From Aggregicoccus sp. 17bor-14 (lineage in GTDB: Bacteria; Myxococcota; Myxococcia; Myxococcales; Myxococcaceae): a DNA stretch of 64,000 nucleotides. Position numbers and translations under genes: made by a program. Below, piece after piece: positions 1 to 64,000 of this stretch. Every line of letters begins with the position of its first letter. Within the stretch, counting starts at the first letter, position 1. The notes under the pieces are model-generated. The model saw nothing but the letters and a program-made list of their open reading frames with translations, ran no database searches and was not told the origin of the DNA. The stretch is from assembly GCF_009659535.1 (NCBI RefSeq), contig NZ_VJZZ01000008.1:312001-376000 (forward strand). Reading direction: 5' to 3'.

Positions 1-40
1 GGAGCGGCCGTTCCGCAAGCGCGAGGTGGCCCCGGTTTGA
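1..40 (+). CDS. C-terminal end of an upstream gene (partial)
   Basis: The first bases read in frame as a 12-residue tail (ERPFRKREVAPV) ending at a TGA at 38-40. The tail is too short to assign a family. It is called because the next gene starts with a TTG that overlaps this stop (TTGA), the same arrangement seen twice more in the window between clearly real genes. The two genes are therefore probably translationally coupled. Confidence 0.5.
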   Translation, partial: ERPFRKREVAPV

Positions 41-402
41 GAGCGCTGCTCACAGCGATCGCGGTGCTCGCGCTCGCGACGGGGTGCCGCGGAGAGACGT
101 GCGGAGTGAAGCCGCCCGCGCCCGCGGCGCAGGTCAGCCTCGAGGGACTGCACAAGGCGTGTGCCGTGGACCAGGAGTGCGCCGAGGGTCAGCGGTGCAT
201 GGCCTACGAGGCGGCTGGCGGGCCACGCCAGACCTGTGAGGTGCCCTGTCAGCAGGAGTGTCCGGCGCCGCTCTCGTGCGTCGCAGAGGCTCCCCTGCCC
301 CGCACCTGCCAGTCCGGACAGGCGACGAAGGTCGAGCCCACTGTCCCCTCTCCCCCTGGGAGAGGGGACCTTCACGCGGGTTCCCTCGCGTGCAAACAGT
401 AG
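37..402 (+). CDS. Small Cys-rich lipoprotein
   Basis: A 121-residue protein with a TTG start overlapping the upstream stop. It has a short hydrophobic signal and a lipobox LATGC with Cys17 as the predicted lipid anchor, so it should sit in a membrane facing the periplasm or the outside. The middle (about residues 45-95) holds ten Cys spaced as in small disulfide-rich surface proteins of myxobacteria. The last 20 or so residues (from SPPGRGDL on) are encoded by a palindromic repeat rather than by conserved protein sequence, so the original C-terminus was probably replaced or extended by the repeat. No enzymatic motif is visible. Function unknown. Confidence 0.65.
   Translation: MRALLTAIAVLALATGCRGETCGVKPPAPAAQVSLEGLHKACAVDQECAEGQRCMAYEAAGGPRQTCEVPCQQECPAPLSCVAEAPLPRTCQSGQATKVEPTVPSPPGRGDLHAGSLACKQ
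343..369. repeat. Dispersed palindromic repeat, copy 1
   Basis: Perfect inverted repeat with 12-base arms (GTCCCCTCTCCC and its complement) around a CCT loop. The inner 9-base arms (CCCTCTCCC/GGGAGAGGG) are identical to those at 1211-1231 and 11940-11960. It lies inside the 3' end of the lipoprotein gene and just before the convergent SDR gene, so the RNA hairpin could also help terminate transcription on either strand. Confidence 0.75.
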
Positions 403-411
403 GAAGACGGC

Positions 412-1188
412 TCAGGCCTCGCGGAGCACGCGGCCTTCCATGCCGCCCGCGACCGTGACTGCTTCGCCCGTGACGTGGCCCGACACCACGTCGGAGGCGA
501 GCATCACCGCCACGCGCGCGACGTCATCCGGCAGCCCCATCTTCTGCAGCGCCCAGGTGCGCGTCACCTTGCGCACGAAGGCCGGGTCCTTGACCTTGTC
601 CTTGTGGCGCTCCACCGCGGTCCACCCGGGGCAGATGACGTTCGCGCGGCCCGTGGGCGCGATGCGGCCGATCTCGTTCTTCAGGCTCTTGAGGAACCCG
701 CTCGCGAGCGCACCCTTCGCCGCCGCGTAGTCCGAGTGCCCCGCCTCACCGAAGAGGCCCGCGGTGGACGCGATGATCACGATGTTCCCCGTGCCCGTGC
801 TCTTCACGTGCCGCAGGAAGGCGCGGCAGCAGAGGAACACGCTGTCGAGGTTCTGCGCCATCGTGCGCCGCCAGCGCTCGAGCGACATCTCCCAGACGGC
901 CTCGTCCGGCACCGGCCACACGCCTGCGTTGCAGATGAGCACGTCCAGCCGCCCCAGGGCCTTCACCGCCGCCGGGACGAGGGCGTCGACGTCCGCCTCC
1001 TGCGTCAGGTCCCCGCCCAGCGCCGCGCCGCCCAGTTCCTGCGCCAGCGCTCGCGCGCCCTCCGCGCTCGAGTGGTAGTGCACGCCCACCTTCGCGCCCT
1101 CTCCCGCGAAGGCGCGCGAGAGCGCCGTGCCGATGCCGCCCGCGCCGCCGGTGACGAGGACGCCCTTGCCTGCGAGACCCATATCCAT
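412..1188 (-). CDS. Short-chain dehydrogenase/reductase (SDR)
   Basis: A 258-residue classical SDR. The Rossmann glycine motif TGGAGGIG is at residues 13-20, NAG at 87-89, and the catalytic tetrad is complete: Asn113, Ser141, Tyr154 and Lys158 (YAAAK). Length is normal for the family. It should be a soluble NAD(P)H-dependent oxidoreductase for a hydroxy/keto pair. It is the last gene of a same-strand run with the lysine-degradation genes, 69 bases after kce, but a palindromic repeat lies in the gap, so co-transcription is uncertain. A role in reducing an acetoacetyl or 3-hydroxyacyl product of that pathway is inference only; the substrate cannot be read from sequence. Confidence 0.85.
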   Translation of the reverse strand: MDMGLAGKGVLVTGGAGGIGTALSRAFAGEGAKVGVHYHSSAEGARALAQELGGAALGGDLTQEADVDALVPAAVKALGRLDVLICNAGVWPVPDEAVWEMSLERWRRTMAQNLDSVFLCCRAFLRHVKSTGTGNIVIIASTAGLFGEAGHSDYAAAKGALASGFLKSLKNEIGRIAPTGRANVICPGWTAVERHKDKVKDPAFVRKVTRTWALQKMGLPDDVARVAVMLASDVVSGHVTGEAVTVAGGMEGRVLREA

Positions 1189-1198
1189 GAACCCGACT

Positions 1199-1231
1199 CC
1201 CTCACCCCAGCCCTCTCCCAGAGGGAGAGGG
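1199..1231. repeat. Dispersed palindromic repeat, copy 2
   Basis: A 33-base element: CCCTCACCCC followed by a hairpin with 9-base arms CCCTCTCCC/GGGAGAGGG and an AGA loop. It matches the copy at 11928-11960 at all but 2-3 positions. It sits in the intergenic gap between kce and the SDR gene, where it could attenuate read-through from the lysine operon. Confidence 0.8.
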
Positions 1232-1257
1232 TGCCGTTGACCCGTGTTCCTGCGTGA

Positions 1258-2085
1258 CTACCCCAGGCGCAGCAGCTCGCGCGCCTGCTGCGGCGTCGCG
1301 AGCGTGCGGCCCTTGGCCTGGCCGCGCTTCGCGGCCTCCGCGACGAGCTCGTAGCTGCCCTTCGCGAGCACGCCCTTGGACAGGTAGATGTTGTCCTCGA
1401 GCCCCACGCGCACGTGGCCGCCCTTTTCCGCGCCCAGCTCGGCCATCGGGAGCTGGAAGCGCCCCACGCCGGCCACCGTCCAGCTGCAGCCCTCGGGGAT
1501 GGAGGCGATCATGAAGTCCAGCGCCTCGGGGCGCGCCGCGAGCGCACCTGGCACGCCGAGCACGAAGTCGAAGTGGGCCGGCAGCTCCACGTAGCCCTCC
1601 TTCGCGAGGTAGCGCGCCTCGTCGATCATCCCGGCGTCGAAGCACTCGATCTCCGGCTTGAGCCCCAGCTTGCGGATGCGCGTGGCGATGTCGCGCACCA
1701 GCGGCCGGGGGTTCCAGAACACGTCCTCGCCGAAGTTGACGGTGCCGGTGGACAGCGTGGCCATGTCCGGGCGGTCGCTGCCGGTGAGCGTGAGCGGACC
1801 GCAGCGCTCGTCCACGCTCATCCCCACCGCGCCGCCCGTGGAGGTCTGCACGAGGATGTCCGAGCGCTTGCGGATCTCCCGGATGGCGGCGCGGAACAGC
1901 TCCGCGTCTTGGCTGGGCTTGCCGTCCGCGGTGCGCACGTGGATGTGCACCATGGCGGCGCCGGCCTCGCGGCACTTCGCCGCCTCGATGCCGATCTCCT
2001 CCGCCGTGATGGGCAGGTAGGGCGTCTGCTCGCGCGTCGTCTCCGCGCCCACCAGGGCCGCGGTGATCACCATGGGCTTGCTCAT
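1258..2085 (-). CDS. kce: 3-keto-5-aminohexanoate cleavage enzyme
   Basis: A 275-residue protein of the BKACE family (DUF849). Kce condenses 3-keto-5-aminohexanoate with acetyl-CoA and splits it into acetoacetate and 3-aminobutyryl-CoA. The zinc-binding residues are present: His47 and His49 in the HIHVR motif and Glu230 in VGLEDN, spaced as in characterised Kce. The start is the ATG at 2085 ([10 protein letters not shown]), which overlaps the stop of kal by one base (TGATG), indicating translational coupling. The family has many substrate variants, but the neighbours kal, kamE, kamD and kdd make the lysine-pathway assignment strong. Confidence 0.93.
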   Translation of the reverse strand: MSKPMVITAALVGAETTREQTPYLPITAEEIGIEAAKCREAGAAMVHIHVRTADGKPSQDAELFRAAIREIRKRSDILVQTSTGGAVGMSVDERCGPLTLTGSDRPDMATLSTGTVNFGEDVFWNPRPLVRDIATRIRKLGLKPEIECFDAGMIDEARYLAKEGYVELPAHFDFVLGVPGALAARPEALDFMIASIPEGCSWTVAGVGRFQLPMAELGAEKGGHVRVGLEDNIYLSKGVLAKGSYELVAEAAKRGQAKGRTLATPQQARELLRLG

Positions 2086-2480
2086 CACTTCGTCCCTCCG
2101 CGCTGCTTGTCCTTGGGCACCACGCAGGTGCCGGTGGCGCGGCACACCACCACCGGCTCGGGCAGCAGGTCCGCAGCGGAGGCGTTCACGTCCGGCCGCG
2201 GGACGATGACTTTACGTGCCTCGAACTTCATCTTGCGGCTGGTGGTGCCCACGTGGGTGATCTCCCCTACCGCCTCGATGAAGTCACCGCCGTACACCGG
2301 CGCGAGGAACTCCACCGAGTCGTAGGCACGAAAGAGCCCCTCGTCCCCGTCCTGCAGGATGCACAGCTCGGTCGCCACGTCGCCGAAGAGGCCGAGCATG
2401 CGCGCGCCGTCCACGAGGTTGCCCCCGTAGTGCGCGTCGTGGCTGCTCATGCGCAGGCGGATGATGGACTTGTGGCTCAT
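2085..2480 (-). CDS. kal: 3-aminobutyryl-CoA ammonia-lyase
   Basis: A 131-residue hotdog-fold protein, matching the length of known Kal enzymes. Kal removes ammonia from L-3-aminobutyryl-CoA to give crotonyl-CoA. Features seen are an N-terminal region with SSHDAHYGG and a central helix [16 protein letters not shown], both typical of the Kal branch. Its ATG overlaps the kamE stop by four bases (ATGA) and its stop overlaps the kce start, so kamE, kal and kce are very probably one transcript. The assignment rests on family resemblance plus the gene order. Confidence 0.9.
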
Positions 2481-3262
2481 GAGGGCTCCCCCTGGTAGTG
2501 CGCGTCCGCGCTCTCCTTGCCCATCTTCTTGAGCACGGCGTGCGTGACGTAGTTGGCCACGTCGCTGGGCTTGGTGCCGGGGCCGAAGCCCGCGTCGAAG
2601 CCCAGCTCCAGCGCGAGCTTGTGGTCCACGCGCGGGCCGCCCAGCAGCAGGATGGTCTTGCCGTGGATGCCCGCCGCCTTCGCAGCCTCGATGAACTGGC
2701 GGCTGTTGTCCTTGTGCACGTCGCGCTGGGTGACGACCTGGCTCACGAGGATGGCGTCCGCGTTGCGAGCCATCGCCTTCTGGATGAGCACCTCGTTGGG
2801 CACCTGGCTGCCGAGGTTGAACGCCTCGAAGCCCGGGTAGCGCTCGAGGCCGTAGTCGCCCGCGTAGCCCTTCATGTTGAGGATGGCGTCGATGCCCACG
2901 GTGTGGGTGTCCGTGCCCGTGCAGGCGCCGAATACGACGATGCGACGGCCGACCTTGTCGTGGATGAACTTGTTCAGGTCGTCGTAGCTCATCTTCTTCT
3001 GCACCACCTCCGGCACGTCGATCTCGGCGTAGTCGAGCGAGACGCCGGAGCGGGCGTAGACGATGAAGAAGGTGTAGCTGTCGGCGGCGCTCTCGGCGGC
3101 CGCCACCTTCACGTCCGTGAAGCCCATCTTGCGGGTGAAGACGGCGGCGGCCTCCTTCGCCTTCTCGGAGAGGGGCACGGGCAGCGTGAAGGAGAGCTGC
3201 ACCACGCCGTCGTCGCGGCGGTCGCCGTAGGGGCGGATGATCTGCTTGGTCGCTTTGGCCAT
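2477..3262 (-). CDS. kamE: Lysine 5,6-aminomutase, beta subunit (B12-binding)
   Basis: A 261-residue beta subunit of the adenosylcobalamin- and PLP-dependent aminomutase that moves the terminal amino group of beta-lysine (or D-lysine) from C6 to C5. The base-off cobalamin motif DxHxxG is present (Asp118, His120, Gly123 in GTDTHTVG), followed by SQV at 174-176 and the GG of LLGGPR at 208-209. Lys131 lies eleven residues after the cobalamin His, exactly where the PLP-binding lysine sits in the clostridial enzyme. It is separated from kamD by ten bases. Confidence 0.95.
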
Positions 3263-3272
3263 GGTGCGCGCT

Positions 3273-4820
3273 CTAGGACTCGAGGAGGTCGAGGAAGGGG
3301 TTGAAGTAGTCCGGCGCCTTCTCCACGACGCCCTCGAGGCCCTTGCCGCCGGTCTCCTCGCGCTTCACGTCGCCGAAGCGGCCCTTGCCGATGGCGGCCA
3401 CCATGCCCTCGTTGCGGCACTCCTCGAGCAGCTTCATCGCCTCGCCGAAGACGAAGCGCGCGCGGTTGGCGATCTTGCCGTCCTCGCGCACCGTGAACTC
3501 CTCGTCGATGCCGCGCGCCGCGGTGTGGATGTACTTGGCCGCCTTGAGCGCCACGTAGCGGTCCGCGAGCAGCGGGGTGTGCATGGCCTCGGTCATCATC
3601 CCCAGCAGCTGGATGCCCTGCCGCGTCCAGATGGCCACCAGGTCCGCCATCACGTCGTACGCGTGGCTGAAGAAGATGTCCGTCTCCTTGTGCTTGGTGG
3701 GCGGCATGTACTTGAGCGGCGCGTCCGGGAAGCAGCGGCGCACGAGCATGGCCTGCGAGAGCTCGAGCAGCAGCGTCTCCTCGCGGTACGGGTCGATCTC
3801 GTAGGAGTGCCCGATGCCCAGCTGCCAGTCCTTGAGCCCCGCGCGCTTGGCGAAGGTCTCGTTGATGAACTGGCTCGCGATGACGGTGTGGGCCGCGTCG
3901 TAGGCGTCCGCGGTGGTGATGTAGTTGTCCTCGCCGGTGTTGATGATGATGCCGGCGAGCGCGCAGATGCGGCGGCTGAAGTACTGGTCGATGAAGGTGC
4001 GGCGCATGTTGATGTCGCGGAACAGGATTCCGTACATCGCGTCGTTGAGCAGCATGTCCAGCCGCTCGTAGGCCGCGGCGAAGGCGATCTCCGCCATGCA
4101 CAGGCCCGAGGAGTAGTTGGTCAGCTGGATGTAGCGGCCCAGCTTGCGGCTCTCCTCGTCCAGGGCCTCGCGCATGATGCGGAAGTTCTCCTGGGTGGCG
4201 TAGGTGCCGCCGTATCCCTCGGTGGTGGCGCCGTGGGGCACGTAGTCCAGGAGGCTCTGCGCGGTGGAGCGGATGACGGCGATCACGTCCGCGCCGGCCT
4301 GCGCCGCGGCGCGCGCCTGGTCCACGTCGTCGTAGATGTTGCCGGTGGCCACGATGACGTACTTGTGGGGCGCCGGCGGCATGGGGAACTGCTTGCGCAG
4401 GGCGTCGCGCTGGGCGATGCGGCCCTTGAGGTCCTCCATCGCGGCGCGCGCCTCCGAGCGCACCTCGTCGCGCAGGTTCGCCTCCACCTCGGGCGAGAGG
4501 GGTCCCAGCTTGTCGTTGGGCAGCGCGGTGAGGCGCTCGACGGCCTCGAGCGGGCTCTTGGCTCCCATGTGCAGCGCGCGGCCGTACCAGTAGGCGGCGC
4601 CGCGGTTGAGCACCTTCGCCTCGTGGAGGCGATCGACCATCAGGTTGGCGAGCGGGACGCCGCGCGTCCCTGCCCCCGAGAGGCCGAAGAAGCGCAGGAC
4701 CGTGCGCTCGATGGAGACAGTGGTGTTCCGGCGGATGAGATCGAAGACCGGGTCGGTGATCTCCTCCGCGAGCTTGCGCGCATGGGCAATCTGCGCGTCC
4801 TCGATGAAGGGGCCAGGCAT
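3273..4820 (-). CDS. kamD: Lysine 5,6-aminomutase, alpha subunit
   Basis: A 515-residue TIM-barrel alpha subunit that partners KamE in the D-lysine/beta-lysine 5,6-aminomutase. The chosen start is the ATG at 4820 (MPGPFIEDAQ), preceded by a good ribosome-binding site (AGAGGGGG); an in-frame longer reading to 4868 adds only low-quality residues. Length agrees with the family (about 510-520). The sequence is recognisable along its whole length, including the N-terminal ARKLAEEITDPV and the central region around the PLP and substrate pocket. kamE follows after ten bases. Confidence 0.95.
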   Translation of the reverse strand: MPGPFIEDAQIAHARKLAEEITDPVFDLIRRNTTVSIERTVLRFFGLSGAGTRGVPLANLMVDRLHEAKVLNRGAAYWYGRALHMGAKSPLEAVERLTALPNDKLGPLSPEVEANLRDEVRSEARAAMEDLKGRIAQRDALRKQFPMPPAPHKYVIVATGNIYDDVDQARAAAQAGADVIAVIRSTAQSLLDYVPHGATTEGYGGTYATQENFRIMREALDEESRKLGRYIQLTNYSSGLCMAEIAFAAAYERLDMLLNDAMYGILFRDINMRRTFIDQYFSRRICALAGIIINTGEDNYITTADAYDAAHTVIASQFINETFAKRAGLKDWQLGIGHSYEIDPYREETLLLELSQAMLVRRCFPDAPLKYMPPTKHKETDIFFSHAYDVMADLVAIWTRQGIQLLGMMTEAMHTPLLADRYVALKAAKYIHTAARGIDEEFTVREDGKIANRARFVFGEAMKLLEECRNEGMVAAIGKGRFGDVKREETGGKGLEGVVEKAPDYFNPFLDLLES

Positions 4821-4888
4821 GGCCCCCTCTACCCTACTTGTGCGCCTTGGGGAACCCCCAGCCCGCACGGAGCGGTTGCCGCGCTGCG

Positions 4889-5920
4889 CTAGACGTAGCG
4901 CTGCTCGAAGAGCTGCCGCAGCGCGGGCTCGCGGCGCAGCAGCTCCAGGGTGAGGTCCGCGTGCCCCGGCACGTAGCCGTTGCCCACCAGCATGGTCACG
5001 TCCTTGCCCACCCCCTCGGCGCCCAGAGCCGCCGCCGTGAAGCTGGTGGCCATGGAGAAGAAGATGGCGGTGCCGCCGTCCTTCACGCTCAGCAGCGTGG
5101 CCATCTCGGTGTTGGCCACCGAGGCGCAGTTGATCACCAGATCACAGAGCGCGCCGCCAGTAGCCGCAGACACCGCCTGCATCACGTCCACGCCCTGGGT
5201 GGCGTCCACCTTGAGCGCCTGGTCGCACAGGCCGATGCCCTGCAGCGCAGCGAGCGCGTTCTGCGAGATATCCAGGGCGAGCAGCTTTCCCTTGCCTCCC
5301 AGCTGCGTGCGCGCCTGGGCGAGGCAGAGCGCCCCGCTCTTGCCCGCCCCGAGCACGGCCACGGTCATTCCCGGGCGCACGTGGCGCGCCACCAGCGCGG
5401 GCGCCCCGCACACGTCCAGGGCCGCGAGCGCCAGCGTGTCCGCCATGTCCGTGGGCAGCTTCGCGTAGAGGCCGCTCGCGAAGAGCAGCGCGTGGCCGCG
5501 GATGTCCAGGCGGTCGATGCCCGCGTGCACCGCCTTCACCTCCTCGATGACCAGGGGCGTGAGGGTGAGGCTGACCAGCGTGGCGATGCGGTCGCCGACC
5601 TTCAGGGTCTCGCGCGCGGGGTGCGCAGGGCCGATCTCCTTCACCCGCCCGATGAGCATGCCGCCCGAGCCGGTGACCGGATTCTGCATCTTGCCGCGCT
5701 CGCGGACGATCTCCTGGATGCGTCCGGCGATGCGTGCGGGGTCGCCGCCCACGTCGTCCTTGATCTGCTTGAAGGAGGCCGCGTCGATGTTGAGGCTCTC
5801 CACGTCGATGAGCAGCTCGGAGTCGCGGCACGGCAGCGAGGGGTCCAGCTTGCGCGCCCGCTGCGGCAGCACGCCCTTCTCCCCCACCACGCGAGACAGG
5901 CCGTATCGGTCGTTGGTCAT
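4889..5920 (-). CDS. kdd: L-erythro-3,5-diaminohexanoate dehydrogenase
   Basis: A 343-residue NAD(P)+-dependent enzyme that oxidatively deaminates 3,5-diaminohexanoate to 3-keto-5-aminohexanoate, the substrate of Kce. It has a medium-chain-dehydrogenase-like layout with a Rossmann motif VLGAGKSGAL (GAGKSG at 191-196) and an acidic residue in LALDIS near 217 that should bind the ribose. The ATG at 5920 is chosen because of the upstream AAGGCGGGG and the good N-terminal match; the reading frame continues upstream without conservation. It is the first gene of the lysine operon, 68 bases ahead of kamD. Confidence 0.93.
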   Translation of the reverse strand: MTNDRYGLSRVVGEKGVLPQRARKLDPSLPCRDSELLIDVESLNIDAASFKQIKDDVGGDPARIAGRIQEIVRERGKMQNPVTGSGGMLIGRVKEIGPAHPARETLKVGDRIATLVSLTLTPLVIEEVKAVHAGIDRLDIRGHALLFASGLYAKLPTDMADTLALAALDVCGAPALVARHVRPGMTVAVLGAGKSGALCLAQARTQLGGKGKLLALDISQNALAALQGIGLCDQALKVDATQGVDVMQAVSAATGGALCDLVINCASVANTEMATLLSVKDGGTAIFFSMATSFTAAALGAEGVGKDVTMLVGNGYVPGHADLTLELLRREPALRQLFEQRYV

Positions 5921-5969
5921 GGCCCCGCCTTCTACGTCCTTCCGGGCGCCGAGTGCTCGCAGAAACGCT

Positions 5970-5991
5970 GCCCCCGACGCAGCGCGGGGGC
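5970..5991. promoter_or_regulatory. Inverted repeat upstream of the lysine operon
   Basis: Perfect 7-base arms GCCCCCG/CGGGGGC around an 8-base loop, in the 124-base gap between the repeat-rich lipoprotein gene and kdd. It could terminate the upstream transcript or act as an operator or attenuator for the lysine operon. No run of T follows it on either strand, and I see no cobalamin-riboswitch B12 box (GCCACTG) in this gap. Confidence 0.4.
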
Positions 5992-6044
5992 GCCAGGCCC
6001 GTGGCCCAGCTCCCCCGCTCACTGCGTCAATCGTCCTGCCGGGT

Positions 6045-9000
6045 CTACTGCACCGTCATCACGCCCAGCTGCGTGGTCTCGAGCGGGAGGCTCCCGTTGG
6101 ACCCCGCGCCGTTGAGGTCGCAGTAGGTCCAGTTGAGCCCGCTGTCGAAGCTGAAGCGGTACGTGTAGCTGTACGCACCGATCGTCGCCGGAGCAGTGAA
6201 GCTCCCCTGGTACTCGTCGTTGTTGCCGACCTGGACGTTGTAGCTCGCGTCGTAGAAGCGCCAGGTGGTGACGAGGGTGGGGTTCGACGCCGAAGGCCCG
6301 TAGCCCAGCTGCGCCATGGTCCCGGCCGGTGCGCCCGGCGCCTCGGTCAGGCCCGCCTCGAACAGCTGGCCGTACACCACCGGCGTCGCCGCGCCGGGCG
6401 CCAAGGTGAAGGACCCCGGGAACTGCAGGTTGCAGTAGTCCGCCTGCAGCGGGTTCGCGCTGCCGTTGAGCGAGCCGGTGTACGTGAACGCGTTGCTCGC
6501 GCTGGCCGCTCCGCCGCCGCCCCGCAGCGTGTTGCTCACGCTGACGTCCACGCGGCCCACCGTCGCGTTCGCAGGCGCGGTGCAGGTGAGCTGCGTGGTC
6601 CCCGTGGCGGTGCACGTTGCACTGACCGTCCCGAACTTCACCGTCGCACCGGACGCAAGCCCGGTTCCCGTGATGACGACGTTCGTGGTGGTCGCGGCGC
6701 CGCTCGCGACCGTGTTGTTCGGCGTGACGGAGGTGATGTTGGTCGCGGCGGGCAGGATGTTGGCCTGGCCCGGGCTCGGGGTGGTGCAGACGTGGAAGTC
6801 GTTGCGGTTGTTGTCCGTGTCCGAGCTCAGCGCGTCGCGGCACAGCGCATAGCCTACGTTGTCGGTCGGCGTGATGGCGGTCTGGCCCTCGTACATGAGC
6901 AGGGCCAGGTTGTTGATCTTGAAGGTGGTCGCGCTGACGTCGAGGGCAGCCCCCGCCGGATCGTGGCCGACAGCATCCCAGACGGTGCCACTGGGCGCCG
7001 CGAGGATGATGGAGTCACCACCGCTGTTCTCCAGGTCCATGTCGCGCACCGTGACGTCACCGGCGCCGAGCCCCGGAACCAGGGAAGCGGTGAAGGAGCC
7101 CGAGGTGGTGCCGTTGACGCCGTCCGCGATGACGAGGACGCCGTCCGCCGGGATGCGCCAGCCGGCAGGCAGGGTGAGCTCGCCGGCGGGATCCGTCCCG
7201 TTGAGGTCCCCGGTGGCGCCCGCATTGCGCGCGCCCGCGCTGGTGCCCTTCCCTTCGACGTCCTCGACCTTCAGGCCGCCCACGGGTGCGCCGGCCGGGC
7301 CGACGAGCTCGAGGAAGGCCTTCCCGTCATCCGTGCTGGCGGGGTCGATGAATGCCTCGTTGATGACGGCCACGCTGCAGCTGCCGTTGGCCGCCCCCGC
7401 CGTGTTCGACACCCTCACATGCGAGCCGGGGGCGCCCGAGTAGAAGCTGGTGCACCAGTTGTCACCGGAGTCGTTGCCGGCGGCCGTGCGCGAGGCGGGG
7501 TCCAGCTGCGTCGAGACGCCGGCGAAGCCCGGGAAGGCCTGCGCCGCCATCTTCGCTTCCGGGTCCGTGATGAAGTTGCGGAAGTCCACGAGGTCCTCGA
7601 GGGCCGCACCGTTGGGCGAGTGCAGCGAGAGCACGTCCCCGCCGTCCGCGAGCGCGAAGGAGGTGCCGATGGCGCCGTACACGAAGCCCGCCCCGGCCGG
7701 GACGATGCCGCTCACGGGATTGGCGACGCCGTACAGGTAGCCCCCCGCGGGCAGCATCACGGGCGTTCCCGCGGTGCCGTTCACGTCGTTCAGCGCGCGC
7801 ACGTTGGCCAGCGCGTTCGCCCCGTTCTGGAAGACGAAGTCGTGGATGTCCACAGGCGCCGCGGTCGTGTTGTGCAGCTCGATGAACTCGCTGCCCAGGG
7901 CGCTGAACTCGGTGATCACCACCTCGCCGACCTGGTCGCCGGGGCCGACAGCCACGCAGCCGCTGGCGCGGCACACCTGCTGCGGACCACACGCGAAGTC
8001 GTTGGGCGTGTGGGTCACGTCGCCGGAGGACGGATCGCACGCGTCGGTGGTGCACGCGACGCTGTCGTCCACGTTCACGGCCTCGTGGTGCACGCCGGTG
8101 ACGGGGTCGCAGGAGTCGGCCGTGCAGGCATTCCCATCATCCACCGCCACGGCCTGGTGGCTCACGCCGGTGACGGGGTCACAGGCATCCACGGTGCAGA
8201 CGTCGTGGTCGTCCACGTCGATGGGCGTGTGGCTCGTGCCCAGCACCGGATCGCACGCGTCCGCGGTGCAGGCATTGTGGTCGTCCACGTCCGTGGGGTC
8301 GTGGTGCACGCCGGTGGAGGGGTCGCAGCTGTCCGTGGTGCAGGCGTTCGAGTCATCGACGGCGACCTCGGCGTGGTGCACGCCGGTGTCCGGGTCGCAG
8401 CTGTCCGCGGTGCAGGCGTTCTTGTCGTCCGGATCGACGGGCAGATGGAAGGGCCCCTCCTCCGGAAGACAGCCGTCCATGGTGCAGGCATTGCCATCGT
8501 CGGTCGCGATCGCGTCGTGCTTCACGCCGAACACCGGGTCGCACGAGTCGGTGGTGCAGGCATTGCCGTCGTCCGGGTTGGACGGCTCGTGGTGCACTCC
8601 GAGCGCCGGGTCGCAGCTGTCCACGGTGCAGACGTTGCCGTCATCCACCGCGACGGCCGTGTGCTTCACGCCCGTCGCCGGGTCGCAGGAGTCCGACGTA
8701 CAGACGTTGGAGTCATCCGGGTCGATCGCCACGTGGGCCACGCCCATCGCAGGGTCGCAGGAGTCCGTGGTGCAGGCGTTGCCGTCGTCCACGCTGACAG
8801 CGGCGTGCTTCACACCGGTCGCGGGGTCGCAAGAGTCCGCCGTGCAGGCATTGGCGTCATCCACGGCCACCGCCTCGTGCTTCACGCCGGCGATCGGATC
8901 GCAGGTGTCGGCCGTGCAGGCGTTGCCGTCATCGACGCTGACAGCTGCGTGCGTCACGCCCGTCGCCGGGTTGCAGCTGTCCGCGGTGCAGACGTTCCCG

Positions 9001-9746
9001 TCGTCCACGGCGACCGCGGTGTGGTGGACTCCCGTCGCGGGGTCACAGCTGTCCGCGGTGCAGGCGTTCTGGTCGTCCACGCTGACGGCGACGTGGCTCA
9101 CGCCCATGGAAGGGTCGCAGGCGTCGGCGGTGCAGGCATTGCCATCGTCCACGGCGACCGCCGTGTGGCTCACGCCGGTCGCAGGGTCGCAGGCGTCCGC
9201 CGTACAGGCATTGCCGTCATCGACGCTGACCGCGGTGTGGCTCACGCCCGTCGCGGGATCGCACGCATCGGCGGTGCAGGGGTTGCCGTCATCGACGGGG
9301 ACCGACGCGTGGCTCACCCCGGTGTTGGGGTCGCACGCGTCCGCAGTGCAGGCGTTCCCGTCGTCCATGGCCAGGGTCGTGTGGCTCACGCCGGTCGCCG
9401 GGTCGCACGCGTCCGCGGTGCAGGCATTGCCGTCATCCACGCTGACGGCCACGTGCTTCACGCCGACCGCCGGGTCGCAGCTGTCCGCGGTGCAGACGTT
9501 GCCGTCATCCACGCTGATGGCCGCGTGCTTCACGCCCGTCGCCGGGTCGCAGGAGTCCGCGGTGCAGGCATTGCCGTCATCCGTCTGCGCGGCGTGCGCC
9601 TCGCAGACCTGGTTCACGCAGGCGTCCACCGTGCACGCGTTGCCGTCCTCGCAGTCCGCATCCACCTGGCACTCGCGCTTGTCGCACGCAGAGAGCGCCA
9701 GCAGCGCGCCCAGCAGGAGCGCCGTGTTCCATCGAGCCATCACCAT
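6045..9746 (-). CDS. Giant lipoprotein with 24-residue Cys repeats, lamin-tail and IPT/TIG-like domains
   Basis: About 1233 residues, predicted outer-surface lipoprotein. Starts at 9746 (MVMARW) or 9740 are both possible. The signal ends in a lipobox LSAC (Cys21). Residues about 56-580 are 21 full and one degenerate copies of a 24-residue unit, typically DDGNACTADSCDPATGV, each with two Cys and several Asp. After a short Cys-rich linker come two lamin-tail-like domains (first with VVITEFSALGSEFIELHN, second near AVINEAFIDPAS), then an IPT/TIG-like Ig domain (VTPNNTVASG to AFTYTG), and a C-terminal beta-rich domain of about 130 residues. The make-up suggests a Ca2+- or disulfide-stabilised stalk presenting binding domains. 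No catalytic motif is visible; function unknown. Confidence 0.88.
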   Translation of the reverse strand: MVMARWNTALLLGALLALSACDKRECQVDADCEDGNACTVDACVNQVCEAHAAQTDDGNACTADSCDPATGVKHAAISVDDGNVCTADSCDPAVGVKHVAVSVDDGNACTADACDPATGVSHTTLAMDDGNACTADACDPNTGVSHASVPVDDGNPCTADACDPATGVSHTAVSVDDGNACTADACDPATGVSHTAVAVDDGNACTADACDPSMGVSHVAVSVDDQNACTADSCDPATGVHHTAVAVDDGNVCTADSCNPATGVTHAAVSVDDGNACTADTCDPIAGVKHEAVAVDDANACTADSCDPATGVKHAAVSVDDGNACTTDSCDPAMGVAHVAIDPDDSNVCTSDSCDPATGVKHTAVAVDDGNVCTVDSCDPALGVHHEPSNPDDGNACTTDSCDPVFGVKHDAIATDDGNACTMDGCLPEEGPFHLPVDPDDKNACTADSCDPDTGVHHAEVAVDDSNACTTDSCDPSTGVHHDPTDVDDHNACTADACDPVLGTSHTPIDVDDHDVCTVDACDPVTGVSHQAVAVDDGNACTADSCDPVTGVHHEAVNVDDSVACTTDACDPSSGDVTHTPNDFACGPQQVCRASGCVAVGPGDQVGEVVITEFSALGSEFIELHNTTAAPVDIHDFVFQNGANALANVRALNDVNGTAGTPVMLPAGGYLYGVANPVSGIVPAGAGFVYGAIGTSFALADGGDVLSLHSPNGAALEDLVDFRNFITDPEAKMAAQAFPGFAGVSTQLDPASRTAAGNDSGDNWCTSFYSGAPGSHVRVSNTAGAANGSCSVAVINEAFIDPASTDDGKAFLELVGPAGAPVGGLKVEDVEGKGTSAGARNAGATGDLNGTDPAGELTLPAGWRIPADGVLVIADGVNGTTSGSFTASLVPGLGAGDVTVRDMDLENSGGDSIILAAPSGTVWDAVGHDPAGAALDVSATTFKINNLALLMYEGQTAITPTDNVGYALCRDALSSDTDNNRNDFHVCTTPSPGQANILPAATNITSVTPNNTVASGAATTTNVVITGTGLASGATVKFGTVSATCTATGTTQLTCTAPANATVGRVDVSVSNTLRGGGGAASASNAFTYTGSLNGSANPLQADYCNLQFPGSFTLAPGAATPVVYGQLFEAGLTEAPGAPAGTMAQLGYGPSASNPTLVTTWRFYDASYNVQVGNNDEYQGSFTAPATIGAYSYTYRFSFDSGLNWTYCDLNGAGSNGSLPLETTQLGVMTVQ
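7998..9581 (-). repeat. Tandem array of 22 coding repeats, 72-base unit
   Basis: Twenty-one consecutive 72-base units (9581 down to 8070) plus a degenerate 22nd unit (to 7998), all in frame inside the giant lipoprotein gene. The DDxNxCTxDxCxPxxG core is nearly invariant, while the last seven residues of each unit vary. No unit is shorter or longer than 24 codons until the last one. Confidence 0.93.
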
Positions 9747-9904
9747 GAGCTTGGAGCCGCGCGGTCGCAGGCCGTGGGGAGACGGTCCGAGGGGAGTCCC
9801 AGGCGCGGGCGGGGCCAGACTGTAGGTGATGAGACACTTCCGGTGCATCTCAGGGACAAACCCCGGGCAGCACACATCCACACACCCGCAGCAAATCCGG
9901 CGAC

Positions 9905-10921
9905 TTACCGTGCGTCGTCGCGCTGCAGGCGGGGCACGAGATACGCGAGCGAGCGCTCGAAGCGGTAGCTCACGCCCGAGTGGCCGTCGTCGAACTCCTC
10001 GTGCTGCACGTCGATGCCGGCGGCCTTCAGCGCGCCGGCGATCATCCGCGCGCCCCAGCGCAGGTTGTACTCGTCACGGCTGCCGCAATCGATGAAGACG
10101 CTGGAGAGGCGCCGGAAGCTGTCCAGGTGCTCGGGCACGAAGCGCACCGGGTCGTGCGCGAGCCAGCGGTTCCACACCTCGGGCCGCATCCGCGCCGTCT
10201 GCAGCTCGAAGGGCAATTCCACATCGAGCGGCTCGCCGCGCTTGGGCGAGTACGCGGCCGCCATCGCGACCGCGTTCACCGTGGGGAAGTCATCGCCGCG
10301 CAGCTTCGTGGAGCGGGCGCGCTGCTGGAACTCCGCGAACCAGGGCTCGAGGCCGCCGGCCTTGAGCAGGGCGCCGGCCGCCTTGGGCAGGTCCGGCAGG
10401 TAGCAGTACTCGAAGTAGGCATCCCCGGACTGGCAGCTGAGGTGCCCGAAGAGCTCGGGGTGGTGGCGCCCCATCACCAGCACGCCGTAGCCGCCGGAGC
10501 TGTGGCCGAGCACCGCGCGCGAGGAGGCGCGCGGCAGCGTGCGGTAGCTGCGGTCCACGAAGCCCACCACGTCGCGCGCGAGGTAGTCGCGGTAGCGCCC
10601 GGTGGCCTCGCTGTTCACCCACTGGCTTCCGCCCAGCGCGGTCCAGCCGTCCGGGAACACGCCGATGACGGGGGAGATGGCGCCGCTCGCCACCAGCGCG
10701 TCGAGCCGCTCGGGCACGTTGAGGCCGAAGCCGGCCGCGTTCGTCCAGCCACGCCCACCGCTGCCGAAGGCGTGGAGGAAGTAGGCCACGGGATAGCGCC
10801 CCTGGCCCTGCGCGTAGCCGGGGGGCAGGTACACGGTGAGCTCGCGGCGCGCGGGGTCTCCGAGCGCGTTGCCCTCGAGCGCGGGGGACTGAAACGTCTG
10901 TCTCTCCAGCGTTCCCTGCAT
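9905..10921 (-). CDS. Esterase, alpha/beta hydrolase of the esterase D/Fes-like type
   Basis: A 338-residue putative esterase without signal peptide. The nucleophile elbow is GHSSG with Ser141; the block YLPPGY followed by PVAYFLHAFGSGG around residues 31-56 contributes the oxyanion region; the C-terminal acid and base are likely in DCGSRDEYN and FDDGHSGVSYR. This pattern matches the esterase D/S-formylglutathione hydrolase/enterochelin esterase group. The ATG at 10921 is preferred because the frame upstream overlaps the UDG gene and is not conserved-looking. It lies 23 bases after the UDG gene on the same strand. The substrate is unknown. Confidence 0.85.
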   Translation of the reverse strand: MQGTLERQTFQSPALEGNALGDPARRELTVYLPPGYAQGQGRYPVAYFLHAFGSGGRGWTNAAGFGLNVPERLDALVASGAISPVIGVFPDGWTALGGSQWVNSEATGRYRDYLARDVVGFVDRSYRTLPRASSRAVLGHSSGGYGVLVMGRHHPELFGHLSCQSGDAYFEYCYLPDLPKAAGALLKAGGLEPWFAEFQQRARSTKLRGDDFPTVNAVAMAAAYSPKRGEPLDVELPFELQTARMRPEVWNRWLAHDPVRFVPEHLDSFRRLSSVFIDCGSRDEYNLRWGARMIAGALKAAGIDVQHEEFDDGHSGVSYRFERSLAYLVPRLQRDDAR

Positions 10922-10944
10922 CGCGGGGCTCCCCGTGCGGTGGC

Positions 10945-11853
10945 TCAGCGCCCTCCGGGCTGCTTGCCGAAGAACTTCATCACCTGCTGCAGGTCCGACC
11001 AGGCCGCCTTCTTCTCGGCGGGGTTTCGCAGCAGGTAGGCCGGGTGGAAGGTGGGCATCAGCTTCACGCCCTGGTACTCGCGCCACTGACCGCGCAGGCG
11101 GGTGATGGGCGTGGTGTCGCGCAGCAGCGTCTGCGCCGCGAACTTCCCCAGCGCCACGATCGCCTTGGGCTGCAGCGCGAGCAGCTGCGCGCGCAGGAAG
11201 GGCTCGCAGGAGGCGACCTCGTCCGGCTCGGGGTTGCGGTTGCCCGGCGGCCGGCACTTCACCACGTTGCAGATGTAGACGCTGTCGCGGTTGAAGCCCA
11301 TCGCCTCGATCATCTTGGTGAGCAGCTCACCGGCCTTGCCCACGAAGGGAACGCCCTGCAGGTCCTCGGTCTCGCCGGGCCCCTCCCCCACGAACACCAG
11401 CTCCGCGCGCGGGTTGCCCGAGCCGAAGACGATGTTCTTGCGCCCCTCACACAGCTTGCAGCGGCGGCAGTCCCCGAGCTCCACGCGGATCTGATCCAGC
11501 GTGGGGCGCTCGCCGTCCACGACGCCCGGCAGCGGCGGCAGCGGGCGCTGCGTGGCGCCCAGGTCGAAGAGGGCGGGAGCCGCGGCAGCGACAGGCGGCG
11601 TGGCCGCGCGCGCCGGTGCAGCGATGGCGGCAGGCGCAGGCGGAGCGCTGGCGCGCGGCGCTGCGGCCGGCGGTGCACTGGCCGCGCGTGCGGGACGCTC
11701 GGTGGCGGGCGCGGCGGCTGCAGCGGCGGCGCGCGCCTGGGCGGCGTCCACGAGCAGCGTGCGGCCCGCGTCGCCCTCGTTCCACAGGAGGTGGCGGCGC
11801 ACGTCCTCCAGGACCTCGCGCAGCTGCTCGTTGATGTCGATGTCTTCGCTCAC
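10945..11853 (-). CDS. Uracil-DNA glycosylase, family 4 (Fe-S)
   Basis: A 302-residue DNA-repair enzyme that removes uracil from DNA. Four cysteines for the [4Fe-4S] cluster are at 129, 132, 200 and 216, with the same spacing (68 and 16 residues) as in thermophilic family 4 enzymes; Cys135 is extra. Motif A is GEGPGE near 157-161 and the C-terminal motif is FHPAYLL near 269-275. The N-terminal 120 residues are unusual: an acidic helix followed by an Ala/Pro-rich linker not needed for catalysis, which may tether the enzyme to another protein. The N-terminal start MSEDIDINEQ is the only good ATG. Confidence 0.92.
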   Translation of the reverse strand: MSEDIDINEQLREVLEDVRRHLLWNEGDAGRTLLVDAAQARAAAAAAAPATERPARAASAPPAAAPRASAPPAPAAIAAPARAATPPVAAAAPALFDLGATQRPLPPLPGVVDGERPTLDQIRVELGDCRRCKLCEGRKNIVFGSGNPRAELVFVGEGPGETEDLQGVPFVGKAGELLTKMIEAMGFNRDSVYICNVVKCRPPGNRNPEPDEVASCEPFLRAQLLALQPKAIVALGKFAAQTLLRDTTPITRLRGQWREYQGVKLMPTFHPAYLLRNPAEKKAAWSDLQQVMKFFGKQPGGR

Positions 11854-11927
11854 GGAGTCCTAGAAGATAACGAGAGGGGCCCGGTGCGCAGCCCGGGCTC
11901 AGCGTGACGCAGCGGAGAGGCGCCCTT

Positions 11928-11960
11928 CCCTCACCCCGTCCCTCTCCCAGAGGGAGAGGG
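11928..11960. repeat. Dispersed palindromic repeat, copy 3
   Basis: CCCTCACCCC followed by a perfect hairpin with arms CCCTCTCCC/GGGAGAGGG and an AGA loop. It is almost identical to the element at 1199-1231. It overlaps the 3' end of coaBC and supplies the last codons of that gene. Confidence 0.8.
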
Positions 11961-13169
11961 GAGCTTGGCACAGAGCAGGTCGAGGACGGCGCGCGCGACC
12001 TCGCGCTTGCTGCCCTGCAGGGGCTGCTCGCGCCCGTCGCGGGTGAGCACCGTCACGCGGTTGGTGTCCGCGGCGAAGCCTGCGCCGGGCTCGGTCACGT
12101 CGTTGGCGACGATGGCGTCCAGGCCCTTCTTCAGCAGCTTCTCGCGCGCGTGCTCGAGCACCCGCTCCGTCTCCGCCGCGAAGCCCACCAGCAGCGGGCG
12201 GCGCTCTCGCCCCGCCACGCGCCGCGAGGCCTCCGCGAGCACGTCCGGCGTGCGCACCAGCTCGAGCACCTCGGGCCGCTCGGTCTTCTTCACCTTCTGC
12301 GGCGCCACCTGCGCGGGGCGCCAGTCGCTCACGGCGGCCGACGCGATGAAGACGTCCGCCGACTCCACGCGCGCGAGCACCTCGCGCGCCATGTCCTCGG
12401 CGCTCACCACGTCCACGACCTCCAGGCCGGTGCGGTCCACCGCGCCCACGGGCCCGAGCACCACCGTCACCTTCGCCCCCAGCGCCCGCGCGGCCTCCGC
12501 GAGCGCGAGCCCCATCTTCCCGGTGGAGGGGTTGGAGAGGAAGCGCACGGGGTCCAGGTACTCGCGCGTGGGCCCCGCGGTCACCAGCACCCGCTTGCCC
12601 GCGAGCGGCCCGTCCGAGAGCCGGCGCGCCGCGGCCGCCGCAATCTCCAGCACGTCCGCCAGCCGCCCCGCGCCCACGTCGCCGCAGGCGAGCGAGCCGG
12701 CGCCCGGCCCCACCACGCCGAAGCGGCGCTCGCTCAGCAGCGCGGCGAGGTTCTCCTGCGTGAGCCGGTTCTCCCACATGGCCACGTTCATCGCGGGCGC
12801 GAGCAGCACGGGGCCGCGAAAGGCGAGCAGCGACGTGGTGACGGCGTCCCCGCCCATCCCGGCGCGCATCCGGGCGAGGAGGTCCGCGGTGGCGGGCGCC
12901 ACGACGTAGAGCTCCGCCCAGCGCGCGAAGTCGAGGTGGCCGAAGCCCTCCTCCTGCGCAGGGTCGAAGTAGTTGGTGAGCACCGCGTGGCCGCTGAGGG
13001 CCTGGAAGGTGAGCGGCGTGACGAACTGCTGCGCCGCCTCGGTCATCGCCACGCGCACCTGGGCGCCGGCGCGCTGCAGCTCGCGCACCAGCTCGCACGC
13101 CTTGTACGCGGCGATGCCGCCCCCCACGCCCACCGCCACGCGGCGACCCTGCAAGGCCGTCAGGTCCAT
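11931..13169 (-). CDS. coaBC: Bifunctional phosphopantothenoylcysteine synthetase/decarboxylase
   Basis: A 412-residue enzyme of coenzyme A synthesis. The N-terminal half is the flavin-dependent CoaC decarboxylase: the catalytic His is in GHLDFARW, the substrate clamp is PAMNVAMW, and the active Cys is in SLACGDVGAGRLAD. The C-terminal half is the CTP-dependent CoaB synthetase, with VTAGPTREYLDPVRFLSN, AVSDWRP and the KVKKTE lysine region. The ATG at 13169 (MDLTALQGRR) follows a GGAG site. The last residues, LPSPSGRGTG, come from a dispersed palindromic repeat, so the tail is probably an acquired addition that does not affect either active site. Confidence 0.95.
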   Translation of the reverse strand: MDLTALQGRRVAVGVGGGIAAYKACELVRELQRAGAQVRVAMTEAAQQFVTPLTFQALSGHAVLTNYFDPAQEEGFGHLDFARWAELYVVAPATADLLARMRAGMGGDAVTTSLLAFRGPVLLAPAMNVAMWENRLTQENLAALLSERRFGVVGPGAGSLACGDVGAGRLADVLEIAAAAARRLSDGPLAGKRVLVTAGPTREYLDPVRFLSNPSTGKMGLALAEAARALGAKVTVVLGPVGAVDRTGLEVVDVVSAEDMAREVLARVESADVFIASAAVSDWRPAQVAPQKVKKTERPEVLELVRTPDVLAEASRRVAGRERRPLLVGFAAETERVLEHAREKLLKKGLDAIVANDVTEPGAGFAADTNRVTVLTRDGREQPLQGSKREVARAVLDLLCAKLPSPSGRGTG

Positions 13170-13243
13170 GGCTGCTCCATATGCGCGAGCCCGCCCGGTC
13201 GCAACCCTCCGGCCAGGAGAGCCCGGGGGAAGTGTGGGCGCCG

Positions 13244-16213
13244 TCAAGGGTTGAGGCTGACCTCACCCTGGGAGGGCACGTCGGCGCCGCGCACGCGGGG
13301 GCCCTCCGGCGCCGCCACGTGGAAGGGGGCGTACACGAGCGTGTAGTGGCCGGGCGCGAGCCCGCGCAGCGTCACCTGCTCCCCGCGGGGCTGGTAGACA
13401 AGCTGCCCCAGCGGGACCTGGAGCAGCTCGCGCGGCGGGTTGCCGGTCATGGCCACCTGCCCCGGCACGGCCCACAGCGCCCAGCCCCGCTGCGGCTGCA
13501 GGCGCACGGTGAGCGACGCCGTGCCCGGCGCGGGCCCGAGGTCCACGTGCTGCTCGCCGCCGCGCACCTGCACGAGCAGGAGCGGCGCACCGGCGAAGTC
13601 GGCGCCCGGCTCCAGCGTGAAGCGGTAGGGACCGGGCGGGAGCTCGACGCTGTACCGGCCATCCGGGCCCGTCACCACCTGCACCGGCTCGCCGCGCTCG
13701 GTGTCCAGCCCCTCCAGCTCCACGCCCGCGGCGGGCCGGCCGTCCGGCAGGTACGCGGTGCCCCACAGGCGCGTGGCGGGCTGCAGCGTGAGGGTGAGCG
13801 CGGGCGGCACCTCGCCGCGCGCGATGCGCTGAGAGGCGGTGCGGCGGCCCTTGCGCGCGGTGAGGGTGTACTGCGGCACGAAGGGCGGGCGCGGCAGGGT
13901 GAAGCGGCCGTCCGCGCCGGTGAGCGCGGAGTCGTCGCACACGTCGCAGGAGACCACCGCCTCGCTCACGGGGGCGCCCGAGGCGTCCTGCACCGTGCCT
14001 GAAATCGTGGGGGCCCGCTTCAGGACGAGGTCTCCGAGGTCCTCCTGCGCGGGGCGCTCGAGCAGGAGCGGCTCGAAGCCGGGCGCCTCGATGGAGACCA
14101 CCACCTGGTCGCCTGCGCGCGGCAGCGCCACCTCGAAGCGGCCGTCCGCGCTGGACACCTCCTGCTCGTCGAGCTGGAAGCGCTTCACCGGCGTGCCGTC
14201 GTCCGCGAGCACGCGGCCGCGGAAGAGGTCGCGCCGCTTCAGCACGAGCCGCACCGGCTCGCCGTCCGCGCTGCCCTCGACGCGCTCGGTGAGATCGTAG
14301 CCCTCGCGGCGCGCCTCGAGCCGGTAGCGCACGCCGGCGCGAAGCGGGCGCAGCGCGAAGTGGCCCGCCGCGTCGCTCGTCGTGGCCGCCACCGCGCGCG
14401 GCAGCACGCCCACCTGCGCGCCGGCGACCGGCTGGCCGCGCTCGTCCACCACCGCGCCCGAGAGGCTCGCGCCGCGCGGGAGCTCCACGGAGAGCCGCGC
14501 CGTCTGCCCCTCCTCCACGCGCACCTGCTGGCGCTCGGAGGGGAGGTGCTCGCGCTGGGTGGCGACGAGCCAGTAGCTGCCCGGGGGCAGTCCGCGCATG
14601 GCCACGACGCCGTCCGGCCCCGAGGCGCGGTCGCTGTGGAACACGTCCTCCTTGTCCCGCCAGAGCATCAGCTCCGCGCCCTCCAGCCGCTCGCCGCCGC
14701 CCGTCACCGTCACCTCCACGGCGGCGCGCGGCTCGAGCGAGAGCTCCACGCCCTGCGCCGGGGCCTGCGCCTGCACCGAGCCCCCGCCCCACTCCGAGTG
14801 GTGCGCGTGCAGCGTGTAGAGGCCCGCGGAGGGCACGGCGAAGTGGAAGCGGCCCGCGGCGTCCGAGAGCGTGGTGTCCCCCGTGGGCTGCAGCAGCACC
14901 GAGACGCCCGGCGCGGGGCGGCCGTACACGTCCAGCACGCGGCCCGCGAGCGAGGTGGCGCGCGCGAGCTGCAGCTCGAGCGGCGTGTCACCGGGCGCGA
15001 CGCGCGCGGGCAGCTCCCCGTCCGCGAAGCCCTCGGCGCTGCCCTCGAGCAGGTAGTCGCCCGGGGCCAGCGGCCCGAAGGTGACGAGCGCGCCCCCTTC
15101 CGCGCGCTCGCTGCGCACCGGCTCCCCGGTGCGCAGGCGCAGCTGCAGCCGGGCCGAGGGCACCGGCTCGCCGGCCTCGTCCACCACCGTGACGAGCAGC
15201 CGCCCTCCGGGCTCCAGCTCCAGCGTCACCTGCGTGCGCGCCTGGAGGAGCTCGAGCGTGCGCGGCGCGCTGCCGAGGCTGCCCTCGGAGGCCGCGACGG
15301 TGACTCGCCCGGGCGAGAGCCCCTCCAGGCGCGCGAGCCCGCGCACGGTGCGCACCGCGCGCTGCAGGTGGTCCGCGCTGAGCTGCACCTCGGCGTCCAC
15401 GGGCTTGCCGCCGCGCACCACGCGCACCTCCAGCGTGCGCTCGGGCACGAGCACCAGGTGCGCGCCCTCCCCGCCCGCCTCGAGCGAGGGCGCCACCGCG
15501 GGCAGGAAGCCGGGCGCGCGGGCGAGGACGTAGAAGGGCCCCTCCCCCAGCCCCTCGAGCGCGAAGCGCCCGTCCGCGCCCGCCTCGGCGCTCACCCCCA
15601 CCGGGGCGCGGCGCGACAGCGCGTGCAGCCGGGCGCCGGGCACGGGGCGGCCGGCGTCGTCCACCACCTCGCCGCGCAAGGTGCGCTCGGCCGGCAGGTA
15701 CAGCTCCACGGGCTCGCCGGGGGCGGCGCGCTCGTGCGAGGCGACGCCGCGGCCCGGCGCGCGCGCCCACACCGTGAAGGAGACGCCGGCGAGGTGCTCG
15801 AAGCGGAACGCGCCCCCCGCGTCCGTGCGCACCCGGGCGCGCGGCGCGAGCAGGCCCTCCTCGCGCGAGAGCAGCCCGGCCACGTGGCGCGCGCTCTCGT
15901 GCGCCTCGCAGGAGAGCAGCGGCTCACCGCACACCTCGCAGCGCTCGCTCGCGAGCGTCTCCTCGGCGCTCGCGGCAAGGAAGACGTCGGCGCCGGCGAG
16001 CGGCTGGCCGGCGGCGTCGCGCACGTGGCCGCTGAGCGTGAGGCCGCCCGCGTCCTCGCGCTGCACCGCCACGGGCAGGAAGGTGCGCGGGGCAGGTCCC
16101 GGCGCTGCGGCCGGGGCCGCTGCGGCCGCGGAGGCGGCAGCGCGCGGCCACACGAGCGCGCCGCCCGCGAGGAGCAGGAGCAGCGCAGCGCTGACGAGGA
16201 GCCACTTCTGCAT
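13244..16213 (-). CDS. Large exported protein of repeated carboxypeptidase-regulatory-like domains
   Basis: A 989-residue protein with an N-terminal hydrophobic segment (residues 4-20) that anchors it or serves as an uncleaved signal, then an Ala/Pro linker. The rest is about ten beta-sandwich units of the carboxypeptidase regulatory-like type, recognised by repeated patterns such as GxVxDxxGxPxxGAxV and DGRFxLxxLxxG. A Cys/His cluster (Cys92, Cys95, Cys102, His105, His110) in the first unit and another CDVC further on could bind metal or form disulfides. No peptidase residues are present, so it is a structural or binding protein of the cell envelope. Myxobacteria carry many such proteins, mostly of unknown role. 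Confidence 0.85.
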   Translation of the reverse strand: MQKWLLVSAALLLLLAGGALVWPRAAASAAAAAPAAAPGPAPRTFLPVAVQREDAGGLTLSGHVRDAAGQPLAGADVFLAASAEETLASERCEVCGEPLLSCEAHESARHVAGLLSREEGLLAPRARVRTDAGGAFRFEHLAGVSFTVWARAPGRGVASHERAAPGEPVELYLPAERTLRGEVVDDAGRPVPGARLHALSRRAPVGVSAEAGADGRFALEGLGEGPFYVLARAPGFLPAVAPSLEAGGEGAHLVLVPERTLEVRVVRGGKPVDAEVQLSADHLQRAVRTVRGLARLEGLSPGRVTVAASEGSLGSAPRTLELLQARTQVTLELEPGGRLLVTVVDEAGEPVPSARLQLRLRTGEPVRSERAEGGALVTFGPLAPGDYLLEGSAEGFADGELPARVAPGDTPLELQLARATSLAGRVLDVYGRPAPGVSVLLQPTGDTTLSDAAGRFHFAVPSAGLYTLHAHHSEWGGGSVQAQAPAQGVELSLEPRAAVEVTVTGGGERLEGAELMLWRDKEDVFHSDRASGPDGVVAMRGLPPGSYWLVATQREHLPSERQQVRVEEGQTARLSVELPRGASLSGAVVDERGQPVAGAQVGVLPRAVAATTSDAAGHFALRPLRAGVRYRLEARREGYDLTERVEGSADGEPVRLVLKRRDLFRGRVLADDGTPVKRFQLDEQEVSSADGRFEVALPRAGDQVVVSIEAPGFEPLLLERPAQEDLGDLVLKRAPTISGTVQDASGAPVSEAVVSCDVCDDSALTGADGRFTLPRPPFVPQYTLTARKGRRTASQRIARGEVPPALTLTLQPATRLWGTAYLPDGRPAAGVELEGLDTERGEPVQVVTGPDGRYSVELPPGPYRFTLEPGADFAGAPLLLVQVRGGEQHVDLGPAPGTASLTVRLQPQRGWALWAVPGQVAMTGNPPRELLQVPLGQLVYQPRGEQVTLRGLAPGHYTLVYAPFHVAAPEGPRVRGADVPSQGEVSLNP

Positions 16214-16222
16214 GGGGACCTG

Positions 16223-16244
16223 CCCTCGCCTGCCGAGGCGAGGG
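16223..16244. promoter_or_regulatory. Hairpin just upstream of a start codon
   Basis: Perfect 9-base arms CCCTCGCCT/AGGCGAGGG with a 4-base loop, ending nine bases before the ATG at 16213 of the 989-residue protein. In the mRNA it would sit next to the ribosome-binding site and could limit translation; it may also end transcripts from the phosphatase gene upstream. Confidence 0.45.
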
Positions 16245-16313
16245 AGCGGGCTGGCAACGGGCGCGCGGGCGGCGAAATTCCGCCGGCCTCAGCGGCCCGC
16301 TGGCGCTGTCGAC

Positions 16314-17624
<1,311 letters not shown>

Positions 17625-17699
17625 GTTACGCAGCCGGCGGAAGGACTGGCAAGGCTCACCCCCCGTGAGGGCTCGCCGGATGTGTGCTGAAGGGAGTGC

Positions 17700-18299
17700 C
17701 TAGCGCCAGTCCGCGAAGAGGCCCAGCGACAGGCCGCCCAGGTACTGCAGGGCGTTGCTGCGCCGCGAGACGCCGAACAGCTCGCCGTAGCCCACCGCGC
17801 CGCCGAGCACGAAGGGGCCCACGCTGTGGCCCAGCTGCAGGCGCCCCTCCACGATGCCCGCGGTGCGCTTCTCCGGGGCGAGGACCTCGTACTTGGCGCC
17901 GTAGTGGATGGGGCCCGCCAGCACCTGGGCCCCCGCGTGCCAGCCGGACTTCCAGTCGCCGCGGTAGCCGAAGCCGCCCTGGGCGGTGAACTCGTAGAGC
18001 TGCACCAGGTGCAGGTTCTCGCGCGGGCCCGCGTTGTCCGGCTTGCCCACCGCGTAGCCGCCGCCGCCCTCGAGGATGAAGGCGAAGGCGTCGATGCGCT
18101 CCTGGATGAGGGTGCCCTCCCACTGCACGCGCACCTGGGGCACCACCGCCCCACCCTTGAGGAAGGTGCCGAGGAAGGCCCCGCGCGGCAGCCAGACGGG
18201 CGTGGGCGAGTTGCGCTCCACGCGCTCGGGCAGCTGCGCCGCGGCGGGCGCCGCGGAGGCGAGGAACAGGAGGAGCAGGCAGGCGAGTCGGCGGTCCAT
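17700..18299 (-). CDS. Exported protein, probable outer-membrane beta-barrel
   Basis: A 199-residue protein with a clear cleavable signal peptide (hydrophobic LACLLLLFLASAAPAAAQ). The remainder alternates hydrophobic and polar residues and is rich in Gly and aromatics, ending in an aromatic residue next to the C-terminus (FADWR), as in small outer-membrane barrels. No enzyme motif is visible. It lies alone, 75 bases downstream of the phosphatase gene on the same strand. Function unknown. Confidence 0.65.
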   Translation of the reverse strand: MDRRLACLLLLFLASAAPAAAQLPERVERNSPTPVWLPRGAFLGTFLKGGAVVPQVRVQWEGTLIQERIDAFAFILEGGGGYAVGKPDNAGPRENLHLVQLYEFTAQGGFGYRGDWKSGWHAGAQVLAGPIHYGAKYEVLAPEKRTAGIVEGRLQLGHSVGPFVLGGAVGYGELFGVSRRSNALQYLGGLSLGLFADWR

Positions 18300-18327
18300 C
18301 CCCCCTTTCCGCCATTCCAGACGGCGC

Positions 18328-18356
18328 TTGTCAACGAAGTGTTAGGTTCGCTATGT
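18328..18356 (+). promoter_or_regulatory. Candidate sigma-70-type promoter
   Basis: TTGTCA at 18328-18333 followed after about 17-18 bases by an AT-richer CTATGTC. It is the only AT-rich patch in the divergent gap between the outer-membrane-like gene and the 65-residue gene, and it points at the latter. The -10 match is weak. Confidence 0.3.
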
Positions 18357-18425
18357 CATGCCGCCCCGTCGCACACCCCCCGTGCGCGGCAGTGCCGTCC
18401 CCCGTGGGAAGGAGCAGGTCCGAGA

Positions 18426-18623
18426 ATGCCAGTCGTGAGAGTCCGGGCGGGCCGCAAGGGTCCGAGCCGATTCGAAACCCTGGCTCGCAAGGTCACCGAG
18501 ACCACCAGCGACCTGCTCGCCGAGAGCGACCGGGTCCTCGTGGTGTACGGGAAGCAGACCGCGAGCATCTATTACGAAGGCGAGCCGCTCCCCGCCTCCA
18601 AGTCCCTCACCCGCGCCTCCTGA
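18426..18623 (+). CDS. Hypothetical 65-residue protein
   Basis: A small basic N-terminus (VRVRAGRKGPSR) is followed by a predicted helix (FETLARKVTETTSDLLAES) and a short beta hairpin (RVLVVYGKQTASIYY). It starts at ATG 18426 and codon third positions are almost all G or C. AGGAG and AGGT lie 10-18 bases upstream. It is the only gene between a candidate promoter and the tRNA promoter. I do not recognise a family; a small nucleic-acid- or kinase-binding adaptor is possible but unsupported. Confidence 0.6.
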   Translation: MPVVRVRAGRKGPSRFETLARKVTETTSDLLAESDRVLVVYGKQTASIYYEGEPLPASKSLTRAS

Positions 18624-18659
18624 AGGCACACGGTCGGGACCTTCCTCTTCGCTATGCGC

Positions 18660-18689
18660 TTGCAGGCGCACGCGGCCCTCCGGTATAGG
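18660..18689 (+). promoter_or_regulatory. Candidate tRNA promoter
   Basis: TTGCAG (18660-18665) and TATAGG (18684-18689) with an 18-base spacer, placed so that transcription would begin a few bases before the tRNA. A GC-rich stretch (GGGCCGCGCG) follows the -10, the typical discriminator of stable-RNA promoters under stringent control. Confidence 0.5.
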
Positions 18690-18702
18690 GGCCGCGCGTT
18701 GT

Positions 18703-18776
18703 GGCTAGGTAGCTCACCTGGTTAGAGCGGCGGTCTCATAATCCGCAGGTAGTCGGTTCAAGTCCGACCCTAGCCA
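18703..18776 (+). tRNA. tRNA with CAU anticodon, probably elongator tRNA-Met
   Basis: A 74-nt cloverleaf: acceptor GGCTAGG/CCTAGCC, T8-A9, D stem GCTC/GAGC, anticodon loop CTCATAA (anticodon CAT at 18737-18739), T stem GTCGG/CCGAC with loop TTCAAGT, and discriminator A. The last anticodon-stem pair is T-T. CCA is not encoded. The GGCTA-type acceptor resembles elongator Met tRNAs, but CAT is also used by tRNA-Ile2 (lysidine-modified), so the identity is not certain. It is not an initiator, which lacks the first acceptor pair. Confidence 0.9.
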
Positions 18777-18778
18777 CA

Positions 18779-18820
18779 GGCCCCGGCCCCTCGAAGCAGA
18801 GGGTGCCGGGGCTTCTTTTT
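18779..18820 (+). terminator. Rho-independent terminator after the tRNA
   Basis: A GC-rich hairpin (GGCCCCGGC pairing with GTGCCGGGGC, strengthened by CCCTC/GAGGG) followed by TTCTTTTTT. It starts two bases after the tRNA and ends right at the 3' end of the convergent lipoprotein gene. Confidence 0.85.
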
Positions 18821-19987
18821 TCAGCCGTGCACCGGGCGGCGCAGGTGCACCCAGCCCGAGCGTGGCGGGGGGCCCTGCTCGCGCGGGCTCCAGCGCCGCC
18901 GCAGGAGCAGCGCCACCGCGAGCGCGCCCAGCACGGCGAGCAGCACCAGCCCGAGCGCGAAGAGGAACATGCGGTCCACGAGCGCCTGGGCGCGGTCGAA
19001 GCTGCGGTCCACCGCGCGCTGCACGGTGCGGTCCATCTCCTGGAGCACGGCCACGCGCTCCTGGCGCAGCTCGGTGACGAGCGCCTCACGCTCCGAGGTG
19101 ACGAAGCCCTGGGCCCCGAGCCGCTCGTCGCGCACGCCCGCGAGCACGGCGCTGCGCTCGCGCGCCATCAGCCAGGGCACGGCCTGCACCTGCCGCGTCA
19201 CCTCCTGCAGCGCGGTGGCGAGCAGGGGCAGCTCGGGCAGGGCGTCCCGGTAGGCGGGGTCCTGCAGCGCGCCCAGGGTGAAGAGCTCCGCCTGCCAGCG
19301 GCCCTGCTTGGGCAGGAAGGCGGTCTGCAGGTCCATGCGCGCGACGAGATCCTGCGTGGTGTCCATCAGCCGGCCCGCGGTCCCCAGGGCGCCCACCCCG
19401 GACTGGGCGGTGAGCCCCGCAAGCAGCGCGGTGGTGTCCGTGCGCGCGGAGACGCTGCCCCGGAGCGGGTTGTCGCGGGCCCAGCGGTGCACCCGCGCGC
19501 GGGCCTGGGAGGTGTCCTGCTTGCCCGTGAGGTCCGCCCACACGGCCTCCAGCTCGCGCTCCATGCCGGCGAAGGCGGGCGTGGCGAGGCGGGCGCGCCC
19601 GGGCGTCTGGGCCTCGATGTCCACCAGCGCGTCCTGCAGCTGCGCCACCAGCGCCCACGCGTCCACCACGGCCGCGACCGGGTCCGGCTGGAAGAGCGCG
19701 GACTGCATCGCGGGGATGGCGTTCGCCTTGAAGCGCGTCATGGCGAGCCGCGTGGGCGCATCCCCCGCGTCGCGGGCGATGTCGTCCGCGAGGTTCTCCA
19801 GCTGTCCGCTGAAGCGCGGGGCGAGCGCGCGCACCTGGATGCGCAGCTCCTCGGGCCGCAGATCGCTGCGCCCCACCTTCTGCAGGGCCGCCGAGGGAGG
19901 CGCCTCCACCGTGGCGCACCCCGCGAGCGCGAGCCCCACCGCGAGCGCGGCGAGGCGGAGCGCGGCGGAGGCGAGGGGTGGACGCAT
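18821..19987 (-). CDS. Lipoprotein with a C-terminal membrane segment
   Basis: A 388-residue protein. The start is ATG 19987 (MRPPLASAAL), giving a signal with lipobox LAGC. The body is strongly alpha-helical with coiled-coil-like stretches (for example ELRQERVAVLQEMDRTVQRA), and a single membrane helix lies near the C-terminus (about 350-372) followed by Arg-rich residues. A protein anchored by lipid at one end and by a helix at the other would have to span or loop along a membrane, which is unusual; one of the anchors may not be used. No known family is recognised. Convergent with the tRNA terminator. Confidence 0.7.
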   Translation of the reverse strand: MRPPLASAALRLAALAVGLALAGCATVEAPPSAALQKVGRSDLRPEELRIQVRALAPRFSGQLENLADDIARDAGDAPTRLAMTRFKANAIPAMQSALFQPDPVAAVVDAWALVAQLQDALVDIEAQTPGRARLATPAFAGMERELEAVWADLTGKQDTSQARARVHRWARDNPLRGSVSARTDTTALLAGLTAQSGVGALGTAGRLMDTTQDLVARMDLQTAFLPKQGRWQAELFTLGALQDPAYRDALPELPLLATALQEVTRQVQAVPWLMARERSAVLAGVRDERLGAQGFVTSEREALVTELRQERVAVLQEMDRTVQRAVDRSFDRAQALVDRMFLFALGLVLLAVLGALAVALLLRRRWSPREQGPPPRSGWVHLRRPVHG

Positions 19988-20109
19988 GCAGACGTGATGG
20001 CACCTGCGGCCCGCACGTGCACCTGTCGAGTGCGCGGGGGTCGGGCCCCGCCGCGGCTGCACGGCCGCTGCCGGGAGCAGGCGGCCGAAGGGTCTGCCCG
20101 GTGCACGGC

Positions 20110-20164
20110 TCCGGACAACTCCGTCCGGACAACTCCGGAGGCAGCGCATCCGGAGTTCTGCGGA
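20110..20164. promoter_or_regulatory. Candidate operator array: two direct and one inverted 14-base repeat
   Basis: TCCGGACAACTCCG occurs twice in perfect tandem (20110-20123 and 20124-20137). A third copy in opposite orientation lies at 20151-20164 with 12 of 14 bases matching. The array sits in the 284-base divergent gap between the lipoprotein gene (19987, minus) and the outer-membrane-like gene (20272, plus), where a regulator could control both. Otherwise this gap shows no clear promoter. Confidence 0.55.
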
Positions 20165-20271
20165 CACAGGGGCTCCCGCAGCCTCCTGCATGGCGGGCAG
20201 CCTGGGTGCGCACGCCTGGCGCTCGCACTGGCGGACGATGCCGGGCGTGCCCCCGCGCCCACCTTCCGGAC

Positions 20272-21318
20272 ATGAACCGCACCCTCCTCTCGAGCCTGGT
20301 GGCGCTGTTGCTGGTGTTGCTCACCCCGGATGCGCGAGCGCAGGTGGGAGGCGGCTCCAACCCGGGCGACCGCATCCTGCGCGAGCACACCCTGCTCTTC
20401 CCGGTGCTGCAGCAGAACGCCGTGGTGAGCACCCACGTGGGCATCCGCGAGGGCCTGGCGCAGTTCCAGGCGGACCAGCTCCCGCTGGCAGACCTGGGCC
20501 CGCGCGACGTGAAGCTCACGGGTCTGCAGCAGACGCTGGACCTGTCGCTGCGCTTCACACCCTGGCTCGCGCTCTACCTCGCGGGCGAGGGGCAGGCCAT
20601 CATCGGGACCAATGGCATCACGCTGCTGCGGCGCGGGGCCGCCTACGACGTCCGCGGCGACGCAGGGCTCGCGTTCCGGGTCCTGCGCAACGAGGCGAGC
20701 GGGACCCAGCTCACCCTGCGCGGCTTCCTCGGTGCGTCCAAGGGGCGCAACATCACCGTGCTCCCGCTGCTGCAGTCTCTCGTGAATCAGCCGGGCCGCA
20801 CGCTGACGGACATCGCGGGCGGTAACCTCGACGACCTCCTCATCGTCCCCACGAAGGAGCACGCGTTCGGACTCGGCGCCTACCTCGCCCAGACCTTCGG
20901 GCAGGGGTTCTCGCTGCAAGCCGGGGTGACGGCGCGGCGGACGGTGCGCACCGAGCGGCTCTTCGACATCGTGCAGGGCACGGAGTTCGACGACGACCTC
21001 TTCACCTTCCGGTTGGAGAATGCTGTCGCAGTCACCTACGACTTCGCCGCGCACTCGGTGCCCATCGCGCTGATGGGCGAGTACCGCTTCGACCTCGGCA
21101 ACCGCCACGGCGCGGCCCTCCTGTCGGACAGCATCACCGCGAGCACGGTCGCGCTCGGGGTCTACTACTCGGGCCGCCCGAACCTGCAGCTGGGCCTGAG
21201 CGCGGTGCGGGCGCTCAACGGGGACCCGCTGCAGGGCACCGACGCCCAGGGGCAACCCGCGGAGTCCGAGTCGCCGAAGATCTCCTACGGCGAGCTCATC
21301 CTGCGCTACGTCTGGTAG
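20272..21318 (+). CDS. Exported outer-membrane-like beta protein
   Basis: A 348-residue protein with a cleavable signal (LLSSLVALLLVLLTPDARAQ). The rest consists of alternating amphipathic beta strands and ends ELILRYVW, the aromatic C-terminus typical of outer-membrane barrels recognised by BamA. No known family or catalytic motif is visible. Its 3' end overlaps the convergent hybrid-kinase gene by 13 bases. The upstream region carries the 14-base repeat array at 20110-20164. Confidence 0.75.
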   Translation: MNRTLLSSLVALLLVLLTPDARAQVGGGSNPGDRILREHTLLFPVLQQNAVVSTHVGIREGLAQFQADQLPLADLGPRDVKLTGLQQTLDLSLRFTPWLALYLAGEGQAIIGTNGITLLRRGAAYDVRGDAGLAFRVLRNEASGTQLTLRGFLGASKGRNITVLPLLQSLVNQPGRTLTDIAGGNLDDLLIVPTKEHAFGLGAYLAQTFGQGFSLQAGVTARRTVRTERLFDIVQGTEFDDDLFTFRLENAVAVTYDFAAHSVPIALMGEYRFDLGNRHGAALLSDSITASTVALGVYYSGRPNLQLGLSAVRALNGDPLQGTDAQGQPAESESPKISYGELILRYVW

Positions 21319-23201
21319 GCCCCGGCGCGCACCTGGCGGATGAGCGCGAGCACCTGGTCGCGCTCGAAGGGCTTCTCCAGGCGGCGCTGCGACAGGACCT
21401 CGACGAAGGCCCGCGCCTGCTGGGTGAAGTCCCCGCCCGTCACCACCACGAGCCGGGAGACGAGCTCCGGGCGCGCGCGGGAGAGCGCGTCGAAGAGCTC
21501 CAGGCCGCCCATGTCCGGCAGGGTCAGGTCACAGAAGAGCACGTCCACGGCGGCCCCCGTGCGCAGCCAGTCCAGCGCGGGCCGGGCGCGCTGGAAGCTG
21601 AGGACGTCGTGATAGGGCCGCAGCAGCCGCTCGAAGGCGCGCCCCACCAGCACGTCGTCGTCCACCAGCAGCACGCTCGCGCGCCGCTCCGGCGCCGCGG
21701 GCTCGGGGGCCGGCGGCGGCACGCGCTGCGAGGCCGGCGCGCAGGGCAGCAGCACCTCGAAGGTGCTGCCGTGGCCGACCACGCTGCGCACGCGGATCTC
21801 CCCGCCGAGCTCCTTCACCAGGTTGTAGCAGATGGAGAGCCCCAGGCCCGTGCCCTGCCCCGCCGGCCGCGTGGTGAAGAAGGGGACGAAGAGCCGCCCG
21901 AGGTGCTCGGGGGCGATGCCGCTGCCGCTGTCGCGCACGCTCGCGCTCACCCAGCCCTCGGCGGGGCTCGTCAGCGACACCTGCACGCTGTGGCGCTCCG
22001 CATCTCCGGGGGCAATGGCCTGGGCCGCGTTGACGAGCAGGTTGAAGAACACCTGGGTGAGGCGCCCCGCGTTGCCCCACGCGGGGGGGACGTCGCGGAA
22101 GTCGCGCACGATTCGGGCGCGGCTGCGCAGCTCGTTGCCCGCGAGCCGCAGCGCCACCTCCAGCGCCTCGCGCAGGTCCACCGGCCCCAGGGCCTGGGCA
22201 TTCTGCGCGGAGAAGGTCCGCAGGGAGCTCACGATGTGCGCCACCCGCTGCGCGCCCTGCTGCGCCTCGTCGAGCGCCTCCAGCACCTCGCGGGACGCGG
22301 TGCGCGGCGGGGCCCCGGGCGCCGGGGTGAGCTCGTCGCGCACGAAGGTGAGGTTGCTCAGGAGATAGGCCAGCGGGTTGTTGATCTCGTGGGCGAGGCC
22401 CGCGGCGAGGATTCCCACGCCGGCGAGCCGCTCGTGGGTGAGCTGCTGCGCCTGCTGCTCGCGGCGTGCGGTGAGATCCCTCCCCACGCACACGAAGGCC
22501 TCCTGGCCGCGAAAGTGCAGCGGGAAGGTGAGCAGCTGCACGTCCAGGTGGCGGCCGCTGAAGTGGCGCAGCTGCAGCTCGCGCACCGAGGGCTGCTCAC
22601 CGGCCGCGAGCAGCGCCGCGCGGAGCGCCAGCGCGGGCCGGTCCTCCTTCGGGATCAGCGCGTCCGCGCGCGAGCCGACGAGCTGCTGCGCGCGCTCGTA
22701 GCCCAGCGCGCGCAGCGCCTCGGGGTTCACGTGCAGCAGCAGGCCCTCCAGCGTCACCACGAACACCAGGGCCGGCAGCCGGTCGACGAGGTCCTGGAAG
22801 TCCGTGGGGAAGCGGGCGTCGCGGCGCAGGCGCGCTGCCTCGAGCCGCCCGGCGCCGATCCGCAGCCGCGCCTCGAGCAGCGCCTCCTCACCCGGCCAGA
22901 GAACGAAGTCGTCCACCTGCGACTCGCGCACGCTGCGCAGGCCCTCGCGCTGCGCCTCGGGGTCCACCAGCCCCACCACCCAGAGCTCCCTCACGCCCGC
23001 GGCCTCGCGCAGGCGGCGCACCAGCCCGACGCTGTCGTGCAGGGCGGCGAGATCCAGCAGTACCACCTCCAGCTCCTCGCGCTGCACCCGCTCGAGCGCC
23101 TCCTCCATCCCCACCACCTCCGCGCGGTGCTCGTAGCGCCGCAGCACCGTGGCGAGCGCCTCCCCGTGCTCCGGGTCTGTGGACACCACCCCTGCCCGCA
23201 T
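21306..23201 (-). CDS. Hybrid histidine kinase: degenerate receiver-PAS-HisKA-HATPase-receiver
   Basis: A 631-residue soluble protein starting at ATG 23201 (MRAGVVSTDP) after CAGGAG. Residues 1-115 resemble a receiver (Asp50 in VVLLD) but the conserved Lys is replaced by Trp102. A PAS domain (about 130-245) leads to a HisKA domain with the phospho-His at 271 (GLAHEINNP), an HATPase domain with N, G1 (DSGSG) and G2 (GTGLGLS) boxes, and a canonical C-terminal receiver (CDLTLPDMGG and Lys in LEKPF). The HEINNP H-box is typical of NtrB-like kinases. Phosphate probably passes from His271 to the C-terminal receiver. There is no output domain, so the partner is unknown. Confidence 0.9.
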   Translation of the reverse strand: MRAGVVSTDPEHGEALATVLRRYEHRAEVVGMEEALERVQREELEVVLLDLAALHDSVGLVRRLREAAGVRELWVVGLVDPEAQREGLRSVRESQVDDFVLWPGEEALLEARLRIGAGRLEAARLRRDARFPTDFQDLVDRLPALVFVVTLEGLLLHVNPEALRALGYERAQQLVGSRADALIPKEDRPALALRAALLAAGEQPSVRELQLRHFSGRHLDVQLLTFPLHFRGQEAFVCVGRDLTARREQQAQQLTHERLAGVGILAAGLAHEINNPLAYLLSNLTFVRDELTPAPGAPPRTASREVLEALDEAQQGAQRVAHIVSSLRTFSAQNAQALGPVDLREALEVALRLAGNELRSRARIVRDFRDVPPAWGNAGRLTQVFFNLLVNAAQAIAPGDAERHSVQVSLTSPAEGWVSASVRDSGSGIAPEHLGRLFVPFFTTRPAGQGTGLGLSICYNLVKELGGEIRVRSVVGHGSTFEVLLPCAPASQRVPPPAPEPAAPERRASVLLVDDDVLVGRAFERLLRPYHDVLSFQRARPALDWLRTGAAVDVLFCDLTLPDMGGLELFDALSRARPELVSRLVVVTGGDFTQQARAFVEVLSQRRLEKPFERDQVLALIRQVRAGAYQT

Positions 23202-23387
23202 CCGCGACGACTCCTGGTGGGCGCTCCAGAGCCGCCCACGTCCGCGCTCGCCGCGAACATGCACCCGGGGGTGGCGCGCGCGCATCGGGAAACCACCGAG
23301 GGGAGCGGGCACACCTCCACCTCGCCTGCACGGCGGCTCCGGAGAATCCCGGAGACGGGGGACGCACCGGGCGTCCCCACGGCCGCA

Positions 23388-23409
23388 CCGTGCGCCCGCG
23401 TGCGCACGG
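23388..23409. promoter_or_regulatory. Inverted repeat in a divergent promoter region
   Basis: Perfect 8-base arms CCGTGCGC/GCGCACGG with a 6-base spacer, 46 bases upstream of the HAD gene start. It lies in the 253-base gap between the divergent hybrid kinase and HAD genes. A dimeric regulator could bind here; no other signal is clear in this gap. Confidence 0.4.
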
Positions 23410-23454
23410 CACGAGCCTTCTGGGCCTGGGGTCTCGCCCCGCCAGGAGTCCGCC

Positions 23455-24471
23455 ATGCGCCCCGCGTCCCGCCTTGCCGCGCTGCTGCTCGCCCTGCTGT
23501 CCGCCGCGGTGCCCGCGCAGCGCCCGGACGCCCTGCCCTCCTGGAACGAAGGGCCGGCGAAGCGGGCCATCCTGGACTTCCTGCGCCGCGCGACGGACGA
23601 GGCCGGGCCCGGCTTCATCCCCCGCCCCGAGCGCATCGCGGTGTTCGACAACGACGGCACGCTCTGGAGCGAGAAGCCCGTGGCACAGGGGGTCTTCGTG
23701 CTGGAGCGGCTGAAGGCGAAGGTGGCCGAGGACCCCTCGCTGCGCGCGCGCCCCGAGGTGAAGGCGGCGCTCGAGGGGGACCTCGCGTACTTCGAGCGGC
23801 ACGGGCCGGAGGCGGTGCCCCAGCTGCTCGCCCTCACCGAACAGGGGCTCACCGACGAACAGTACGAGGCCCAGGTGCGACAGTTCCTGCGCACCGCGAA
23901 GCATCCCACCCTGCACGTGCCCTACACCGCCACCGTCTATGCGCCGATGCTCGAGCTGCTGGAGCTGCTGCGCGGCAGCGGCTTCCAGACGTGGATCGTC
24001 ACCGGCGGCGGCGCGGACTTCGTGCGCGCGTTCTCGCGGCAGGTGTACGGCGTGCCGCCGGAGCAGGTCATCGGCAGCAGCCTGAAGAAGGAGCTGCGCA
24101 CCCAGGGCGGGCGCAGCGTGGTGGTGCGCACCGGCGAGCTGCTCGTGCTGGACGACAAGGCGCAGAAGCCGGTGAACATCTCGCTGCGCGTGGGGCAGCG
24201 GCCCGCGCTCGCCGCGGGCAACGAGCGCAGCGGCGGGGACGTGGACATGCTCGGCTACGCGCGGGGGCGCAAGGGCACTTCCCTGCAGCTGCTCATCGAC
24301 CACGACGACGCGGAACGCGAGTTCTCCTACGCGGAGCCGGACGGCGCGTCGCTCGCGGCGGCGCGCGCGCAGGGATTCACGGTGGTGAGCATGAAGCGGG
24401 ACTGGCACACGGTGTACCCGGCCGGCGTGCGCGCCGTGGGGGGCAGCGGCGGCGCCGAGCCCGCGCGCTGA
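23455..24471 (+). CDS. Exported HAD-superfamily phosphatase-like protein
   Basis: A 338-residue protein with a signal peptide (LAALLLALLSAAVPAQ) and start ATG 23455 after AGGAG. HAD motif I is FDNDGTLW (nucleophile Asp65, acid/base Asp67), motif II is VTGGG, and motif IV is likely in NERSGGDVDMLGYA. The pattern of an N-terminal DNDGTLW and a C-terminal LLIDHDDAEREF is that of periplasmic HAD hydrolases related to phosphoserine phosphatase. It should hydrolyse a phosphate ester outside the cytoplasm. The next gene, a lipoprotein, follows after 89 bases on the same strand. Confidence 0.88.
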   Translation: MRPASRLAALLLALLSAAVPAQRPDALPSWNEGPAKRAILDFLRRATDEAGPGFIPRPERIAVFDNDGTLWSEKPVAQGVFVLERLKAKVAEDPSLRARPEVKAALEGDLAYFERHGPEAVPQLLALTEQGLTDEQYEAQVRQFLRTAKHPTLHVPYTATVYAPMLELLELLRGSGFQTWIVTGGGADFVRAFSRQVYGVPPEQVIGSSLKKELRTQGGRSVVVRTGELLVLDDKAQKPVNISLRVGQRPALAAGNERSGGDVDMLGYARGRKGTSLQLLIDHDDAEREFSYAEPDGASLAAARAQGFTVVSMKRDWHTVYPAGVRAVGGSGGAEPAR

Positions 24472-24560
24472 GGGCCCACCGGCGGCCGCGCCCTCCGGTG
24501 TTCCCCGGATGCGAGCCGGCCCCGGCGCGCCCCACCTTCTGGCGACCCGAGGAGAACGCC

Positions 24561-25184
24561 ATGCCCCGCTTCCCTGCCCTCCGAGTGCGCGCCGCGGCCA
24601 CGGCGCTCGCGCTGCTGCTGCTGCCCCTGGGCTGTGCCAGCACGAAGCTCGCCGACGTCTGGAAGGCGCCCGATCCGGGCACCCCGCCGCGCAAGGTGCT
24701 GGTGGTGGCGGTGGTGCCCTCGCAGACGACGCGGCGGATGATGGAGGGCGAGCTCGCGGAGCGCCTGCAGCAGCACGGGCTGAAGGCCGTGCCCATCAAC
24801 TCGCTCACCCCCGAGGGGCCGCCGCCAGACCGCGCGAAGGTGGAGGAACTGGTGCGGCGAGACGGCTTCGACGCCGTCGTCGTCAGCCGCTACGCCGGCG
24901 CCGAGGACACGGTGGAGTACGTGCCCGGCGGCCCCGTGGGAAACCCCGCGGCGATGGGCTTCTACGGCTACTACGGCGCGCTCTACCCCACCGTGTACAC
25001 GCCGGGCGCCGTCATCCAGAACGAGACGGTGCACGTGGAGACCATGCTCTACCGCGCGCAGGGCAAGGGCGAGCTGGTGTGGAGCACCAACTCGAAGACT
25101 TTCAACCCCTCCAGCCCCTACAAGGCCATCGAGGACATCAGCGGCGCGGTGGTCAGCCGCATGGCCAAGGACAAGGTCATCTGA
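24561..25184 (+). CDS. Lipoprotein, hypothetical
   Basis: A 207-residue lipoprotein with lipobox PLGC (Cys25) and a good ribosome-binding site (GAGGAG, 6 bases spacing). After the anchor there is a nucleotide-fold-like start (KVLVVAVVPSQTTRRMMEGELAERLQQHG) that resembles periplasmic lipoproteins which form a small alpha/beta domain, then a Gly/Tyr-rich loop (GFYGYYGALYPTVYTPG) and a beta region ending in VSRMAKDKVI. It may be co-expressed with the HAD gene. Function unknown. Confidence 0.8.
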   Translation: MPRFPALRVRAAATALALLLLPLGCASTKLADVWKAPDPGTPPRKVLVVAVVPSQTTRRMMEGELAERLQQHGLKAVPINSLTPEGPPPDRAKVEELVRRDGFDAVVVSRYAGAEDTVEYVPGGPVGNPAAMGFYGYYGALYPTVYTPGAVIQNETVHVETMLYRAQGKGELVWSTNSKTFNPSSPYKAIEDISGAVVSRMAKDKVI

Positions 25185-25200
25185 GGCTGCCCGCGCGCGC

Positions 25201-25842
25201 TCAGGCCTGCACGATGCGGTTGCGCACGGCGTAGCGCACCAGGTCCGCGATCGAGTGCAGGTTCAGCTTTCGCATGATGGCGGTGCGGTGGGTCTCCACC
25301 GTCTTCTCGCTGATGCCCAGCGCCTCGGCCACGTCGCGGGTGCGCCGTCCCTCCGCCACCAGCTGCGCCACCTGGCGCTCGCGCGACGTGAGCATGCTGA
25401 AGCGCACGCCGTTGAGAGCCCGGCTGTGGAGCATGCGGTCCACCACGCTCTCGGGGAGGCTGTGCGTGAAGTAGGCGCGGTGCTGGGCGAGCGCCTCCAC
25501 CGCGGCGAGGAAGGCCTCCGGCGGGTCGGTCTTGAGCACGTAGCCGCGCGCGCCCGCGGCGAGCACCTCCGCCGCGAGCTCCTCGGTGTGCTGGAAGGTG
25601 AAGATGAGCACCTCGGTGTCCGGGGAGCCCGCGCGGATGCGCCGGGCGGCCTCGAGCCCGCCCAGCTCCGGCATCATCAGGTCCAGCGCCACCACGTCCG
25701 GCCGCAGGGCGAGGGCCTGCTCCACGGCCTCGAGCCCGTTCGAGGCCTCACCGCACACCTGCCAGTCCGGGCGCTCCTCCAGCGAGAGGCGCAGGCCGCG
25801 GCGCACGAGGGCATGGTCATCAGCGAGAAGGATTTTGAGCAT
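25201..25842 (-). CDS. NarL/FixJ-family response regulator
   Basis: A 213-residue transcription factor. The receiver has the acidic pair at 8-9, phospho-acceptor Asp54 (VVALDLMMPE) and Lys104 (VLKTD). The C-terminal LuxR-type helix-turn-helix spans about 147-207 (LTSRERQVAQLVAEGRRTRDVA region). It is divergent from a NarL-type sensor kinase, with 259 bases between the start codons, so the two very probably form a two-component system. Targets are not evident. Confidence 0.93.
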   Translation of the reverse strand: MLKILLADDHALVRRGLRLSLEERPDWQVCGEASNGLEAVEQALALRPDVVALDLMMPELGGLEAARRIRAGSPDTEVLIFTFQHTEELAAEVLAAGARGYVLKTDPPEAFLAAVEALAQHRAYFTHSLPESVVDRMLHSRALNGVRFSMLTSRERQVAQLVAEGRRTRDVAEALGISEKTVETHRTAIMRKLNLHSIADLVRYAVRNRIVQA

Positions 25843-26101
25843 CGTTGGAACTCAGGGATGCGGAGTCCCGTCACAGTAGGCATCGGGGAAAACCCGGTGC
25901 AGGTGGGGAGCGGCCCTGGTGGCAGGCCGGGAACCAGGCGTGCGTCTCAGGGTTCGCGCTCCCCCGCACTCGGTCCCGGGTACCAGTGGCAGCGCGCGGC
26001 CCCCCGACCGCAGTACGAGCACGGCGCCCGGCCCGCCTGCGCCACCGCCCCTATCTTTGCCTGATGGGTGGTGGGCCGGAATGAGGGAGGAGGCGGAGGC
26101 G

Positions 26102-28228
26102 ATGCAGGAGCCGGGGGCGAGCGCGCCGTGGCGCGACGTGCGTGCGCCGCTGCTCCCGTTGCCGGGCGAGCCGCAGGAGCGCCTGCTCGCGCTCGGCGCG
26201 GACGCGCTCGACGCGGCGATCGACGCCGTGCTCGAGCAGGCGACGCGCGAGCTCGGCGCCCAGCGCGGCGCCGTCCTCCTCTTCGGCGAGGACGGCGTGA
26301 CCGCGCTCATGGACCGCTACTGGTCCGCCCCCGGCATGCCTGCTCCCCTGCGCGCGCCCTTCAAACTGCCCTGGCTGTATCGCGAGCTGCGCGCGCAGCG
26401 CCCGGTGGTCTTCACCCGCCTCTCGCAGCTGCCGGTGGACACCGCGCAGGAGCGCGCCACGCTGGAGGCCACCGGCATCCGCTCGGGGATCATGGCGCCG
26501 CTGCGCTCGGCCGGCCGTGAGTCGCTCGGGTGGATTGGTTTCGTGACGCTGGATGCCGAGCGGCGCTGGACGCCCTCCCAGGTGGTGGCGGCCCACCGCT
26601 ACGGCGAGCTGCTCGCCCCGGCGCTCCTGCGGCTGCGGGCCGAGCGCGAGCGGGACGAGGAGCTGCGCACCTACGCGGTGCTCGCGGAGATCTCCGCGGC
26701 CTTCCTCGCCGCTCCCCCGCAGCGGCTGCTGCTGGAGGGCCTGCCCGCGGCGCTGCGCATCCTCGCGCAGCACCTGGGCGCGCAGCGCGGTACGGCGTGG
26801 GAGCTGGACGCGGAGGGGACGGGGCTTCGGCTGATCTCCCAGTGGCGCGACGGCGAGGCGGCGTTTCCGGCGCAGTCGGAGATGGCCCGCGCCGGCGCCG
26901 GGAACCTGGTGCGCCGCTACCTGCGCAGGGCTGCGCCCTGGTGTGTGAGCCACCTCGACGAGCTGCCCGAGGGCAGCGGCGAGGCGCGCCGCGTGCTCGA
27001 GTCCTGGGGCGTGGGCGCCTTCCTCGCGGTGCCCCTGCGCACGGGCGAGCGCGAGCAGGGTTGGCTGAGCTTCAGCAAGCTGCAGCCCGGCCCCTGGCCG
27101 CAAGCGCGGGTGCAGCGCATGCAGCTGATGGCGGACCTGGTCTGCACGGCGCTGCTGCGCGCGCGCGACGCCGAGCGGGCGCGGCACGCGGAGCACGAAG
27201 CGCGCGGCACGCTCACGCTGTTGCAGGCGGCACTGGATGCCCTCTGCGCGCGCGTGGCCATCACCGACGCGCAGGGGCAGATCGTCGCGGTGAACGACGC
27301 GTGGCGCCGCTTCGCCTCGGAGCGTGCGGGCGCCCCGGGCGTGGGCGCCAACTACCTCCAGGCGTGGCGGCGAGCGCGCGCGCTGCAGCCCGAGGCGGGG
27401 CACCTCCTGGCCGAGGTGCCCGGCCTGCTCAGCGGCGCGCGCGGCGAGCTGCGCCTCACCTACGCGGACCCGCTGCCCTCCTCCCCGCGCTGGTTCCAGC
27501 TGCGCGTCACCTGCTTCACGCTGACGGGCGTGCCGCGCCTGGTATTCGCGCACGAGGACGTCACGGAGCTGAAGCTCGCCGAGGAGCAGCTGCGCGACCT
27601 CGCCGGCGAGCTGGTGCAGGTGCAGGACACGGAGCGCCGGCGCATCGCCTCGGTGCTGCACGACGGCGCGGCCCAGCAGGTGTTCGCGGCGATGCTGGGG
27701 GTGCGCGCCGCGCGGCGCTCGGGCCACTCGGGGGCGCAGGAGCTCGCCGAGTGCCAGGAGCTGCTCGAGCAGGCGCTGCTGCAGCTGCGCTCGCTCTCGC
27801 ACCTCTTGCACCCGCCGCTGCTGGACGAGGCGGGGCTGGGCCCGGCGCTCAGCGCCTACGTGGAGGGCTTCAGCACGCGCAGCGGGCTGCTGCTCACGCT
27901 CAGCGGCACGCAGGGCCTGGAGCGCCTGCCCACCGAGACCGAGCACGCCCTGTTCCGGATGGTGCAGGAGGCGCTGCTCAACGTGCAGCGGCACTCCGGC
28001 AGCGCGCGGGCCAGCGTGCAGGTGGAGCAGGACGCGGACGAGGTGCGCATCACCGTGCAGGACCAGGGGCACGGCTTCCCCGCGGCGCCGCTGCACACCC
28101 GCCCCACGGTGGGGCTCGCCAGCATGCGCCAGCGCCTGCTGCAGGTGGGCGGCGCGCTGGAGCTGCGCAGCGGCCCCGAGGGCACCGAGGTCTGCGCCCG
28201 GGTGCCGCGCCGCCCCTCAACCCCCTGA
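26102..28228 (+). CDS. NarL-type sensor histidine kinase with GAF and PAS domains
   Basis: A 708-residue cytoplasmic sensor from ATG 26102, which has an ideal AGGAGG eight bases upstream; an in-frame ATG at 26081 is weaker. Two GAF domains (about 25-175 and 185-365) are followed by a PAS domain (about 375-490), a HisKA_3 dimerisation domain with phospho-His520 (VLHDGAAQQ) and an HATPase domain (MVQEALLNVQRHS as N-box, DQGHGF, VGLASM). The GAF domains have no transmembrane part, so it senses an internal signal. It is the probable partner of the divergent response regulator at 25201-25842. It has no obvious heme- or bilin-binding Cys. Confidence 0.92.
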   Translation: MQEPGASAPWRDVRAPLLPLPGEPQERLLALGADALDAAIDAVLEQATRELGAQRGAVLLFGEDGVTALMDRYWSAPGMPAPLRAPFKLPWLYRELRAQRPVVFTRLSQLPVDTAQERATLEATGIRSGIMAPLRSAGRESLGWIGFVTLDAERRWTPSQVVAAHRYGELLAPALLRLRAERERDEELRTYAVLAEISAAFLAAPPQRLLLEGLPAALRILAQHLGAQRGTAWELDAEGTGLRLISQWRDGEAAFPAQSEMARAGAGNLVRRYLRRAAPWCVSHLDELPEGSGEARRVLESWGVGAFLAVPLRTGEREQGWLSFSKLQPGPWPQARVQRMQLMADLVCTALLRARDAERARHAEHEARGTLTLLQAALDALCARVAITDAQGQIVAVNDAWRRFASERAGAPGVGANYLQAWRRARALQPEAGHLLAEVPGLLSGARGELRLTYADPLPSSPRWFQLRVTCFTLTGVPRLVFAHEDVTELKLAEEQLRDLAGELVQVQDTERRRIASVLHDGAAQQVFAAMLGVRAARRSGHSGAQELAECQELLEQALLQLRSLSHLLHPPLLDEAGLGPALSAYVEGFSTRSGLLLTLSGTQGLERLPTETEHALFRMVQEALLNVQRHSGSARASVQVEQDADEVRITVQDQGHGFPAAPLHTRPTVGLASMRQRLLQVGGALELRSGPEGTEVCARVPRRPSTP

Positions 28229-28352
28229 GCCGGGTGGGACACGACCACACAAGCACCGCCCTCCCCCTACGCGCGCAGGCCCCGAAAGCGTGAGGCCGTG
28301 TCGCCCCGGGTAAGAGCGCTGCGCACCTCTCCCGAGCCCCCCTCCCATGTCG

Positions 28353-28377
28353 GGAACAGGCGAGCAGGAGGGGCCGT
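28353..28377 (+). promoter_or_regulatory. Candidate ECF sigma-factor promoter
   Basis: GGAAC (28353-28357) and CGT (28375-28377, in CCGTATCC) are separated by 17 bases, the classic pattern of extracytoplasmic-function sigma promoters. Transcription would begin around 28385, shortly before the DUF4091 protein gene. It is found by eye only. Confidence 0.4.
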
Positions 28378-28401
28378 ATCCTTTCAACTCAAACGAAGGG
28401 A

Positions 28402-30345
28402 ATGGCCTACACGGAGCGACGGGTTCGGCGCGCCATGCCGAGCCACATCATCAAGAATTCGACAGTGCTCCTCACCCTGGGAGCCTCGCTCCTGGGACTC
28501 GCGGCCTCGGCCGCTCCCACCGTGTACGCCGAGAGCGCCACCGTGAAGGTGCGCCCCAGCACCCCGGCGCGCACCCAGCCCAGCATCGCGCTGACGGCCG
28601 CGCGCAACGAGTTCGCCAGCTTCCAGGTGGTGGTCGCGGGCGGCAGCGGCGGCGTGAGCGGCGTGCGCGCGCGCTTCGCGGGCCTCAGCGGGCCCTCGAG
28701 CATCCCCGCGGCGAACCTCACGCTGTACCGCGAGGCCTACCTCGACATCACCTCGAGCTCGGGCGCCTTCGGGCAGAAGGGGCTGTGGCCGGACGCGCTC
28801 GTGCCGGACGTGGACGAGATCGCGGGCGAGCAGCGCACGGCGTTCCCCTTCGACGTGCCGGCGAACGAGTCGCGCGCGGTGTGGGTGGACATGCTGGTGC
28901 CGCAGGGCGCGGCGCCCGGCGTGTACAAGGGCCAGGTGGAGATCACCGGGAGCGGCTACGCGGCGCAGGTGCCCGTGACCCTCACCGTGGTGAACGCGAC
29001 GCTGCCGACCACCTCGAGCCTCGCCTCCGCGTTCCTCATCTACCCGGGCAACGTGTGCAAGGCGCACACGGGCACGAGTGACTGCGGCAGCACGCGCGCG
29101 CAGGCGGACCTGCTCGCGCGCTACCAGCGCATGGCGCTGGAGCACCGGCTCACCCTCACCGCGCTCAATGTCGTCCCGCAGGGCGGTGACTGGAGCGCGT
29201 ACGACGCCGAGTACGGCCCCTTCATCGAGGGGCGCGCCCAGACGCGCCTGAGCGGCGCGAAGCTGACCTCGGTGCAGTTCTCGGGCTCGAAGACGGCCGC
29301 GCGCTTCGCGGACTTCCAGAGCCACTTCAAGGCGAAGGGCTGGCTCTCGCGCGCCTTCGACTACACCGCGGACGAGCCGCCCTACGGCGCCACCTGGGCG
29401 GAGGCGAAGACGCGCGCGCAGCTGGTGCGCTCCTCGGCGCCCGAGCTGCGCACGCTCATCACCACCAACATCACCGACGCGACGGCCAACGGGCTCACGC
29501 CGTACATCGACGTGATGACGCCGGTGGTGAACCACCTGGACGGCACCGAGGCGAGCTTCGCCGGCGACCAGAGCGCGAAGTACGCGCCGCTGCGCGCCGA
29601 CGCGCGCAAGAGCCTCTGGGCGTACCAGAGCTGCATGAGCCAGGGCTGCGGCTACGGCACCAACTCCCCCGAGAACCAGGTCAACTCCGGCTGGCCCTCG
29701 TACATGGTGGACCGCTCGGGCGCGAAGAACCGCGCGATGCAGTGGGTGGCCTACCTGGAGGGCGCGAGCGGCGAGCTGTACTACGAGACGGCGCTCGCCC
29801 TGCCCACGGCGTGGACGAACATCTTCCAGTTCAACGGCAACGGCGACGGCACCCTCTTCTACCCCGGCACGACGGCGCGCATCGGCGGCAAGACCGAGGT
29901 GCCCGTGAGCAGCATCCGCCTCAAGCTCATCCGCCAGGGCATGCAGGACTACGAGTGGCTGAAGCTCGTGGAGGGCGCCGGCGACGCCGCCTTCGCGCGC
30001 AGCGTGGCGCGCTCGGTGGTGCCGGCCGCCTACCGCGTGGGCGACGACGGCGCCGCCTTCGACACCGCGCACGCGCAGCTCGTCGCGCGCTACCAGGTGC
30101 TCGCCCCCAACCCGCCTGCGCCTTCGACCGATCCGGCCCCGGCGGGTGGTGGCAGCAGCGGCTCGCCGGGCACCAGCACCGAGGCTCCGGAGGCGCTCAA
30201 CGCCGACGGCACCCCGGTCGCCGCCGCGGGCTGCAGCAGCACGGGCAGCGCGGGCCTCCCGGCCGCGGCGCTGGCCCTGCTCGCCCTCGGCGCGCTCGGC
30301 CGCCGCCGGCGCCAGCGCGCGCTCGCCCCCGCGCGCCGCCGCTAG
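28402..30345 (+). CDS. DUF4091 (GH123-like) surface protein with MYXO-CTERM tail
   Basis: A 647-residue exported protein; ATG 28402 is used, but ATG 28435 gives a more compact signal peptide and neither has a strong ribosome-binding site. After the signal come an N-terminal beta domain (about 35-200) and a catalytic-like domain whose C-terminal block IRLKLIRQGMQDYEWL is typical of DUF4091, a group related to glycoside hydrolase family 123. The protein ends in a Pro/Ser/Gly linker and a MYXO-CTERM tail: GCSSTGSAG, a hydrophobic stretch, then RRRRQR. It should be sorted to the outer surface and may act on amino-sugar polymers. Confidence 0.85.
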   Translation: MAYTERRVRRAMPSHIIKNSTVLLTLGASLLGLAASAAPTVYAESATVKVRPSTPARTQPSIALTAARNEFASFQVVVAGGSGGVSGVRARFAGLSGPSSIPAANLTLYREAYLDITSSSGAFGQKGLWPDALVPDVDEIAGEQRTAFPFDVPANESRAVWVDMLVPQGAAPGVYKGQVEITGSGYAAQVPVTLTVVNATLPTTSSLASAFLIYPGNVCKAHTGTSDCGSTRAQADLLARYQRMALEHRLTLTALNVVPQGGDWSAYDAEYGPFIEGRAQTRLSGAKLTSVQFSGSKTAARFADFQSHFKAKGWLSRAFDYTADEPPYGATWAEAKTRAQLVRSSAPELRTLITTNITDATANGLTPYIDVMTPVVNHLDGTEASFAGDQSAKYAPLRADARKSLWAYQSCMSQGCGYGTNSPENQVNSGWPSYMVDRSGAKNRAMQWVAYLEGASGELYYETALALPTAWTNIFQFNGNGDGTLFYPGTTARIGGKTEVPVSSIRLKLIRQGMQDYEWLKLVEGAGDAAFARSVARSVVPAAYRVGDDGAAFDTAHAQLVARYQVLAPNPPAPSTDPAPAGGGSSGSPGTSTEAPEALNADGTPVAAAGCSSTGSAGLPAAALALLALGALGRRRRQRALAPARRR

Positions 30346-30507
30346 CGCGCCTGGAGCCTCGCCCCGCGTCTGTCCTCCACCCGACGCGGGGCGGCCCGGC
30401 GCCTGATGCAAGGCCCGTGCGCCGCGACGCCCGGAGACCAGGCAGGCGCCTGGGGTCGCCCTCTACTGTCCGCTCCGAATCGCTACCTTGGTGCACGAGG
30501 GGGGTTC

Positions 30508-31323
30508 ATGAGGCTGCGGACGCGGATGGTGGGAGCGACGGCGCTCCTGCTCCTGGGCCTGGTGGTGGGCGTGCAGGAGTGGGCAGAGGCCCCGCTGCGC
30601 GCGGTGCACGCCGCCCAGGCCACTTCCGCCCCGGTCCCCCGCCACGCGCGAGCCGCCCCGCTTCCCACGCTGCGGCTGCACGGTCCTCCGCCCGCTCGCC
30701 TGGCAGAGGTGCTGCGTGAGCCCTCCGTACGCGGGGCGCCGACGCCCTCTGCGCCGCCCGCTCCGGAGGTCCTGACGGCGGCACCGATCGCGAGCTCGTC
30801 CCTCGCCAGCACCCCCTCTTCGGGCCCCGCAGGGCCGGACGCGAGCGCCGGGCGCCGCCTCCCCGCTCCCGGCAGCACGGCGGCGCGGACGGGCGCCATC
30901 GAAGCGGTCGACGAAGCCGAGCGCTTCCCGGGCTCGGACGACGACGCGCTCGACCCCGAGCGCTTCCCCGGCGCCCCCGAGGACGCGGCGGAGCGCGAGC
31001 GCATCGCGCGCGCGGTGGCGACGGAGTCGGGCGAGGAGCGCGTGCGCGTGGAGGCCGGCATCCCGCGCGCAGGCCGCGTGGACCTGCGCACCGGCGCGGG
31101 CCTGGAGACCGAGCCGGGCGAGGCGTCCGGCTCGCACGACGCCGTCAGCGCGCGCACCGCGGGTGAGGCGCACGAGGCGATGCCCGCCGGCGAGCTGCAG
31201 CCTGCGCCCACCTTCGCGCCCGTGCCCGCCGAGGCCGGTCCCGCGGAGGAGCATCCGGGGGACCGCGAGGAGCCCGCCGAGCCCGATCCCGACGCAGCGC
31301 CGGAGGACGGCGCGCAGCCCTAG
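30508..31323 (+). CDS. Hypothetical exported low-complexity protein
   Basis: A 271-residue protein with one hydrophobic N-terminal helix ([18 protein letters not shown]) and good ribosome-binding site (GAGGGGGG). The remainder is rich in Ala, Pro, Glu and Arg with little predicted fold. A short motif ERFPGS/ERFPGA occurs twice (near residues 137 and 150). It is followed by a strong terminator. No family recognised. Confidence 0.65.
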   Translation: MRLRTRMVGATALLLLGLVVGVQEWAEAPLRAVHAAQATSAPVPRHARAAPLPTLRLHGPPPARLAEVLREPSVRGAPTPSAPPAPEVLTAAPIASSSLASTPSSGPAGPDASAGRRLPAPGSTAARTGAIEAVDEAERFPGSDDDALDPERFPGAPEDAAERERIARAVATESGEERVRVEAGIPRAGRVDLRTGAGLETEPGEASGSHDAVSARTAGEAHEAMPAGELQPAPTFAPVPAEAGPAEEHPGDREEPAEPDPDAAPEDGAQP

Positions 31324-31351
31324 CGCTCCGCTCGCCCGGGGCGCTTTTTTT
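31322..31351 (+). terminator. Rho-independent terminator
   Basis: Arms AGCGCTCCG and CGGGGCGCT (one G-T pair) around a 6-base loop, followed by seven T. It overlaps the stop codon of the 271-residue protein and ends that transcript. Confidence 0.85.
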
Positions 31352-31428
31352 GACTCCCCACGCGCCTCCCCTCTAATGCCGCCCACAGGCCGGTAGCGGC
31401 CTGTAGCAGCCCGGACGAGGAGAACGCG

Positions 31429-31665
31429 ATGCACGATTCCAACACCAGCCCGTCGATCCCCGAGAGCCCCTCCATCCCGGCGGAGGCCGCGGGTATCGGG
31501 TCCCCCGCGGCAGAGGTCGTGGTCTCCACCCACGTGCTGGTCGCCGAGGAGCAGGTCCACAAGCTGCGCGAGCTGTCGCGCCGCACCCGCGTGGCGCAGA
31601 GCGAGTACCTGCGCGAGGCGGTGGACGATCTGCTCGAGAAGTACGACCGCCCGGAGGAGGCGTGA
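31429..31665 (+). CDS. Ribbon-helix-helix (CopG/Arc-type) DNA-binding protein
   Basis: A 78-residue protein with a good ribosome-binding site (GAGGAG). The N-terminal 28 residues are Ser/Pro-rich and disordered; residues about 30-74 form a ribbon-helix-helix: strand VVVSTHVLV, helix EEQVHKLRELSRRT, helix RVAQSEYLREAVDDLLEKY. Such proteins bind DNA as dimers, often repressing their own operon, and many are antitoxins. The next reading frame starts on its stop codon (GTGA). Confidence 0.8.
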   Translation: MHDSNTSPSIPESPSIPAEAAGIGSPAAEVVVSTHVLVAEEQVHKLRELSRRTRVAQSEYLREAVDDLLEKYDRPEEA

Positions 31666-31853
31666 GCGCCGCCCTGACCCTCGGCGCGGCGCTGCGGCGC
31701 GGCGCCGGCGCAGCGGGCAGCAGCAGCGACGCGCCCGTGCGCGCCTTCGGTCCGGACGGCCAGCCGCTGCGCAGCAGCGCGCGCCCCGCCCGCGGCGAGC
31801 GCACCGCCTCCATCGCCGAGGCCGTGACGCGCTGGCTCGATCAGCAGCTGTGA
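31662..31853 (+). CDS. Small hypothetical protein overlapping the RHH gene
   Basis: A 63-residue protein whose GTG start overlaps the stop of the ribbon-helix-helix gene (GTGA). Codon third positions are almost all G or C, as in real genes here. It is Ala/Arg/Ser-rich with a C-terminal helix ERTASIAEAVTRWLDQQL. It does not resemble a known toxin fold; it may be a partner of the RHH protein. Low confidence as to function, moderate as to being coding. Confidence 0.5.
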   Translation: MSAALTLGAALRRGAGAAGSSSDAPVRAFGPDGQPLRSSARPARGERTASIAEAVTRWLDQQL

Positions 31854-31860
31854 GCCGGCC

Positions 31861-32928
31861 TCAGGCCGCGCCGGCCTGCTCGCCGCCCTCGTCCTTGCCC
31901 AGCTTGCCGGCGAGGTCGCGGAAGGACATCTGGCCCACGGACATGAGCAGCAGGCCGAGCAGGACCTGCTGCGCCGTCTGCGCGAGCCACATCACGTTCG
32001 CGTAGGCGAGCCCGGTGCCGTTCACCACCGCGGCGGGCAGGAAGAGCCCGAGCCCGACTTTGATCGCCGCCTGGAAGGTGCCCATCATGCCGGGCGCGGC
32101 CGGGATCATCAGCCCCACCACCAGCACCGCGAGCACCACGAAGGCCTGGAACAGGTCCAGCTGCAGCGGCTGGCACACGCCGCCGGGCGCCGCAGCCGAG
32201 CAGTCGAAGGCGCGCGCGAGCACCGCCATCCCCACGCCGTTGAGCGCCCAGTAGAGCACCGTGAGCGCGAAGAAGGCGACGAGCTGGCCTGCGCGCGGCA
32301 GCTGGCGCATCGCTCCGACGAAGGAGTCCACCACCCCGGCGACCTTCTCGGCCCCCGCCGGCGACAGGCGGCCCAGCGTGGTGCGCACCAGGCGCACGGC
32401 GCTCGCCTGGTGCCAGAGCGCGAAGAGCAGGAACACGAGCCCGCCGCCGAAGACGGCGAACATGAGGTTCGCGCCCAGCTTCACGTAGCGCACCTCGGGG
32501 GTCTCGGTGGGCACGAAGAAGAGCAGCGAGCGCAGCATCAGCGCCACGAAGATGCCGTCCGTGATGCGCTCGAGCACCACGGTGGTCATGGCCGCGCTGC
32601 GCCGGATGCTGCTGCGCTGCGCGATGAGGAAGGGCCGCGCGAACTCGCCGAGCCGGAAGGGCAGCACCAGCAGCATCATGAAGCCGATGCCGGAGGCCGC
32701 GTTGAGCGGCCCGAAGGGCACCCGCTCCATCCCCGACAGCAGGCAGCCCCAGCGCAGCGTGCGCGCCAGGTGGATGAGCAGGAGGATGCCCACGTAGGGC
32801 AGCAGCCACAGGTAGTTCGCGTTGCGCAGGCTCGCGAACTGGGCGTGCCAGTCCGTCTCGCGGAAGGCCCACCACGAGAACGCGACGGTCACGGCAACGC
32901 TGAGGAGGAGCTTGGCGGCGCGCTTCAC
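31861..32928 (-). CDS. Integral membrane protein of the lysylphosphatidylglycerol-synthase TM/flippase family (UPF0104)
   Basis: About 355 residues with eight or so membrane helices, matching the LPG_synthase_TM/UPF0104 family (members include the flippase part of MprF and AglD-like proteins). The conserved segment with VLPFRLGEFARPFL and RITDGIF is present, as is PAAPGMMGTFQA near the C-terminus. The start is uncertain: GTG 32928 gives MKRAAKLLLS, which fits the first membrane helix; a TTG at 32964 would add 12 residues. There is no C-terminal synthase domain, so it probably acts in lipid or glycolipid translocation. yacG lies 51 bases upstream on the same strand. Confidence 0.88.
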   Translation of the reverse strand: MKRAAKLLLSVAVTVAFSWWAFRETDWHAQFASLRNANYLWLLPYVGILLLIHLARTLRWGCLLSGMERVPFGPLNAASGIGFMMLLVLPFRLGEFARPFLIAQRSSIRRSAAMTTVVLERITDGIFVALMLRSLLFFVPTETPEVRYVKLGANLMFAVFGGGLVFLLFALWHQASAVRLVRTTLGRLSPAGAEKVAGVVDSFVGAMRQLPRAGQLVAFFALTVLYWALNGVGMAVLARAFDCSAAAPGGVCQPLQLDLFQAFVVLAVLVVGLMIPAAPGMMGTFQAAIKVGLGLFLPAAVVNGTGLAYANVMWLAQTAQQVLLGLLLMSVGQMSFRDLAGKLGKDEGGEQAGAA

Positions 32929-32979
32929 GCGGCGGGGTATATCCTCCCGCCCCCCGGCCTCCAAGCTCCGGCGCCCCGT

Positions 32980-33168
32980 TCAGGCATCCGTCGGCCGCTG
33001 GGGCGGCAGCCCGTCCTCCTGCTCGTCTGCCTGGCGATCCGGGACCCGGTACTCCTCGCCGAGCCAGCGGCCGAGGTCCACCGCGCGGCAGCGCGGCGAG
33101 CAGAAGGGAAACGAGGGGTTCTGGGCGCGGGCGGGCGAGGGCTTCTTGCAGACGGGGCAGGCAGGCAT
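32980..33168 (-). CDS. yacG: Zinc-binding DNA gyrase inhibitor YacG family
   Basis: A 62-residue protein with the YacG zinc site: Cys4, Cys7, Cys23 and Cys27 (CPVC and CSPRC). Typical residues follow (RAVDLGRWLGEEYRVP). The family binds the GyrB subunit and blocks DNA binding. ATG 33168 is chosen since it starts directly before the first Cys pair; a longer reading to 33195 is possible. It lies divergent to the quinone oxidoreductase gene (107 bases between starts). Confidence 0.9.
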   Translation of the reverse strand: MPACPVCKKPSPARAQNPSFPFCSPRCRAVDLGRWLGEEYRVPDRQADEQEDGLPPQRPTDA

Positions 33169-33275
33169 GGTCGCGGGGGTTGGGGGGAGCCCCATAGTTA
33201 AGCCCGGGCCCGGTCCCCGGCCAACCTGAATACAGTGCGCGCGGCCTGGGGAGCCCCGGGCGGGAGGAGCTCGCG

Positions 33276-34268
33276 ATGAAGGTGCTGCGGATCCAGGGCG
33301 AGAAGGGCCAGGCCTCGCTGGTGATGGACAGCGCGCCGGAGCCCGTGCCGGGCGCCTCCGAGCTGCGCGTGCGCGTGCGCGCGGCGGGGCTGAACCGCGC
33401 GGACCTGCTGCAGATCCGCGGCGCCTACCCCGCCCCGCCGGACGTGCCTCCGGACGTGCCGGGGCTCGAGTTCTCGGGCGAGGTGCTCGAGGTGGGGCCG
33501 CGCGTGCGCCGCTTCCGCCCGGGCGACCGGGTGATGGGCCTGGTGGGCGGAGGCGCCTTCTCCGAGCAGCTGGTGCTGCACGAGCGCGAGGCCCTGCACG
33601 CGCCCGAGCACCTCTCCTTCCCCGAGGCCGCGGCGCTGCCCGAGGCCTACCTCACCGCCTTCGACGCGCTGGTGCTGCAGGGAGGCCTGCAGGCGGGAGA
33701 GGCGGTGCTCGTCACCGCGGTGGCGAGCGGGGTGGGCAGCGCCGCGGCGCTCCTGTGCCGCGCAGCGGGAGCCCAGGTGCTGGGCACGGGGCGCAGCGAG
33801 GCGAAGCTCGCGCGGGCGAAGGACTGGGGCGTCTCGCACGCGCTGCACGTGCCGGGAAGCCCTCCGCGCTATGCGGAAGCGGTGCGCGAGGCGACGGGGG
33901 GCCGCGGGGTGGACCTCGCGCTGGAGCTGGTGGGCGGGGACTACCTGCCCGAGACGCTCTCGGCGCTCGCGCCGCGCGGGCGGGCGCTGCTGGTGGGGCT
34001 CGTCGCGGGGCGCTCGGCCACGCTGGACCTGGGGCTCGTGCTCAGCCGCCGGCTGCGCCTCACCGGCACGGTGCTGCGCAGCCGCCCCCCCGAGGAGAAG
34101 ATGGCGCTGGTGCAGGCGGCGGAGCGGCAGCTGCTGCCCCTCTTCCGCTCCGGCGCCCTGCCCCCGGTGGTGGACGCGGTGCTGCCCTTCACCCGCGCCG
34201 CCGAGGCGCTCGAGCGCATGCAGGGCAACGCGCCGGTGGGCAAGCTGGTGCTGGCCTGGGAGGCGTAG
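33276..34268 (+). CDS. NAD(P)H quinone oxidoreductase (MDR family, PIG3-like)
   Basis: A 330-residue medium-chain oxidoreductase of the zinc-free quinone-reductase group, closest to TP53I3/PIG3-like proteins. The N-terminal GroES-like domain includes GLNRADLLQIRGAYPAP and PGLEFSGEV; the cofactor-binding domain has VTAVASGVGSAAALL. The start is ATG 33276 with GGAGGAG at good distance. It should reduce quinones or other alpha,beta-unsaturated carbonyls with NADPH. The arginase-family gene follows after eight bases, so the two are co-transcribed. Confidence 0.92.
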   Translation: MKVLRIQGEKGQASLVMDSAPEPVPGASELRVRVRAAGLNRADLLQIRGAYPAPPDVPPDVPGLEFSGEVLEVGPRVRRFRPGDRVMGLVGGGAFSEQLVLHEREALHAPEHLSFPEAAALPEAYLTAFDALVLQGGLQAGEAVLVTAVASGVGSAAALLCRAAGAQVLGTGRSEAKLARAKDWGVSHALHVPGSPPRYAEAVREATGGRGVDLALELVGGDYLPETLSALAPRGRALLVGLVAGRSATLDLGLVLSRRLRLTGTVLRSRPPEEKMALVQAAERQLLPLFRSGALPPVVDAVLPFTRAAEALERMQGNAPVGKLVLAWEA

Positions 34269-34276
34269 GGCGCGCT

Positions 34277-35314
34277 ATGGGGGCGCCCATGCCCACCTTC
34301 GATCCCAACGCGGCCGCGGCCGCCGACTCCGGCATCTTCGGCCTCCCGCACACCCCGGATGAGGCCCACGTCGTCATCCTCCCCGTCCCCTTCGAGGCCA
34401 CCACCAGCTACGGCGGCGGCACCAGCGAGGGCCCCCGCGCGGTGCTCGAGGCGAGCCGCCAGGTGGACCTCTTCGACATCGAGACGGGCCGCCCCTACGC
34501 GCGCGGCATTGCGATGCTGGAGGAGCCGGGCGAGGTGCGCGCCTGGAACGCGCGCGCGAAGCAGCTCGCCACCCCCATCGTCGAGGCGGGCGGCGTGACG
34601 CCGGAGCTGCAGGCGGCTTGCGACGAGGTGAACGCCCTGTGCGAGCGGATGAACGAGGCGGTGTACCGGGCCACGCGCGAGTGGCTGCAGAAGGGCAAGC
34701 GCGTGGGCGTGCTGGGGGGAGATCACAGCGTGCCCTTCGGCGCCATCCGCGCGCACGCCGAGAAGTACCCGGGCCTGGGGCTCCTGCACCTGGATGCCCA
34801 CGCGGACCTGCGCAACGCGTACGAGGGCTTCCAGTGGAGCCACGCCTCCATCTTCCACAACGTGATGGAGCGCATCCCGGGCGTGGCCAAGCTGGTGCAG
34901 GTGGGCATCCGCGACCTCGGTGAGGCGGAGCACGACTACATCGAGCAGTCCAAGGGACGGGTGAAGACCTACTTCGATGCGCAGCTGCAGCACGCGCGCT
35001 TCGAGGGCACGCCGTGGAACCGCCAGGTGGACGAGATCGTGAGCCACCTGCCCCAGCACGTGTACCTCACCTTCGACATCGACGGGCTGGACCCGGTGCT
35101 CTGCCCGCACACCGGCACGCCCGTGCCCGGCGGCCTCAGCTTCCCCGAGGTCAACGCGCTCATCGCGGGCGTGGTGCGCTCGGGCCGGACCATCGTCGGC
35201 TTCGACCTGGACGAGGTGGCGCCCGACGCGGAGGGCGGCGAGTGGGACGGCAACGTGGGCGCGCGCCTGCTCTACAAGATGATCGGCTGGATGCTGAAGT
35301 CCGAGGCGAAGTAG
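34277..35314 (+). CDS. Arginase/agmatinase-family Mn2+ ureohydrolase
   Basis: A 345-residue binuclear-manganese hydrolase. All metal ligands are visible: His150 (GGDH), Asp173, His175 and Asp177 (DAHADLR), and Asp267 and Asp269 (FDIDGLDP). Start is ATG 34277; ATG 34289 (MPTFDPNAAA) is also possible. The overall pattern, with SYGGGTSEGPRAVLEAS near the N-terminus, favours agmatinase or guanidine-type substrates over arginine, but the family is broad. It follows the quinone oxidoreductase gene by eight bases. Confidence 0.9.
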   Translation: MGAPMPTFDPNAAAAADSGIFGLPHTPDEAHVVILPVPFEATTSYGGGTSEGPRAVLEASRQVDLFDIETGRPYARGIAMLEEPGEVRAWNARAKQLATPIVEAGGVTPELQAACDEVNALCERMNEAVYRATREWLQKGKRVGVLGGDHSVPFGAIRAHAEKYPGLGLLHLDAHADLRNAYEGFQWSHASIFHNVMERIPGVAKLVQVGIRDLGEAEHDYIEQSKGRVKTYFDAQLQHARFEGTPWNRQVDEIVSHLPQHVYLTFDIDGLDPVLCPHTGTPVPGGLSFPEVNALIAGVVRSGRTIVGFDLDEVAPDAEGGEWDGNVGARLLYKMIGWMLKSEAK

Positions 35315-35325
35315 CCCGAGGACCT

Positions 35326-36360
35326 CTAGCCGTTGCCCGCGCGCCGGCTGGGCCCGGTGCGCGGCAGGAGCACGCTGAAGGCAGAGCCGCGCTCGGGGGT
35401 GCAGTCCGCCGAGATGGCGCCCCCGTGCAGCCGGACGATCTGCGCCGCGGCGCTCAGGCCCGTGTGGGCCCCTTCCGCGCGCGGCCGCTCGAAGAGCCGG
35501 GGCAGCTCCTCGGCGCTCACGGCCGGCCCCTCGTCGCGCACCTGGATGGTGGCGAGCGCGGAGTTCGTCTGCAGCCGTATCTCGACCGGGCCGCCCGCGT
35601 GCACCGCGCGGTCCAGCAGCGCGTCCAGCGCCTGGCGCAGGCGCTCCGGGTCGAAGCGCGCCGGCACTGCCTCGTCCGGGGCGCTGAGGTGCAGCTGGGC
35701 GAAGGGCGCGCGCTCGCGCCACGCCGAGAGCACGCCGCGCAGGTGCGCGCCGAGGTCCCCGTTCACCGGGCGCAGCGCCACCTCGCGCGGCTCGAGGCCG
35801 GCGGCGCCCTGCAGGCCCCGCACGAGCACCTCCATCTGGCCCAGCTGCGCCGAGAGCGCCTGTAGGGCAGCGCCGTCGGCGCCGGAGCCCTGCAGCCGCT
35901 CGAGCTGCGAGCGCGCCGCGGCGAGCGTGCCCTCGAGCGCGCGCGCCGCGCCCCAGGTGGAGTCGGGCTCGTGCGCCGCGCCCGGCAGCGCAGCGTCCGC
36001 ACCCGTCCCCTCGACCTGCGCGAGCGCCGCGCGGAGCACGGCCTCGAACTCGTCGATCTCGAAGGGCTTCTGCAGGAAGGCGTGCGCCTCGGGCGCGCCC
36101 TGCGCGAGCACGCCGGAGAGCAGGATGACCGGCACGTCCTCGAGCCCGGGCTCGCGGCGCAGGGCGCGGCACAGCTCGAGGCCGCTGCAGCGCGGCATCA
36201 CGTGATCGGTGACCACGAGCTGCGGGCGCCGGGCGCGCGCGAGCCGCAGGGCCTCCGCTCCGTCGCGCGCCTGCAGCACCTCGTGCCCCAGGTCCTCGAC
36301 CACCTGGCTGAGCACCTCGAGCACCGCGGGCTCATCGTCGGCGACCAGGACCAGGCTCAT
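35326..36360 (-). CDS. Response-regulator receiver fused to a degenerate ATPase domain
   Basis: A 344-residue protein from ATG 36360 after GGAGG. Residues 1-118 are a canonical receiver (acidic Asp8-Asp9, phospho-acceptor Asp52 in VVTDHVMP, Lys98 in LQKPF). Residues about 150-205 form a helical dimerisation-like segment with no phosphorylatable His, and 215-335 an HATPase-like domain whose N-box lacks its Asn (ALLDRAVHAG) and whose G1 box is DEGPAV instead of DxGxG. It is probably not an active kinase. It is divergent from the HtrA-like protease gene. It probably acts as a phosphorylation-controlled binding protein. Confidence 0.85.
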   Translation of the reverse strand: MSLVLVADDEPAVLEVLSQVVEDLGHEVLQARDGAEALRLARARRPQLVVTDHVMPRCSGLELCRALRREPGLEDVPVILLSGVLAQGAPEAHAFLQKPFEIDEFEAVLRAALAQVEGTGADAALPGAAHEPDSTWGAARALEGTLAAARSQLERLQGSGADGAALQALSAQLGQMEVLVRGLQGAAGLEPREVALRPVNGDLGAHLRGVLSAWRERAPFAQLHLSAPDEAVPARFDPERLRQALDALLDRAVHAGGPVEIRLQTNSALATIQVRDEGPAVSAEELPRLFERPRAEGAHTGLSAAAQIVRLHGGAISADCTPERGSAFSVLLPRTGPSRRAGNG

Positions 36361-36386
36361 CCCCCTACCCTCCTTCAGCGAATGCT

Positions 36387-36406
36387 CCCGCGGACTACTC
36401 CGCGGG
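36387..36406. promoter_or_regulatory. Inverted repeat upstream of the receiver gene
   Basis: Perfect 8-base arms CCCGCGGA/TCCGCGGG with a CTAC loop. It lies 26 bases upstream of the start at 36360 in the divergent gap with the HtrA-like gene and could be an operator or an RNA hairpin in the leader. Confidence 0.4.
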
Positions 36407-36478
36407 CAGGGGGCCGGTGTAAGCAACGGCGAGCAGGGCCTCCAGCGACGGCGCGTCCGCTGGGGTCTTCCGAACAAT

Positions 36479-36494
36479 CGCCCCGTCCGGGGCG
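36479..36494. promoter_or_regulatory. Second inverted repeat in the same divergent gap
   Basis: Arms CGCCCC/GGGGCG around GTCC, 50 bases upstream of the HtrA-like gene start. It is followed by GATTCCAGATCGATCCCGG, a direct-repeat-like stretch. Together with the repeat at 36387 it may form control sites for the two divergent genes. Confidence 0.3.
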
Positions 36495-36544
36495 CGACAG
36501 TCGGGGTCGATTCCAGATCGATCCCGGACGTACGGAGGTCGAGC

Positions 36545-37870
36545 GTGAACACGAGCGGAGTGCAGCGGGGACTGGTGCTGGTGCTGGCGCTGCTGGCCAC
36601 GGAGGCCGCGGCGCAGGGGACCCTCGCTCGCAGGCGCGATGCGGTGGTGGACGTGGTGCAGCGGGTGGGCCCGGCGGTGGTCTACATCGGCACCGAGCAG
36701 GAGGTGCAGCGGCGCTTTCGCGGCGGCGGCAGCATGTTCGACGAGCTGTTCGGCGGACAGGAGCGCCAGACGGTGCAGAGCCTGGGCAGCGGCGTCATCA
36801 TCCAGGGGCCGGGCAACGCGGGGCCGCTCATCGTCACCAACGATCACGTCATCCGCGGCGCCTCGTCCATCCACGTGGTGCTCGCGGACGGGCGGCAGCT
36901 GGACGCGGAGGTCATCGGCAGCGACGCGGACAACGATCTCGCCGTGCTGCGCGTGGCCGCGAAGGCGCCCCTGCCCACCGCGAAGCTGGGCACCAGCAGC
37001 GACCTGATGATCGGCGAGACGGTGATCGCCATCGGCAGCCCCTTCGGCCTGTCCAAGACGGTGACCGCGGGCGTGGTCTCCGCCGTGGGGCGCACCTTCC
37101 GCGCCGAGGGCCGCGTCTACAACGACTTCGTGCAGACGGATGCCGCCATCAACCCGGGCAACTCCGGCGGGCCCCTGCTCAACGTGGAGGGGGACGTCAT
37201 CGGCATCAACACCGCCATCTTCGCGAGCGCGCAGGGCATCGGCTTCGCGATCCCCGCGGACAAGGTGCGGCGCATCGTGGAGGAGCTCACCCGCTTCGGG
37301 AAGGTGCGCCCCGCGTGGGTGGGCGTGGACGCGGAGGACCTCAGCCCGCGCCAGGCGCAGCGCCTGGGGTGGGACCGCACCTACGGCGCGGTGGTGAGCG
37401 CGGTGGAGCCGGGCAGCCCCGCGGAGGCCGCGGGCGTGCGCCGCGGCGACGTGGTGGCGGAGCTCGCGGGCACCCGCATCCAGGACGCCGAGGACTTCGA
37501 GGTGCGCGCGCGCGGCTACCCCGCGCGCAGCAGCTTCCCGCTCACGGTGTTCCGCGACGGGCAGCTGCGCACGCTGCAGGTGACGCCGGTGGAGTTCCCC
37601 GCGCGGCTCGTCGAGGGGCTCGCGTGGGACCGGCTCGGCCTGCGCGTGCGCGAGGCGCGCGGCGGGCTGCAGCTCACCCAGGTGCGCCCCGACTCGGCGG
37701 CGGAGCAGGCGGGGCTCGAGCCCGGAGACCTGCTGCTGCGCGTGAACAACGTGCCGGTGAAGGACGCGGGCACCTTCCGAGAGGCGCTGCTCAACGCGCG
37801 CCAGGCCCGCAGCGTGCTGCTGCTCGTGGGGCGAGGTCGGTACGCCTACCACCTCACCCTTCCCTTCTGA
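36545..37870 (+). CDS. HtrA/DegP-like S1C serine protease with two PDZ domains
   Basis: A 441-residue exported protease from GTG 36545 after GGAGGT. Signal peptide: LVLVLALLATEAAAQ. The catalytic triad is His101 (VTNDHVI), Asp131 (DADNDLAVL) and Ser207 (NPGNSGGP). PDZ1 spans about 255-350 and PDZ2 about 355-440. It should degrade or chaperone misfolded periplasmic proteins. The PDZ domains probably gate the active site. The next gene is a membrane pseudokinase 28 bases downstream, suggesting a shared transcript and a signalling link. Confidence 0.95.
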   Translation: MNTSGVQRGLVLVLALLATEAAAQGTLARRRDAVVDVVQRVGPAVVYIGTEQEVQRRFRGGGSMFDELFGGQERQTVQSLGSGVIIQGPGNAGPLIVTNDHVIRGASSIHVVLADGRQLDAEVIGSDADNDLAVLRVAAKAPLPTAKLGTSSDLMIGETVIAIGSPFGLSKTVTAGVVSAVGRTFRAEGRVYNDFVQTDAAINPGNSGGPLLNVEGDVIGINTAIFASAQGIGFAIPADKVRRIVEELTRFGKVRPAWVGVDAEDLSPRQAQRLGWDRTYGAVVSAVEPGSPAEAAGVRRGDVVAELAGTRIQDAEDFEVRARGYPARSSFPLTVFRDGQLRTLQVTPVEFPARLVEGLAWDRLGLRVREARGGLQLTQVRPDSAAEQAGLEPGDLLLRVNNVPVKDAGTFREALLNARQARSVLLLVGRGRYAYHLTLPF

Positions 37871-37898
37871 GAGCGCCGTCCCCTAGAGTCGCCGGCCC

Positions 37899-39527
37899 AT
37901 GAGTCAGCCGCGCTACGTCACCCTGGGCTCCCTGCACGCCGGCAAGGGCTCGCGCGCGGTGCTGGGCTGGTCCCTCGACTCGGCCCGCCCCGTGGTCCTC
38001 GTGCGGGCGCCAGACGCGCTGGTGCAGGACCCGGCGCTGCTGGAGGAGCTGCGGCGCGAGACGGCGCGCGCCTGCGTGCTGGAGCACCCGAACATCCTGC
38101 GGGTGCACGGGCTCGCGGCGCTGGAGGGCGGCTACGCGCGGGTGACCGAGTTCGCGGACGGCGAGCCCCTGCGCCAGGTGCTCGAGCGCGTGGGCCGCCT
38201 CAGCGTGGCGCACGCGGTGCGGCTGGCCGCGGACGTGGCCATGGGCGTGCACTACGCGCACCTGGCCGGCAACGACGACGGCACACCCCTGGTGCACGGC
38301 GACCTGCGCCCCGAGACGCTGATGCTCGGCTTCGACGGCGCCTGCAAGGTGACGGGCTACGGGGCGCTCGGCGTCGCGCCGCGCGAGCCCGAGGGCCGGC
38401 GCGTGCGCAACCGCCGCCGCTACTGTGCGCCGGAGCAGCTGCTGGGCGGGCGCAGCGCCGTGACAGTGCAGTCGGACGTGCTGCTGCTCGCGCTCACCGT
38501 CTTCGAGTGCCTCGCGGGCGAGCACCCCTTCGCGCACGCCTCCGACCTGGATGCCGCGCTGCTGCTCGAGCCGCTCCCCGCGCGCCCGGACCTCATCCCG
38601 GGGCCGCTCGATGCCGTGCTGAGGCGCGCCTGTGCGAAGCGCGCCGAGGACCGCTACCCCTCGATGCTCGCCCTGCGCGATGCCCTGCTCGCCGCGGCCG
38701 AGCCGCACGCCTCCGCGCAGGAGCTCGCGGCCCTCATGGCGCGGGCCTTCCCGCCCGAGGACCCCGCGCGCGCGGCGCGGGCGGCCCTCATCGCGCGCGC
38801 TCCGTCCCCGCACGTCGAGGCCCCGCTCGTCGGCTCCCCGCTGGAGCTGCTGCCGCCGCCCGCGCCGCGCCGACGACCCGAGCCGGCCGCGCCCGCCGAG
38901 CCTGCGACTCCGGCGGAGCTGCCGCGCGCAGCGCCCGTGGGCCTGATGCTCGCGGGCGCGGCGGGACTTGCCCTGCTGGTGGCGGGCATCCTCTGGGCGG
39001 TGCGCGGGCCCGGGCCTCGCGAGGCGACCGGGGCCTCCGTCCTGCCAGACGCGGGCGCGCCCGCTGCGCTCGCGGCGGCCCCGGCTCCATCCGCCTCCCC
39101 CGCCGACGCGGGAGCGCCGCTCGCTGAGCTGGACCTCGTGGTGGAGCCCGCGGTGGAGGTGTGGCTGGGAGAGACCTCGCTGGGCCGCACCCCGCTCAAG
39201 GCGTCCTTGCCGCCCGGCCGCCACCTGCTCGCGCTGCGCAACCCCGCGCTGGGCATCTACACCGCGCGCGCGGTGACGGTGGGCGCGAGCGGGCGCGTGG
39301 CCCAGAGCGTGTACCTGGCGCGCGGCTACGTGGTGGTGAGCGCGCCGGAGGGCGCGAGCATCCGCGTGGACGGCAAGGCCTACGGGAGCGCTCCGGTGGG
39401 CGAGCTCGCGCTCTACGAGGGCGAGCACCACCTGGTGGTGGACGCCGCGGGGGCGCGCTGGCAGCAGGGCTTCCGGCTCGAGCCGAACCAGCGCGTGCGC
39501 TTCGACGTGGCCTTCGAGACGCCCTGA
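37899..39527 (+). CDS. Membrane pseudokinase with C-terminal PEGA-like domains
   Basis: A 542-residue protein. Residues 1-265 have the Ser/Thr protein-kinase fold (ILRVHGLAALEGGYARVTEF; PEQLLGG) but lack catalytic residues: the ATP-binding Lys of VAIK is Arg36, HRDLKPxN is HGDLRPET (Asp135 kept, Asn lost to Thr140), and DFG is GYG (153-155). A Pro/Ala-rich linker and a membrane helix (about 346-367) follow, then a periplasmic part with two PEGA-like beta units (about 408-540). The kinase-like domain is cytoplasmic and probably a binding module. It follows the HtrA gene by 28 bases. Confidence 0.88.
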   Translation: MSQPRYVTLGSLHAGKGSRAVLGWSLDSARPVVLVRAPDALVQDPALLEELRRETARACVLEHPNILRVHGLAALEGGYARVTEFADGEPLRQVLERVGRLSVAHAVRLAADVAMGVHYAHLAGNDDGTPLVHGDLRPETLMLGFDGACKVTGYGALGVAPREPEGRRVRNRRRYCAPEQLLGGRSAVTVQSDVLLLALTVFECLAGEHPFAHASDLDAALLLEPLPARPDLIPGPLDAVLRRACAKRAEDRYPSMLALRDALLAAAEPHASAQELAALMARAFPPEDPARAARAALIARAPSPHVEAPLVGSPLELLPPPAPRRRPEPAAPAEPATPAELPRAAPVGLMLAGAAGLALLVAGILWAVRGPGPREATGASVLPDAGAPAALAAAPAPSASPADAGAPLAELDLVVEPAVEVWLGETSLGRTPLKASLPPGRHLLALRNPALGIYTARAVTVGASGRVAQSVYLARGYVVVSAPEGASIRVDGKAYGSAPVGELALYEGEHHLVVDAAGARWQQGFRLEPNQRVRFDVAFETP

Positions 39528-39531
39528 GCGC

Positions 39532-40770
39532 TCAGCCGCCCTTGCGCTTGCGGATCATCGCCTCGTACGAGCGGCCCACGCTCTGCGAGAGGATGAGCAG
39601 CTCGCCCACGTCCGGCGTGGTGAGCTGGTCCGGCCCGTCGTCCACGTACAGGATGTGCACCACCTTGCCGCGCACCAGCAGCGGCAGCATGACGGCGGTG
39701 GTGGGCGCGCCGGCGCCGAGCAGCTTGTAGAAGACGGCTGCCGCGGCGTCCGCGCGCACCGGCCCCACGAAGTGCGAGCGGGTGTCGCGCACCAGCTTGA
39801 AGGTGCTCGGGTTGCGCAGCGCGATGCCGATGCGCCGCACCGCCGCGTCGCGCACCCCCTGCCCCAGGCCGTGCCAGCCGGTGACCAGGTCGCCCTGCAC
39901 CGAGAGCAGCAGGCTGCGCTTCCACTTGCCCAGCGCGAAGCGCAGCACGGTGGCCGCCACGTCCTCGCGGTCCGAGCTGCGCGCGAGCTCCGCCTGCGCC
40001 TGCGCGAAGGTGAGCGGGGTGAGGGTGCGGGGCGGGCTGGGCGGCACGGGCGCGGGAGGCGGCGCCGGCATCGTGAGCGGCAGCGGGGCCGCGGCGGCGG
40101 GCTGCGCGGGCTCGACGGGCGCGGGCGGCGGCACGGGCGCTGCGCGCGGGGCTGGCGCCTCGGGCGCGGGCGCGGTTGCAGGCGCCGCGCCTCCCTCGAG
40201 CGCCTGGGCGTAGAGGGCCTGGAACTCGTCCTCGCCCATCAGATCGCCCGTGCTCGGTGCGAGGCGCCCATCTCCGCGCGCCTGCGGGGCGGCCGTGGGA
40301 GCGGCCGGGCGCGCGGGCCGCGCGGTCTCCAGGTCGATGGCGCGGATGGGCCGGAAGCTGCGGCAGTAGCGGCGCTGCAGCTGGTTCATCCGGAACTCGG
40401 GGATGAGCACCGGCACCACCCGCTTGCCCGTGCGGAACGCCAGCTCGTCCAGCGTGGCCACGTCGTGCGGGTTGGTGATCGCCACGCTCAGGCGCGTGCC
40501 GTCCAGCCGCATCGGCAGGTAGTCCTTGTCGTCCGCGTGGTCCAGGTCCACCAGGCTCAACGCCTTGGGGTCGGGCACCATCTCGCCGGAGGCGAAGGGC
40601 ATGTTGTGCTGCCGGCCGAGGCAGCGCGCGAGGTTCTGCTCGGACAGCAGCCCCATCTCGACCAGGTTGGTGCCCAGCCGCCCACCCTGGACCACCTGGG
40701 CCTCGAGGCCCTCCTCGAGCGCCTCGGCGGTGAGGAGCCTCTCGGCCAGCAGCAGTTCACCCAGGCGCAT
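39532..40770 (-). CDS. MshEN (GspE N-terminal)-domain protein with C-terminal GAF-like domain
   Basis: A 412-residue protein from ATG 40770 (MRLGELLLAERLL). The first 140 residues have the MshEN/T2SSE-N pattern (LLLAERLLTAEALEEGL; LGTNLVEMGLLSEQ), known to bind c-di-GMP in some ATPases. A Pro/Ala-rich linker (about 170-260) leads to a GAF-like domain (about 262-405). No ATPase follows, so it is a regulator, not a pilus or secretion motor. Such proteins are frequent in myxobacteria. Convergent with the pseudokinase gene (four-base gap). Confidence 0.82.
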   Translation of the reverse strand: MRLGELLLAERLLTAEALEEGLEAQVVQGGRLGTNLVEMGLLSEQNLARCLGRQHNMPFASGEMVPDPKALSLVDLDHADDKDYLPMRLDGTRLSVAITNPHDVATLDELAFRTGKRVVPVLIPEFRMNQLQRRYCRSFRPIRAIDLETARPARPAAPTAAPQARGDGRLAPSTGDLMGEDEFQALYAQALEGGAAPATAPAPEAPAPRAAPVPPPAPVEPAQPAAAAPLPLTMPAPPPAPVPPSPPRTLTPLTFAQAQAELARSSDREDVAATVLRFALGKWKRSLLLSVQGDLVTGWHGLGQGVRDAAVRRIGIALRNPSTFKLVRDTRSHFVGPVRADAAAAVFYKLLGAGAPTTAVMLPLLVRGKVVHILYVDDGPDQLTTPDVGELLILSQSVGRSYEAMIRKRKGG

Positions 40771-40814
40771 TGAGGTGCTTGTACCCGCGGCCCGCCCGCC
40801 CGGCAAGGCGGCCC

Positions 40815-41216
40815 TCAGTCCTCCGGGTGGTGGCTGAGCGCGATGCGGTTGCCCTCGGGGTCGCGCACGTAGAGGCTCCAGCGCGTCTGGTGCTCGAGCG
40901 GGACGCCCGCCCGGGCGAAGGCCGCGAGCGCGCCCTCGCGCGCGGCGCGGGGGATGCGGAAGGCGAGCAGCAGGAGGCCCGGGCGGCCGTGGCGGAAGGG
41001 CTCCTCGAGCAGCTCCCGGGGGGGCGGGTGGGAGGCCGCCTCGATCGCGAGGAAGCCGCCCCCGGGCACCCCCACCCAGATGCTGCGCAGCGAGCCGTCC
41101 GGGTGCAGGTGGCGCTGCAGCTCGGGGAAGCCGAGCAGGTCCCGGTAGAAGGCGGCGGTGCGCTCCAGGTCGTGCACCTGGAGGGCGACATGGTGAAAGC
41201 CCTGAACGTCCGTCAT
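40815..41216 (-). CDS. VOC-family (glyoxalase/dioxygenase-fold) protein
   Basis: A 133-residue single-domain vicinal-oxygen-chelate protein. The N-terminal FHHVALQVHDLERTAAFYRD and C-terminal YVRDPEGNRIAL are typical of the fold; putative metal ligands are the early His and a C-terminal Glu (DPEGN). The activity (lyase, dioxygenase or resistance-type) cannot be fixed. Its ATG lies 26 bases from the divergent receiver-DUF4388 gene. Confidence 0.88.
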   Translation of the reverse strand: MTDVQGFHHVALQVHDLERTAAFYRDLLGFPELQRHLHPDGSLRSIWVGVPGGGFLAIEAASHPPPRELLEEPFRHGRPGLLLLAFRIPRAAREGALAAFARAGVPLEHQTRWSLYVRDPEGNRIALSHHPED

Positions 41217-41242
41217 GCGCGGATGCTACGCTGCGCCCCCCC

Positions 41243-42604
41243 ATGGCGCGACTGCTCTTCGTCGAGGACAACCACGAGCTCGCCTCGCTGATGGCCGCTG
41301 CGGCCGGCGCCCGGGGCCATGCGGCCCACGCCGTGCACTCGGGCGAGGAGGGGCTCGCCGCGGCGCGCGAGCGCGGCTTCGACGCAGCCGTGGTGGACCT
41401 GCTCCTGCCGGACATGCGCGGCGGCGAGGTGCTCGCCGAGCTGCGGCTGCTGGGGCTGCCCGCGGTCGCCATCAGCGGCGTGTACAAGGGGGACCGCTTC
41501 GCGCGCGAGGCCGTGGAGGTGCACGGCGCGCGCGCCTTCTTCGAGAAGCCCTTCGAGCTCTCCGCCCTCCTCGAGTCGCTCGAGCGCCTGGTGGGCACCG
41601 CGGTGCCCCCGCCCGAGGGACCCGAGCCGGCCGCCGAGCTGGAGGAGCTGCTGCCGCTCGAGGAGTCGGACGTGGCCCCCGAGCCGCGAGCGCCGGCTCC
41701 GCCCCCGCAGCCGAGCCCGCCCGCGAAGGCCCCGGAGCCCGCGCTGCCCCCTGCGGCTCCTGCCCCCGCCGCGCTGCCCCTGCCCTTCGCCGAGCGCGAG
41801 CGGGTGTGGGCCAAGGGCGGCAGCGCCCCGGCCGCGGCAGCAGCACGCCCCGCCCTTCCCGACTGGCAGCTGGCCGGAGACCTCGCCACCACCGCCGTGC
41901 CCCGGCTGCTCAACGCGTACTACGAGGCGCGGCACGGCGGAGAGCTGAAGCTGCGCCAGGGCCAGGTGCTCAAGGTCGTGTACTTCGAGGCGGGACGCCC
42001 GGTGTACGCCGCCTCGAACCTCGCGCAGGAGCGCTTCGGGCGCTTCTGCGTGCGCCGCGGCGTGCTCACCGAGACGGACCTGCAGCAGGTGGCGGCGCTG
42101 TGCCAGGAGCAGAACGTGCGCACCGGCGAGGCCATGGTGCGGCTCGGGCTCCTCCGCGAGGAGCAGCGGCGCGAGCTGCTCGAGCAGCAGGTGAAGGAGA
42201 TCCTCTGGGCCACCTTCGCCTGGACCAGCGGCTCCTACGGCTTCAGCCCCCAGCGCCCGCAGCGCTCGGACCTGGTGCGCCTCTCGGTGTTCCCGGGAGA
42301 CCTCATCCTCGAGGGCGTGCTGCGCACCGAGTCGCTCGTGCAGCTGCGCCAGCACATGCGCGCCGGACGCAAGCTCTTCCCCCGCACGGACCCTCCCTAC
42401 GGCCTCAACGAGTTCTCGCTCAGCGGCGGCCAGGCGCTGCTGCTCGCGTACGCGGACGGGAGCAAGACCGTCGAGGACCTGCTCACGCTCACGGACCTCC
42501 CGGAGCGAGAGGCGCTCGGGACGCTGCGGGCCTTCGAGCTGCTGGGGCTGGTGGAGGAGCGCAGCGGGGACGCCGCCCGGCGGCGGATCACCTTCGGGCT
42601 CTAG
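41243..42604 (+). CDS. Receiver domain fused to DUF4388 (PATAN-type) domain
   Basis: A 453-residue protein. Residues 1-115 are a receiver (phospho-acceptor Asp in AAVVDLLLPD, Lys in FFEKPF). A Pro-rich linker (about 130-205) is followed by a DUF4388/PATAN domain (about 210-420), recognised by LAGDLATTAVPRLLNAYY and FYEAGRPVYAAS-like stretches (KVVYFEAGRPVYAAS here). DUF4388 occurs in myxobacterial and cyanobacterial signalling proteins and binds partners or ligands. The 3' end overlaps the convergent MYXO-CTERM gene by four bases (CTAG). Confidence 0.87.
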   Translation: MARLLFVEDNHELASLMAAAAGARGHAAHAVHSGEEGLAAARERGFDAAVVDLLLPDMRGGEVLAELRLLGLPAVAISGVYKGDRFAREAVEVHGARAFFEKPFELSALLESLERLVGTAVPPPEGPEPAAELEELLPLEESDVAPEPRAPAPPPQPSPPAKAPEPALPPAAPAPAALPLPFAERERVWAKGGSAPAAAAARPALPDWQLAGDLATTAVPRLLNAYYEARHGGELKLRQGQVLKVVYFEAGRPVYAASNLAQERFGRFCVRRGVLTETDLQQVAALCQEQNVRTGEAMVRLGLLREEQRRELLEQQVKEILWATFAWTSGSYGFSPQRPQRSDLVRLSVFPGDLILEGVLRTESLVQLRQHMRAGRKLFPRTDPPYGLNEFSLSGGQALLLAYADGSKTVEDLLTLTDLPEREALGTLRAFELLGLVEERSGDAARRRITFGL

Positions 42605-44682
42605 CCCCGGACCCGGGCCAGCCGCCGCAGCAGCCCTGCGAGCGCGAGCAGCGACACTGCGCTCGCGCCCGCCGGTGCACCGCCGCAGCCACAGGACTGC
42701 GGCTCCGGCGAAGGCGCCGCGGCCTCGCTGATGCGCACGCTGCGGCGGAAGGCCTCGCCCTTCACGCGCCCCTCGCCGAGCAGCCGCGTGCGCACGCTGA
42801 AGCCCAGGGTCGCGCGAGCGCCCGCCGCGAGCGGAAGCCCCGTCACCACGAGGCGTCCGTCCTGCACCTGCGCGTCCACCGGCGCGCCCTCGAAGCGCGC
42901 GGAGCCCGGCACATAGTCGAGCCCCTCCAGCTGCTCCTCCACCCGCACGTCCGAGAGCGCACAGGCGGTGGGGTTGTCCAGGTCCACGAAGACGCCGACC
43001 GTCTCCCCCTCCACGGTGAGGGGGCGCTCGGTGCGGTGGCGAAGGGCGACGAAGGGCTCGGCACTCAGGGTGAGCGACTGCACCTGCGAGGCTGCGTTGC
43101 CGCTGCCCGCGTCCGCGCTCACCTGCAGCACCAGCGTCTCGCCCAGCAGCGCGTCCAGCCCCTTCTCCACGGTGCGCACCTCCACCTGCGCGCCGCTCAG
43201 CTGGGGGCTCTCGAGCTGCGGCCCCGACAGCTGCGTCCAGCCCACCGCCACGTCCGCGCACAGCCCCGTGGGCAGGGGCTGCACGAGCCGCCCGCTCGCG
43301 CCCTCGCCGCAGCGCACCTGCAGCCCCGTCGCATCCACGGGCGTGAGCACCACGCGCGGGTCCGGCTGCGTGTCGCGCACGCTCACGCCCAGGCGCGTGA
43401 GCACGTCGTGCGCGGCGAGCCCGTCCGCGGCGCGCAGCTCCACGCTGCCGCTCGCCGCAGCGCACACGGCGCCGGCGCGCACCGTCAGCTGCAGGCCGCC
43501 GTCCACCTCCGCCACGTCCAGCCCGAGCGCCGCCGTGCCGCCATCCGCGAGCGCCGCCTCCAGGTGCAGCGCGTCGCCATCCGGGTCCACCGCCGGCAGG
43601 TCGAGCACGCGCTGCTCGCCCTCGTCGAGCGTGAGGGGCGCGGGCGCACCGAAGGAAGGTGCAGCGGCATTGCTGTAGACGAGCAGGTTGTTGCCGGTGC
43701 TGCTGCGCACCGTGAGCACGCAGAAGCTCGCGTCCACGCAGCGCACGCGCTCCAGGTCCGCGGTGGCCATACCCGCAGGCACGGTGGGCCCGGGGAAGCT
43801 CGAGTTGAGGCGCCAGCTGCGGCCCACGTCCGCGCCGCGCGTCACCGGCACGGCGTTGAGCACGGCGTGCCCCCCGTCGGCGAGGCGCGCCGCCGCGAGC
43901 CCGAAGCCGTCCCCGAGCGCGGTGCCCGCGTCCGGCGTGAGCACCACGCCCGTCACGTCGGTGACGCCCGGGGGCAGCGGCACCGGCTCGAAGGCGCCCG
44001 CGCCCAGCACGCCGCGGTACAGCCCGCCCTGCGCGCCGAGCAGGACGCCCGGTGCTGCGCCCTCGAGCGGGAACAGCTCGGCCTCGAGCAGGGCCACCCC
44101 CGCGTCCAGCGACACCACCCGGGGCGACGTGGCCCCCGCGTACCAGAACAGCTCGGTGCCGGTGCCGCCGAGCAGCCCGAAGAGGGCGTGGTCCACCCCC
44201 GCCACCCGCGCCGCGTCCGCCACGCGCGTGGCCTTTCGCGCCCCGTCGTTGAGCAGCGGCGTCCAGAGGCCCGCGTCCGCGGCCGAGGGCGTGTACGCGA
44301 AGCGCTGGTCGCTCCCCAGCTCCCCGTAGGTGAACGCGGCGCCGCCCGCCGTGCGCGCGTAGCTCACGATGTTGAGGCCCGAGGTGCCGAAGGGGTTGTC
44401 CGCGGGGTGCGGGCAGGTGGAGGCGGAGACGAAGCTGCCGTTGCGCTGCAGCGAGAGGAGGCAGCCGTCCGGCGTGAGCAGCGTGCCGAGCGACTCGCCC
44501 GCCACCGTCTGCGTCACCGCGCCGTTCACCACCAGCACCGCCTGCGAGGTGGTGGAGACGGAGAAGACACCGGGCCGCCACACCTCCACGTCCGTGGGCG
44601 TTCCCGCCACCGCGAGCGCGCGCCAGTCCGCGTGGGCCGTGCCAGCCGCGAGCAACAGGAGGCTGAGGAGTAGTGCGCGCAT
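42601..44682 (-). CDS. MYXO-CTERM surface protein with DUF11-like domain
   Basis: A 693-residue exported protein. Signal: MRALLLSLLLLAAGTAHA. The first 350 residues are a repetitive beta structure (propeller- or Kelch-like), followed by cadherin- or Ig-like strands and a DUF11-like domain (about 545-660; LTVEGETVGVFVDLDN). The C-terminus is a MYXO-CTERM tail (Cys-rich CGCGG, hydrophobic helix, Arg-rich end), so the protein should be sorted to the surface. It is the last gene of a three-gene minus-strand operon, starting eight bases after the beta-barrel gene. Confidence 0.85.
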   Translation of the reverse strand: MRALLLSLLLLAAGTAHADWRALAVAGTPTDVEVWRPGVFSVSTTSQAVLVVNGAVTQTVAGESLGTLLTPDGCLLSLQRNGSFVSASTCPHPADNPFGTSGLNIVSYARTAGGAAFTYGELGSDQRFAYTPSAADAGLWTPLLNDGARKATRVADAARVAGVDHALFGLLGGTGTELFWYAGATSPRVVSLDAGVALLEAELFPLEGAAPGVLLGAQGGLYRGVLGAGAFEPVPLPPGVTDVTGVVLTPDAGTALGDGFGLAAARLADGGHAVLNAVPVTRGADVGRSWRLNSSFPGPTVPAGMATADLERVRCVDASFCVLTVRSSTGNNLLVYSNAAAPSFGAPAPLTLDEGEQRVLDLPAVDPDGDALHLEAALADGGTAALGLDVAEVDGGLQLTVRAGAVCAAASGSVELRAADGLAAHDVLTRLGVSVRDTQPDPRVVLTPVDATGLQVRCGEGASGRLVQPLPTGLCADVAVGWTQLSGPQLESPQLSGAQVEVRTVEKGLDALLGETLVLQVSADAGSGNAASQVQSLTLSAEPFVALRHRTERPLTVEGETVGVFVDLDNPTACALSDVRVEEQLEGLDYVPGSARFEGAPVDAQVQDGRLVVTGLPLAAGARATLGFSVRTRLLGEGRVKGEAFRRSVRISEAAAPSPEPQSCGCGGAPAGASAVSLLALAGLLRRLARVRG

Positions 44683-44690
44683 GCTCGCTC

Positions 44691-47600
44691 CTAGTAGGCC
44701 GCTTCCGCCCGCAGGTACACGCGGCCCTCGTCCGGCGTGGGGCTCATGCCGAGGCCGCGAAAGCCCAGCACGCCGTAGCCCGCGGCGAGCCGCAGCCGCT
44801 CGTCGAAGCGGTACGCGAGCTCCGCGCGCACCGCATGGAGCGAGTCGCCGTCCTGCGCCACGCTGCGGCGCAGCAGCTCCGCCGCCACCTCCAACCCCCC
44901 CACCACCCGCACGCTCGGGCGCACCGAGCCGGTGAACACCCACAGCGCGCTCCCGCCCAGCCCCGAGCGCCCCAGGTGCGCGCCGCCCGCGAGCCCCACG
45001 CGCCCGCCCAGCTGCAGCGCGGGCAGCAGCGAGAACACCTGCAGCGCGCGCTCGCCGAGCACCGAGCCCTCGCCCGGGGAGAGCTCGCGCGTGAGGGCAT
45101 AGCGCCCCACCAGCGCGAGCGGGCCGGGGCGCCACGCGAGCGCGGCGTAGCCCTCGACGAAGCGCGCCTCGAGCGCGCCCTGCCCCACCGTGTGTCCCAC
45201 GTCCAGCCGCCCCGAGGCCGACAGGTCGCGGCGCAGGGTGAGGTCCGCTGCGAGTCCCACCACCGCCTGCCGCCGGTCCACGGGCAGCGAGGGTGCACGG
45301 TCGCTCGCACCGTGCTCGTCGCGCAGCTCCGCGCGCGCCTGCAGCCGCAGCCGCTCGAGCACCCACTGCACCGAGAGCGCCCCCACGTCGCGCGTGAGGT
45401 TGCTGGGCAGGTCCAGCGGGCTGCGCACGCCGCGCTCGTAGCGGGCACCGACGCGCAGCGCGCCCGTCACCAGCTGCTCGAAGCCCACCGCCCGCGCGAG
45501 CCGCACCGCGTTCGCGTCGTGGGCGCTCACGTCCTCCACGTAGAGGCGCGTGCCCGCGGCCACGTCGGTGCTCGCGCCGGACACCGCGCGCGCCGCGCCC
45601 ACGTCCGGCCCGTCCACGTCCACGCTGTAGCCGCCGTAGTACGTATCCTGGCCGCGGCGCACGCTGCCCTCCGCCCAGACGAGCGGCCCCAGCTCCGGCC
45701 CCCATCCGCCGCGCACGCCCACGTGGCGCGCCTCTCCGAGCGAGAGGTCCACGCCCGCGGAGGTGAAGGTGTCGTCCAGCCGGCCCGGCCCTTCGCCGCG
45801 CTGCACGAGCGACTGGCGGTGGCCCGCGGAGAGCACCACGCCCTCGTGCACCCGCAGGTGCGCATTCACGCCCGCGGAGGTCCTGCCCCCCTCGAGCAGC
45901 TCGCGCTCCCCCGCCACCTCGCTCGCCTCGAGCTCACTGTCGCGCACTTCCGCACGCACACCCCAGGACCCTTGCTCGTAGCCCAGCCCCGCGCCCAGCG
46001 TGCGTGCGCGCAGCGGCGCCTCGCCGAAGGGCAGGCGCGGGTCCGCCCCACTGCGCGCATCTCCGAGCAGCGTGAGGGTGAAAGGCCCCAGCGGCTGCTC
46101 GAGGTTGAGCGAGAGCTGGCGCGCGCGCACCGCGTCCGCGTGCGCATCGTCCGAGAAGCCCGCGGAGCGCACGCGCGCAGCGGCCTCCAGCCGCCCGCCC
46201 CCGCCCACGCCCGGGCCCCGCAGGCGCAGGCCCAGCGCATCGCCGCCGGGAGAGGTCAGAGGCGCCGGGCGCAGGAAGCTGAGGCCGCCGTCGTCCGAGA
46301 GCCCGAAGCGCTCTTCCGCCACGGCGCGTCCGCGGCTGCGCGCGGCCTCGGCGAGCAGCGTGTAGCCCTGCCACTGCGTCTGCGCGGTTGCGCCCAGCAG
46401 CGCGTAGTGCCCTTCGCCCTGCCCCTCCTGCAGCGCGGACACGCTGAGGCGCGCGGGGCCCAGCTCGGCCCACGCCTCCGCGCCGCCACCGCCGCGGTCT
46501 TCTCCGAGGTGCAGCGCCGCGAAGTCAGCCACCAGCACCGGCTCGGGCGCCGCGGTGAGCGGATCCGTGGTGAGCCACGCCGTGCCTCCCACGAAGGAGA
46601 GCGGCTCGGCGAGCAGCACGCGGCCCGAGAGGTAGTCCACGTCGTAGTCGCGGCCGCGCACGAGGTGGCGCTCAGCGAGCGGCAAGCCGGTGACGCCGTC
46701 GCGCAGCTCTACCCGAAGCACCTCGGAGCCCTCGGCGACGCTGCCGGTGCCCAGGTAGTAGAGGCTGCCGCCGGTGGCCCGCAGCTCCGCGTGTGCGGGC
46801 GAGGCGGAGAGGCCCCGGGTGGGATCGTGGAGCCCGCCCGCGAAGGCGTCCAAGCCCACGCGCACCGCGCCCACCGGCGCCTGCAGCTCGGCGTAGGGGC
46901 CGAAGAGGGGGCGGTGGTAGCGCCCCAGCTCGCGGTCTCCCAGCCACGCCCGGTAGGTGCCGAAGCCCGCGCGGCCCAGCAGGGGGTGGCGCGCCTCGAG
47001 GCGCAGGCCGGCCTCGGCGGGGTTCGCGGCGAGGCCGGTGGAGGTGTCGCCCCACTCCGCCGGCGCGAGGTCCGGGTCCGGCGCGCGCTCGAAGCGCTCC
47101 ACGCGCCGCGGGGAGCGCCAGCCCTCGAAGCCCGCCTCGCGGTCGGTGTCCTGCAGGTTGAGCTCTCCCATCAGCGAGAGCTGCCCCAGCTGCAGCTCCC
47201 CGTGCGCGGCGCCGCGCCCCACCAGCCGCAGGGCGCCACTCTTCGGCGCGTAGCTGCCCTCCACATCCAGCAGGCCCACCGCGAAGGCGCGCGGGGCGGC
47301 CTGCAGCTGCAGGCGCTCGGTGCGCGGGGGGCCTGCGGGGGCGCTGAGCTGCAGCAGCACCGTGTTGGCGCCATCGCGCAGGGTGAGCGGCACGTCGGCG
47401 CTGCCTTCAGGGCCCACGATGGCCTCGGTCCCGGCCTCCCCTGCGCGCACGCGCGTACCCGGTGTGCCCACGAAGTGCAGCGCGGTGCGCCCGGAGGGCA
47501 GCGTTCCGGTGGCGGGCAATTGCAGCGCGCCGGTGGCCTCGGGAGCGCGTGGGACGACGAGCCAGCCCCCCTCGCGCGCCACCACGTCCACGCGCTGGGT

Positions 47601-48248
47601 GTAGAGGCGCAACGAGCCGCCGGCGCCTTGCGCGCGGATGGCGAGCGCGTTCGGGCCCTCCTGCAGCGGCACGAGTGCGCGGTAGGCGCCCTGCGCGTCC
47701 ACCTGCGCCGGCACGCCCGCCACGCTCACCGCGTCTCCGGGGGCGGCCTGCCCCGCGGCGAGGAACTGCACCACCCCGTCCACGCGCTCCGCGCTGGGCG
47801 GCGCGGCCGCGTAGGAGAGCGCGAGGGGCGCGGCCCCGGAGGCCTCGCGGCGCACCGCGAAGTCCTGCAGCGCGAGGGCTCCCCAGGGCAGCTCCACCGT
47901 CGCGCCCTGCACCGGCAGCAGCGTCCCGGGCGGCAGCGTGCGCGCGTCCACCTTGAGGCGGTAGCGGCCCGGCCGCAGGTGCAGGCCCCGGGTGTCGTCC
48001 GGGCGGCGCGCCTCGAGGCCCGCGAAGTGGAAGCGGCCCTGCGCGTCCGTGAGCACCTCGCGCCCGTCCGAGAGCACCAGTCGCACGTGCGCGAGCCCCG
48101 GCTCCCCGGGCGCGCAGAGGCCGTCCGCGTCCTGGTCCTCGCACACGCGGCCCACCACCGTGCCCTCGAGCCACGGAGCAGGTGTCACCGCCACCTGCGC
48201 GAGCGCGGGGGAGGCGAGCAGCAGCGCCGCGAGCAGCAGGCGCCTCAA
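44691..48248 (-). CDS. Giant outer-membrane protein: SdrD-B-like domain plus beta-barrel-like region
   Basis: A 1185-residue exported protein. It begins with TTG 48248, overlapping the TGA of the upstream gene (TTGA), and a signal (LLLAALLLASPALAQ). Residues about 20-110 form an SdrD-B-like domain (VVGRVCEDQDADGLC; DGREVLTDAQGRFHF). A middle part has Ig-like strands and the motif YDVDYLSGRVLL (near 530), found in large outer-membrane surface proteins. The last 500 or so residues are amphipathic beta strands ending LRAEAAY, as in outer-membrane barrels. It may export or anchor partner proteins. Confidence 0.8.
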   Translation of the reverse strand: MRRLLLAALLLASPALAQVAVTPAPWLEGTVVGRVCEDQDADGLCAPGEPGLAHVRLVLSDGREVLTDAQGRFHFAGLEARRPDDTRGLHLRPGRYRLKVDARTLPPGTLLPVQGATVELPWGALALQDFAVRREASGAAPLALSYAAAPPSAERVDGVVQFLAAGQAAPGDAVSVAGVPAQVDAQGAYRALVPLQEGPNALAIRAQGAGGSLRLYTQRVDVVAREGGWLVVPRAPEATGALQLPATGTLPSGRTALHFVGTPGTRVRAGEAGTEAIVGPEGSADVPLTLRDGANTVLLQLSAPAGPPRTERLQLQAAPRAFAVGLLDVEGSYAPKSGALRLVGRGAAHGELQLGQLSLMGELNLQDTDREAGFEGWRSPRRVERFERAPDPDLAPAEWGDTSTGLAANPAEAGLRLEARHPLLGRAGFGTYRAWLGDRELGRYHRPLFGPYAELQAPVGAVRVGLDAFAGGLHDPTRGLSASPAHAELRATGGSLYYLGTGSVAEGSEVLRVELRDGVTGLPLAERHLVRGRDYDVDYLSGRVLLAEPLSFVGGTAWLTTDPLTAAPEPVLVADFAALHLGEDRGGGGAEAWAELGPARLSVSALQEGQGEGHYALLGATAQTQWQGYTLLAEAARSRGRAVAEERFGLSDDGGLSFLRPAPLTSPGGDALGLRLRGPGVGGGGRLEAAARVRSAGFSDDAHADAVRARQLSLNLEQPLGPFTLTLLGDARSGADPRLPFGEAPLRARTLGAGLGYEQGSWGVRAEVRDSELEASEVAGERELLEGGRTSAGVNAHLRVHEGVVLSAGHRQSLVQRGEGPGRLDDTFTSAGVDLSLGEARHVGVRGGWGPELGPLVWAEGSVRRGQDTYYGGYSVDVDGPDVGAARAVSGASTDVAAGTRLYVEDVSAHDANAVRLARAVGFEQLVTGALRVGARYERGVRSPLDLPSNLTRDVGALSVQWVLERLRLQARAELRDEHGASDRAPSLPVDRRQAVVGLAADLTLRRDLSASGRLDVGHTVGQGALEARFVEGYAALAWRPGPLALVGRYALTRELSPGEGSVLGERALQVFSLLPALQLGGRVGLAGGAHLGRSGLGGSALWVFTGSVRPSVRVVGGLEVAAELLRRSVAQDGDSLHAVRAELAYRFDERLRLAAGYGVLGFRGLGMSPTPDEGRVYLRAEAAY

Positions 48249-50206
48249 GGCCGCAGCTCCGCGAGCGCGGTGACGCCCGTGGCCACGTCCGCGACGGAGA
48301 CGCTGAGCGCGTGCGCCGGCCGCTCCAGCGTGAAGCGCGTGCGGCCCTGCGACGTCTCGGAGGGCCCCGGCTCCCCCTCGCTCAGCGCCACGTGCACCTT
48401 TCGGCCCTCGAGGAGCTGGCCGCGGGCGTCCTCCACCCAGTAGCTCACGCGCACGCGCCCGTCGCGCAGGCGCTCGGTCTGGAGGCGCACGTTCACCGGC
48501 GTCGCGGGCGCGAGACGCACGGCGCGCTGTACGGGCGCGGGCACGAGCGCAGGGTCCTCCGGGAAGACGGGCCCCTGCGGCCCCAGCACCTCCACGCTGC
48601 GCGCGAGGCCGGGCCACTGCGCGTGGTGCACCTCCACGCGGCCCGCGCGCAGGGCGCCCAGCGAGAGCGTGCCGTCCGCGCCGGTCTCTCGCGCCTCTCC
48701 GTTCACCACCAGCGGCTGCTGGGCGAGCGGGAGGCCCGAGAGCTCGGACACGCCCACCCGCAGCTCGCCTCCCTGCGCCCAGAGCCAGAGGCGCGCCGGG
48801 CTCGCGTCGCGCACGCCCAGCGCCCGCGCCGTGAGCAGGCCCGTGGCCTCCTCGCCCGCCTCGGGCACCTGCCACGCCGTCCCCTCGTCGTCCGTGCGCA
48901 GCGAGCGCGTGGCGAGGCTGCCGAGCGAGGCCTCGAGGGCCACCGGTGCCCCGGGCCGCGGCGCACCCGCCGCATCGCGCGCCTCCACGCGCACGGCGGT
49001 GGCCGTGCCGTGGTGTACGGGCTCGGGCCCGAGCGAGAGCGCGAGGGAGACGGGCGTGCCGCCGGGCACCAGCTGCAGCTCCAGCTGCTCTCGCGAGGCG
49101 GCCCCGCGCTGGGGCCAGGCGACGGAGAGCTCCTCGCGCAGAGCCTGGGACGCGCGCGGCGCGACGTAGCGCCACTCGAGTAGGCCGTCCTCGTGCTCCA
49201 CGGGCCCCTCCAGGCGCCCCGACTTTCCGCGCGCCTCCACGCGCGCGTGGCGAACCGGGCGGCCCTCGGGATCGCTCGTCGCGCACAGGAGCCGCGCGCG
49301 GGCGCTGCCGTCCGCGGGCAGCTTCCCCGGGTGCAGCACGCAGGCGAGCCCGTCCGTCGGGGGCAGGAGCAGGTCCACCTCCTGGTTGCGCACGTTGCCC
49401 ACCGGGTCCACCACGCGGCCGCGGCCGAAGCGGTGGCCGGGCGGGATGACCACCGGCAGCCGGAAGCGCCCGTCGTGGTCGGCCCGGACGGGGCCGTAGC
49501 GCACGCCGGCGATCTCGATGGCCATGCTCGCGTCGCGCTCGGTGCGGCCCGGCAGCTCCACGCTCGCCGCGAGCGGCACGCGCAGGCTGCCGTAGGCCCC
49601 GTGCACGGCCTGCGCGTGCGGCCACGGCGAGAGCGCCACGAGGATGGCCACCTCGGGAAAGCGCGTGGGGGGCAGCACGTAGCGCGCGCGGTAGAGGCCG
49701 GGCCCCGCGGGCGTGAGCGCCTCCACCTGGCCCACGTTGGCGCGCACCACGGGAGGTGCGCCGCTCGTGTCGGGGCTGCCGTCCTCGCGCCGCAGGCGCA
49801 CCGTGAGCTCGGCCTCGCGGTCGTGCCCCTTCACCGGCGCGGGGGGCTGCAGGGTGAGCTCCACGCGGCGCGCCGGCGGCCCCAGCACGTAGCGCCCCGT
49901 GAGCGTGTGGCCCGCCACCTCCGCGCGCAGCTCGACGACGCGCGCGCCCGCCTGGGGCAGCACCCAGACGGTGGACAGGGGCGGCTGGGAGGGGCCCGGG
50001 CGCAGCTCGGCGCCGCGGGCGCTGAGCTTCGGCGCCGAGGGCAGCGGCGCGAGCGCGCCCGCGTCGTCGCGGCGTACCACGGCGACCGCGAAGCCCTCGG
50101 GCGGCACCTCGGCCGTGGGGCCGAGCAGCGCGTACGACTCGGCACTCGCGGGCGCGGCGACGAGCAACAGCCAGAGCGCTGTGAGCGGGCGGAGCAAGCG
50201 GCTCAC
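48245..50206 (-). CDS. Exported Ig-like (invasin-type) protein
   Basis: A 653-residue protein from GTG 50206. Signal: LLRPLTALWLLLVAAPASAES. The rest is a string of beta-sandwich domains; the region with DPEGRPVRHARVEARGKSG and VEARDAAGAPRPGAPVALEA resembles bacterial Ig-like domains of the invasin type. No catalytic motif is visible. It is the first gene of the operon with the giant barrel and the MYXO-CTERM protein; its stop overlaps the next start. Confidence 0.75.
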   Translation of the reverse strand: MSRLLRPLTALWLLLVAAPASAESYALLGPTAEVPPEGFAVAVVRRDDAGALAPLPSAPKLSARGAELRPGPSQPPLSTVWVLPQAGARVVELRAEVAGHTLTGRYVLGPPARRVELTLQPPAPVKGHDREAELTVRLRREDGSPDTSGAPPVVRANVGQVEALTPAGPGLYRARYVLPPTRFPEVAILVALSPWPHAQAVHGAYGSLRVPLAASVELPGRTERDASMAIEIAGVRYGPVRADHDGRFRLPVVIPPGHRFGRGRVVDPVGNVRNQEVDLLLPPTDGLACVLHPGKLPADGSARARLLCATSDPEGRPVRHARVEARGKSGRLEGPVEHEDGLLEWRYVAPRASQALREELSVAWPQRGAASREQLELQLVPGGTPVSLALSLGPEPVHHGTATAVRVEARDAAGAPRPGAPVALEASLGSLATRSLRTDDEGTAWQVPEAGEEATGLLTARALGVRDASPARLWLWAQGGELRVGVSELSGLPLAQQPLVVNGEARETGADGTLSLGALRAGRVEVHHAQWPGLARSVEVLGPQGPVFPEDPALVPAPVQRAVRLAPATPVNVRLQTERLRDGRVRVSYWVEDARGQLLEGRKVHVALSEGEPGPSETSQGRTRFTLERPAHALSVSVADVATGVTALAELRP

Positions 50207-50270
50207 TCTAGCGGCAGGGGTGAGGCGGAGCGAGAAAGCGCGCGGAAAAGCCCCGCGCCGGCGAAGGCCT

Positions 50271-51890
50271 TCAGCCCTGCGCGGGGGCGCGCCGGCGCCG
50301 CAGCGCCGCGAGCGCGAGCAGCCCGAGGCCGGCGAGCGCCGTCCCCTGCCCCGTGCTGCTGCAGCCGTGGCCCGTGTCCACCACGATCACCACGACGCTG
50401 CCAGCGTCCACGAAGGAGATGCGCTGGCCCTGTGCAGGCAGGGGCGCCGCGGGGCTGGGGATGCACGCGGGCAGCTCGCCGTAGAGCCGGACGCGGAAGG
50501 CGGAGCCGTAGTCCCCCGCGATCGCCGCGTAGACGAAGCCGTCGCTCGCGAGCTGCTGCTCGAGCGCCACCGTCTTCTGGTCCGGGCTGCAGGTCTCGAG
50601 CATCACCAGGACGCGGTCGTTCATCGCGACCAGGCCGCCCAGCGCGCGCGCGCCGCCGAAGCCGTTGTCCACGCAGAGCACGCCGGTGCCGGTGGCGCTG
50701 TAGCGCGCCGTCGCATCCCAGGGCGTGCGGCGCTCGCGCTGCAGCTGCAGCTCGGCGAGCAGCGGGTGCTTGCCGGGAGCGGCGCACACCTGCGCGGCCG
50801 TCTGCGGCGCGGGCGGCGTGCACTCGTTCGCCGTCGCCTGGAAGGTGAGCGCGCGCACGTTGTCGTCCCCGTTCTCGCGCACGCTCCACACCACGTTCAC
50901 GCGCTTGCCGTCCGGGGAGATCCAGATGTCGGTGAGCTGCTCGTCCTCGGGCGTGTCGGTGAGGCGGTAGAGGGTCGAAGTGTCGAGGTCGTAGAGCGCG
51001 ATGTCCGAGTTGGGCACCGCGGCGTCCGGGAAGCGGCGCTGGAAGGCGATGAAGTGGCCGCTCACGCTGGGGTTCAGGTCCTGGCCCGGCAGCACGAGGC
51101 GCCGCTCGGCGCTGTCCCCCACGTCCTGCAGGAAGATGTCCTGGTCCACCGTGCCGTCGGCACCGGGACGCGCGCTGTCGTAGACGACGACGGTGCCGTT
51201 GGTGTCCGGGTTCGCGGAGCCGTGCGAGTCCGAGGTCAGCGCGTGGGCCACGAAGCCGCTCGCGCCCGCCTGCGCCTCCCACACGTTGCACGGGCCCTGG
51301 GCGCCCTCGCACTTGGTCCACACCACGGTGCGGCCGTCCGGGCTCACCGCGGGCGCGGTGTCGGAGAGCGCATCGGAGGTCAGCGCCTGGGTGACGCCCG
51401 AGTCCAGGTCGTAGACCACCAGCTCGGGGGCCACGCCCTGCGAGCCCCAGGCGCCGTAGTCCTCCCACGCCACGGTGCGTCCGCCCACGGAGGCCGCGCG
51501 GCGGTTGGTGCCAGCCGCAGGAGCGAGCTCCACCGGCGCGCCACCGGCCGCCACGTCGTAGCGCAGGATGGCGCTGCGGTCCGCGCCGATGCGGGTGAAG
51601 ACCACGCTGTCGCCGCTCACGTCCGAGAGGAAGTCGAAGGCGCCGCCGTTGGGGATGGCCGCGTCCACGTGCGTGGAGAGGTCGAAGACGCGGATCTCCC
51701 CCACGCCGTTGAGCTCGCTCGAGTAGGCGACCGTGTCGCCGCTCACGTGCGGCTCCTTCTGGTCACCGGGGCCCGCGTTCACCACCACCGGAGTACCGGC
51801 GGGGTACGGAGCGGGAGACACCTGCGCGGAGGCGAGCGCCGGGGCGAGGGCCAGCAGGTACGCCAGTGGCCAGGGCTTCGACGCGCGCAT
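50271..51890 (-). CDS. TolB/WD40-like beta-propeller protein with MYXO-CTERM tail
   Basis: A 539-residue exported protein. Signal: LAYLLALAPALASAQ. Residues about 35-360 carry TolB-type propeller repeats (SPDGRTVVWTK; SPDGKRVNVVWS; VSGDTVAYSS). A beta domain with several Cys follows, then a MYXO-CTERM tail (GCSSTGQG, hydrophobic helix, RRRR). It is 64 bases upstream of the Ig-like protein gene in the same orientation and may belong to the same surface system. Confidence 0.85.
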   Translation of the reverse strand: MRASKPWPLAYLLALAPALASAQVSPAPYPAGTPVVVNAGPGDQKEPHVSGDTVAYSSELNGVGEIRVFDLSTHVDAAIPNGGAFDFLSDVSGDSVVFTRIGADRSAILRYDVAAGGAPVELAPAAGTNRRAASVGGRTVAWEDYGAWGSQGVAPELVVYDLDSGVTQALTSDALSDTAPAVSPDGRTVVWTKCEGAQGPCNVWEAQAGASGFVAHALTSDSHGSANPDTNGTVVVYDSARPGADGTVDQDIFLQDVGDSAERRLVLPGQDLNPSVSGHFIAFQRRFPDAAVPNSDIALYDLDTSTLYRLTDTPEDEQLTDIWISPDGKRVNVVWSVRENGDDNVRALTFQATANECTPPAPQTAAQVCAAPGKHPLLAELQLQRERRTPWDATARYSATGTGVLCVDNGFGGARALGGLVAMNDRVLVMLETCSPDQKTVALEQQLASDGFVYAAIAGDYGSAFRVRLYGELPACIPSPAAPLPAQGQRISFVDAGSVVVIVVDTGHGCSSTGQGTALAGLGLLALAALRRRRAPAQG

Positions 51891-51953
51891 CTGGGGTGTC
51901 CCCTCTCAACGTGAAAAAGCAGAGCGAGTGTAGGGGATCCCCGCGGAGGGAAG

Positions 51954-52874
51954 CTACTTCCACAGGCCCGGGTCGAGCCCCACCCGCGGCGGTGTGGTAT
52001 CGACGACCACCTGTCGGTGTTCCTCGTGCACGGCGCCGCCCACGCCCTCGGCGCGCACCTGCAGCGTGTTCGTCCCCTCCTTCAGCTCCACGGTGCGCTG
52101 GAAGCGCCCGTCCGCATCCGGAGTGAGGGGCTGGCCGGCCACCTCGAGCCGCGTCCCCGGCTCGCTCTGCCCGGCGACGACGAGGGTGCGCCGGCGCAGC
52201 GCGCCCGCCGCGGGCCACTGCACCTTGAGCAGCAGGCTCGTGGGCAGCGGCGTGGGGTCCGAGGGCGCCTGGCCGGGCCGGGCAATGGACTGCTGTCCCG
52301 CGCGCACGATGACCACCTTGCCCTGCCCCACGAAGGTAACCTCGCCCTCCTGGGTGCCCACGGCCACCGTGCCCTGGCCGTTGGTGCTCATGGCGAAGGT
52401 GCCCGCGTCCGTGCGGGCCACGGCATCGCTGCCCGCGGCCTTGAGCTCGAAGGTCTGCTTCGCGCCGCCGCGCACGCGCGCGGTGGCCATGCCGTTGCCG
52501 AGCAGGAGGCGCGAGAGCGAGTCGGTGAGCTCCTCCACCGAGACCTCGGTGCCCGGGGTCATCTTCACCTCGAGCGAGGGGCCGCCCACGAGCAGCGCGG
52601 AGGCCCCGGGGCCGGTGCGCACCGCGTCCGTCACCCGCAGGAGCTCGCCCGCGCGAGCAGGCATCCACGCGCCGCCGCGGCGCACCTCCACCGCGCCGCT
52701 CAGCTCCCCGATCCGCAGCTCCACGGCCTGGGGCGGGGCGACTGCAGCGGGCGGCACGACGGCGGGCGGCGGCGGCTCGCGCAGCAGCAGCAGGTAGCCC
52801 GCGGGCAGCGCCGCGAGGATGAGCAGCACGCCGAGAATGAAGCGCAGGTTGCGGCGCGGGGAGGCGGAGGGCAT
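51954..52874 (-). CDS. FecR-domain protein with one membrane anchor
   Basis: A 306-residue protein with an N-terminal membrane helix (LRFILGVLLILAALPAGYLLLL) and a periplasmic part. Residues about 50-160 are a FecR domain (GAVEVRRGGAWMPARAGELL; DAVRTGPGASALL), followed by a beta domain with an Ig-like stretch (VAGQSEPGTRLEVAGQPL; LKEGTNTLQVRAEG). FecR domains in iron transport sense outer-membrane signals, but many myxobacterial ones are used in other contexts. There is no sigma factor beside it. It lies 26 bases downstream of the membrane kinase gene, same strand. Confidence 0.85.
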   Translation of the reverse strand: MPSASPRRNLRFILGVLLILAALPAGYLLLLREPPPPAVVPPAAVAPPQAVELRIGELSGAVEVRRGGAWMPARAGELLRVTDAVRTGPGASALLVGGPSLEVKMTPGTEVSVEELTDSLSRLLLGNGMATARVRGGAKQTFELKAAGSDAVARTDAGTFAMSTNGQGTVAVGTQEGEVTFVGQGKVVIVRAGQQSIARPGQAPSDPTPLPTSLLLKVQWPAAGALRRRTLVVAGQSEPGTRLEVAGQPLTPDADGRFQRTVELKEGTNTLQVRAEGVGGAVHEEHRQVVVDTTPPRVGLDPGLWK

Positions 52875-52900
52875 GGGACCTGGGCGCGAGCCTAGCGCAC

Positions 52901-54715
52901 TCAGGCGCGCGGCAGCCGCACGGTGAAGCGGCTCCCGTGCCCCACTTCACTCTGGACCTCCACGCGGCCGCCCGCCTCTTGCACGACGCGGTAGACGACC
53001 GAGAGCCCCAGGCCCACGTTGCTCCAGACCTCCTTCGTCGTGAAGAAGGGCTCGAAGATGCGCGGTAGGTGCTCGGGGGCGATGCCCTTGCCCGTGTCCA
53101 CCACCTCCACGTAGCCCTGCCCGTCCGCCTCCCCCGTGCGCAGGGTGAGCTGCTTCACGGGCGCCGCGCGCATGGCGGTGCGCGCGTTGGAGAGCAGGTG
53201 CAGCAGCACCTGCGAGAGGTGGCCGGGGTCCGCGCGCACGCGCACCGGGGCGGGCGAGAGCTGCAGCTGCAGGCTCACGCCCTCTCCGCGGGTCTCGTGC
53301 TCGGTGAGGCCCAGCGCGTCGCGCACGCTGGCGTTGAGGTCCATTGGGCGCAGCTCGGGACGGGCGCGCTGCTGGGAGAAGCGCAGCAGGTTCTGGGTGA
53401 TCTCCTTGCAGCGCTTGGCGCTCTGCTCGATCTTGCGCAGCGAGTCCCAGTCCGGGTCCTGCTCGCTGCGATCCAGGAGCATCAGCTGCGCGTTGCCCAG
53501 GATGCCGGCGAGCGGGTTGTTGATCTCGTGCGCGACGCCCGCGCCCAGCTGGCCGATCGCCGCGAGCTTCTGCGCCTCCACCAGCTCGGCCTGCGCCGCG
53601 CGCAGCTCCGCGGTGGCCTCGTCCACCCGAACGCGCAGGTCGTCGTTCCAGCGCAAGAGCCGCGCGCGCGAGGCCTGCAGCTCCTCGCCCATGCGGTTGA
53701 ACGTCGTGGCCAGCGCGCTCAGCTCGTCCTCGCCCTCCACCGGCAGCCTGCGCTCGAGCTCGCCGCGCCCGAAGGCCTCGGCCCCCTCCACCACCTGCGA
53801 GAGCCGGCCATTGAGCCTTCTCGTGAAGAGCCCGCCCAGCACCAGCAGCACGCCGAGCGCCGCCGCCACCGAGACGAACACCGTGCGCCGCATCGTCCGC
53901 ACCGGGGCCAGCGCCGCGCCCTCGTCGACCGAGACCACCACGCGCAGGCCCAGCCCCTCGGGCAGGGGCGCGCTGCTCACGCGCTGCGGCGGGCTGCCCG
54001 CGCGGAAGCTGGGCAGCTCCTGGCGCAGCGCGGGCTCGAGCGGCTGCAGCGCGCGCCCCGGTACGCTGCTCGCGAGCACCCGCCCGCCGCCGTCCACCAG
54101 CTCCACGCGCGCGAGGCCTCCGGCCGCCCTGCGCGCGAGCAGCGCCTCCACGCGCGTGAGCACCAGCTCCGCGAGCGCGAAGGAGGCCTCGGGCCCCTCC
54201 CCCAGCTTCACCGCGAGCGCGATCGCCGCTCCGGCCCCGCGCGAGTGCGCATACGCGCTGCCCAGCGCCGCCTGGCCCTTGCCGCCGCGCCGCAGGCCCT
54301 GCACCTGCACCGCGCGCACGAGCGCGGGCGTCGCCGCGGGGTCGAAGCCCGGATGGCCGCGGCTCGCGTCGGACTCGAACACGGGCTCGCCCAGGGGAAG
54401 GCCCTGCGCGTCCACCTGCAGGACGGCGCTCACCGCAGGCGACTGGCCGTAGAGCAGCGAGAGCCCGCCGCGCAGCTCCGCCGGGCTCGCGTGCTCCCAG
54501 TCGATGAGCTCCGCGGAGCGCGCGAGCGCGTCCACCGTGGCGAGCAGCTCCGCGGAGGCGCCCTCGGCGGCCGCCTGCGCAAGGCCGCGCTGCTCGGCGT
54601 CCAGGCGCTCGACGAGGGTGGCCTCCGCGCGCGAGAGCAGCAGGAAGCCCACCACGGCGAGCGGGAGCACCGTCGCCGCGAGCATGAAGAGCACCAGCTG
54701 CTGGTAGAGCCTCAT
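52901..54715 (-). CDS. Membrane sensor histidine kinase
   Basis: A 604-residue two-helix membrane kinase. Transmembrane helices at about 7-27 and 275-297 flank a periplasmic sensor region. A HAMP domain (about 298-350) leads to a coiled coil, then HisKA with phospho-His396 (VAHEINNPLA) and an HATPase domain (DTGKG; VGLGLS). The ATG at 54715 overlaps the stop of the giant hybrid kinase gene (ATGA), so the two are translated together. The giant protein with three receiver-like domains is its probable partner. Confidence 0.93.
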   Translation of the reverse strand: MRLYQQLVLFMLAATVLPLAVVGFLLLSRAEATLVERLDAEQRGLAQAAAEGASAELLATVDALARSAELIDWEHASPAELRGGLSLLYGQSPAVSAVLQVDAQGLPLGEPVFESDASRGHPGFDPAATPALVRAVQVQGLRRGGKGQAALGSAYAHSRGAGAAIALAVKLGEGPEASFALAELVLTRVEALLARRAAGGLARVELVDGGGRVLASSVPGRALQPLEPALRQELPSFRAGSPPQRVSSAPLPEGLGLRVVVSVDEGAALAPVRTMRRTVFVSVAAALGVLLVLGGLFTRRLNGRLSQVVEGAEAFGRGELERRLPVEGEDELSALATTFNRMGEELQASRARLLRWNDDLRVRVDEATAELRAAQAELVEAQKLAAIGQLGAGVAHEINNPLAGILGNAQLMLLDRSEQDPDWDSLRKIEQSAKRCKEITQNLLRFSQQRARPELRPMDLNASVRDALGLTEHETRGEGVSLQLQLSPAPVRVRADPGHLSQVLLHLLSNARTAMRAAPVKQLTLRTGEADGQGYVEVVDTGKGIAPEHLPRIFEPFFTTKEVWSNVGLGLSVVYRVVQEAGGRVEVQSEVGHGSRFTVRLPRA

Positions 54716-57700
54716 CCCGCCGAGCGCACGCCCGCGTCGCGGTCGCTGCGCAGGTACACCGAGCCGGGAATCGCCTTGGCGCGCTTCTTCAGGTCCGCTG
54801 CCCGCCGGGCCAGCTCCGCGTGGTCCACGCTGCCCGAGCCATCCGTCATCACCGCCACGATGGACACGCTCATCACGGGGAAGCGCCGGCGCTCGCCGAA
54901 GCGGTCCTCGCCCTCGATGTAGCCGCGCTCGCGGTCCTGGCGGTCGTAGTAGAGCGGGATGATGCGGTCGAAGGACTCGATGAGCCGCGTGCATACGCGG
55001 TCCACGGTCTCCGGCGTGGTGATGAACACGAAGTCGTCACCGGCCACGTGGCCCAGGAAGTCGCCCGGCAGCCCCTCCTGCGCCACCACCTCGCGCAGCA
55101 GGTCTCCCGTCTGGCGCACCACCCCGTCCGCCTTGGCGAAGCCGTAGAAGTCGTTGAAGGCCTTCAGGTTGTCCAGGTCCAGGTAGCAGAAGGCGAAGGG
55201 GGTGCGCCCCTGCAGCCGCCCCTGCACCTCGCGCTCGATGGCGCCGGAGCCCGGCAGCTGCGTGGTGGGCGAGGCGTTGAGCTCCTGCTCGCGCCGCCGC
55301 AGCACGCTCTCCACGCGCGCGCCCAGCTCCAGCGCGTCGAAGGGCTTGGTGAGGTAGTCGTCCCCGCCCAGCTTCAGCGCGCGCACCTTGGCGGCCGTCT
55401 CGGTGCGCGCCGAGACGAAGATGACCGAGATGTGGCTCCCGGCGCGCTCGGCCTTGAGCTCCTCGAGGAAGCCGAAGCCGTCGCCGTCCGGCAGCTGCAC
55501 GTCCAGCACCAGCAGGTCCGGGCGGCGCTCGCGCAGCGCGCGGCGCGCGTCCGCGAGGCTGCCTGCGAGTGCCACCTCGAAGCCGTGGCTCTCCAGCACC
55601 TCGCGGCAGATGGAAGCGATCTTGAGATCGTCGTCGATGACCAGCACCCGCCCGTGCGAGCGCGCCCCGGCCCCGCGCACCAGCGACTCCACCGCCGCCT
55701 CGAGCGCCCCGGGCTGCACCGGCTTGAGCAGGAAGGCGTCCGCCCCGGCGCTGAACGCGCGGCCGCGCTCCTCGGCCCGGCTGAGGACGAGCAGCCGCAC
55801 CCCGCGCGTCTCCGGATCGTGGCGCAAAATCTCCGCCACCTGCAGCCCGCCCACGTCCGGCAGCTGCGAGCCGAGCACGATGGCCTGGGGATGATCCCTG
55901 CGCGCGAGCGCCAGCGCCTCCTCGGCGCTCGAGGCGAAGCGCACCTCGAAGCCGCGCGCCGCGAGCAGCGCCTTGAGCCCGTAGCCGAGCGCCGCATCCT
56001 GCTCCACCACCAGCACGCGGCCCACGCTGGCCCCCGCGAGCGCGCGCCGGGCGGCGGGCTCGTCCACGCGAGCGGCCTCGTCTGCGTTCTGGGGCGGCTC
56101 CACCGGGAGCACCGCGACGAAGTGGGCGCCGTCCGCGCAGGGCTCCGCCCAGATGCGCCCGCCGTGCGCCTCCACGATGCTGCGGCTGATGGCGAGCCCC
56201 AGGCCGGTGCCACGCACGGCGCGTGTGCGCGGGCTGTGCGCCTGCTCGAAGCGATCGAAGATGCGCTCCAGGTCGCGCTCGGGGATGGGCTCGCCGTTGT
56301 TCCAGCAGCTGAGCACCACCCAGCCGGGCAGCTCGGGGCTCGCGCTCAGGTCCAGGCGGATGTCGCCGTCGCGCGGGGTGAACTTCACCGCGTTGGTGAG
56401 CAGGTTGTTGAGCACCTGGGTGAGGCGGTCCGCGTCCGCCACCGCCTTGAGCGGCTGCGCGGGCAGCTGCAGCGTCACCCGGATGCGCTTCTCCAGGAAG
56501 GCGGGCCCGTAGTGCTCGGCGGCGCGGCGCACCAGGTCGTCCAGCGCGCCGAGCTCGAAGCGCATCCGCATGCGGCCCTGCGCGAACTTGGAGAGGTCCA
56601 GCAGGTCGTCCACGATCGCGTTGAGCCGGTCCGTGCTCTCGCGCGCCATCGAGAGGTAGCGGTGCTGCTTCTCGTTGAGCTCGCCGGTGAGGAAGTTGAG
56701 CACCAGATCCAGCGCGCCCGAGATGGAGGTCAGGGGCGTGCGCAGCTCGTGGCTCACCATGGAGACGAACGCGTCCTTGCGCTCCTCCAGCCGCTTCTGC
56801 TCCGTCACGTCCCGCAGCACCACGCACACGCCGCGCAGCTGGCCGCGCGCGTCGTTCACCGGCGTGACCGTGGACTGCACGGTGCGATCGAAGAGGTGCA
56901 GCTCCTCCACCAGCGCCTGCGCGCCGCCGTACTCCCAGCCGCGCACCAGCTCGAAGGGATAGAAGCCGAGCTTCTCCTGCAGGTGGCGCGCGGTGGCCTC
57001 GGCGGGGTCGTCCCCCAACCGCAAGAGCCTGCGCGCGGCGGGGTTGAGCACCACGAGCTCGTTCTTCTCGTCCGTGAGCAGGACGCCGTCCGCCATGGAC
57101 TCCACCATCCGCTCCACGCGCAGCCGGGCCTCCTCCTCGGAGGCCCGCAGCGCCTGGATGGCGTCCGTGGTCTGGTTGGCGAGCACGTCCAGCAGCGCCC
57201 CGTCCTCGTCCCCGTAGGCGCCGGGCGCGCGGGAGAAGAGCGTGAGCGTGCCCACGGTGCGCCCGCTCGCGGTGAGCGGCACGCTGAGCTGCGAGGCGAA
57301 GGAGACCTGCGCCTGCACCTCCTGGGTCACCGTGCCGGACACGCGCACCGTGAGCCGGTCCTCGGGCAGCAGGTAGCCGGAGCTCTTGCGGTAGGCGGCG
57401 ATCATCTGGTCCTTCACGCCCACCAGCGCGCGCTCGCCCACCAGGCCCCGGCAGCGCAGCCGCAGCGTGGCCGAGCGCCCGCCGTTCACCGAGACCACCG
57501 CGGCGCCGCAGTCGTAGGGCAGCACGCGCCCCACCGCGCTGAGCACGCGGTCGATGATGGCGTCGTAGCTGGGCGGGTCCTGCGCGCTCTGGCGGCTCAC
57601 GTCGTAGAGCACGCCCAGGGCGTCCACCCGCTGCTGCAGCTTGCGCAGCAGGCGCTCGCGGTCGCGGCGCAGCTGGGTGAGCTCCACCGCGCCGTTCACC

Positions 57701-58047
57701 GTGACCTGCAGGTCGGTGAGATCCCAGGGCTTGGTCACGTACCGGTACACCTGGCCCTGGTTGATCGCCGCGATGATGTCCTCGGGATCCGTGTAGCCGG
57801 TGAGCAGGATGGTGGTGACGTCCATCCCCTCGGCGCGCGCGGCCGCCACGAGCTGGGTGCCGCTCATCCCGGGCATCTTCTGGTCGGTGATGAGCGCGTC
57901 CACCGGCCCCTGGCGCAGGAGCTCCAGCGCCTCGGCGCCGGACTGCGCCCGCAGCACCCGGAAGCGGCGCTCGAACGCCCGCGTCAGCAGGTCCAGCACG
58001 TCCACTTCGTCGTCGACGAAGAGCAGGGTCGGTCGGGGGTCGGACAC
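54712..58047 (-). CDS. Giant hybrid kinase: receiver-GAF-PAS-HisKA-HATPase-pseudoreceiver-receiver-degenerate GGDEF
   Basis: A 1111-residue cytoplasmic protein (GTG 58047; a TTG at 58071 would add eight residues). In order: receiver 1 (phospho-acceptor Asp55 in ITDQKMPG), GAF (about 150-300), PAS (about 305-415), HisKA with His433 (VSHELRTP), HATPase (NNLLTNAVKF), pseudoreceiver (about 675-790; the phospho-Asp is Gly726 in VLGSQLPD), receiver 3 (Asp849 in VLDVQLPD) and a C-terminal GGDEF-like domain whose signature is AGDDF (about 1004-1010) instead of GG(D/E)EF. The last domain may not make c-di-GMP. It forms one operon with the membrane kinase at 52901-54715. Confidence 0.9.
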   Translation of the reverse strand: MSDPRPTLLFVDDEVDVLDLLTRAFERRFRVLRAQSGAEALELLRQGPVDALITDQKMPGMSGTQLVAAARAEGMDVTTILLTGYTDPEDIIAAINQGQVYRYVTKPWDLTDLQVTVNGAVELTQLRRDRERLLRKLQQRVDALGVLYDVSRQSAQDPPSYDAIIDRVLSAVGRVLPYDCGAAVVSVNGGRSATLRLRCRGLVGERALVGVKDQMIAAYRKSSGYLLPEDRLTVRVSGTVTQEVQAQVSFASQLSVPLTASGRTVGTLTLFSRAPGAYGDEDGALLDVLANQTTDAIQALRASEEEARLRVERMVESMADGVLLTDEKNELVVLNPAARRLLRLGDDPAEATARHLQEKLGFYPFELVRGWEYGGAQALVEELHLFDRTVQSTVTPVNDARGQLRGVCVVLRDVTEQKRLEERKDAFVSMVSHELRTPLTSISGALDLVLNFLTGELNEKQHRYLSMARESTDRLNAIVDDLLDLSKFAQGRMRMRFELGALDDLVRRAAEHYGPAFLEKRIRVTLQLPAQPLKAVADADRLTQVLNNLLTNAVKFTPRDGDIRLDLSASPELPGWVVLSCWNNGEPIPERDLERIFDRFEQAHSPRTRAVRGTGLGLAISRSIVEAHGGRIWAEPCADGAHFVAVLPVEPPQNADEAARVDEPAARRALAGASVGRVLVVEQDAALGYGLKALLAARGFEVRFASSAEEALALARRDHPQAIVLGSQLPDVGGLQVAEILRHDPETRGVRLLVLSRAEERGRAFSAGADAFLLKPVQPGALEAAVESLVRGAGARSHGRVLVIDDDLKIASICREVLESHGFEVALAGSLADARRALRERRPDLLVLDVQLPDGDGFGFLEELKAERAGSHISVIFVSARTETAAKVRALKLGGDDYLTKPFDALELGARVESVLRRREQELNASPTTQLPGSGAIEREVQGRLQGRTPFAFCYLDLDNLKAFNDFYGFAKADGVVRQTGDLLREVVAQEGLPGDFLGHVAGDDFVFITTPETVDRVCTRLIESFDRIIPLYYDRQDRERGYIEGEDRFGERRRFPVMSVSIVAVMTDGSGSVDHAELARRAADLKKRAKAIPGSVYLRSDRDAGVRSAG

Positions 58048-58119
58048 GTCAGTCCGGCAGTGTATGCGCAAAGCCGTGCCGGCCCCCAGTTCCGCGCTTC
58101 ACGCGCAGTGCGCGAATGA

Positions 58120-58148
58120 TTGACTCGGAACGTCTGTTCAGGGAGCAT
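58120..58148 (+). promoter_or_regulatory. Probable lexA promoter
   Basis: TTGACT (58120-58125) is followed by a 17-base spacer and GAGCAT (58143-58148, weak -10). The spacer is exactly the LexA-box-like site. The 5' leader to the lexA ATG would be about 60 bases. Confidence 0.45.
58126..58142 (+). promoter_or_regulatory. Probable LexA operator
   Basis: CGGAACGTCTGTTCAGG matches 16 of 17 positions of the M. xanthus LexA consensus as I remember it (CTRHAMRYBYGTTCAGS). It fills the spacer of the probable lexA promoter, the expected place for autorepression. Confidence 0.65.
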
Positions 58149-58212
58149 GGAGCACTGAAACTTTGTTGCGTCCCGGCAGCTCGCACCCGCCGGGCCTCGA
58201 GAGGGAGAGGCG

Positions 58213-58878
58213 ATGGAAGAGCTCACGGACCGGCAGCGCGAGATTCTCACCTTCATCGTCAAGGAGACGGAGGCGCGGGGCTTTCCTCCCACCATCCGGG
58301 AGATCGGTGAGGAGATGGACATCCGCTCGACGAACGGGGTGAACGATCACCTCAAGGCGCTCGAGCGCAAGGGCTACCTCAACCGCGGCGAGCAGCAGAG
58401 CCGCTCGCTCGTCCCTACCAAGCGCGCGCGCCTGGTGCTGGGGCTGGGGCAGCGCAAGGACAGCGGGATGGTGGACGTCCCCCTGCTGGGCAAGGTGGCA
58501 GCCGGCGCTCCCCTCCTCGCGACCGAGAACGTCGAGGACTCGGTGCGCATCGACAGCTTCCTCCTCGGCGGCAGCGGCCGCGAGGTCTTCGCCCTGCGGG
58601 TGAAGGGCCAGTCGATGATCGAGGACGGCATCTTCGACGGCGACTACCTCTTCGTGAAGAAGACCCCCACGGCGCAGCCGGGCGACATCGTGGTGGCGCT
58701 CATCGAGGACGAGGCCACGGTGAAGCGCTACTATCCGGAGGGCGACCGCATCCGCTTCCAGCCGGCCAACGCCACCATGCAGCCCATCTACGTGAACCGC
58801 TCGGACTTCCGCAGCACCATGCTGCTGGGCCTGGTGGTGGGCGTGTACCGCAAGTTCCCGGGCAGCGGCCGGCTCTAG
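58213..58878 (+). CDS. lexA: SOS repressor LexA
   Basis: A 221-residue repressor. The winged helix-turn-helix is at residues 1-65 ([27 protein letters not shown]). The self-cleavage site is Ala97-Gly98 (KVAAGAP); the catalytic Ser134 (GQSMIEDGI) and Lys171 (EATVKRYY) are present, so it should cut itself after RecA activation and induce the SOS regulon. ATG 58213 is preceded by GAGGGAGAGG. A LexA-box-like site lies upstream, implying autoregulation. Convergent with the TPR lipoprotein gene, six bases apart. Confidence 0.96.
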
Positions 58879-58884
58879 ACTGCT

Positions 58885-60036
58885 TCAGGGGCACGCCGCG
58901 CGCGGCTCGGCGCTGCGCGCGCGCCCGCAGGCGGCGGTGAGCGTCTTCGTGTCCCGCAGCTCGCGCGCGAGCCGCGCGGTGCGCCGCTGCAGCGCGGCGT
59001 CCTTCGCCTGGTCGGGCTCCGCGGCGAGGTGCGCGAGCAGCCGCAGCGCGTCCGGCTTGCGCTTCAGGTCCGCGAGCAGCTCCGCCAGCTCGCGCAGCTC
59101 CCCCGGAGTCTCTCGTCCCGAGGCGCTCTCGAGCGCGCGCTCCAGCGCGTCCTCGGCGCTCTTGCGCTCCCCGCGCGCGAGGTAGATGCGCGCCACGGCC
59201 ACGTTCGGCCCCACCCGCTCCTTCACGCGCAAGGACTCGCGAAAGGCGAGCAGCGCGTCGCCCGGGCGGTCCAGCTTGCGCTGGATCTCCCCCACCAGCT
59301 GCCAGAGCGTGGGGTCGCGGGGTGAGGCGCGCGCGGCCTCGGTGTAGCTCTGGGCCGCGGCTTCCAGCGCGCCGTCCCGCACCTGCAGGTCCCCGAGCGC
59401 CGTGAGCACCGAGGGCTCTCGAGCCCCGCGCGCCGCGTGCTCCTCGAGCAGCGCGCGCGCCTCCGCCTGCCGCCCCTGCCCCGCGAGCACCTCCGAGGCG
59501 CGCACGAGCAGCTGTCCGCGCCTTCCCGGCTCGGCCGACTCGGCCGCCAGCACATCGTGGCGCACGGCCGCGTCCCACTCGCCCTTCTTCTGGTGCAGCT
59601 CGGCGAGCAGCTCGAGCGAGGCGTCGTCGTCGGGAAAGAGCGCCACGGCCTTGCGCAGCGCACCGAAGGCCGCGTCCGGCTGACCCAGCTGCGCGCGCAG
59701 GTAGCCGAGCTGCGCCCAGCTGGTGGCGCGCTTGGGCTCGCGGGCCACCGACTCCTCGAACTGGGCGGCCGCGTCCTTCAGCCGCCCCATGGCCAGGTAC
59801 ACCTCGCCCACGGCCGCGGGCACCCGCGGGTCCGCGGGAGCGAGCCTGCGCACCTCCTCGAAGGAGGCGAGCGCCTCGGGGAGCTTGCCCTGGTGGTACT
59901 CGAGCTGGCCCTTCAGGTAGAGCCCCTCCACGTACTGCTCGGGGGTGACGCGCGCGGCGGGCTCGCGGTTGCACGCGCCGAGGAGCGCGAGGAGGGCCGC
60001 GAGGGCGGCAGCGGTCAGCGGGGGCAGGCGGCGCAT
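58885..60036 (-). CDS. TPR-repeat lipoprotein
   Basis: A 383-residue lipoprotein from ATG 60036 (MRRLPPL; a TTG at 60054 is the other option). Lipobox LGAC. At least seven tetratricopeptide repeats (for example EGLYLKGQLEYHQGKLPEAL, AQLGYLRAQLGQPDAAFGAL) fill the protein. TPR lipoproteins act as scaffolds in envelope assembly. It follows the LysM/M23 gene by 21 bases and probably works with it. Its position after surE and an NlpD-like gene is where rpoS lies in gamma-proteobacteria. Confidence 0.88.
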   Translation of the reverse strand: MRRLPPLTAAALAALLALLGACNREPAARVTPEQYVEGLYLKGQLEYHQGKLPEALASFEEVRRLAPADPRVPAAVGEVYLAMGRLKDAAAQFEESVAREPKRATSWAQLGYLRAQLGQPDAAFGALRKAVALFPDDDASLELLAELHQKKGEWDAAVRHDVLAAESAEPGRRGQLLVRASEVLAGQGRQAEARALLEEHAARGAREPSVLTALGDLQVRDGALEAAAQSYTEAARASPRDPTLWQLVGEIQRKLDRPGDALLAFRESLRVKERVGPNVAVARIYLARGERKSAEDALERALESASGRETPGELRELAELLADLKRKPDALRLLAHLAAEPDQAKDAALQRRTARLARELRDTKTLTAACGRARSAEPRAACP

Positions 60037-60057
60037 GGGGAGCAGGGACCCCAAAGG

Positions 60058-60915
60058 CTACTGCGTGGGCAGCGCCCCGAGGAAGTCCAGCGGGTCCACG
60101 GGCAGCCCGTCGCGGCGCACCTCGAAGTGCAGGTGGGGCCCCGAGGTCTTGCCGGACTGCCCCACGGTGGCCACCACCTGGCCGCCGCGCACCTGCTGGC
60201 CCGTCTTCACCCGCAGGTCCTGGTTGTGCGCGTACAGCGTCACCAGGCTGTCGCCGTGGTCCACGATGACGATGTTGCCGTAGCCCTTCTGCTCTCCGGC
60301 GTAGAGGACGTGGCCCGGGCGTGCGGTGCGCACGGGGGTGCCCTCGGGGGCGGCGAGGTCGATGCCGTCGTGCGGCTCGCGCCCCTTCTTGCCGAAGCGG
60401 CCGTAGAGCACGCCGCGCAGCGGCCACTCCAGCAGCCCCTGGGTGGCCACCTTCGGCCGCTCGCTCAGGCTCGCAGGCGTGGCGCGCCCCTTCACCCGGC
60501 TGGGCGCCTCGCGCGGCGCGGGGGAGGCGCGCACCTCGGACTCGTCGCGGTCCGGCGCCGCGGCCACCCGCACGGCCTTCTGGGCGCCGGGGATGAGCAG
60601 CTCCTGGCCCACGGCGAGCGTGCGCGGGTCGCTCATGCCGTTCGCCGCCATCAACTCCTCCGGGCGCAGGCCGTAGCTCAGCGAGATGCGGTACACGGTC
60701 TCCCCGGCCGCCACGCGATGGCGCACCGCCACCAGCTCCGGCTCCTCGTGCGGCGTGATGCGCAGGGCAGCCTGGGCGGCAGAGGGACGCGGCGCGGGCG
60801 CGCGCTCGGGCAGCGCCGAGGCGTGGGGCGCCACGGCACGGGGCGTGGCACAGCCGGTGGCGAGCAGCAGCGCGAGCGCAGTGAGCACGGCGCGGGGTGG
60901 AAGCGAGGGACTCAA
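60058..60915 (-). CDS. NlpD-like LysM/M23 peptidase lipoprotein
   Basis: A 285-residue lipoprotein with a TTG start overlapping the surE stop (TTGA). Lipobox ATGC (Cys22). A LysM domain (about 72-118; VRHRVAAGETVYRISLSYGL) binds peptidoglycan, and a C-terminal M23 peptidase domain has intact zinc residues (PHDGIDLA and the HLH of SGPHLHFEV). The classical NlpD is an inactive activator of amidases; here the metal site looks complete, so it may cut peptidoglycan itself. It is coupled to surE and the TPR lipoprotein gene. Confidence 0.92.
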   Translation of the reverse strand: MSPSLPPRAVLTALALLLATGCATPRAVAPHASALPERAPAPRPSAAQAALRITPHEEPELVAVRHRVAAGETVYRISLSYGLRPEELMAANGMSDPRTLAVGQELLIPGAQKAVRVAAAPDRDESEVRASPAPREAPSRVKGRATPASLSERPKVATQGLLEWPLRGVLYGRFGKKGREPHDGIDLAAPEGTPVRTARPGHVLYAGEQKGYGNIVIVDHGDSLVTLYAHNQDLRVKTGQQVRGGQVVATVGQSGKTSGPHLHFEVRRDGLPVDPLDFLGALPTQ

Positions 60916-61724
60916 ACGGCCGGAGGATCGTCCTTCGTGGCCGCGGGGTCCAGTTCGTGGCGGCGGAAGCCCTCGATTCCCCAGGAGGCCAGCTCCTTCA
61001 CCCGGGGCGTATCCGTGAGGTCCAGGCGCAGCGGGGTGATGGCGATGCGCTTGTGCAGGTGCACCGCATTGCAGTCGCTGCCCGGGATGTCCTCGTGGGT
61101 GTAGTCGGTGCCGCCGATCCAGTAGTACTTGCGGCCGCGCGGGTCCACGTTCTCCACGACGTCGTAGCCGTAGCTGTGGCGGCCCAGGCGCGTCACCTCG
61201 TAGCCCTGGGGCTCGCAGCCGCCGGGCACGTTCACGCTGAGCAGCATGCGGGGCGGCAGCGGGCGGGCGAGCGCCGCCGTGACCAGCGCGCGGGCAAAGC
61301 GCGCCGCGGGCCCGAAGTCGAAGGGGCCGCGTGACACCAGGCTGAAGGCGATGGAGGGCACGCCGAGCAGCGCCCCCTCCATCGCGGCCGCCACCGTGCC
61401 CGAGTAGGTCACGTCCTCGGCGAGGTTCGCGCCGTGGTTGATGCCGCTGACCATGAGATCGGGCCGGCGGTCCTTGAGCAGGTGGTGGATGGCCAGGTAC
61501 GCGCAGTCGGTGGGCGTGCCGTCCACCGAGTACCAGCGCTCGCGCACCTCCTTGATGCGCAGGGGCCGGTGGAGGCTGATGGCGTGGCTCGCGGCACTCT
61601 GCTCGCGGTCGGGCGCGACGACCCAGACCTCGCCGAGCGGAGTGACCGCGTCGACGAGGGCCTGGATGCCCTCGGAGAGATAGCCGTCGTCGTTGGAGAC
61701 GAGGATGCGGGGCCGCGGGCTCAC
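60912..61724 (-). CDS. surE: 5'-nucleotidase SurE
   Basis: A 270-residue nucleoside monophosphatase (also acts on polyphosphate in some species). Metal ligands are in the N-terminal SNDDGY motif and in GINHGAN; the conserved PDREQSAASHAISL is present. The start is GTG 61724 with AGGGCG upstream. It follows eno by 11 bases. The order eno-surE-nlpD-like resembles the conserved surE-pcm-nlpD-rpoS cluster but lacks pcm and rpoS. Confidence 0.95.
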   Translation of the reverse strand: MSPRPRILVSNDDGYLSEGIQALVDAVTPLGEVWVVAPDREQSAASHAISLHRPLRIKEVRERWYSVDGTPTDCAYLAIHHLLKDRRPDLMVSGINHGANLAEDVTYSGTVAAAMEGALLGVPSIAFSLVSRGPFDFGPAARFARALVTAALARPLPPRMLLSVNVPGGCEPQGYEVTRLGRHSYGYDVVENVDPRGRKYYWIGGTDYTHEDIPGSDCNAVHLHKRIAITPLRLDLTDTPRVKELASWGIEGFRRHELDPAATKDDPPAV

Positions 61725-61735
61725 GAGCGCGCGCC

Positions 61736-63717
<1,982 letters not shown>

Positions 63718-64000
63718 TCAGCGGCTCTCAGCGCGTCGCTTGAATGCTTCCAGCATCTTGGGCAGCTGGGTCTCGGCGAGCGTGTTCACGATCGCCTTGG
63801 GCACGAGCAGTCCGAAGGCCATCTCCACGTTGTAGGTGGCCTGGGTCTTCCCCTCGCCCGCCGGCTCGAGCGTCCAGCTGCCGCGGTTGTCCTTCATGAA
63901 CTCACCGTCCACGAAGGTCCAGGAGAGCTTCTGGGGCCGCTGGGCGACGGAGTGGATGGTGTAGCGGACGGTCTTCATCAGCTCCACCTCGTAGTGCACG
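63718..64000 (-). CDS. START/SRPBCC-like (polyketide-cyclase type) protein, partial
   Basis: The C-terminal about 94 residues of a minus-strand gene cut by the window end. The pattern (KLSWTFVDGEFMKDNRGSW, then a strand pair and the helix IVNTLAETQLPKMLEAFKRR) matches the SRPBCC/COQ10-like lipid-binding fold. The start lies outside the window; the GTG near 63999 is not a credible start. Function (lipid or quinone binding, or RatA-like) cannot be told from this part. Confidence 0.75.
   Translation of the reverse strand, partial: VHYEVELMKTVRYTIHSVAQRPQKLSWTFVDGEFMKDNRGSWTLEPAGEGKTQATYNVEMAFGLLVPKAIVNTLAETQLPKMLEAFKRRAESR

Follow-up and report, generated by a model that had tools for sequence, protein, structure and literature searches.

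The repeat carried by the protein described here belongs to a known family, but its form is unusual, simplified, and very regular. It is encoded in the window, the whole stretch of 64,000 nucleotides of Aggregicoccus sp. 17bor-14 DNA that was analyzed. One four-cysteine cap unit and 22 two-cysteine units of 24 residues stand between a lipoprotein start and a multidomain head. Elsewhere the outer cysteines of the repeat are kept or lost together, and the head is conserved on stalks of other kinds. We consider it likely that the array is a disulfide-laddered rod, serving as a passive spacer that displays the head for adhesion or ligand binding.

The stalk gene lies on the minus strand, running from an ATG at 9746 to a stop at 6045 (1,233 amino acids), and the N terminus of the protein reads MVMARWNTALLLGALLALSAC. 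Its codon-position GC of 0.65/0.54/0.92 identifies this frame as the coding one, as opposed to an antisense open reading frame at 5502-9968 (1,488 amino acids), which was rejected by the same measure as a GC-rich shadow of the array. A signal peptide and a lipobox cysteine were both found by inspection, as in bacterial lipoproteins. A tblastn search with five units for a phage or plasmid origin gave no match in phage and plasmid collections. From the N terminus onward, the features are as follows (window coordinates):

9687..9746, minus: lipoprotein signal peptide, residues 1-20, MVMARWNTALLLGALLALSA (sequence, by inspection)
9684-9686, minus: Cys21 of the lipobox LSAC, residues 18-21 (sequence, by inspection)
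9654..9686, minus: mature N-terminal flank CDKRECQVDAD, with the lipidated Cys21 and one more cysteine, Cys26 (sequence)
9582..9653, minus: cap unit CEDGNACTVDACVNQVCEAHAAQT, 24 amino acids, with all four cysteines of an ordinary CTDC unit (sequence; Pfam)
7998..9581, minus: 22 tandem CTDC units of 24 amino acids and two cysteines each, modeled as β-hairpins (sequence, TRF, Pfam, AlphaFold2)
7935..7997, minus: cysteine neck FACGPQQVCRASGCVAVGPGD, three cysteines, common to four relatives with Ig-like stalks (sequence comparison)
7602..7934, minus: lamin tail domain (LTD), residues 605-715 (Pfam PF00932)
6960..7394, minus: probably a second lamin-tail-like domain, residues about 785-929 (matches lamin A/C by structure, Z about 10)
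6480..6737, minus: IPT/TIG domain, residues 1004-1089 (Pfam PF01833; structure)
6048..6449, minus: C-terminal β-sandwich, residues 1100-1233, like the GlgE N-terminal domain (model, structure comparison)

Two neighboring regions of the window are worth recording. Adjoining the stalk gene, positions 1258-5950 hold lysine-fermentation-type genes, namely, those for a beta-keto acid cleavage enzyme, a thioesterase, lysine 5,6-aminomutase subunits, and 3,5-diaminohexanoate dehydrogenase. Positions 13244-16213, upstream of the CoaBC gene, encode a 989-amino-acid protein with seven carboxypeptidase-regulatory-like domains, perhaps another surface rod.

A regular two-cysteine form of the CTDC repeat

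Unit spacing is exactly 24 amino acids throughout all 22 units, and Tandem Repeats Finder (TRF) recovers the array independently (period 72, 21.6 copies, 71% matches). The motif DDx[ND]xCTxDxCxP occurs 21 times in the protein and never in 2,000 shuffles. An earlier, sequence-only reading of this DNA had described 22 units of exactly 24 codons at these coordinates, which is confirmed for the two-cysteine units. That reading nevertheless missed the four-cysteine cap unit at 9653-9582, which brings the total to 23, and Pfam likewise counts 23 CTDC stretches. Its supposedly invariant DDxNxCTxDxCxPxxG core holds at most positions, with D1, D2, C6, T7, D9, C11, P13, and G16 each present in 22/22 units, but N4 is found in only 20/22; D12, too, is found in 20/22. 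Similarly, the last seven residues, which had been called variable, are not all so, as evidenced by V17 (19/22), H19 (21/22), and V24 (16/22). The genome contains no other array of this kind.

The repeat had been presented without a family name. By its profile match, it is not new and belongs to the known Pfam family PF00526, Dicty_CTDC (E 7.9e-158; 512 bits against a curated cutoff of 27). This membership holds despite the two-cysteine units because the Pfam profile does not require four cysteines. PF00526 repeats are present in 86 of the 96 genomes examined from the window's GTDB family, Myxococcaceae, and in 0 of 14 control genomes. At locus L146 (G052:C112), a CTDC variant has ten regular units, each 33 residues long and bearing an extra CC motif. 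L053 (G092:C5) encodes a protein of 1,185 amino acids with 155 cysteines, whose CTDC-type units alternate and whose end is Gly-rich and MYXO-CTERM-like; in one interior unit of L053, Tyr replaces C6.

Growth of the array by duplication plus selection had also been proposed. Strong purifying selection does act on the core codons (dN/dS 0.04); at the variable positions, the dN/dS of 1.36 lies close to saturation, and we do not take it as positive selection. Duplication has left no sign of recent expansion. Unit similarity hardly depends on distance, with neighbors no more alike than distant units, and 4-fold sites differ between units at 0.40 (random, 0.54). The array is thus not a recent expansion, and recent unit duplication was rejected for want of a distance effect.

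Cysteine co-loss, predicted fold, and probable disulfide pairing

A typical myxobacterial unit has four cysteines: one before DD, then C6, C11, and one after G16. In the window array, the first and last of these are replaced, mostly by Val/Val, so that the four-cysteine trait of most myxobacterial members is absent from the 22 units and kept only in the cap unit. Among 161 distinct units outside the window, both outer cysteines are present in 130 and neither in 29; the other 2 are unclear, one being a terminal unit and one probably frameshifted. Fisher's test for their co-occurrence gives a P of 6e-30, but we place no weight on this value because it takes no account of shared descent. The two-cysteine type also occurs in genomes G106, G112, G130, G134, G136, G148, and G088, spanning several genera; across the phylum, 6 of 195 genomes have the exact V..V pattern, and a reversed control gave no hits. 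Because the outer cysteines are kept or lost together, they probably form a disulfide within the unit. The alternating arrays of G106 and G136 point the same way: there, four-cysteine units flank two-cysteine units, which is most simply explained if the outer pair forms its bond inside a single unit.

AlphaFold2 predicts every unit to be a hairpin of strands 7-12 and 16-21. A model of six units has no disordered segment and reaches a mean pLDDT of 95.6 with a pTM of 0.61, a confidence that may be flattered by an alignment consisting mostly of shifted copies of one array. The sequence-only reading had proposed a rod, either Ca2+-bound or disulfide locked, and had named structure prediction as a check; the prediction supports the rod. 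As for the disulfide lock, it survives by inference, with the bonds probably placed between units rather than within them. In the model, C6 sits at the start of a strand and C11 within the same strand, five residues apart, an arrangement that makes a bond inside the unit unlikely; C6 and C11 probably bond to neighboring units.

Could the two cysteines nevertheless pair inside each unit, C6 to C11, leaving the rod held by hairpin stacking only? That there are two cysteines per unit, both invariant, would suit such pairing. We judge it quite unlikely, as both residues lie five residues apart on one modeled strand, and cysteine bookkeeping tells against it as well. Stalk and neck together have 52 nonlipid cysteines (flank, 1; cap unit, 4; the 22 units, 44; neck, 3). 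All 52 can pair if the bonds run between units, whereas bonds within units would strand one cysteine at each end, namely, Cys26 and one neck cysteine. Moreover, end units elsewhere keep a single inner cysteine. First units that follow a Cys-free domain (G106/G107 family) keep C6 and lack C11, the first units of L060, L062, and L107 have Trp at C11, and the last units of L103 and L155 keep C11 and lack C6. These array ends, about four independent cases, favor bonds from C6 of one unit to C11 of the next, C6(k)-C11(k+1), whereas the precedent of the Entamoeba lectin, discussed below, favors the reverse direction.

The calcium-bound alternative holds that DDxN together with D9 and D12 binds Ca2+ and stiffens the stalk in the manner of thrombospondin type 3 (TSP3) repeats. 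The conservation of these aspartates (D1, D2, and D9 in 22/22 units and D12 in 20/22) is in keeping with this, but the AlphaFold2 model is confident without ions, the units contain no DxDxDG motif, and Pfam shows no match to calcium-binding families (TSP3, EF-hand) at E values up to 1. The proposal finds no support here, and we regard it as highly improbable. The co-loss of outer cysteines yields a disulfide map, open to direct test, of a repeat used in slime mold stalk and matrix proteins.

A head shared among different stalks

Lamin-tail-like and IPT/TIG-like domains had been read after the stalk, and Pfam confirms both. The LTD (PF00932) scores an E value of 3e-9 and 37.6 bits against a curated cutoff of 34.3, rising to 41 bits with the head alone, and the TIG domain (PF01833) scores an E value of 5e-8 and 33.3 bits against a cutoff of 20.9, with a Z of 10.7 to the EBF3 TIG domain. 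Within the head, Pfam recognizes two LTD stretches, and the head model is weak at the second one. That model is weak overall (pLDDT 55.9), with its last domain good; this β-sandwich (residues 1100-1233) has no Pfam match.

Over its last 631 residues, the protein is matched at about 47 to 56% identity by nine loci (L042-L050) in eight genomes of two related genera (g7 and g8). These relatives resemble the window protein in their lipoprotein signal, LTD, TIG domain, and C-terminal β-sandwich, and several have the cysteine neck. They differ in the stalk, which is made of Big_1, Invasin_D3, and fn3 domains (two examples scanned) and measures about 500 to 1,360 amino acids; none of the nine loci has a CTDC array. 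Nor is there a common gene neighborhood, as no gene flanking the window gene matches the loci around these relatives. A paralog in the same genome, L175:4002-9665 (G000:C7:336001-341664), is a lipoprotein with an Ig-like, non-CTDC stalk, the cysteine neck, two lamin-tail domains, and the same β-sandwich (41% identity). Because the head is conserved on Big_1/fn3 stalks of variable length and in the paralog, the stalk type is exchangeable, which suggests that the array works as an exchangeable spacer. One bacterial head module, in other words, rides on stalks of unrelated repeat types.

A similar stalk is seen in L155 of G088, another genus of the family. This small CTDC lipoprotein shares the lipid cysteine, one flank cysteine, a four-cysteine cap, and then two-cysteine units of the hydrophobic type, but its units total five and its C-terminal domain is unrelated. 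Separately, L176:4098-9062 (G000:C5) encodes a lipoprotein with another Cys-rich stalk (CGDGxxxxGExCDDGN repeats), followed by an apparent amidohydrolase, TSP3-like repeats, and a lamin-tail domain.

Probable surface display and comparison with known systems

The mature protein starts with CDKRECQ, which has Asp at +2 and neither Lys at +2 nor Ala at +7. In Myxococcus xanthus lipoproteins, Lys at +2 marks the inner membrane and Ala at +7 marks the matrix, while in Escherichia coli, Asp at +2 is an inner-membrane signal (PMC3222651). The M. xanthus rules therefore assign the protein to the outer membrane, and the E. coli rules assign it to the inner membrane. From the former, we infer an outer-membrane lipoprotein exposed at the cell surface. 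A lipoprotein of the inner membrane or periplasm, whose rod spans the periplasm so that the head meets the wall or outer membrane, would agree with the E. coli meaning of Asp at +2 (PMC3222651). It seems very unlikely to us, given that the M. xanthus signal is Lys at +2, that Asp at +2 is missing from most head relatives, and that extracellular roles fit heads with TIG and lamin-tail domains.

A further alternative is a structural extracellular-matrix protein, whose array would assemble matrix or cross-link it, with the head as just one of several attachment points. Dictyostelium CTDC proteins are indeed matrix proteins (PMC4931340), and the Cys-rich CREMP of the eggshell membrane has closely similar cysteine spacing (PMC3068167). 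The lipid anchor, the lack of the M. xanthus matrix signal (Ala at +7), the relatives that keep the head without the array, and the capacity of all stalk cysteines to pair inside one chain make this role unlikely.

Under the surface display that we favor, the cap unit and 22 two-cysteine units, each a β-hairpin, would form one long rod. In an ordinary CTDC unit, the outer cysteine pair would close the hairpin and the inner pair would bond to neighboring units; with the outer pair mostly Val/Val, only a ladder of disulfides between units would remain, running from Cys26 to the three-cysteine neck. Such a rod would be a passive, exchangeable spacer holding the lamin-tail, TIG, and β-sandwich domains off the cell, where the displayed head may serve adhesion or ligand binding.

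By family, the array is akin to the Dictyostelium proteins, in which the CTDC repeat marks matrix proteins, e.g., ecmA and ecmB, and also psiA, psiF, and pdiA (PMC4931340, PMC9117722). The likeness, drawn via the Pfam profile, consists of membership in PF00526 and tandem, 24-residue, extracellular Cys-rich repeats; here, however, the repeats belong to a bacterial lipoprotein with an LTD/TIG head. Modules of chicken CREMP and Dictyostelium SP75 share the C-X4-C-X5-C spacing of CTDC (PMC3068167), but they have four cysteines each and come from eukaryotic matrix or coat proteins, likened by cysteine spacing alone. PDB sequence searches with the protein, the array profile, and a four-cysteine array found no relatives, and a published contact-based model of the CTDC family had no good template (PMC8078820). 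The array offers a regular, compact test case for a repeat without a sequence-matched solved structure.

In a Foldseek search, the sole group with low E values was the Entamoeba Gal/GalNAc lectin heavy chain, residues 415-587 (9gjb, 9gjf; E 3e-4). This region is described as pseudodomains of 20 to 35 residues with four cysteines, of which the first and last form a bond inside the module while the second and third link it to its neighbors (PMC12948311). Like the lectin's cysteine-rich arc, the array would be a chain of small β modules with disulfides between modules. The lectin modules are nevertheless three stranded, the two structures superpose poorly overall (Z 2.6; rmsd 26), and there is no sequence match to the array, so the fold match is a lead, not proof. 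One might go further and read the co-loss as the disulfide plan of the whole CTDC family, with outer cysteines closing hairpins and inner cysteines stapling neighbors. On this view, a single fold would be common to the stalks of bacteria, the stalk-matrix proteins of Dictyostelium, and the lectin arm of Entamoeba, with the window gene as a natural variant in which hydrophobic pairs replace the closing disulfides and the staples are kept. We put this forward tentatively, as a conjecture that is less likely than not.

Finally, a parallel in plan is offered by the surface receptor TraA of Myxococcus, which combines PA14, a Cys-rich stalk (TIGR04201), and MYXO-CTERM. Its Cys-rich hairpins in M. 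xanthus have been read as a presentation stalk (PMC3325183, PMC12045341). TraA differs in its repeat family, its anchor, and its head, and the TIGR04201 Myxo_Cys_RPT profile does not match the array at E values up to 10. In both proteins, a stalk of Cys-rich β-hairpins (predicted here) would present a domain, and our reading of the array as a display stalk fits the published one of TraA, though the repeat family differs.
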